Source of the DNA: a virus
Reading direction: 5' to 3' (one strand)
Length of the DNA stretch: 21,633 nucleotides
Virus record (IMG/VR): IMGVR_UViG_3300020180_000129
Span: 1 to 21,633 of that record
Both the position numbers and the translations under genes were made by a program. Shown here piece after piece: positions 1-21,633 of the stretch. Each line of letters starts with the position of its first letter. Within the stretch, counting starts at the first letter, position 1. The notes below the pieces were generated by a model. It ran no database searches, was not told the DNA's origin, and saw only the letters and a list, made by a program, of their open reading frames with translations.

Positions 1-24
1 GTGTGACTCGTAGGGTTCTGACCC

Positions 25-34
25 GGAGGGAGGG
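25..34 (+). promoter_or_regulatory. Ribosome binding site of small terminase gene
   Basis: A purine-rich GGAGGGAGGG run lies 4 to 13 bases ahead of the ATG at 39. It decides the start: the frame is open back to a GTG at 3, but that codon has no Shine-Dalgarno sequence inside the window. Confidence 0.75.
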
Positions 35-38
35 CCCG

Positions 39-434
39 ATGGCGACTGGCTTCGCTCCGAAGGAACCTGACCAGCGACGGAATCGGCACGAACCGAAGCG
101 TGGTGAGTGGGTCGACATCCCCCGGATCGGCACAACGGATGTCCCACCGTGTCCCAGGGACAACCCGGAAACCGTGCGTGCGTGGGCGGCGTGGTGGGCT
201 GATCCGGCGTCGAGTCAGTGGACGCAGTCCGATGTCGACGCTGTCCACGATCTGGCTCGGCTGCACTCTGAGTTCTCAGACGGGAAGCTCTCGTACGCAG
301 GTGAGATCCGGCTCCGGTCCGATGGACTCGGGTTGACGCAGAAGGGCAAGCGGGATCTTCGGTGGAAGGTCGCGACCGACGATGCGCCGGCGCGAGTCGA
401 GAAGTCGGGCCGGCGCAAGCTCAAGCTCGCGTAG
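39..434 (+). CDS. terS: Phage terminase small subunit
   Basis: This 131-residue protein is probably the DNA-recognition subunit of the packaging motor, which binds the packaging start site and passes DNA to the large subunit. The sequence shows a basic N-terminus (residues 11-21) and a tryptophan-rich stretch at 48-61 (RAWAAWWADPASSQW). A helical segment follows (DVDAVHDLARLHSEF, 65-79), then a basic tail. The W-A-W-W-x-x-P-x-x-x-x-W pattern is what I associate with actinophage small terminases. Start ATG 39 has a strong ribosome binding site. The TAG stop is followed immediately by the ATG of the large terminase (TAGATG), which fits coupled translation. The assignment rests on the motif plus position directly before a clear large terminase; no catalytic motif is expected in this subunit. 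Confidence 0.82.
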   Translation: MATGFAPKEPDQRRNRHEPKRGEWVDIPRIGTTDVPPCPRDNPETVRAWAAWWADPASSQWTQSDVDAVHDLARLHSEFSDGKLSYAGEIRLRSDGLGLTQKGKRDLRWKVATDDAPARVEKSGRRKLKLA

Positions 435-2012
435 ATGCCCTGGCGGGGCGCAGAGTTCGTTGGTGACTACCCGTCGCTCGGCCCGAACGTCGAGGAGTGG
501 GCCCGCGAGTACCTGTCGGTCCCTGACGGTCCGTTCGCGGGGGAGAAGCTCGAGCTCACAGAGGAACAGTTCCGGCTGTTGTGCCAGTGGTACCAGTTGG
601 ACGACCGGGGGAAGTTCATCTACCGGCGTGGATGCAAGCGTGCCCCGCAGGGTTGGGGGAAGTCCCCGTTCCTGGCGGCGATCGCGCTCGCCGAACTGGC
701 CGGCCCGACCCGTTTCGACGGGTGGGATTCGGATGGTGAACCGGTAGGGGTCCGTCCGGTTGCTCCGTGGGTGCAGGTCGCGGCGGTGTCGGAGGATCAG
801 ACCGACAACACGTTCGCGGCGGCGTACGCGATGGCATCCGAGTCGGCTCTGGTCGATGACCTGTTGGACATCGGGCTTACTCGCATGTTTTTGAAGGGTG
901 AGACTGGCCGGCTCGAGCCGGTGACGGCGTCGGCTGGTTCCCGTCTGGGTCAGCGGTTGACGTTCGCGGTGCTCGACGAGACGCACCTGTGGACGAGACG
1001 TAACGGCGGGCAGAAGCTCGCGGCGACGATCCGGCGCAACGCTTCGAAGATGGGCGGTCGGACATTCGAGTCCACGAACGCTCACCTCGTCGGTGAGGAT
1101 TCGGTCGCGGAGAAGTCGTTGAAAGCGGCTCGGAACGGCGCGCCGGGACTGTTGTACGAGGCATCGGAACCCTCGACGGGTGTCGATGATCTCTCTGACC
1201 GTCCGGCGGTGCTCGTCGCGCTGAACGAGGTGTACGGCGACTCGGTCCGGTGGATCCAAACTGACCGGCTCGCGGATGAGATCGCCGATCCGGGGACGGA
1301 TGAGTCCGACGCCCGGCGGTTCTACCTCAACCAGTTGCGGTCGGGTGGGTCGTGCCCGTTCGATATCTCACTGTGGGAGCAACTCGCCGCACCCCGGACG
1401 CTTGAGCCGGGGACGAGGATCGGGCTGGGGTTCGACGGTTCGATCTCCGACGACACCACCGCGCTGTATGGCTGCACCGTCGAGGGGTACGTCTTCAGGG
1501 TCGCAGTGTGGGAACGGCCGGCGCATCTCGTCCGTGAGGACGACTGGTCCGTTCCGCGCCATGAGGTACACGACAAGCTCGCGGAGACGTTCGAGCTCTA
1601 CGACGTCGGCCGGATGTTCGCGGATCCGCCGAAGTGGTGGACTGAGATCGAGCAGTGGTCAGACCTCTACCGGATCCCGGGCGCGACCGCCGAGGATCGG
1701 GAACGGGTGATCTCGCTCGAAACGAACTCGGCCCGAAGGTTCGCACCACCGTGTGACCGCTTCGCGACAGAGATCCGTCAGCAGGTGCTCTCCCACGACG
1801 GGGATGAGACGTTGACGCATCACCTCGCGGCATGCGCGAAGAAATCGGTGAGGCTCGCGGATGACGAGACGGATGGTCGGTCGCCGTTCGTGATCGTGAA
1901 AGCCGACGCCAGGAAGATCGACTGCGCGGTCGGGGCGATCCTCGCGGTGCAAGCAGCACGAACGATGCCTGAACAGGCACCGCCGAGCGAACCGTTCCTT
2001 CTACGGGGGTGA
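435..2012 (+). CDS. terL: Phage terminase large subunit (ATPase-nuclease)
   Basis: This 525-residue protein is the ATP-driven packaging motor and headful or cos nuclease, docking on the portal. A Walker A-like P-loop, GWGKS, is at residues 73-77 after RAPQ. Walker B is FAVLDETH, with D181 and catalytic E182. A TNA motif (about residues 214-216) could be the coupling segment. The C-terminal half has an RNase H-like nuclease with three acidic positions: D334 (GLGFDGS), D397 (MFADPP) and D496 (KIDCAVG). The length is typical of the Terminase_1 type. Its ATG directly follows the small-subunit stop with no clear Shine-Dalgarno sequence, so translation is likely coupled. The frame is intact and all key residues appear present. 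Known for the family: monomers assemble as a pentamer on the portal vertex. Confidence 0.97.
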   Translation: MPWRGAEFVGDYPSLGPNVEEWAREYLSVPDGPFAGEKLELTEEQFRLLCQWYQLDDRGKFIYRRGCKRAPQGWGKSPFLAAIALAELAGPTRFDGWDSDGEPVGVRPVAPWVQVAAVSEDQTDNTFAAAYAMASESALVDDLLDIGLTRMFLKGETGRLEPVTASAGSRLGQRLTFAVLDETHLWTRRNGGQKLAATIRRNASKMGGRTFESTNAHLVGEDSVAEKSLKAARNGAPGLLYEASEPSTGVDDLSDRPAVLVALNEVYGDSVRWIQTDRLADEIADPGTDESDARRFYLNQLRSGGSCPFDISLWEQLAAPRTLEPGTRIGLGFDGSISDDTTALYGCTVEGYVFRVAVWERPAHLVREDDWSVPRHEVHDKLAETFELYDVGRMFADPPKWWTEIEQWSDLYRIPGATAEDRERVISLETNSARRFAPPCDRFATEIRQQVLSHDGDETLTHHLAACAKKSVRLADDETDGRSPFVIVKADARKIDCAVGAILAVQAARTMPEQAPPSEPFLLRG

Positions 2013-2013
2013 C

Positions 2014-2166
2014 ATGGCAGCGATTCTTCTGTGGGTCGCCGCCGCGTTGGTCGCTACCGGTGTCGCGCTCTACTCCATCCCTGCGGCGCTGGTCGTCGCC
2101 GGGGTGTTGCTCGCGGCGCTCGTGATGGTGCTCGTGTGGGACTGGACCCCGGGAGGTTCTGAGTGA
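2014..2166 (+). CDS. Small two-helix membrane protein
   Basis: This 50-residue protein starts at ATG 2014, two bases after the large terminase stop, with a GGGGG run at 2005-2009 as a possible ribosome binding site. It is almost entirely hydrophobic. Two candidate membrane helices (about residues 3-19 and 22-42) are separated by a short turn with Ser-Ile-Pro, and the tail WDWTPGGSE is polar. Its last codons overlap the portal start by four bases (GTGA), so it is embedded in the operon. Tiny membrane proteins between terminase and portal occur in other actinophages, without a settled function. It could be holin-like or involved in membrane-associated assembly, but nothing in the sequence proves either. 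Confidence 0.72.
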   Translation: MAAILLWVAAALVATGVALYSIPAALVVAGVLLAALVMVLVWDWTPGGSE

Positions 2167-3485
2167 ACCTCCTTCAGCGTCTCTCACGCGAGGAACGGTC
2201 CATTTCTGTCGCCGACTACCTCGGGCAGGCGTTCGAAACGTACATGGTGAACGGGAACGCGTATCCGATCACCAGCTACGGGCAGGGTGGGACAGAGAAG
2301 CCGATCCCGAACGGCAACGCAGGTCTCTACAAGCAGAACCCGGTGCTGTTCTCGGTGGTGCAGACCCGGCTCTCCCTGTTCTCCGAGGCCCGGTTCCAGT
2401 GGCAGCAGTTGCGTGCCGGCCGTCCCGGTGACCTGTTCGGTAACGAGACCCTCGATGTTCTCGAGCGTCCGTGGTTGAACGGCACGACGGGTGACCTCCT
2501 CGCGCGGATGGAACAACGCGTCAGCACCGAAGGCAACTTTTACGGCGTCATCCGTGACCGGCAGATCAAGTCCCTGAATCCGTTGTGGGTTGACGTGTTG
2601 CGCGGCACCCGTGGCGGGGATGCAGAAGACGACAAGAACGAACTCACCGCCGAGCTCCTCGGTTACGCGTACCACCCTGGCGGTACGCCGTCGCTCAACT
2701 CGGCGATTCTCCTCCCCGACGAGGTCGCTCATTTCGCGCCGATCCCCGACCCGGATGCGATGCACCGCGGGATGGCGTGGATCTCTCCCCTGATCCGTGA
2801 GGTCGCCGCAGACAACGCGGCGACGGCCCACAAGGCGGCGTTCTGGCGGAACGCTGCAACTCCGAACATGGTCATCAAGTTCGCCCCGGACGTGAACGAG
2901 CAGAAGGCCGAAGCGTGGAAACGGGTCATGGAGTCCGATCACGTCGGTGCGTTCAACGCGTACAGCAACCTGTACGTCGGTGGTGGTGCCGATGTGACCG
3001 TCGTCGGCGCGGACTTCAAGCAGATGGACTTCAACAACGTGACGGGGCGTGGCGAGACACGTATCGCCGCGGCGGGTGGCGTCCCCCCGGTGATCGTCGG
3101 GCTCTCTGAAGGGCTTCAGGCCGCGACGTATTCGAACTACGCGCAAGCCCGCCGACGGTTCGCTGACGGTTGGGCTCGCCCACAGTGGCGTTCCGCCGCC
3201 GGCGCGCTCGAGTCGATCCTGCCCACCCCTCCCGGTTCACGGCTTTGGTACGACGACCGCGACATCCCGTTCCTGCAAGAAGATCAGAAAGACGCCGCGG
3301 AGATCCAGGGGCAGCAGGCGTCGACGATCCGGCAGTTGACCGACGCCGGGTTCACACCTGAATCCGCGGTCGACGCCGTCCTGAACGCCGACTTCTCCCG
3401 TCTGGTCCACACCGGTCTGTATTCAGTGCAACTCACCCCGCCCGGCACGGACATGACACCCCCCGCGCAAGGAGTTCCCGTATGA
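2163..3485 (+). CDS. Phage portal protein
   Basis: This 440-residue protein probably forms the dodecameric ring at the capsid vertex through which DNA enters and leaves and to which the terminase and connector bind. It resembles HK97/SPP1-type portals: an N-terminal region with VFSVVQTRLSLFSEARFQW (about 59-78), a beta-rich wing with GNFYGVIRD (about 122-130), WRNAATPNMVIKF (about 229-241), and AAGGVPPVIVGLSEG (about 303-317) in the stem and tunnel-loop region. The start is GTG 2163, chosen because GGGAGG at 2151-2156 gives a six-base spacing and because the GTGA overlap with the upstream stop matches other junctions here. It ends in an ATGA overlap with the protease gene. Assignment follows motif, length and order: terminase, portal, protease, capsid. 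Confidence 0.95.
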   Translation: MNLLQRLSREERSISVADYLGQAFETYMVNGNAYPITSYGQGGTEKPIPNGNAGLYKQNPVLFSVVQTRLSLFSEARFQWQQLRAGRPGDLFGNETLDVLERPWLNGTTGDLLARMEQRVSTEGNFYGVIRDRQIKSLNPLWVDVLRGTRGGDAEDDKNELTAELLGYAYHPGGTPSLNSAILLPDEVAHFAPIPDPDAMHRGMAWISPLIREVAADNAATAHKAAFWRNAATPNMVIKFAPDVNEQKAEAWKRVMESDHVGAFNAYSNLYVGGGADVTVVGADFKQMDFNNVTGRGETRIAAAGGVPPVIVGLSEGLQAATYSNYAQARRRFADGWARPQWRSAAGALESILPTPPGSRLWYDDRDIPFLQEDQKDAAEIQGQQASTIRQLTDAGFTPESAVDAVLNADFSRLVHTGLYSVQLTPPGTDMTPPAQGVPV

Positions 3486-4198
3486 CCGACTTCATCCGCG
3501 ACTATCCGTTCGAGTTCGCAGAGACCCGCGGCGAAGGCGACGGACTGACGCTCGAAGGGTACGTCGCGGTGTTCGACTCCCCGACGGTCATCCACGAACG
3601 TGGTGGTTCGTTCACCGAGACCGTGGCGCGTGGTGCGTTCAAGAAGACACTCGCGGAACGTACCCCGGTCCTGATGTTCGACCACGGCCAACATCCCCTC
3701 ATCGGGGACATGCCCCTCGGTCTGATCACTCGCGCCGTCGAAGATCAGCACGGCGTGTTCATCCGTGCGCGGCTACATCAGAACTGGCTCATCGAGCCTG
3801 TCCGCGAAGCCATCGCGTCGAAAGCGGTCCATGGGATGTCGTTCCGGTTCGAAGCGATCAACGACAACTGGAACGCGAAGCGCACGACCCGTGAACTCGT
3901 CGAGGTGCGTGTCCCTGAGGCTGGTCCCGTAGTGATGCCTGCCTACGACACCACGTCTGTCGGTGTGCGTTCCCGTGAAGCGTTCCGGCTTCTCCACGAC
4001 CCCGAAGTGCGTCGCGACCTCGCCTACATGGCAGCACGCGACGCCGAGGACTTGGCACTCGACGAGGGGGCCGTCCGAACGGACACCCCCGACCTCGAGC
4101 CGCCCGCACCAGAGAAGGAGCCGGCGAACGCCACTCCTGACAACTCAGACCGCGTCGAACGTCTTCGGACGCTCGCCAAGCTCAAAGGAATCATCTGA
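3482..4198 (+). CDS. HK97-type prohead maturation protease
   Basis: This 238-residue serine protease probably sits inside the prohead and cleaves the capsid N-terminal scaffold region before DNA packaging. The fold signature is clear: LEGYVAVFDSPTVI near the start, the catalytic His in FDHG (H68), the catalytic Ser in HGMSFRF (S120), and a strand with EVRVPEAGPVVMPAY that usually carries the third triad member. The last 50 residues are charged and low-complexity (PPAPEKEPAN), typical of the self-removed tail. Start ATG 3482 has AAGGAG at 3469-3474 and overlaps the portal stop by four bases. It shares a base with the capsid start. Known for the family (peptidase U35 / PF04586): herpesvirus-like Ser-His-acid protease, usually 200-260 residues. 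Confidence 0.95.
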   Translation: MTDFIRDYPFEFAETRGEGDGLTLEGYVAVFDSPTVIHERGGSFTETVARGAFKKTLAERTPVLMFDHGQHPLIGDMPLGLITRAVEDQHGVFIRARLHQNWLIEPVREAIASKAVHGMSFRFEAINDNWNAKRTTRELVEVRVPEAGPVVMPAYDTTSVGVRSREAFRLLHDPEVRRDLAYMAARDAEDLALDEGAVRTDTPDLEPPAPEKEPANATPDNSDRVERLRTLAKLKGII

Positions 4199-5613
4199 TG
4201 ATCAACTCCCTCAGTGAGGCGCGGGCAACGCTCGCGGTTCTCATGGAAGAGGTGACGGAACTCTCCAGCCTGGAGTCCGTCACCCCCGAACAGGAAGCCC
4301 GCCTCGACTCGCTCGTCTCGACCGAGATCGACGAGCAGCGCGCCCGTGTCGATGCACTCGAGGCACGCGAAGCGAAGGTCTCGGAGATCCGCAAGCTCTC
4401 GGAGCGTGAGTCCGTGCGTGAAGAGGGTGCGGATCCTGCGTCGCGTGGTTCCCGCAAGAAGTCCGACCCGTTCGACCTGTCCGAGGTCCGTGGCGACATG
4501 AGCGCACCGGGTCGTGTCCGCGAGCTCCGTGCCCGTGCCCACGACGCGATCGAGCAGGCCCCGGAGTACGTCACCGACGCGCAGCGCACCTCGGCTGCGA
4601 AGCACCTCGACAACGACACGAAGGGTGACGTTGCGGCGCACTACCTGACCTACGGGTCACCGGAGTACGTCGACTCGTGGACGAACTACATGACGACCGG
4701 AACCTTCCGTTCGTCGGATGGTGAGCACAACCGTGCGGCGATGAGCACCACCGCTGCGAACGGTGGTTACCTCATCCCGTTCCACCTCGACCCGACCGTC
4801 ATCCTGACGAACTCGGGCAGCACCAACCCGTTCCGGGCGATCTCGCGAGTCGACACGATCGCGAGCAACGTGTGGCACGGTGTCACGTCGGCGGGTGTGA
4901 CGGCGGAGTGGACCGCGGAGGCCGCTGAGGTCACCGACGCTTCTCCGACGTTCGCTCAGCCGACCATCACCCCGGTGCGCGCTGACGCGTATCTGCAAGC
5001 CTCGTTCGAGGTCACGCAGAACTCGGACATCGCGAACCAGATCGCGATGCTCATCGCGGACGCGAAGGACAACCTGGAAGCCGCCGCGTTCGCGACGGGT
5101 ACAGGTTCGACGCAGCCGTGGGGTCTCGTCACCCGTCTCGCCGCTACCACGGCCAGCCGAGTGTCGGCCGTGTCCAACGGTCAGTTCGGGGTCGCGGACG
5201 TGTTCGCTCTCGTGAACGCGCTTCCGGCCCGCCACCAGGACATGGTGTCGTGGTTGGGCCACTGGGGCATCTTCAACCTCGCCCGCCAGTTCGGCGTCGG
5301 CGCGGTTGGTCAAGGTGCGTTCTGGGCGGACCTCGGTCCGGGTATCCCGTCGCAGCTTGTCGGTGCTCCCGTCTACAAGTCGAGCTCGATGACTTCGAGT
5401 CTCTCCTCGGCGACGGCAAGCAACGACGACATCCTGGTGCTCGGGAACTTCTCCCGGTTCCTGATCGTCGACGCGATGGGCCTCGAGACCGTCTACAACC
5501 CGCTCGTCATCGGCGCGAACCGCCGGCCGACGGGCGAGGTTGGTTGGGCCGCGTTCTGGCGGACCGGCTCCGACGTGCTCGACACCGGGGCGTTCCGAAT
5601 GCTCCGGGCGTAG
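4198..5613 (+). CDS. Major capsid protein, HK97 fold
   Basis: This 471-residue protein is the likely shell subunit. Residues 1-80 are highly charged and helical, with a strong coiled-coil look. This fits a delta-domain scaffold that the upstream protease would remove. A linker follows to about residue 180, then the typical HK97 body begins with MSTTAANGGYLIP at 182. Within it are VTAEWTAEAAEVTDASPTF and the E-loop/P-domain region ASFEVTQNSDIANQIAMLI. A conserved TGTGSTQPWGLV segment follows, and the protein ends with VGWAAFWRTGSDVL. The ATG at 4198 overlaps the protease stop by one base and has an AAAGGAA ribosome binding site (4184-4190), among the best in the window, as expected for the most abundant protein. 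A strong hairpin follows 20 bases after the stop. The exact cleavage site is not visible. Confidence 0.96.
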   Translation: MINSLSEARATLAVLMEEVTELSSLESVTPEQEARLDSLVSTEIDEQRARVDALEAREAKVSEIRKLSERESVREEGADPASRGSRKKSDPFDLSEVRGDMSAPGRVRELRARAHDAIEQAPEYVTDAQRTSAAKHLDNDTKGDVAAHYLTYGSPEYVDSWTNYMTTGTFRSSDGEHNRAAMSTTAANGGYLIPFHLDPTVILTNSGSTNPFRAISRVDTIASNVWHGVTSAGVTAEWTAEAAEVTDASPTFAQPTITPVRADAYLQASFEVTQNSDIANQIAMLIADAKDNLEAAAFATGTGSTQPWGLVTRLAATTASRVSAVSNGQFGVADVFALVNALPARHQDMVSWLGHWGIFNLARQFGVGAVGQGAFWADLGPGIPSQLVGAPVYKSSSMTSSLSSATASNDDILVLGNFSRFLIVDAMGLETVYNPLVIGANRRPTGEVGWAAFWRTGSDVLDTGAFRMLRA

Positions 5614-5633
5614 CCCGATCCACAGTCGCAGTT

Positions 5634-5663
5634 GGGGGACTGGCCGGTAGGGGCCGGTCCCCC
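5634..5663 (+). terminator. Strong hairpin after capsid gene, probable terminator
   Basis: Bases 5634-5645 and 5652-5663 form a 12-bp stem, all Watson-Crick except one G-T pair, around a six-base loop (GGTAGG). The stem begins 20 bases after the capsid stop and is very GC-rich. Only TTCT follows, so it lacks a full U-tract; actinobacterial terminators often do. It may be a partial terminator or an mRNA stabiliser that keeps capsid transcript levels above those of the downstream sugar cassette. Confidence 0.65.
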
Positions 5664-5682
5664 TTCTGCACCTCACCTACCT

Positions 5683-5689
5683 GGGGAGA
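5683..5689 (+). promoter_or_regulatory. Ribosome binding site of the small Cys/His gene
   Basis: GGGGAGA ends five bases before ATG 5695. The frame is open back to an ATG at 5632, but that codon lies at the edge of the terminator hairpin and has no comparable site, so 5695 is the start. Confidence 0.7.
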
Positions 5690-5694
5690 ACATC

Positions 5695-5871
5695 ATGGAC
5701 AACTCACGCGCAGTGGAACAAGCCACGTCCAACCCGGGCGAGGTCCGAGAACTGACATCCGTACCCCCCGACGAGAAGCGATGCCACGCAAAGGTCGCCC
5801 ACTACCGCTGCAGCCTTGAACTCGGCCACACTGGCGAGCACGCCAACGGCATGCTTCGGATCGACGAGTGA
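5695..5871 (+). CDS. Small Cys/His protein, candidate zinc-binding
   Basis: This is a 58-residue acidic protein of unknown function. The first 25 residues look disordered. The C-terminal half has C30-x8-C39-x5-H45-x3-H49, ending in GHTGEHANG. This C...C...GHxGxH arrangement recurs in short actinobacterial and actinophage proteins and could hold one zinc ion. The gene has its own good ribosome binding site after the capsid hairpin. Its stop overlaps the start of the two-domain glycosyltransferase (GTGA), so it opens the sugar cassette and may be translated with it. A role as a small structural or regulatory partner is only a guess. Confidence 0.75.
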   Translation: MDNSRAVEQATSNPGEVRELTSVPPDEKRCHAKVAHYRCSLELGHTGEHANGMLRIDE

Positions 5872-7382
5872 ACCGGGCTCAGAGACGCCAAGCAGACCGG
5901 CAACGAGTCGATTCGGTGTGTGTCGCGTACCCTCATCCGGGGGAAGTGGCGGCACCGTTCCACAAGTCGCTCGTCGCGTTGATGGTCTACGACGCGATGG
6001 GTGGGATCGACCCGGACGGTAAGCACGTCGGGGGTCACGGTCACGTCACCCGACATGGGTCACATCTCCCGATGTCGTCGGGTGCGAACATCGTCGCGGC
6101 ACGGAACCTGATCGCGAAAGAGTTCCTGGCGATCGAACCGACTCAAGAGTGGTTGTGGTTCATCGACGCGGACATGGAGTTCCCCCCGAACGTCCTCGAC
6201 GCGCTCCTCGCGTCGGCGGATCCGGTGGAACGACCCATCGTCGGCGGACTGTGTTTCGCGGTGATGAAGTCCGAAGCATCGCAGCCGATCGTCCCGACGC
6301 TCTACATGCCGACGAACACCGGCAAGTTGGGCCGGTGGAACGGCTACCCACCCGAACAACTCGTCCAGGTCGCCGGTACCGGGGCGGCGTGTCTCCTCAT
6401 CCATCGTTCCGTGTTGGAGGCGATGCGAGACGCGGTCGTGAACGAAGAACTCGCCGCCGTGACCGGTGCTCCTGAAGGAACGCTGCGGTTCCCTCCCCCG
6501 TGGCCGTGGTTCGCGGAGTCGATCACGGGCCGCGACTGGGGTGACTCCATGTCGGAGGATCTGACGTTCTGCATGCGTGCAGCGACGTGCGGGTTCCCGA
6601 TCTGGGTGGACACCCGAATCAAGATCGGTCATCAGAAACCGTTCGTGGTCGACGAGGCGATGTTCAAGCTCTACACCCCGAAAGCCGAACCGCCGGCTCC
6701 GACGTTCGTGGTGATCCCTGTCCGTGGGAAGCAGGACATCACCGAGTCGATCCTCACCCAGTTGGACAAGCAGGGCGGCTTCGAGAAGGTCTTCCTGTTC
6801 GACAACGGCACGGGAGACGATGTCTACGGCCGGCCCCTCCCCGACGTCGTCGAACGGATCCCCACGCCGGGGAAGAACATCCACCAGATGTGGAACGAGG
6901 GCATCCGTGAAGCGGTCGCTCTGGAACCCCGCTGCAACGTCCTGATCTTGAACAACGATCTCGAGCTCGACGACGACTTCGTCGAAGAGATGGGAGTCGC
7001 AGCGAGACTGCACCCGGCGTTCCCGGCGGTGTCTGCGAACTACGACGACCGGCAGATGGTCGAGAAGATCCAGGGCGTCCACGGGATCTGTGCGAACCGC
7101 TACGACGGAACCGGGGGGTTCGCCGGGTTCGCGTTCATCGTCCGTGGCGAGATGTTCGGGAAGCAACTCCCCTGGTTCGACGAGGACTACGAACTGTGGT
7201 TCGGCGACAACGACTTCCTTATGGAGCTTGAGACCCGAGACTTCGCGTACGGCATAGCTCGCGACGCTCAATGCCACCACCTCGACGGCGGTTCGCAGAC
7301 AGACAAGGCGTTCGCGTCTGAGACCGAACCGATGAAAGTCCGGGACCGGGCACGGTTCGAGAAGAAGTGGGCGGCCCGGTGA
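5868..7382 (+). CDS. Two-domain GT-A glycosyltransferase
   Basis: This 504-residue protein appears to carry two GT-A modules in tandem. The first (about 15-275) has the acceptor/donor helix NIVAARNLIAKEFL and a DxD metal site at D100-A101-D102 (WFIDADMEFPP). It ends with a GTGAACLLIHRSVLEAM segment and SEDLTFCMRAATCGFPIWV, typical of GT2-type enzymes. After a proline-rich linker (about 275-283), a second Rossmann-like module starts at TFVVIPVRGKQDITESIL. It has N362-N363-D364 (ILNNDLELDDDF) as its DxD equivalent, a GGFAGFAFIVRGEMF segment and FGDNDFLMELETRDF. The second module resembles GT2 rhamnosyl- or galactofuranosyl-type domains. The donor sugars are unknown. The GTG start overlaps the previous stop by four bases. 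It may add two sugars in succession, or one module may only bind. Capsid or tail glycosylation is inferred from position. Confidence 0.85.
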   Translation: MNRAQRRQADRQRVDSVCVAYPHPGEVAAPFHKSLVALMVYDAMGGIDPDGKHVGGHGHVTRHGSHLPMSSGANIVAARNLIAKEFLAIEPTQEWLWFIDADMEFPPNVLDALLASADPVERPIVGGLCFAVMKSEASQPIVPTLYMPTNTGKLGRWNGYPPEQLVQVAGTGAACLLIHRSVLEAMRDAVVNEELAAVTGAPEGTLRFPPPWPWFAESITGRDWGDSMSEDLTFCMRAATCGFPIWVDTRIKIGHQKPFVVDEAMFKLYTPKAEPPAPTFVVIPVRGKQDITESILTQLDKQGGFEKVFLFDNGTGDDVYGRPLPDVVERIPTPGKNIHQMWNEGIREAVALEPRCNVLILNNDLELDDDFVEEMGVAARLHPAFPAVSANYDDRQMVEKIQGVHGICANRYDGTGGFAGFAFIVRGEMFGKQLPWFDEDYELWFGDNDFLMELETRDFAYGIARDAQCHHLDGGSQTDKAFASETEPMKVRDRARFEKKWAAR

Positions 7383-8020
7383 TCGGACTGGTCGTTGTCT
7401 CGGACCGCCGATCCCACCTCGCAGGGTGTCTGAGCTCGCAGGACGAGCAGATCCTCGAACCGTTCGACCTGACCGTCCTCGTAGACGACTCAGGAGAAGG
7501 TCATCACGAACACCGCTACGACGACTTCGACGTGGTCGTCGCTCACCCGGAGAGGCGTGGACTCGCCGCGGCGGTGCAGTCCGGCTGGTTCGCGGCCCGA
7601 GAGTGCGACTGGGTCTTCCACCTCGAGGAAGACTTCACGTTCACTCGGCCGGTGTCACTGAAACGACTTGAAGAGACCGCCACGGTCTGCGATCTCGCTC
7701 AGCTTGTCCTCAAACGGCAACCATGCAACCCGGACGAGCTTGCGGCCGGGGGGATGGTGGAGAACACCCCCGAACTGTGGACGGCGCACGATCATCCGTA
7801 CGCGCATCTTCAGCAGACCTACTTGTTCTCCTTGAACCCGTGTCTGATCCCCCGGTGGGTCCGGGACGTCGGCTGGCCCGACAACGGTGGCGAACGCGAG
7901 TTCACCGACCGACTCCACGCCGAACATCCCGACGCGACGTTCGGATTGTGGGGCCGACGTCACGACGACCCTGCGGTGCGGCATCACGGCGACACCCGAT
8001 CCAATGGGTGGAAGTTGTGA
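7379..8020 (+). CDS. Glycosyltransferase-like protein, GT-A fold
   Basis: This 213-residue protein begins like a GT-A domain (IGLVVVSDRRSHLAGCL) and continues with LTVLVDDSGEG and the helix PERRGLAAAVQSGWFAA. CDWVFHLEEDFTF follows, where E83-E84-D85 takes the place of the usual DxD. Further on are a YLFSLNPCLIPRWV stretch and acidic GGEREFTDRL, which fit the acceptor-binding side. The start GTG 7379 is preferred to a GTG 12 bases upstream because it gives the same GTGA four-base overlap seen at the neighbouring junctions. It is shorter than standard GT2 enzymes (usually 230-300) and its metal site is atypical. Activity is therefore plausible but not certain. Substrate unknown. Confidence 0.72.
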   Translation: MIGLVVVSDRRSHLAGCLSSQDEQILEPFDLTVLVDDSGEGHHEHRYDDFDVVVAHPERRGLAAAVQSGWFAARECDWVFHLEEDFTFTRPVSLKRLEETATVCDLAQLVLKRQPCNPDELAAGGMVENTPELWTAHDHPYAHLQQTYLFSLNPCLIPRWVRDVGWPDNGGEREFTDRLHAEHPDATFGLWGRRHDDPAVRHHGDTRSNGWKL

Positions 8021-8613
8021 CCATCCCCCTCCTGGTACTCGGTGCTGGTGGGCACGGCCGTGACGTCGCCGCCATCGCCGCGCAGCTCCCCGGGTACCGG
8101 CTCCTCGGCTTCCTCGACGACGACATCCGGCTCGGTCACCCTCGCTGCTCTGACCTCAAGGGCTACACCGAACACACGCAGTTCGTTGTCGGAGTGAACC
8201 ACGGCGGCGTCCGGCAGCATCTCGCCCAGGAACACGGCTACGACCGCACCTCGGCCACGCTGATCCACCCGACGGCGTTCGTTGGCCCGGACTGCACAAT
8301 CGGCCGAGGATCCGTCCTCGGCCCGTACAGCGTCCTCTCGACGGGCGTGACGCTCGGCGACCATGTCCACCTAAACGTCGGGGCGTCTGTCTCCCAGGGG
8401 TCGACTCTCGGGGATTTCGTGACCCTCGGGCCGAAAGCGAGTGTGTGCGGAGACGTGACCATCGGAGCCCGTTCGACGCTCGGCGTCGGAGCATCAGTCG
8501 CGAATGTCGTGACCGTCGGATCAGACGTGACGATCGGCGCGCATTCCTGTGCTCTCGACGACGTTCCCTCCGGCATCACTGCGGGTCACACACCGGCACG
8601 GCGAATCGGGTGA
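8017..8613 (+). CDS. PglD/NeuD-like acyltransferase homologue (left-handed beta-helix)
   Basis: This 198-residue protein has an N-terminal nucleotide-sugar-binding Rossmann-like domain (LVLGAGGHGRDVAAIA at 6-21, then LLGFLDDD). A left-handed beta-helix of hexapeptide repeats follows from about residue 90 (HPTAFVGPDCTIGRGSVLGP onward) to the C-terminus, ending with AGHTPARRIG. This is the architecture of PglD and NeuD, which acetylate amino sugars of nucleotide-sugar or sialic-acid pathways using acetyl-CoA. Aligned without gaps on the LN...-x-x-GD segment, N120 matches Asn118 of Campylobacter PglD. The catalytic His125-Glu126 pair is replaced by Q127-G128 (SVSQGSTLGD). The enzyme may therefore be altered or inactive. 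The GTG start and the end both form four-base overlaps. No dehydratase or aminotransferase gene is nearby, so any amino sugar would come from the host. Confidence 0.85.
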   Translation: MTIPLLVLGAGGHGRDVAAIAAQLPGYRLLGFLDDDIRLGHPRCSDLKGYTEHTQFVVGVNHGGVRQHLAQEHGYDRTSATLIHPTAFVGPDCTIGRGSVLGPYSVLSTGVTLGDHVHLNVGASVSQGSTLGDFVTLGPKASVCGDVTIGARSTLGVGASVANVVTVGSDVTIGAHSCALDDVPSGITAGHTPARRIG

Positions 8614-9353
8614 CGATCATCGGGCTCGCGATGGTGCGAGACGAAGAAGATGTCCTCGACCATCTCCTCGCTCACATGATCGGCCAAGGCGTCGACCGCC
8701 TGGTGATCGCCGACAACCTCTCCACGGACTCCACCCCCGAGATCCTCCACCGGTGGTCTCTCACCAGCCCGGTAGAGGTCCGTCAGGACAACGACCCCGG
8801 CTACTACCAGGCACGCAAGATGACGGCGCTACTTCACTCCTGCGGGGCAGTGGACGGCGACTGGATACTCCCCTTCGATGCCGACGAGTGGTGGTACCCC
8901 ACCGAAGGAACTCTCGGTGAAGTCCTCCCCGACCTCGAGGCGGACGTCCTCCGAGTGTGGGGATGGAACCACTACCCCAACCCGACCGACGCCGACGACC
9001 CGAACCCGTTCACCCGGATGCAATGGCGTGAACCGGGAACACAGAAACACCCGAAGGTCTGGTTCCGCTACCACCCCGACGCTGTCGTCGGGATGGGTAA
9101 CCACGACGTCACCCGACCCGGCCGGCACATCGGAGCGAACCGCGTCGTCGAGTTCCGCCACATGGGCGTCAGGTCTTTCGATCAGTTCACCCGCAAGGCC
9201 CGGAACGGCGCGGAAGCGTACGAGGCCACCGACCTCCCTCACTGGTACGGGACTCATTGGCGGGAATGGGGTGCGATGACCCCCGACGAACTCCGAGCCG
9301 AGTACGACCGGTTCTGCTGTCTCGCCACCGTCCACGACCCCGCGCCGGCATGA
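8610..9353 (+). CDS. Glycosyltransferase family 2-like protein
   Basis: This 247-residue protein starts at GTG 8610 by four-base overlap with the preceding stop. It opens with TIIGLAMVRDEEDVLDHLLAHMIGQGVDRLVIADNLSTD (in pieces, about 2-40), the usual N-terminal strand-helix of the GT2 subgroup found in WaaE/KdtX-type and Glyco_tranf_2_4 proteins. The metal site is D90-A91-D92-E93 followed by WW (WILPFDADEWW), a very characteristic motif. His- and Arg-rich segments follow (KVWFRYHPDAVVGMGNHDV and EFRHMGVRSFDQFTRKARNG), consistent with that subgroup. The frame is intact and the length normal. The donor is unknown; position suggests that it adds a sugar to a virion protein or to a glycan begun by its neighbours. 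Confidence 0.87.
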   Translation: MTIIGLAMVRDEEDVLDHLLAHMIGQGVDRLVIADNLSTDSTPEILHRWSLTSPVEVRQDNDPGYYQARKMTALLHSCGAVDGDWILPFDADEWWYPTEGTLGEVLPDLEADVLRVWGWNHYPNPTDADDPNPFTRMQWREPGTQKHPKVWFRYHPDAVVGMGNHDVTRPGRHIGANRVVEFRHMGVRSFDQFTRKARNGAEAYEATDLPHWYGTHWREWGAMTPDELRAEYDRFCCLATVHDPAPA

Positions 9354-9886
9354 GTATCGCCGTCTGCGTCGTGTCCCTGCCTGAGCGTCACAACCTCCTC
9401 GCTGAGGCACTCGACTCGGTCTACGCGCAGACTCTCCAACCCGACGACGTCGCAGTAGGTGTCGACTACCAGCGGCGCGGCGAAGTTCCGAACATGAACC
9501 GGCTCATCGACTCGACGGACGCCGAGTGGGTCGCGTTCCTTCACGACGACGACCTGTGGGCACCCGATCACCTCGCGGTGTGCTCCGAGTTCTTCGACCA
9601 GTCCGACGTCGTCGTGTCTCGTTACGAGCTCGTGGGCCGGCCGGTTTCCACGATCGAACCGTGGCACACCGACTTCGGTGACCTGACGTGGACGAACTGG
9701 ATCGGTTCCCCGTCGATGGTCGTCGCCCGCCGGCGGTTCCGGTTCCACGAGGCAGACAACCGGTATCGCTGGAACGACTGGCGGACGTATAACACCTGGC
9801 TCGAGGACGGCGCACGGTTCGTCGACACCCACAGGATCACGACTGCGTACCGGTTCTTCGGGGATAACGGATCATGGAAGGCGTAG
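9350..9886 (+). CDS. Short GT-A glycosyltransferase
   Basis: This 178-residue protein starts at ATG 9350 (ATGA overlap). It begins SIAVCVVSLPERHNLLAEALDSVYAQTLQP, the first strand and helix of GT2 enzymes (RxxLLxEALDSVxAQT). It has the metal motif H65-D66-D67-D68 in AFLHDDDLWAPDHL, then WIGSPSMVVARRRFRF, a typical post-DxD strand, and ends with RWNDWRTYNTWLEDGARFV. It is about 60-80 residues shorter than most family members, apparently a minimal catalytic core without the C-terminal extension. It is the last gene of the sugar cassette; the connector gene begins three bases after its stop. Confidence 0.85.
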   Translation: MSIAVCVVSLPERHNLLAEALDSVYAQTLQPDDVAVGVDYQRRGEVPNMNRLIDSTDAEWVAFLHDDDLWAPDHLAVCSEFFDQSDVVVSRYELVGRPVSTIEPWHTDFGDLTWTNWIGSPSMVVARRRFRFHEADNRYRWNDWRTYNTWLEDGARFVDTHRITTAYRFFGDNGSWKA

Positions 9887-9889
9887 CTC

Positions 9890-10477
9890 ATGGCTCTCCT
9901 TGACGTCTTCACCCTCGGGCAAGCCAAGAAGGGCTTGAACGTCACCGTTCCTGTCACACAGGATCCCGACATCCAGGGGTTCGTCACGGCGATCTCGCAA
10001 CGCTTCGACGACCCGGACATTTGCGGGCCGGTCGTTCACCGGACGATCACCGCCGAGATCACGTCTGGTGGGCGGGCGTGGGTGCGGTTGAAGCACCGAC
10101 CCATCGTCTCTGTCGCATCGGTGACCATTGGCGGCACGGTGAGTACCGCCTACGTCCTCGATCCCGACGAGGGCATCCTTTGGTCCGACGCGGGCTTCAC
10201 GCGTGGCCGTCGGAACATCTCCGTTACCTACACGGCGGGACGGTTCGCTACAACCGCCGAAGTGACTGAACGGTTCATCCACGCCGCGCAGATCACGTTC
10301 ACTCATCTCTGGACCGCTGAGCGGGGTGCGGGGTCGTCGGTGTTCGGGAACATGGATCAGGACTCCCAGCCGCGTTACGGGATGCTCGCCACGGGTGTCC
10401 CATCGTTCGCGATCCCGAAAGCCGCACGGGAGATCCTCGGGTCCGAGTTTCGTGGTCCGCAGGCGTGGGTGGTATGA
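9890..10477 (+). CDS. Head-tail connector protein (gp6-like)
   Basis: This 195-residue protein matches the head-tail connector class that forms a ring under the portal (HK97 gp6 / SPP1 gp15). A helical start includes DPDIQGFVTAISQRFDD. A beta region follows with RAWVRLKHRPIVSVASVTIGG and NISVTYTAGRF, the standard 'VxYxAG' strand. A helix, FIHAAQITFTHLWTAER, comes next, and the C-terminal tail includes FAIPKAAREIL. The ATG at 9890 has a GGAAGG site (9875-9880). It ends in an ATGA overlap with the next gene. Position directly before a gp10-like protein supports the call. Confidence 0.85.
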   Translation: MALLDVFTLGQAKKGLNVTVPVTQDPDIQGFVTAISQRFDDPDICGPVVHRTITAEITSGGRAWVRLKHRPIVSVASVTIGGTVSTAYVLDPDEGILWSDAGFTRGRRNISVTYTAGRFATTAEVTERFIHAAQITFTHLWTAERGAGSSVFGNMDQDSQPRYGMLATGVPSFAIPKAAREILGSEFRGPQAWVV

Positions 10478-10932
10478 GCACCGCCGCGCAGGTCTCCGAT
10501 GACTTCAAGAAGCTGCAACGCGATGCCCGCAAGATGAAGACAGCGGGAACGCGAGGCGCTGCACGTCACGTCAAGAACGAAATCCTCGACGAACTGAAGG
10601 GCACGCCGTTCCGGTCCCGGAAGCTGCGGAACATGGGCGGCGCTCGGCTGACCGTATCAATGCGAGTGAAGGGCGACACGGCGGTCGTGAAGGCCGGCGG
10701 TCCGTTCCGGCTCGTGGAAGCCGGCGCGCGTCCGCATGTCATCCCGCTGCGTGGCGGGAACCCGCATCGACTTCTGAAGTTCCCTGACGGCAACGTCCGT
10801 TACGGCCCGGTGAAGCATCCGGGCACGAAGGGTTACAGGCCGTTCGAGCGTGGTGTCGACAAGTCCGGGCCGGGGATCGTGAAGGCATTCGATGATGCCC
10901 TCGCGGTGTCGGTCGCGAAGTTCGCCGGGTGA
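10474..10932 (+). CDS. HK97 gp10-like neck / tail-completion protein
   Basis: This 152-residue basic protein has a helical N-terminus (residues 5-40) and then alternating strands: ARLTVSMRV, GDTAVVKAGGPFRLVEAGARPH, and the characteristic VKHPGTKGYRPFERGVDKSG near the C-terminus. That motif is the hallmark of HK97 gp10-type neck proteins, which help join the finished tail to the head. The ATG start is at the four-base overlap with the connector gene (a GTG nine bases upstream is less likely). It also overlaps the next gene by four bases (GTGA). Confidence 0.85.
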   Translation: MSTAAQVSDDFKKLQRDARKMKTAGTRGAARHVKNEILDELKGTPFRSRKLRNMGGARLTVSMRVKGDTAVVKAGGPFRLVEAGARPHVIPLRGGNPHRLLKFPDGNVRYGPVKHPGTKGYRPFERGVDKSGPGIVKAFDDALAVSVAKFAG

Positions 10933-11297
10933 GTCAAGTTGGCGACACCCGCGACGAGCTCGCCGCACTGTTCGAAGGTCTCTCGTACGGCGGTGAAGGA
11001 ATCGAGTTCTACCGGGTGGAACCGAAACCCGGTACGGCACTCGGACGGCGGTACCTGTCCCTGTGGAACACCGCGACGACTGACATGGTCCACGTCTTCG
11101 AGCTGCGCTTGTACGCGTCGGCGAAGCTCGGGCTCGAAGGATCCCAGGAAGACCTCGACGAAGTCGCCGAGGTCGTCGACGCGTTGATCCCCCGGTACGT
11201 CAACGACAACGGTTGGACGGTCGGCTGGTCCGAGGAGACCGGCCAGATCGTCGCAGTGTGGACCCTCCACCCGATCCGTAAGCAACAGCACTCCTAA
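10929..11297 (+). CDS. Tail terminator / head-tail joining protein
   Basis: This 122-residue acidic protein sits between the gp10-like gene and the tail tube gene, the normal slot of the tail terminator (lambda gpU / SPP1 gp17-type) that caps the tail tube and docks it to the neck. The sequence fits a small alpha/beta fold: helix DTRDELAALFEGL, strands YRVEPKPG and VFELRLYASAKLG, helix SQEDLDEVAEVVDALI, strands GWTVGWSEETGQIVAVWTLH. No sequence motif is decisive, so the call depends on position and size. It starts at GTG 10929 by four-base overlap. Confidence 0.7.
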   Translation: MSQVGDTRDELAALFEGLSYGGEGIEFYRVEPKPGTALGRRYLSLWNTATTDMVHVFELRLYASAKLGLEGSQEDLDEVAEVVDALIPRYVNDNGWTVGWSEETGQIVAVWTLHPIRKQQHS

Positions 11298-11304
11298 GCA
11301 CGTC

Positions 11305-11318
11305 GAGCCTCCGGGCTC
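11305..11318 (+). terminator. Short hairpin after tail terminator gene
   Basis: GAGCC and GGCTC form a perfect 5-bp stem with a TCCG loop, eight bases after the upstream stop. There is no U-tract. It may be a weak terminator or an RNA-stability element; alone the evidence is modest. Confidence 0.35.
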
Positions 11319-11350
11319 CGTGTCCCTACCACCCCCTCCGCTACCCGCGG

Positions 11351-11376
11351 CGACCTGACGCGTCCGCGTCTGGTCG
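11351..11376 (+). promoter_or_regulatory. Hairpin in leader of tail tube gene
   Basis: CGACC-T-GACGC and GCGTC-T-GGTCG pair as a stem of 10 bp with one T-T mismatch around a GTCC loop. It lies 18 bases before the GAAGGAG ribosome binding site of the tail tube gene. It could be a terminator of upstream transcripts, an RNase-resistant 5' end for the highly expressed tail tube mRNA, or a translational control element. I see no convincing -35/-10 pair in this gap. Confidence 0.45.
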
Positions 11377-11394
11377 GTGACACGACCATCAATC

Positions 11395-11401
11395 GAAGGA
11401 G
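11395..11401 (+). promoter_or_regulatory. Strong ribosome binding site of tail tube gene
   Basis: GAAGGAG with eight bases to ATG 11410. It sets the start at 11410 rather than the in-frame ATG at 11377, which lies beside the leader hairpin and has no such site. Confidence 0.8.
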
Positions 11402-11409
11402 CACGGCAA

Positions 11410-11904
11410 ATGGCGAATCGTTTCGTCCGCCGCGGGAACACCGACCTCTGGTTCATCTCCACGTTGGCTTCCCCCACGGCCCCGTCCATCACCACCGACA
11501 TCGGCGGCGGCGTGTCGCTGGGTCTGCATGTCTCGGAGATCAGCGGGTTCTCGTCAACCGGTACCTTCGTCGAGACCCCGGACTTCGGTTCGTCTGTCGT
11601 TTCGAAGATCCCCGGCACCGACGAACTCACCGACTCTGCCCTCACGATCTACGAGTACGACGTCGACGCGGACAACCCGCTGAAGACGACCCTCGCGAAG
11701 GGCACCTCGGGGTACGTGCTCATGGCCCCACACGGTGGGGAGAACACGAACGGCAGCATGAAGGTCGGGCAGAAGGTCAACGTCTTCCCGGTGCAGGTCG
11801 CGTCGACGTCGGACAACTTCGATTCCGGCAACGTCGGTGCTACATGGACGTGCTCGATGGCGATCACGTCGGCTCCGTACTACCGCGTGTCGGTAGTCAC
11901 CTGA
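11410..11904 (+). CDS. Major tail tube protein
   Basis: This 164-residue, strand-rich protein probably polymerises into the tail tube. It begins MANRFVRRGNTDLWFI, followed by strands and loops such as EISGFSSTGTFVETPDFGS, a segment SALTIYEYDVDADNPL, and GTSGYVLMAPHGGE. It closes with ATWTCSMAITSAPYYRVSVV. This order (long beta strands, a DxxNP turn, a closing 'A-I-T-S-x-P' strand) is typical of actinophage major tail proteins of the lambda gpV/TP901 class. It lies immediately before the frameshifted tail assembly chaperones and has the best-spaced ribosome binding site in the region, as expected for an abundant protein. A single base separates its stop from the next ATG. Confidence 0.88.
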   Translation: MANRFVRRGNTDLWFISTLASPTAPSITTDIGGGVSLGLHVSEISGFSSTGTFVETPDFGSSVVSKIPGTDELTDSALTIYEYDVDADNPLKTTLAKGTSGYVLMAPHGGENTNGSMKVGQKVNVFPVQVASTSDNFDSGNVGATWTCSMAITSAPYYRVSVVT

Positions 11905-11905
11905 C

Positions 11906-12442
11906 ATGACCGACGAGCGGCCTACCACGTTCGATCATCTCCGGTCCCGGAAGAAAGCGACCCGGAGACACGTCGACTTGTGTCTCGACTCCGAAGTCGC
12001 GGACGCGCACCAAGAAGCCTTGGAGCGTGTCCGCGGCGCGGAGTCGGACACTGGTTCACGTAAGGAACTCACCGTCGCGAAGAAGGCCCTCGGCGAAGCC
12101 GACGTCGCTCTGCGCGAGGCATCGCAACGGTTCGTGTTCCAGTCGATCTCTCGCCGGCAGTACCAGGATCTCGTCGATGAGCACCCACCGACGAAGGATC
12201 AGGTAGCGGAAGGTGAGGAGTCAGGCAACCCCCCCGACTTTGACGTCGAAGGGTTCGCGCCGGCGCTGATCGCGGCGTGCGTGGTCGACCCTCCGATGAC
12301 ACCGGACGAGGCGAACGAACTGTGGAACTCGCCGGAGTGGTCAACGGCCGAGTCGATGCTGCTGTTCATCACCGCGAACGGTGCGAACTCGCAGTCCCGG
12401 GTCGTTGATCTGGGAAAAGGATCCGGCTCGACGTCCGACTGA
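11906..12442 (+). CDS. Tail assembly chaperone, short form (gpG-like)
   Basis: This 178-residue protein corresponds to lambda gpG, a chaperone thought to coat the tape measure during tail assembly and not to remain in the virion. It has a basic N-terminus, a long charged helix (about 33-75), and a C-terminal helical domain with FAPALIAACVVDPPMTPDEANELWNSPEW. Such A-x-C-(V/I)-x-P-x-(F/M)-(T/S)-x-(D/E)-E-A-x-x-(L/I)-W segments are typical of actinophage tail chaperones. Near its 3' end lies an in-register slippery heptamer that yields a longer product. Position between tail tube and tape measure gene is diagnostic. Confidence 0.88.
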   Translation: MTDERPTTFDHLRSRKKATRRHVDLCLDSEVADAHQEALERVRGAESDTGSRKELTVAKKALGEADVALREASQRFVFQSISRRQYQDLVDEHPPTKDQVAEGEESGNPPDFDVEGFAPALIAACVVDPPMTPDEANELWNSPEWSTAESMLLFITANGANSQSRVVDLGKGSGSTSD

Positions 12443-12756
12443 GAGCCGAACTCGCGTACTGCGTCCCCCACGGGATCCCCCACTCACTATTCCTCGACTG
12501 GGATCCCGACGACCAGGACAAGGCCCTCGCCTACCTGAGGGTCGTTGCGGATGAATGCCCGCACTGCGGCACCCGTGACAGCGACTGGCTCGACGGGGAC
12601 GGCCGTTTCTTGGATCACCCGAAGTGGGAAGCCGTCCCGCATGTGTGTCCGGGGTGCCGTGAGCTCGAAAACGCCCGTGATGCAATCCCCGAAGATGCAG
12701 ACACCCGCGGGCTCGGATTCCGATTCAAGGACGTAGAGGGGACCGCAGGTGGCTGA
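11906..12756 (+). CDS. Tail assembly chaperone, frameshifted long form (gpGT-like)
   Basis: The long product reads 11906-12418, slips back one base, and continues 12418-12756: 171 + 112 = 283 residues. The T part has no start codon of its own, follows directly in the -1 frame, and encodes a coherent domain. It begins with RLRAELAYCVPHGIPHS and FLDWDPDDQDKALAYLR, followed by a four-cysteine zinc ribbon, CPHC (C218, C221) and CPGC (C248, C251). That layout is known in actinophage gpGT proteins. The stop overlaps the tape measure start by eight bases. Family knowledge: G and GT act in a fixed ratio as tape measure chaperones. That ratio depends on frameshift efficiency, which cannot be read from sequence. 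Confidence 0.88.
12412..12418 (+). promoter_or_regulatory. Programmed -1 frameshift slippery heptamer
   Basis: GGGAAAA sits in the exact X-XXY-YYZ register of the zero frame (ctG GGA AAA). After a -1 slip both tRNAs re-pair (GGG, AAA). It is 22 bases before the zero-frame TGA and leads into the only long open -1 frame. GGGAAA-type heptamers are well-known phage G/GT sites. Confidence 0.9.
12424..12448 (+). promoter_or_regulatory. Hairpin downstream of slippery site
   Basis: CGGCTC (12424-12429) pairs with GAGCCG (12443-12448), a perfect 6-bp stem with a 13-base loop. It starts five bases after the heptamer, the normal spacing for a frameshift stimulator. The zero-frame TGA (12440-12442) is the last codon of the loop, next to the 3' arm. 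Confidence 0.6.
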
Positions 12757-15700
12757 CAAGGTTCTCTCTGTAGTCATCGTCGGAAACGAAGCGAAGTATG
12801 TCAAGGCGATCCAGTCGTCCGTCACTGCAACGAACAAGCTCGAGCAGGCCACGAAGTCTGCGTCGAACACCTCGTCCACGGTTGGGGACCAGGCCACGAA
12901 GTCACTCACGAAGGCAGCCGATTCCACTTCGCTGCTGAGTAGGGGTCTGACCGGCGTCGGGAACTTAGCGAAGGACGCCGCGGGTGCGTTCACTGGTTTC
13001 CTCGCCGCGTCTGCGGTGATCGCGTCGGTGACTCGCGTGTTCTCGGTTCTGTCGTCCGCGGTCCTCGATTTCGACCGGAACATGCGGAACGTGAACTCGT
13101 TGCTCGGCCAGTCCGACGCAGGGTTCGCGAAGATGGGGGACGCGGTCCTCGGTCTGTCCCGCGAACTCCCCCAGTCGGCGTCTGCACTCTCCGCGGGTCT
13201 GTATGACGTCGTCTCGTCCGGGTTCGAGGGTGCGGATGCTCTCTCGGTGTTGCGGGCGTCGGCTGTAGCGGCGTCTGCGGGACTGACGGACACGGCGACG
13301 TCGGGTCGTGCGATCTCGGGTGTGCTCAACGCATACGGGCTCTCAGCGGCCCATGCGGGTGAAGTGTCGGACACTCTGTTCCAGACCGTGAACCTCGGTG
13401 TCATCACGTTCGAGGAACTCGCCGGCACGATCGGTGACTTCGTCGGTACCGCTGCGGCGCTGGGTGTCCCGATCGACGATGCAGCGTCGGCACTCGCGAC
13501 GATGACTCTCTCCGGTATCTCCGCGGAGGAATCCTCCACCGCGCTGAACCGGGTCATGTTGGCGCTCATCAAGCCGACGACTCAGATGGCGGCGCTGTTC
13601 AAGTCGTGGGGTTTCGAATCCGGCACCGCGGCGGTGCAGGCTCTCGGGCTCCGCGGAGTCATGGACCGCATCCGCGAGTCGACGGGCGGGACCGCGGACT
13701 CGATGCAGGGGCTGTTCGAAGAAACCCGGGGTCTGAAGGGTGCTCTGGCGCTCGTCTCCGATGAGGGCAGGAACTACGCCCGGGTCGCGGCGGGGATGGG
13801 TGAAGCACACAAGGGTGCAGGCGCAGCCGCGAAGGTGCTCGCCGAACAGTCGAAGTCCCTGTCGTTCCAACTCGCACTCCTGAAGAACAACGCAGTCGCG
13901 GCCGGGATCGAGCTCGGCCGTGCGATCGGCCCCACGATCGCTAAGGGACTGAGCCTCATTCGCGACGTGTCCCGCGATGTCGGCGCGGCACTCGTCGCGA
14001 TGTGGAAAGGCGCGCAACCCGGTATCAAGGCCGTCGGGGATGCTCTCTCCGATGTCGGGTCGATCTTCGGAGACCTACTCGACGCGGTCGGTCCGATCGC
14101 AGGGGCGTTCGCGAAGATCGCCGCAGGGTCAGTCGTCGCGACGTTCAACGGTCTAGCGAAAGCCGTCTCCGCGACGACTGGGTTCCTGAAGGATCACTCC
14201 TATCTCGTCATCGCGGTCGGAGCGTTGTACGCAGGGCAGTTGGCGCAAGGCATCGCGGCGACTGTCGTGCAACTCGGGCGGCTAGCTGCTGCGAATGCTG
14301 CCGGGGCGATCTCCAACCTTGCCGGAACAGCCACGACGGCCGTCGGGGCGTTCCGCGCCATCCAGTCGCAGATGATCGCGACGGGCGTCGCGTCGACGGG
14401 TCTCGGTTCGGCGCTCGCCGCGGCGAAGTCGATCTTCCTAGAGTTCGCCACGGTCGGTGGAGTGGCTGGCACCGTCGCCCTCGTTGGACTGGCGGCGGCG
14501 TTCTACGCGAACTCTCAGGCGATCAAGAAAGCAAACGAGGAAGCCGGCGCGTCGATCGACCGCCTGTTCGAACGGTTCGATGAAACGAAGTCCGAGGGGA
14601 TCTTCAAGCTCTCAAAGAGTCTCGGTCGTGGCGTAGACGAGATCCTCGCGGCTGGCGACCGGGCGAAGACCGGAGGGAAGAACGTCGAGCGGGCGCTCGC
14701 GAACATCAACCCGTTCGCAGACAACTCTCTCCAACGCGACGCAGCGCAGGCCGAGAAGACGATCGCTGCGATGGAACGGGTCGGACAGGCCCGGTTCAAC
14801 CTGGAGAAGAACCTCCGCACGGTCGCGAAGGGTACGGGCATCAAGGGGTTCTTCGAACCCATCATCGACGAGATCGACGCGACTGGTCGGATCATCGGAT
14901 CGAAGCTGGCTCCCACCGCGAAGGTCTTTGAGCAGTTCGCACGCACGCTGGGAGAAGACCTCACGAAGTCGGGACCGAAGGCACGCGAAGCCGCGATCCG
15001 CGTCGGTGAGGCTCTCGACGTTCTCGGTAAGCAGGCCGGCTACACGAAGGACCAACTGAATCAAGGGTTCTTCGACCCGGAGACCCTCACTGCCGAGGCA
15101 GCGGCCGCGAAGGCGTTCTCTGACTCTGTGTCGAAATCGTTCTCGGACGTCGGGGACATCCTCGCGTTCGACTTCGGTGACAACCTGAACGGCGCGTCGA
15201 TCATCCAGTTCTACACGGACACGATTGCCGCGACCGACGAGTTCACCGCGAACATCGCGAAGGCATACGAGCTCGGACTTGATCCGGGGCTCATCTCCCG
15301 TTTGCTGGTCGCGGGCCCGAAGGAAGCGGGCGAACTCCTGAAGACCCTCGTTAGCGAACAGGGCGCAGGGTTCATCGAGCAGGTGAACAACTTCGAGTCG
15401 GCGATCCGTCAGCAGTCGCAGGTCGCGACGGAGATCGCACGGCTTCAACAACGCGCACTCCTTCCTGAGAACACTGACACGATCGCTTCGTTCCTTCCGA
15501 ACGCGATTCGCATCGCGGGCGAGAAGGCCAAGCAGGGCGCGGCGTCGTCGGTGGAGTCGATCGCCGCGGCGCTCAAACTCACGCCGTCGCAGGTAGCGGA
15601 GATCGCGGGGTCGTACAACATCGACCTCCCGGGCGGTCCGAGGACCACCGTCAACGTCGACACTCTCGTCGCCGAGGTGAAGATCAAGGATCTCAAAGCG

Positions 15701-16399
15701 GCGCTGGCGGTGATCCCCCCGGAGGTCACGACCACCCCGAAGATCGACGATCCCGAAGCCGTGAAGACCTGGTGGAACGACCTGAAGGAACGGCTACTGC
15801 TCATCCCTGGTATTCGGGAGACGGTGGCGAAGATCGACGACCCCCAGCAGGCGCTCGTGTTCTGGCAGGCACTCCAGGCGAAGGTGACGGGCGTTCCGCA
15901 GAACTGGCAGACCACCTACCGGGTGAATGCCGACACGTCTGCGTTCGATGCTGCTATCGAACGGATCCGCCGCACCGCTGGAGAAGTGGTCTCGGTCCCT
16001 GTCGTCGGGTCGGGGAACCTTCGCCGCAACGCTGAAGGGAACATCCTCGACGGGCGAGGCAACGTCCGACGCTTCGCTGACGGTGGTCACTACGCCCAGA
16101 TCGACCGGTCCCGAGTCACGCGCATCTGGGCGGAACCCGAAACCGGTGGAGAGGCGTACATCCCTCTCGCGAAGTCGAAGCGTGCAAGGTCCGCACGAAT
16201 CCTGATGGCCGTGGCCGACGAGTTCGGGATGAGCTTCGCGAACGGTGGGATCACCGGCCGCAGGGTGCAGGCCAGTTCGATGAGTTCAAACACCCAGAAC
16301 GTCACGAACGTGAACGCCACAGTCATCGACCGTAAGGGTGACGGGGTACAGACCCTCGTCGACGAGTTCGCGTGGCTTCGTGTGACTGGGCGAATCTGA
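12749..16399 (+). CDS. Tape measure protein
   Basis: This 1216-residue protein sets tail length and probably travels into the host envelope at infection. The start is GTG 12749, with GAGGGG at 12736-12741. The N-terminal TP901-type core spans about residues 105-300 (FDRNMRNVNSLLG, LPQSASALSAGLYDVVSSGF, GITFEELAGT-like segment, LSGISAEESSTALNRVM). Hydrophobic segments lie at about 77-105, 484-510 and 569-588, likely membrane-active. Long helical regions with many Ala, Lys and Glu fill the middle. Residues 966-1085 hold four roughly 30-residue repeats. The C-terminus has ADGG and RIWAEPETGGEAYIPLAKSKRARS, typical of actinophage tape measures. I see no peptidase or lysozyme motif. By the rule of about 0.15 nm per residue, the tail would be near 180 nm (inference). 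Confidence 0.96.
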   Translation: MADKVLSVVIVGNEAKYVKAIQSSVTATNKLEQATKSASNTSSTVGDQATKSLTKAADSTSLLSRGLTGVGNLAKDAAGAFTGFLAASAVIASVTRVFSVLSSAVLDFDRNMRNVNSLLGQSDAGFAKMGDAVLGLSRELPQSASALSAGLYDVVSSGFEGADALSVLRASAVAASAGLTDTATSGRAISGVLNAYGLSAAHAGEVSDTLFQTVNLGVITFEELAGTIGDFVGTAAALGVPIDDAASALATMTLSGISAEESSTALNRVMLALIKPTTQMAALFKSWGFESGTAAVQALGLRGVMDRIRESTGGTADSMQGLFEETRGLKGALALVSDEGRNYARVAAGMGEAHKGAGAAAKVLAEQSKSLSFQLALLKNNAVAAGIELGRAIGPTIAKGLSLIRDVSRDVGAALVAMWKGAQPGIKAVGDALSDVGSIFGDLLDAVGPIAGAFAKIAAGSVVATFNGLAKAVSATTGFLKDHSYLVIAVGALYAGQLAQGIAATVVQLGRLAAANAAGAISNLAGTATTAVGAFRAIQSQMIATGVASTGLGSALAAAKSIFLEFATVGGVAGTVALVGLAAAFYANSQAIKKANEEAGASIDRLFERFDETKSEGIFKLSKSLGRGVDEILAAGDRAKTGGKNVERALANINPFADNSLQRDAAQAEKTIAAMERVGQARFNLEKNLRTVAKGTGIKGFFEPIIDEIDATGRIIGSKLAPTAKVFEQFARTLGEDLTKSGPKAREAAIRVGEALDVLGKQAGYTKDQLNQGFFDPETLTAEAAAAKAFSDSVSKSFSDVGDILAFDFGDNLNGASIIQFYTDTIAATDEFTANIAKAYELGLDPGLISRLLVAGPKEAGELLKTLVSEQGAGFIEQVNNFESAIRQQSQVATEIARLQQRALLPENTDTIASFLPNAIRIAGEKAKQGAASSVESIAAALKLTPSQVAEIAGSYNIDLPGGPRTTVNVDTLVAEVKIKDLKAALAVIPPEVTTTPKIDDPEAVKTWWNDLKERLLLIPGIRETVAKIDDPQQALVFWQALQAKVTGVPQNWQTTYRVNADTSAFDAAIERIRRTAGEVVSVPVVGSGNLRRNAEGNILDGRGNVRRFADGGHYAQIDRSRVTRIWAEPETGGEAYIPLAKSKRARSARILMAVADEFGMSFANGGITGRRVQASSMSSNTQNVTNVNATVIDRKGDGVQTLVDEFAWLRVTGRI
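15644..16003 (+). repeat. Four 30-residue tandem repeats in tape measure protein
   Basis: Repeat units begin at residues 966, 995, 1025 and 1055 of the tape measure (TTVNVDT, TTPKIDD, TVAKIDD, TTYRVNAD). Each runs through an amphipathic helix to an (I/V)P or VP end. The spacing of 29, 30 and 30 residues is regular. Units two and three share KIDDP, aromatic WW/FW and a final IP/VP. The DNA copies are diverged, so this is an old protein-level repeat. Confidence 0.75.
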
Positions 16400-17274
16400 T
16401 GGACTTCCGTGTCTGGCAACTGGAGCTCCGCGGCGAACGCTTCGGTGACGAGCAGCCCATCCACTTCGACAAGGACGGTCCCCTCTACGCCGGCTGGGAT
16501 GCCCCGACGTCCAACATCACGGCACGAGTAAACGGTAATGGGTCGTCGATGTCGGGTGCATCGCGAGTCGCGACGAAGACCCTCACGTTTCCGCTTGCGG
16601 TGCATGTCGACGGTGAAGAAGAAGCGCAGGTGTGGTTGGAACGATTCGCGGCGGCGTGGGCTCCCGTCGATGACGGGCCAATCGAGCTGACGTTCCGTAC
16701 CCCGGTTCGGACGTACACCGTCACCGGGCTGCCGGGCCGGTGGTCGCAGGTCAACGATTTCGCTATCCGGTACGGGTACGTGAAAGTCGTTGCGGAGTTC
16801 GAACTGACCGACGTTCTGTTCTACGACGCGAACGTGAACGTCGATGTGATTGGCGTGGAACGCGTCGCGGGTGGTCTGTCGTGGCCGGTTGTGTGGCCGA
16901 TGACGTTCGGTTCGATCAGCCCCGGGTCGCTTGTGGTCACGAATGAAGGGAACCGGTCGACGGGGCTGATACTGCTGCTGGGGGCATCGACGGATGTGGT
17001 GGCTCCACAGTTCGGAGTGCTCCCGTCGGGTGAAGTGTTGTCGTTCCCAACATTGACGATCAGCGCGGGGCAGTGGTTGTACGTCGACACCGCGAAACGC
17101 ATCGCGCGCATCCAGTCCGGTTCTTCGGACACGTCGGGCACGTCGGTGACGCATCTCATCAACTACTCGGCGTCGACGTGGCCGCTCCTTCCCATTGGGA
17201 CGCACCTCGTCGTCCTGAGTGCGATTGGTGACGGTGTCGGTTTGGTGGGGTGGAGGTCCGCATGGCTGATCTGA
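16399..17274 (+). CDS. Distal tail (Dit-like) minor tail protein
   Basis: This 291-residue protein starts at ATG 16399, sharing one base with the tape measure stop. Its position immediately after the tape measure and its two-part build suggest the distal tail ring at the tail tip. The first part (about 1-145) has MDFRVWQLELRGERFGDE, then TKTLTFPLAVHVDGEEEAQVWLERF and GYVKVVAEFELTDVLFYD. These match the N-terminal belt-forming domain that other siphovirus tail proteins share. The second part (about 150-291) is a beta-sandwich-like stretch with GSLVVTNEGNRSTGLILLLG and SAGQWLYVDTAKRIARI, similar to the galectin-like part of Dit proteins. The function is assigned by order and fold impression, not by a catalytic motif. 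Confidence 0.78.
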   Translation: MDFRVWQLELRGERFGDEQPIHFDKDGPLYAGWDAPTSNITARVNGNGSSMSGASRVATKTLTFPLAVHVDGEEEAQVWLERFAAAWAPVDDGPIELTFRTPVRTYTVTGLPGRWSQVNDFAIRYGYVKVVAEFELTDVLFYDANVNVDVIGVERVAGGLSWPVVWPMTFGSISPGSLVVTNEGNRSTGLILLLGASTDVVAPQFGVLPSGEVLSFPTLTISAGQWLYVDTAKRIARIQSGSSDTSGTSVTHLINYSASTWPLLPIGTHLVVLSAIGDGVGLVGWRSAWLI

Positions 17275-17284
17275 GGAGCAAATA

Positions 17285-18193
17285 GTGGCAATCGACCAGT
17301 CGTTCATCGGGGCACTCTCGGTGACTCAAGCGCGAGACTTCCGTCGGCACTGGTACGCGATGGGCATCACTGCTGGGGTCACGAACATTTTCTCGCTAGC
17401 CGTCTCTCAGCGTGGGTCGGGCGCAAACATGAGCGTCGACGTCTCGGCGGGTACCGCAGTCATCTTGGGCACTGAAACAAACCTGGCGCTCGACATGATG
17501 CCGTTCCGTTCGGACGCCACACAGAACGTACCGATCTCGACAGCGAACCCTTCGAACCCGCGTATCGACGTCATCGTCGCGAGGTGGCAGGACGTCGAAG
17601 GTTCTGGGGCGACGAACTCGAAAACGATCGCCGTGGTGATCGGCACCCCCGCGGCATCTCCTGCGGTGCCGGCGCTCCCTGCGAACTCGATCCCTCTTGC
17701 TCAGGTTCGGGTGAACGCGGCTGCGACGTCGATCGTGAACGCGAACATCACGGACCGCCGGTTCGTCTCCATGATGCCCGGCGCGTTGGTTGGCGGTTTG
17801 ACCATCACTGGTTCATCGACCGCCCTCGGTGGGCTACATGACGTGGCCGGCGCAGCGATGACGTTCTACATGCCCACCCTCACCCTCGGTCGGTTCGTTC
17901 ACGTCAAGCTGGACGTTCCGTACGTCATCACCGCGACCGGCCCCGCGTCGCATGATGCAGTCGACATCACACTCTGCGACTCGTCGAACAACATCCTCGG
18001 TTTGCGTCGCATCATCAGTCACGGATTCCTCGGCGGCGGCTACAACGATGGTTGCACCGTCGAGGCATGGATCGCGAACGCGACGCTCCCTGCGGGGTTG
18101 CAGACGGTGAAAGCCCGGGTCTACTGCCCGACCGCATCGACAGGGCTCGGTGGCTTCACCGGTCGTTTGCACCTCACGGCCGTCTATCACTGA
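17285..18193 (+). CDS. Minor tail protein, upper-baseplate-like
   Basis: This 302-residue protein starts at GTG 17285 with GAGGAG at 17273-17278 (six-base spacing). The N-terminal half resembles a widespread phage tail and baseplate protein type. It has MSVDVSAGTAVILG, the NPRIDVIVARWQDVEG motif (about 81-96), VVIGTPAASPAVPALPANSI and PLAQVRVNAAATSI...ITDRR. Residues from about 165 onward form a separate beta-rich domain (FVHVKLDVPYVITATG, CTVEAWIANATLPAG, LGGFTGRLHLTAVYH), plausibly a jelly-roll that binds sugar or protein. It lies between the distal tail gene and the hub gene. Receptor binding is possible but not proven; no enzyme motif is visible. Confidence 0.75.
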   Translation: MAIDQSFIGALSVTQARDFRRHWYAMGITAGVTNIFSLAVSQRGSGANMSVDVSAGTAVILGTETNLALDMMPFRSDATQNVPISTANPSNPRIDVIVARWQDVEGSGATNSKTIAVVIGTPAASPAVPALPANSIPLAQVRVNAAATSIVNANITDRRFVSMMPGALVGGLTITGSSTALGGLHDVAGAAMTFYMPTLTLGRFVHVKLDVPYVITATGPASHDAVDITLCDSSNNILGLRRIISHGFLGGGYNDGCTVEAWIANATLPAGLQTVKARVYCPTASTGLGGFTGRLHLTAVYH

Positions 18194-19329
18194 TGCCGGT
18201 CACGGTCTTCGTCGAAGACACCGCATCCGGGTTCCTGCGGCAGATCGAGCATTCCTCCGTCACGTTCGGTCAGACCATCAACGACTCCACCCCGTTCTCG
18301 ATCAGCGTCCCGATCGGTTCGGAGGCCGACACGCTCCTCCTCGTGAACCGCAGCATCGTCCACGTCGACCGCAACGGGCAGATTCTCTACTCCGGCCTCC
18401 TTCGTGCGCGGCGAGACAGTTCCGCGACAGTGCTCGAAGCGGCCGGCGGGGATCTCATTTCCTACGTCCGAAACGACTGCCGGCTTCGCACCACCCAGGA
18501 TTTCTCGGCCGGGTATGAGCAGTTCGAGATCGTCGCGAGTGTCCTCGGTATCGCCGCAGCGGACGGCGGGATCCTAGGACTGCAACTCCGTCGCAATCCC
18601 CTCAACTCGGGGACGCTTCGTACGACCGCGTACTTCGCGCACGAACGCAAGCCGGTCGGGGAGGTACTCACCGACCTCGCGGAAGCGCAGAACGGATTCG
18701 AGTTCGTTCAGACCTCCACATGGTCCGGGACCACGGTCTCCCGATTCATCGACGTTTGGTCCCCGCGAGTCGGTCAAGTCCTAACCCAAACATGGGACGA
18801 AGGCGCGGAACCCGGTCACTTCGCTGACGGTGGTCAAATAGCAGTCGAGGTTCGTCGCACCATCGACGGGTCACGGCACGCGACACGCCAGGACGTGATC
18901 GGTGCGGAACCCGGGGCGTCAAAAGTGATTGGCGTGGCTGTCTCCACGGGTACCGGCTACCCACGCTTCGATCGTGTGCTGTCCCGTACCGACATCCCGT
19001 ACTTGGCGTTCCTGAACGCGCTCGCTGCGGGGGAACTCGCACGCAACGACAAGCCTGCCGAAACCCTCCAGGCGACCATCTTCGACACGGACTCGCTCGG
19101 CTCATGGAACGTCGGCGATCAGGTGTTCATCGTTTCTGCACGGTTGAACATCACCGCGTACTACCGCGTGATCTCTTGGTCCGCGTCTGATTCGGCGAAC
19201 GGTTTCACCCTCACCGCCGAGCTGGCTTTAGGGCTGCCGTTGGGGAAGCCGGTCCGGTCACCGCAGGCGCAACTCGTCGCGGATGACCGAGAGGTCATCC
19301 GCCGGCTGGCGAAGCAGGAAGGCATCTAG
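18193..19329 (+). CDS. Tail hub protein (gp27/ReqiPepy6 gp37-like)
   Basis: This 378-residue protein begins at ATG 18193, sharing one base with the previous stop. It opens with MPVTVFVEDTASGFLRQI and ISVPIGSEADTLLLVNRSIVHV, and continues with GQILYSGLLRARRDSSATVLEAAGGDLISYV. This is the pattern of the phage hub family that includes Siphovirus ReqiPepy6 gp37-like proteins (baseplate hub, gp27 fold). The C-terminal part has TLQATIFDTDSLGSWNVGDQVFIV and YRVISWSASDSANGFTLTAELALG, the usual closing domain. It probably forms the ring or cone through which the tape measure and DNA exit. No endopeptidase motif is seen, so a separate lysin-like tip activity is not evident. Confidence 0.82.
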   Translation: MPVTVFVEDTASGFLRQIEHSSVTFGQTINDSTPFSISVPIGSEADTLLLVNRSIVHVDRNGQILYSGLLRARRDSSATVLEAAGGDLISYVRNDCRLRTTQDFSAGYEQFEIVASVLGIAAADGGILGLQLRRNPLNSGTLRTTAYFAHERKPVGEVLTDLAEAQNGFEFVQTSTWSGTTVSRFIDVWSPRVGQVLTQTWDEGAEPGHFADGGQIAVEVRRTIDGSRHATRQDVIGAEPGASKVIGVAVSTGTGYPRFDRVLSRTDIPYLAFLNALAAGELARNDKPAETLQATIFDTDSLGSWNVGDQVFIVSARLNITAYYRVISWSASDSANGFTLTAELALGLPLGKPVRSPQAQLVADDREVIRRLAKQEGI

Positions 19330-20727
19330 ATGCCCGGCACGATTGTCGACACTGTCGTCAACGCTCTCGGCAACACTGCCGCGACGTTCGACCCAGATCA
19401 GCCACGAGGCCGACTCACGGGGCTTCTGTCCCTCGATCCCGTGCGGACCTATTACGCAGCGGATCAGGTCGGGTTCACTCCAACCGAGTTCGACATCAAC
19501 CAGGCGACCGGCGCGTTCACGATCACTGTCCCCGCGAACTCGGAGCTGAACCCACCGACGTCTGCGTACGTGTTGCAGGTGTTGCGGAACGGGAAGCTGC
19601 TGTTCACTACCCCGCGTTTCGTGGTCCCTCCCGGTTCGGTGTCGGATCTCGGAACGCTCGTCGTTCTCACTGGTGAGGAGCTCGACTTGGCAACGAAAAC
19701 CACGTTCAGCGATGAGAGCTACGAAGCGGTCCCTACCGACCGGTACATCGCGCAGGTTGGCACGATGACCGACACGCGAGTCGTGACGTTGCCGCTAGCG
19801 ACGTCGGTTCCTGCGGGCGCGGAGATCGTGATAGCGGACGAGTCGGGAAGTGTGGGTCCGTACACGGGAACCGCCGCCCATGAGATCGTGATCGTCGGGG
19901 ATGGCACCGATGTCGTGAAGAACGCCTACTTCCCTGCGGCGGACTCGGATCGAATCACCCAGGCGTACGACTCGCGACGGTTGCGGTCGAACAACGTCAA
20001 CGGTTGGATCGTCACTGAGCACGGCTCACGCCGTCCGGTTCTGTGGTACTCGCGGACCCGTGACCTCGCGATTCCTTCCGGGGTGTGGATCCCCCATGCG
20101 TGGAACCGCAACTACTTAGACAACACAGACGACTACCAGAACCTTGCCGCAACGACTACCACCATCGCGGCAGGGTCGAACGGGGCGGTCCTCCCGCAGG
20201 GCACGATCAACGTCGCATCCACGGCGTTGTTCAAGACGTCGGGGTGGATTGAGGTGCGTACCGTCGACGACAGCCCCGGTCCGGGTCTCGGGACGGTCGC
20301 GCGTTACACCGGCAAGACCGCCACGTCGTTCACGGGTTGCAACACGGCACCGTGGGTAGGGATCTCGACGGGCACTATGGCTACCGGCATGCTCGTCGAG
20401 CAGGCGTACGTCGGAATCGAGAACGCTGCGTCGTACTTGTATTTTACGGTGTTCGGCGCGTCGTTCTCTGCAAACGCGACCGGGTATCGCGCGATCCGGT
20501 TCGCTGCCGACTTCTTTGGCGGCGTCGCGTCGTTCGCGGACGGGCAGGATGTCCCTGCGCTCAACATCGCGAATCAGCACCTTCAGGTCACTATGCAACC
20601 CGCCGCCGGTACGGGCACCGCCCCCCAGTATTTGCAAGTGTTCCAGAACTCCGGGACTGTGCTCCGGTCCACCGTTGATGGTCTGACCACTCCGATCATC
20701 ATGCAAGGCCACCTGAGCGCGTTCTGA
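19330..20727 (+). CDS. Modular tail-fibre / minor tail protein
   Basis: This 465-residue protein begins at ATG 19330, directly after the upstream TAG, with AGGAAGG at 19316-19322. The layout has four parts. Residues 1-115 are an N-terminal domain paralogous to that of the next gene (MPGTIVDTVVNALG, TGAFTITVPAN). Around 148-190 is a 'TLPLATSVPAGAEIVIADESGS' type strand module (quoted in two parts: TLPLATSVPAGAE and IVIADESGS), also found in the next two genes. Residues 291-358 hold a GTINVASTALFKTSGWIEV ... YTGKTATSFTGCN ... GTMATG ... VEQ module common in actinophage tails. The rest is beta-rich. It probably attaches to the hub through the N-terminal domain and contacts the host with the rest. 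Confidence 0.78.
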   Translation: MPGTIVDTVVNALGNTAATFDPDQPRGRLTGLLSLDPVRTYYAADQVGFTPTEFDINQATGAFTITVPANSELNPPTSAYVLQVLRNGKLLFTTPRFVVPPGSVSDLGTLVVLTGEELDLATKTTFSDESYEAVPTDRYIAQVGTMTDTRVVTLPLATSVPAGAEIVIADESGSVGPYTGTAAHEIVIVGDGTDVVKNAYFPAADSDRITQAYDSRRLRSNNVNGWIVTEHGSRRPVLWYSRTRDLAIPSGVWIPHAWNRNYLDNTDDYQNLAATTTTIAAGSNGAVLPQGTINVASTALFKTSGWIEVRTVDDSPGPGLGTVARYTGKTATSFTGCNTAPWVGISTGTMATGMLVEQAYVGIENAASYLYFTVFGASFSANATGYRAIRFAADFFGGVASFADGQDVPALNIANQHLQVTMQPAAGTGTAPQYLQVFQNSGTVLRSTVDGLTTPIIMQGHLSAF

Positions 20728-21419
20728 TGGCCGGGACAATCGTCGACAATGCCGTCAACGTCCTCGGGGCGTCAGCAGCGTTTTACCGGTCCGACGAACC
20801 AGCTCGAGGTCTGACCGTCGAGTTCGCGCTGAGTCCCGACGTCGCCTACTACGGGGACGGCACCATCGGGCACCGTCCCGCGTTGGTGGTACCCAACCAG
20901 TCGACCGGCGCGTTCTCTGTGTCGCTTCCAGCGAACGCCACGGTTCGTCCTAGCGGCTCTAAATACATCGCGACGATCATCCGGCACGGCAAGCGTCTCG
21001 TCTCCACTGACGGGTTCGTGGTGCTCGAGGGTGAGACGCATTCGATCGGTGATCTCGTCACGATCACCGGTTCGCTTCCCGGCCCCGAAGGCCCTCCTGG
21101 CCCTGTCGACCGGTTGCTGGTGTCGGTGTCGAACACGAACTACACGATCCCAGCGAACGTCGGGTTCGTGCGTTCGATCACGAACCTCACTGCGGCACGT
21201 ACGTTTACGCTGCCTCGAGCGAACCTCGTCCAGCCGGGCGACTCGGTCCTCGTCTGGGATCAGCACGGCTCCGCAGGGACGTTCTCGATCAGCGTCACCT
21301 GCAACGCCGCGGACACGATCCCGAATGGTCTGTTCCTCTCGATCCGTGCAATCGACACCGCGTACGGGTGGGAGGAATACATCTCTGACGGTGTGAGCAA
21401 GTGGTTCGGGATCTCCTGA
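20727..21419 (+). CDS. Modular tail-fibre protein with short collagen-like linker
   Basis: This 230-residue protein shares one base with the upstream stop (TGATG). Residues 1-115 align without gaps to the start of the upstream fibre protein, with about 40% identity by hand count (MAGTIVDNAVNVLG, TGAFSVSLPAN, GKRL, FVV). A short Gly-Pro-rich linker follows (GPEGPPGPV, about 118-126). Then comes a strand module with SVSNTNYTIPANVG, TFTLPRANLVQPGDSVLVWDQ and HGSAGT, also present in the next gene. The tail of the protein ends GWEEYISDGVSKWFGIS. It is probably a short fibre with the same attachment domain as the preceding protein; no enzymatic motif is seen. Confidence 0.78.
   Translation: MAGTIVDNAVNVLGASAAFYRSDEPARGLTVEFALSPDVAYYGDGTIGHRPALVVPNQSTGAFSVSLPANATVRPSGSKYIATIIRHGKRLVSTDGFVVLEGETHSIGDLVTITGSLPGPEGPPGPVDRLLVSVSNTNYTIPANVGFVRSITNLTAARTFTLPRANLVQPGDSVLVWDQHGSAGTFSISVTCNAADTIPNGLFLSIRAIDTAYGWEEYISDGVSKWFGIS
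21252..21280 (+). repeat. 29-base direct repeat, copy 1
   Basis: This copy, at the end of the VWDQHGSAGT cassette of the second fibre gene, matches 21563-21591 at 28 of 29 bases. It is the first of two direct copies about 300 bases apart, in consecutive genes. Confidence 0.8.
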
Positions 21420-21633
21420 TGGGCCGGTTCGTCAGGTTCTCGAACGGTGATATCGCACTCACTCGGGACACGGGGGTAGCGGCTTCGATCTCGCAGTTGA
21501 CGAAGTCGGTGACGGTGACGCTCCCGCTCTCGTCTGCCGTCCCGGCTGGCACACGGATCAGGGTCTGGGATCAGCACGGCTCCGCTGGGACTGACACCCA
21601 GATTGTGATCGTGCGTCGCGAGCAGGATCAGAT
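21419..21633 (+). CDS. Partial tail-fibre-like protein, cut at window end
   Basis: The gene starts at ATG 21419, sharing one base with the previous stop, and runs off the window (71 codons visible). It begins MGRFVRFSNGDIALTRDTG and lacks the N-terminal domain of the two preceding fibres. It holds the same strand module: TVTLPLSSAVPAGTRIRVWD then QHGSAGTDTQIVIV. It is therefore another member of the modular tail-fibre family; size and C-terminus are unknown. Confidence 0.7.
   Translation, partial: MGRFVRFSNGDIALTRDTGVAASISQLTKSVTVTLPLSSAVPAGTRIRVWDQHGSAGTDTQIVIVRREQDQ
21563..21591 (+). repeat. 29-base direct repeat, copy 2
   Basis: This copy in the last, partial gene differs from 21252-21280 by one base. 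Both encode VWDQHGSAGT in frame. High DNA identity in otherwise diverged genes suggests a recent copying or recombination event. Confidence 0.8.

Follow-up and report, generated by a model that had tools for sequence, protein, structure and literature searches.

The window, by which we mean the whole stretch of 21,633 nucleotides that was analysed, is a 21.6-kb linear viral fragment from IMG/VR, and its head and tail genes run in the order terminase, portal, protease, major capsid protein (MCP) and, further on, tape measure. Between the MCP gene and the head-tail connector gene, positions 5695-9886 are occupied by six complete plus-strand open reading frames (ORFs) without internal stops, named g1 to g6 in their order (Table 1). 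The original prediction had placed a six-gene block between capsid and connector, and its position, strand and neighbours agree with the ORF calls and with the profile matches of the flanking genes (PF05065 and phrog_442). The block is tightly enclosed, as g1 starts 81 bp past the MCP stop and g6 ends 3 bp ahead of the ATG of the connector.

Table 1. Genes of the block and its two neighbours in the window
Feature	Position	Strand	Description
MCP	4198..5613	+	HK97 type, 471 aa; PF05065 Phage_capsid E=7.6e-31; phrog_10
g1	5695..5871	+	58-aa Cys/His protein with EQATSNPGEVRxL motif; putative small capsid-adjacent protein
g2	5868..7382	+	Predicted two-domain GT-A glycosyltransferase, 504 aa
g3	7379..8020	+	Predicted single-domain GT-A glycosyltransferase, 213 aa; 'galactosyl transferase' PHROG
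g4	8017..8613	+	PglD/NeuD-like left-handed beta-helix protein, 198 aa, altered active site
g5	8610..9353	+	Predicted family-2 glycosyltransferase, 247 aa, DAD motif
g6	9350..9886	+	Predicted short family-2 glycosyltransferase, 178 aa, DDD motif
Head-tail adaptor (connector), downstream border	9890..10477	+	phrog_442 E=2.1e-19

All five internal junctions of the block have four-base overlaps (GTGA in four and ATGA in one), from which it had been argued that the genes form one functional unit. The overlaps are real, but they alone are no mark of a unit because neighbouring head genes overlap likewise, as at portal/protease (3482-3485) and at 10929-10932, and the argument was dropped; that the sugar genes belong together is shown instead by their conserved synteny, described below. 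The GC content of the block (0.63-0.67) and its GC3 (0.75-0.84) are the same as in the adjoining head and tail genes, and therefore the block is not compositionally foreign. No promoter-like site of its own was found for the cassette within the late head operon, no tRNA genes were found in the window, and a search of 50,697 phage records gave no near-identical DNA. Relatives of the MCP at 36-57% identity are actinobacterial prophages and uncultured phages, and the closest ones in bacterial genomes come from Nocardiopsis, Actinomadura and Streptomyces. The phage is apparently of an actinobacterial type, and its host need not be a mycobacterium.

Five GT-A domains had been predicted for the block, and the same number was obtained here, because the model of g2 gives two, that of g3 together with its fold matches one, and Pfam two in g5 and g6. 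The AlphaFold2 model of g2 (pLDDT 90) consists of two GT-A domains, and its top Foldseek match is the chondroitin polymerase of E. coli K4 (2z86, E=3e-11), with which it shares the tandem of GT-A domains in an alignment along the whole chain. The two differ in a low global TM-score, which probably comes from a different orientation of the domains, and g2 has no membership at the sequence level; its match to PF00535 is weak (20.5 bits, below the cut-off of 23.3). LH3, COLGALT1 and GalNAc-T2 come next among the fold matches. Residues D100, D102, D364, D447 and H471 are invariant or nearly so among 36 homologues, and both domains keep acidic motifs of the catalytic type. The g3 protein had been labelled as glycosyltransferase-like. 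Its kinship with sugar transferases was confirmed (phrog_3047, E=1.6e-12), but the label is too weak, since both the AlphaFold2 model (pLDDT 94) and the GT-A matches in Foldseek (B4GALNT1, RmlT, TarP and GalNAc-T2) indicate a GT-A enzyme; D37, E83 and D85 are invariant in 45 homologues. The g5 protein matches PF13704 above the cut-off (E=4.3e-14), and a search with its alignment gave 35-50% match to g5 in the 80 best viral loci. Likewise, g6 is above the cut-off of PF00535 (32.1 bits) and matches phrog_14775 (E=1.1e-15). A hydropathy scan detected no TM-like helix, either in the cassette of the window or among some 200 homologous glycosyltransferase (GT) ORFs.

The fourth gene had been described as coding for a PglD/NeuD-like protein that could take part in building an acylated glycan, and the two halves of this description fared differently. 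The likeness to PglD stands, as g4 exceeds the cut-offs of both PglD_N (35.6 bits) and Hexapep (68.6 bits), and over its full length, aligned to 4m98, 7txp and 4eaa, it has the PglD_N part and the left-handed beta-helix of the sugar N-acyltransferases PglD, NeuD, PerB and VioB. It differs from them in the active site, where Gln127 occupies the position of the catalytic His (the class of PerB His141) and Thr136 that of the second His. According to mutant work on PerB, this His is reportedly the general base. Among 31 phage homologues position 127 is Arg in 15, Gln in 8 and His in 8, and the second position is mostly Thr. What the phage family keeps is an HxH pair, with His118 invariant and His116 nearly so. 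The acylation is doubtful because the catalytic His is replaced by Gln in g4 and by Arg or Gln in 23 of the 31 homologues, and g4 is no safe ground for predicting that the glycan carries an acetyl or acyl group.

The tiny Cys/His protein g1 had also been counted in the sugar cassette, and this part of the original prediction was rejected, since proteins with its motif follow the MCP with or without GTs. The motif EQATxxPGExR is common to small proteins encoded soon after the MCP: a gene with the motif ends at most 3 kb past the MCP gene in 52 of 161 loci (31 with GTs and 21 without), and only two ORFs with the motif were located elsewhere. Thus g1 is a member of the ordinary set of capsid-adjacent genes.

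About 300 loci, many of them overlapping, came from scans of IMG/VR in which single proteins as well as alignments served as queries. Homologous cassettes lie after the MCP gene in dozens of uncultured phages, and the order MCP-g2-g3-(g4)-g5-(further GT)-connector recurs in these relatives, the complete order MCP-g2..g3..g5..connector being present in 15 non-identical clusters. MCP and connector are mostly less than 1.5 kb apart where GTs are absent, and 1.4-8 kb apart where they are present. Some of the blocks hold further genes, namely a UDP-glucose/GDP-mannose dehydrogenase, a NAD-dependent epimerase and an FkbM methyltransferase in locus L284, and a methyltransferase and a dehydrogenase in L103; methyltransferases are found in the relatives L002, L103 and L284 and none in the window. 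These added sugar genes support the view that a special sugar may be assembled by such blocks. The two closest relatives of the window by MCP are L284 and L002.

Gain or loss of the block in related phages, which had been suggested as a check, was followed besides these clusters in a cassette-neutral sample, in which loci were gathered by MCP alone and the IMG/VR part was taken from the best 80 MCP matches. Among these best matches, 26 of 51 metagenomic contigs and 0 of 13 isolate-genome contigs, i.e., prophages, had GTs after the MCP (Fisher p=4e-4 against the metagenomic contigs, the split between isolate and metagenome being inferred from the style of the IMG accession), and in bacterial genomes one of 41 loci had them (p=1e-7). 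When 84,980 species genomes were searched with patterns taken from the g2 alignment, 59 pattern matches resulted, none of which was confirmed; this method overlooked one g2-like gene beside an MCP (L281), found later. A strict tie of the cassette to a lytic lifestyle was considered and rejected: a tyrosine integrase is present in 5 of 27 cassette-bearing records, and therefore lytic phages are not its only carriers.

On an MCP tree of 168 tips the presence of GTs requires only 7 changes, compared to a mean of 54.3 in shuffled data, in which 0 of 500 shuffles were as low; the tree takes in loci that were found by GT seeds, so that GT-positive phages are over-sampled and their absolute frequency on the tree is meaningless. 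When distances were correlated with those of the MCP in the same loci, g3 (r=0.89) and g4 (0.86) came close to portal (0.93) and protease (0.92), and g2 followed the MCP less well (0.68). The cassette is passed down along with the MCP lineage. The idea that the GT genes would track the capsid more tightly than other head genes do was rejected on the same-loci comparison.

Other capsid families were tested by looking at the large ORF that precedes the GT set in 20 related clusters without a match to the MCP profile. This ORF was a major head protein (phrog_10, 283, 1328 or 1650) in 13 of them, and the remaining seven had lysis, portal, GT, DNA polymerase or unknown genes in this place. That related GT sets lie next to MCPs from several PHROG families speaks for the capsid as their partner. 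There are exceptions, as the set lies before the terminase in GX15bay and near lysis or DNA polymerase genes in others, and the GTs of Che8 are at the far end of the genome, away from the capsid; therefore adjacency to the capsid is common but not universal.

A hint of the substrate may be seen in amino acid composition. The Ser+Thr content of MCPs with GTs is higher by 2.0 percentage points (phylogenetic regression +0.020, p=0.0002), and the shift sits in the C-terminal 300 residues (p=0.001), the N-terminal 150 showing no significant change. Phylogenetic regression found no Ser/Thr shift in portal, protease or terminase; in the connector there was one of +0.023 (p=0.003). A test with independent pairs had only five pairs, and the sign test was not significant. 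Given the many compositions that were tested and the small number of independent transitions, we take the shift as no more than suggestive of the MCP as a possible substrate.

Since the cassettes recur at the same place and travel with the MCP gene, they most likely sugar-coat the virus shell. We consider it probable that the cassette functions in glycosylation of the virion, chiefly of the capsid, the glycan itself being a prediction. The genes at 5868-9886 would form a glycosylation cassette set between the capsid and connector genes and would be expressed late together with the head genes, using nucleotide-sugar donors that are likely supplied by the host here and partly made by the phage in relatives. 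One soluble GT-A enzyme would start the glycan on Ser/Thr residues of the virion, most probably of the MCP, and the remaining GT-A domains would lengthen it, g2 probably adding two sugars in turn and g4 modifying or binding a sugar nucleotide. The benefit for the phage could be shielding or altered adsorption. A sugar cassette with virion decoration as the leading idea was also the core of the original prediction, and this core is upheld by the co-inheritance, the several MCP families, the lack of a membrane partner and the likeness to cluster J phages, whereas the Cys/His ORF, the acylation and the overlap argument had to be given up or weakened. It can be held against virion glycosylation that co-inheritance with the MCP could be a result of linkage alone, as core head genes follow the MCP equally well or better.

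Alternatively, the enzymes could act late on surface glycans of the host (wall teichoic acid, arabinogalactan or glycolipid) and either block superinfection or free the progeny from receptor debris. TarP and RmlT, which are among the fold neighbours of g3, are enzymes glycosylating wall teichoic acid, and soluble GTs could work on wall precursors in the cytoplasm. However, neither the membrane flippase nor the polyprenyl-linked GT of gtr-type host glycan conversion cassettes is present in the window cassette, the genes form part of the late head operon and share the inheritance of the capsid gene, and prophages, which would profit most from excluding rivals, carried the cassette in 0 of 13 and 1 of 41 cases. 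As membrane parts and a separate promoter-like site are lacking and the isolate prophages are without the cassette, we regard an action on the host surface as unlikely. Glycosylation of modified bases in the phage DNA is hardly credible, although DNA-acting phage glycosyltransferases of the T4 type are known: an enzyme of the thymidylate synthase or dCMP hydroxymethylase type was found in 0 of 20 records, many of which are fragments, and the cassette lies among head genes and its enzymes resemble GTs of proteins and polysaccharides.

The adjacency to the capsid could also be genomic convenience, with another virion protein (major tail, connector, decoration or tail-tip protein) as the target. 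PMC12363180 reports glycosylated tail proteins beside capsids in mycobacteriophages, and Ser/Thr content is raised in the connector as in the MCP. We nevertheless find this quite unlikely, given that related sets recur beside MCPs of several PHROG families and that within the MCP the shift is significant in the C-terminal part and not in the N-terminal part.

The layout is already known from cluster J mycobacteriophages such as Omega, Baka, Thibault and LittleE, for which Pope et al. 2013 reported 8-10 genes inserted after the capsid gene and before the connector gene, among them several GTs, a methyltransferase, a kinase and a two-domain GT (Omega gp16) likened to the chondroitin synthase of E. 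coli, and asked whether the targets of these GTs are viral or belong to the host (PMC3706429). In our comparisons Baka stands in for Omega and Firecracker for Corndog. The window resembles cluster J in having a GT block between MCP and connector and a two-domain GT similar to chondroitin synthase, and three Baka genes were homologous by profile: gp11 (N-terminal domain of g2, 1e-41), gp14 (g6, 1.6e-31) and gp20 (g5, 9e-13). In contrast, cluster J has a kinase, a methyltransferase and a zinc protease, of which the insertion in the window lacks the kinase and methyltransferase; the window has g3, g4 and one fused two-domain GT, and no g4-like match was found in the Baka interval examined. The MCP profile of this analysis did not detect the MCP of cluster J.

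New are the breadth of the cassette, its heritability with the capsid gene, the fact that it recurs next to MCPs of several families, and the change in the PglD-like protein. A wider view, which we put forward only tentatively and hold to be rather doubtful, is that glycan coats could be a stable heritable state of tailed-phage capsids, with interchangeable GT cassettes that have settled several times beside unrelated capsid genes, largely outside the sampled prophages, and that also encode a PglD-fold enzyme whose active site has been rebuilt (HxH for the catalytic His) and which makes a sugar modification. If our main reading, glycosylation of the virion, is right, about half of the metagenomic relatives sampled from this capsid lineage code for a sugar coat of their own, and one could predict the trait from the neighbourhood of the capsid gene. 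Such predictability makes the question of viral or host targets raised in PMC3706429 testable and has a bearing on phage stability and adsorption. The altered PglD-like protein would be a concrete enzyme for assay.

Virion glycosylation has been demonstrated in only a few mycobacteriophages, in which it changes antibody recognition. Glycosylated virions are reported for Che8 (gp110), Corndog (gp38) and Myrna (Freeman et al. 2023, as referred to in PMC12363180), and in Corndog the GTs sit between portal and protease and few capsid peptides were obtained in mass spectrometry (PMC4351075). These phages encode GTs of their own as the window does, and those of cluster O are in the head operon, in the gap between portal and protease. 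The differences are the weak similarity of the enzymes and the distance of the Che8 genes from the capsid. That the cassette appears only weakly homologous to the enzymes reported to be required in phages with glycosylated virions speaks against our reading: profile matches to the window GTs were 0.005 for Che8 gp110, 7e-6 for Firecracker gp35 and 1e-6 for Myrna gp234. Che8 gp108 matched the g6 profile at 2.6e-12 and is thus closer than Che8 gp110.

Small proteins encoded directly after the major capsid protein (MCP) gene keep a short motif, E[QRST]ATxxPGE[KR]R, at or near their end in 52 of the 161 loci, and are otherwise unlike one another, some having Cys/His parts. The motif might serve these proteins for docking onto the capsid or the connector. 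The slot between the MCP and connector genes may be a usual site of capsid-coat genes, since in a Mycobacterium abscessus prophage without glycosyltransferases (GTs), prophiGD02-2 (L007), it is occupied by an 'oxidoreductase' and a 'capsid decoration protein'.

Coordinates of the features, in each locus record
Feature	Locus	Position
Motif protein gene	Window	5695-5871
Motif protein gene	L008, L014, L147, L150, L248, L259 and others	
GT-less MCP-connector slot	L007	8352-9495
Sugar-gene region	L284	13730-15797
Sugar-gene region	L103	8167-9461
186-aa protein gene	L003	12757-13314
GT/methyltransferase cluster	L009	3690-8813

Among the genes of two cassette relatives (L284 and L103) are short nucleotide-sugar dehydrogenases, an epimerase and FkbM/Methyltransf_24 enzymes. 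In another (L003), a 186-aa protein with no Pfam match lies between g4 (PglD/NeuD-like) and the GT gene g5, and looks peptidase-like by eye only.

Related genes were also seen away from the capsid: in GX15bay (L009) the terminase is preceded by a cluster including g3-, g5- and g6-like GT genes, the capsid not being adjacent. Bacterial genomes gave 41 MCP loci, and in only one of them, on a Microbacterium MAG contig (L281), does a g2-like GT adjoin the MCP.

Follow-up and report, generated by a model that had tools for sequence, protein, structure and literature searches.

How does a phage tail gene that ends at a TGA continue into a second domain without a start codon of its own, and does a hairpin that holds this TGA in its loop take part? 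The question is raised by an open reading frame, G, in an IMG/VR virus record of 21,633 bases, the whole of which was analysed and is called the window here. The initial annotation had described a GGGAAAA heptamer in G at which ribosomes would slip into the −1 frame of a domain T, and had regarded the hairpin as a stimulator whose loop stop may couple termination to frameshifting. The locus proves to be a correct observation of a known mechanism, and the coupling hypothesis is unsupported.

Locus, slip site and reading frames

The gene order in the window is terminase large subunit, portal, head maturation protease and major capsid protein, followed by a glycosyltransferase block, a head-tail adaptor, the major tail protein, G and the tape measure protein, whose GTG start overlaps the end of T. 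The G/T pair is flanked by the genes for the major tail protein and the tape measure (Table 1). The first ORF of the window (3–434), which precedes the large terminase, matches phrog_226, labelled minor tail protein; its position would suit a small terminase or another packaging gene.

Table 1. Positions in the window of the G/T features and their neighbours.
Feature	Position	Strand	Remarks
Major tail (tube) protein, upstream neighbour	11377–11904	+	PF25595 3.4e-24; phrog_2491
G ORF, tail assembly chaperone	11906–12442	+	178 aa, zero frame, stop TGA 12440–12442; phrog_19248
Slippery heptamer G GGA AAA, −1 frameshift site	12412–12418	+	in register with the G ORF; kept in relatives
T domain, −1 frame	12412–12756	+	114 codons from slip site, stop TGA 12754–12756; phrog_19456
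6-bp hairpin, 13-nt loop; probably not a conserved element	12424–12448	+	spacer 12419–12423; stem CGGCTC 12424–12429 / GAGCCG 12443–12448; present, not exceptional in context
Zero-frame TGA	12440–12442	+	made by T-frame CTG AGA (Leu-Arg), 12439–12444
Tape measure protein, downstream neighbour	12749–16399	+	phrog_1272 3.3e-44; PF10145

The heptamer falls into the codons of G exactly as first described, and its perfect register is borne out. The −1 frame is open from 12409, immediately after a T-frame TGA at 12406–12408, to its own stop, and the shifted product is predicted to contain 283 residues (169 + 2 + 112). T has no start that could give the domain, because the earliest ATG, GTG or TTG in its frame is the TTG at 12610, 66 codons past the slip site. 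It was also correctly foreseen that standard calling would miss 112 residues, since the predicted GT protein escapes gene calling that runs from start to stop. An in-register XXXYYYZ with A or T as Y occurs once in the 4725 codon positions of the other ORFs of the window, and about 0.002 would be expected in the G/T overlap. Rare in other ORFs and conserved in relatives, the slippery heptamer is more than a product of chance.

Searches with G and T recovered loci from viral contigs, bacterial genomes and Streptomyces phage ZL12, giving 127 distinct loci, the window included, after identical sites were removed. The bacterial genomes with matching loci are nearly all from Streptomyces and other actinobacteria; this actinobacterial link rests on the bacterial genome contigs and ZL12, the viral-contig loci carrying no stated hosts. 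An in-register XXXYYYZ was present at or near the start of T homology in 125 of the 127 loci. Eight sequence variants were found, all of which preserve the pattern: GGGAAAA (101 loci), CCCTTTT (7), CCCAAAA (6), GGGAAAC (5), CCCTTTC (3), and CCCTTTG, CCCTTTA and AAATTTT in one locus each. Wherever both halves were matched (124/124), G occupied the zero frame and T the −1 frame, T being conserved without a start of its own and the heptamer near the 3′ end of G. The comparative evidence for a conserved −1 frameshift is strong, and the conservation of frame and heptamer backs the proposal that a programmed −1 shift would join G to T.

Relatives with a broken heptamer and a retained T, which the initial annotation had named as something that would refute its proposal, do exist, in 2 of the 127 loci. 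In L077 (about 2490–2513) and L082 (about 2490–2510) the heptamer is replaced by GACTTTC or GACTTTT, and T keeps the −1 frame across the U-run, where a single tRNA could possibly slip. The two loci suggest an alternative slip site, not an alternative to frameshifting.

The G and T proteins and known frameshift systems

G matches phrog_19248 and T matches phrog_19456, both listed as of unknown function. Five of 22 G members match PF08890 (Phage_TAC_5, XkdN-like tail assembly chaperone) with a best E of 1.7e-4, and some also match phrog_389 and phrog_20192; a few T members match phrog_20192, phrog_4537 and phrog_18843. The structures predicted by AlphaFold are confident, with pLDDT of 92 for G and 93 for T. 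The G model resembles annotated tail assembly chaperones of the Arthrobacter phages Faja (E 2.9e-6) and Molivia (6.6e-5). Koji and Faja supply the two best matches of the T model, again tail assembly chaperones; the resemblance is weaker (E 8.7e-3), and the Faja protein is the same one that is matched by the G model. T consists of a helical N-terminal part and a zinc-ribbon-like part with CxxC...CxxC, the latter motif occurring in T of 122 of 125 relatives. Solved structures searched with G by sequence or fold gave nothing significant, and the solved-structure search with T returned only rubredoxin and RPB9 zinc ribbons at E > 0.2. From the gene position and the protein matches, a lambda-type G/GT system is therefore identified.

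In lambda, G sits on the tape measure protein and T recruits tube subunits, with the shift occurring at a low level; the system is established and widely conserved (PMC5009743). The lambda G/GT −1 frameshift is credited to Xu, Hendrix and Duda 2004, as cited in PMC5009743. The window shares with lambda the placement of the G and T ORFs, flanked by major tail protein and tape measure genes, a heptamer near the G end, a T without its own start, and a −1 shift that gives two products with a common N-terminus. It differs in that Pfam and PHROGs searches assigned the window proteins to no lambda gpG or gpT family, and in that the T of the window bears the zinc-ribbon-like CxxC pair. The lambda heptamer also differs from GGGAAAA.

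Closer parallels are found among actinobacteriophages. GGGAAAA is the reported slip site of mycobacteriophage TM4 (PMC4626039) and of Microbacterium phage Bush (PMC11749239), an identical heptamer in the same kind of gene. The joined chaperones of Faja and Molivia resemble the window proteins by predicted fold, although the sequence family of the window (phrog_19248 / phrog_19456) is distinct from these actinobacteriophage chaperones. Direct homologues of G and T, with GGGAAAA in register, are gp053 and gp052 of Streptomyces phage ZL12 and their counterparts in Streptomyces prophages. Unlike the window, these have the stop 3 nt past the heptamer and no equivalent hairpin, and they are annotated as two hypothetical proteins. 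For ZL12 gp052 (L003, 3857–4168), the annotation gives a hypothetical protein of its own that begins at an internal start, and it misses the GGGAAAA join at 3794–3800.

The hairpin downstream of the slip site

The hairpin itself is present as described: six base pairs beginning five bases past the heptamer, with the TGA as the last triplet of the 13-base loop. Folded alone it has a free energy of −9.1 kcal/mol (z −1.39), and 20 of 200 shuffles are as good. Folding the RNA around the hairpin, the check that had been suggested for it, did not favor it; the stability in context is average against shuffles, with z of +0.41 for 12419–12470 and −0.05 for 12400–12500, and the minimum there is a different fold. 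A perfect stem of at least 6 bp, with a spacer of 4–10 and a loop of 3–15, follows 3.3% of window positions and occurs in 1.3% of T synonymous shuffles. The hairpin is nominally uncommon, but, picked post hoc and without replication in relatives, it is not clearly more than chance.

Conservation of the stem pairs, the other check suggested, likewise gave no sign of a functional stem. A nucleotide search of a phage collection for near relatives of the window found none, and for this reason covariation could be tested on distant relatives only. All six pairs were kept in 0 of 124 relatives. The mean number of pairs kept across these loci was 2.40, compared with 1.72–2.42 in slid controls. In an alignment of 20 sequences the paired fraction was 50.0% versus 48.1% in shuffles, with 149 of 500 shuffles reaching the observed value, and RNAalifold on the 20 sequences gave no pair and no consensus structure. 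Counting every stem at a suitable distance gave 8 in relatives and 5.8 at random positions. Minimum free energies of the relatives over 5–35, 5–55 and 5–75 nt, scored against T-synonymous shuffles, gave mean z of +0.26, −0.20 and −0.39, and no effect on downstream free energy was seen in the class of loci with the stop at +21.

For the Streptomyces loci with the stop at +21, a related stem was considered and rejected. Four or five of the six pairs are retained in L044, L045, L050, L051 and L063, and the small +21 class alone keeps 3.09 pairs, slightly above its slid controls (at most 2.64); the arms fall in codons for conserved residues of T, and overall the pairs are no better than slid controls. 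With a stem that is neither conserved, covarying nor unusually stable, and a downstream RNA no more folded than synonymous shuffles, the role of stimulator proposed for the hairpin finds no backing, and the hairpin around the stop looks like chance. A stimulatory stem specific to this phage lineage alone may exist, the comparison having used distant relatives.

The close stop codon and the predicted expression of GT

The closeness of the zero-frame stop is a different matter. Of 125 loci, 86 have this stop 3 nt from the heptamer and 12 have it at 21 nt, and elsewhere the distance can reach 129 nt. Among 75 non-redundant loci, 64 have the stop within 21 nt versus 31.6 expected from T-synonymous codon shuffling, and at 50% identity 25 of 33 do versus 10.7 expected, cluster-level tests that lessen but do not remove the effect of shared ancestry. 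The codons of T point in the same direction. When residue 4 of T is a Leu and the next codon begins with A, the Leu codon makes a stop in 39 of 39 cases (about 60% expected). At the conserved Leu-Arg motif, AGA or AGG makes TGA or TAA at +21, and such an arginine codon is used in 10 of 10 loci without an earlier stop versus 3 of 63 others (6/6 versus 1/30 with redundancy removed, p 3.6e-6), while about 5–7% of arginine codons, in T as in the window, are AGA or AGG. The +21 stop of the window is one such case; the other loci with this rare-codon stop are L006, L012, L044, L045, L050, L051, L063, L086 and L107. Going by these counts and codon choices, selection appears to act on how near the zero-frame stop lies to the slip site.

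Such a stop could have a function of its own in the signal, apart from the hairpin, as an addition to the frameshift explanation and not a replacement, and this we regard as possible, though tentative. Fast termination of unshifted ribosomes may clear the site for followers, or the stop may fix the C-terminus of G. The excess of near stops, the stop at Leu-4 and the use of AGR almost only where an earlier stop is missing speak for it. Nevertheless, the pattern may come simply from selection that keeps the G tail short, 11 of the 75 loci have stops 30–129 nt away, and proximity is common: a distance of 21 nt is ordinary, because the phages of the PRFect training set average 26 nt to the stop (PMC10885494). 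That the near stop would increase frameshifting, or buffer it, through the removal of unshifted ribosomes and without any conserved downstream RNA structure is rather unlikely, and is suggested by analogy. In SARS-CoV-2, a near zero-frame stop raises frameshifting, which its authors model as refolding of the structure (PMC8168617). As in the window, the zero-frame stop of ORF1a/1b follows the slip site by a few codons and falls within a stimulatory RNA element, which in the window is putative; ORF1a/1b differs in that the pseudoknot has been solved, is common to coronaviruses and was tested for stop distance, whereas the window hairpin is unconserved. The likeness is an analogy only, not membership. 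The near stop might affect frameshifting as in coronaviruses, or a short G tail might be needed.

The coupling hypothesis, in which the hairpin stimulates slippage and the stop in its loop ties termination to frameshifting, draws on this analogy (PMC8168617), on the typical 5-nt spacer and the free energy of the stem alone, on its rarity in synonymous shuffles, and on the apparent selection of a near stop in the phage family. We consider it very unlikely. The hairpin is not stable in context, its pairs are equalled by slid and shuffled controls, and RNAalifold finds no consensus. The window is alone in having the stop in the loop of a stem of at least 5 bp, which was seen in none of 124 other loci, and no relative (0/124) places the stop within a conserved stimulatory structure of the coronavirus kind. 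The commonest stop, at +3 nt, comes ahead of any hairpin. The footprint of a bacterial ribosome exceeds the 24 nt that separate the TGA from the A-site codon at the slip site, and no trailing ribosome can therefore occupy the slip site during termination. A ribosome at the TGA has already passed the 5′ arm, its frame having been chosen 24 nt upstream, and an effect could therefore fall on later ribosomes only. Alternatively, T could be translated from an internal or re-initiation start with no frameshifting at all. A CTG at 12439 overlaps the G stop, many relatives have some ATG, GTG or TTG in the long T open frame, and the T of ZL12 is annotated as its own CDS from an internal ATG. However, the window lacks these start codons before residue 66, and 22 relatives lack any in the stretch that runs from the T-frame stop upstream to a point 30 codons beyond the slip site; on these grounds translation of T from its own start was rejected. 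With T homology beginning at the heptamer in most loci, and the heptamer so widely kept, we regard this route as improbable in the extreme.

Our reading, in which we have great confidence, is that an actinophage-like tailed phage here carries a tail-assembly-chaperone gene of the lambda G/GT type, in which the conserved signal is the heptamer and not the hairpin. What the analysis shows is the gene context, the conserved arrangement of reading frames with its heptamer, and the resemblance of the two domains to annotated tail assembly chaperones. From the sequences we infer that the frameshift occurs, the rate at which it does so, and the assembly roles of G and GT. The majority of ribosomes would read G and terminate at the TGA, while a minority, with P- and A-site tRNAs on GGA AAA, would slip by −1 to GGG AAA and yield GT. 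If the lambda model carries over, the tape measure protein would be coated by G, tail tube subunits would be brought in by T, and the slip frequency would fix the G:GT ratio. The location of the close stop in a loop would be incidental.

Where a genome is GC-rich, comparative support is needed before a hairpin next to a slip site is called a stimulator. Our study assigns phrog_19248 to the G half and phrog_19456 to the T half of a frameshifted tail assembly chaperone, a placement that would correct the annotation in many Streptomyces prophages and phages.
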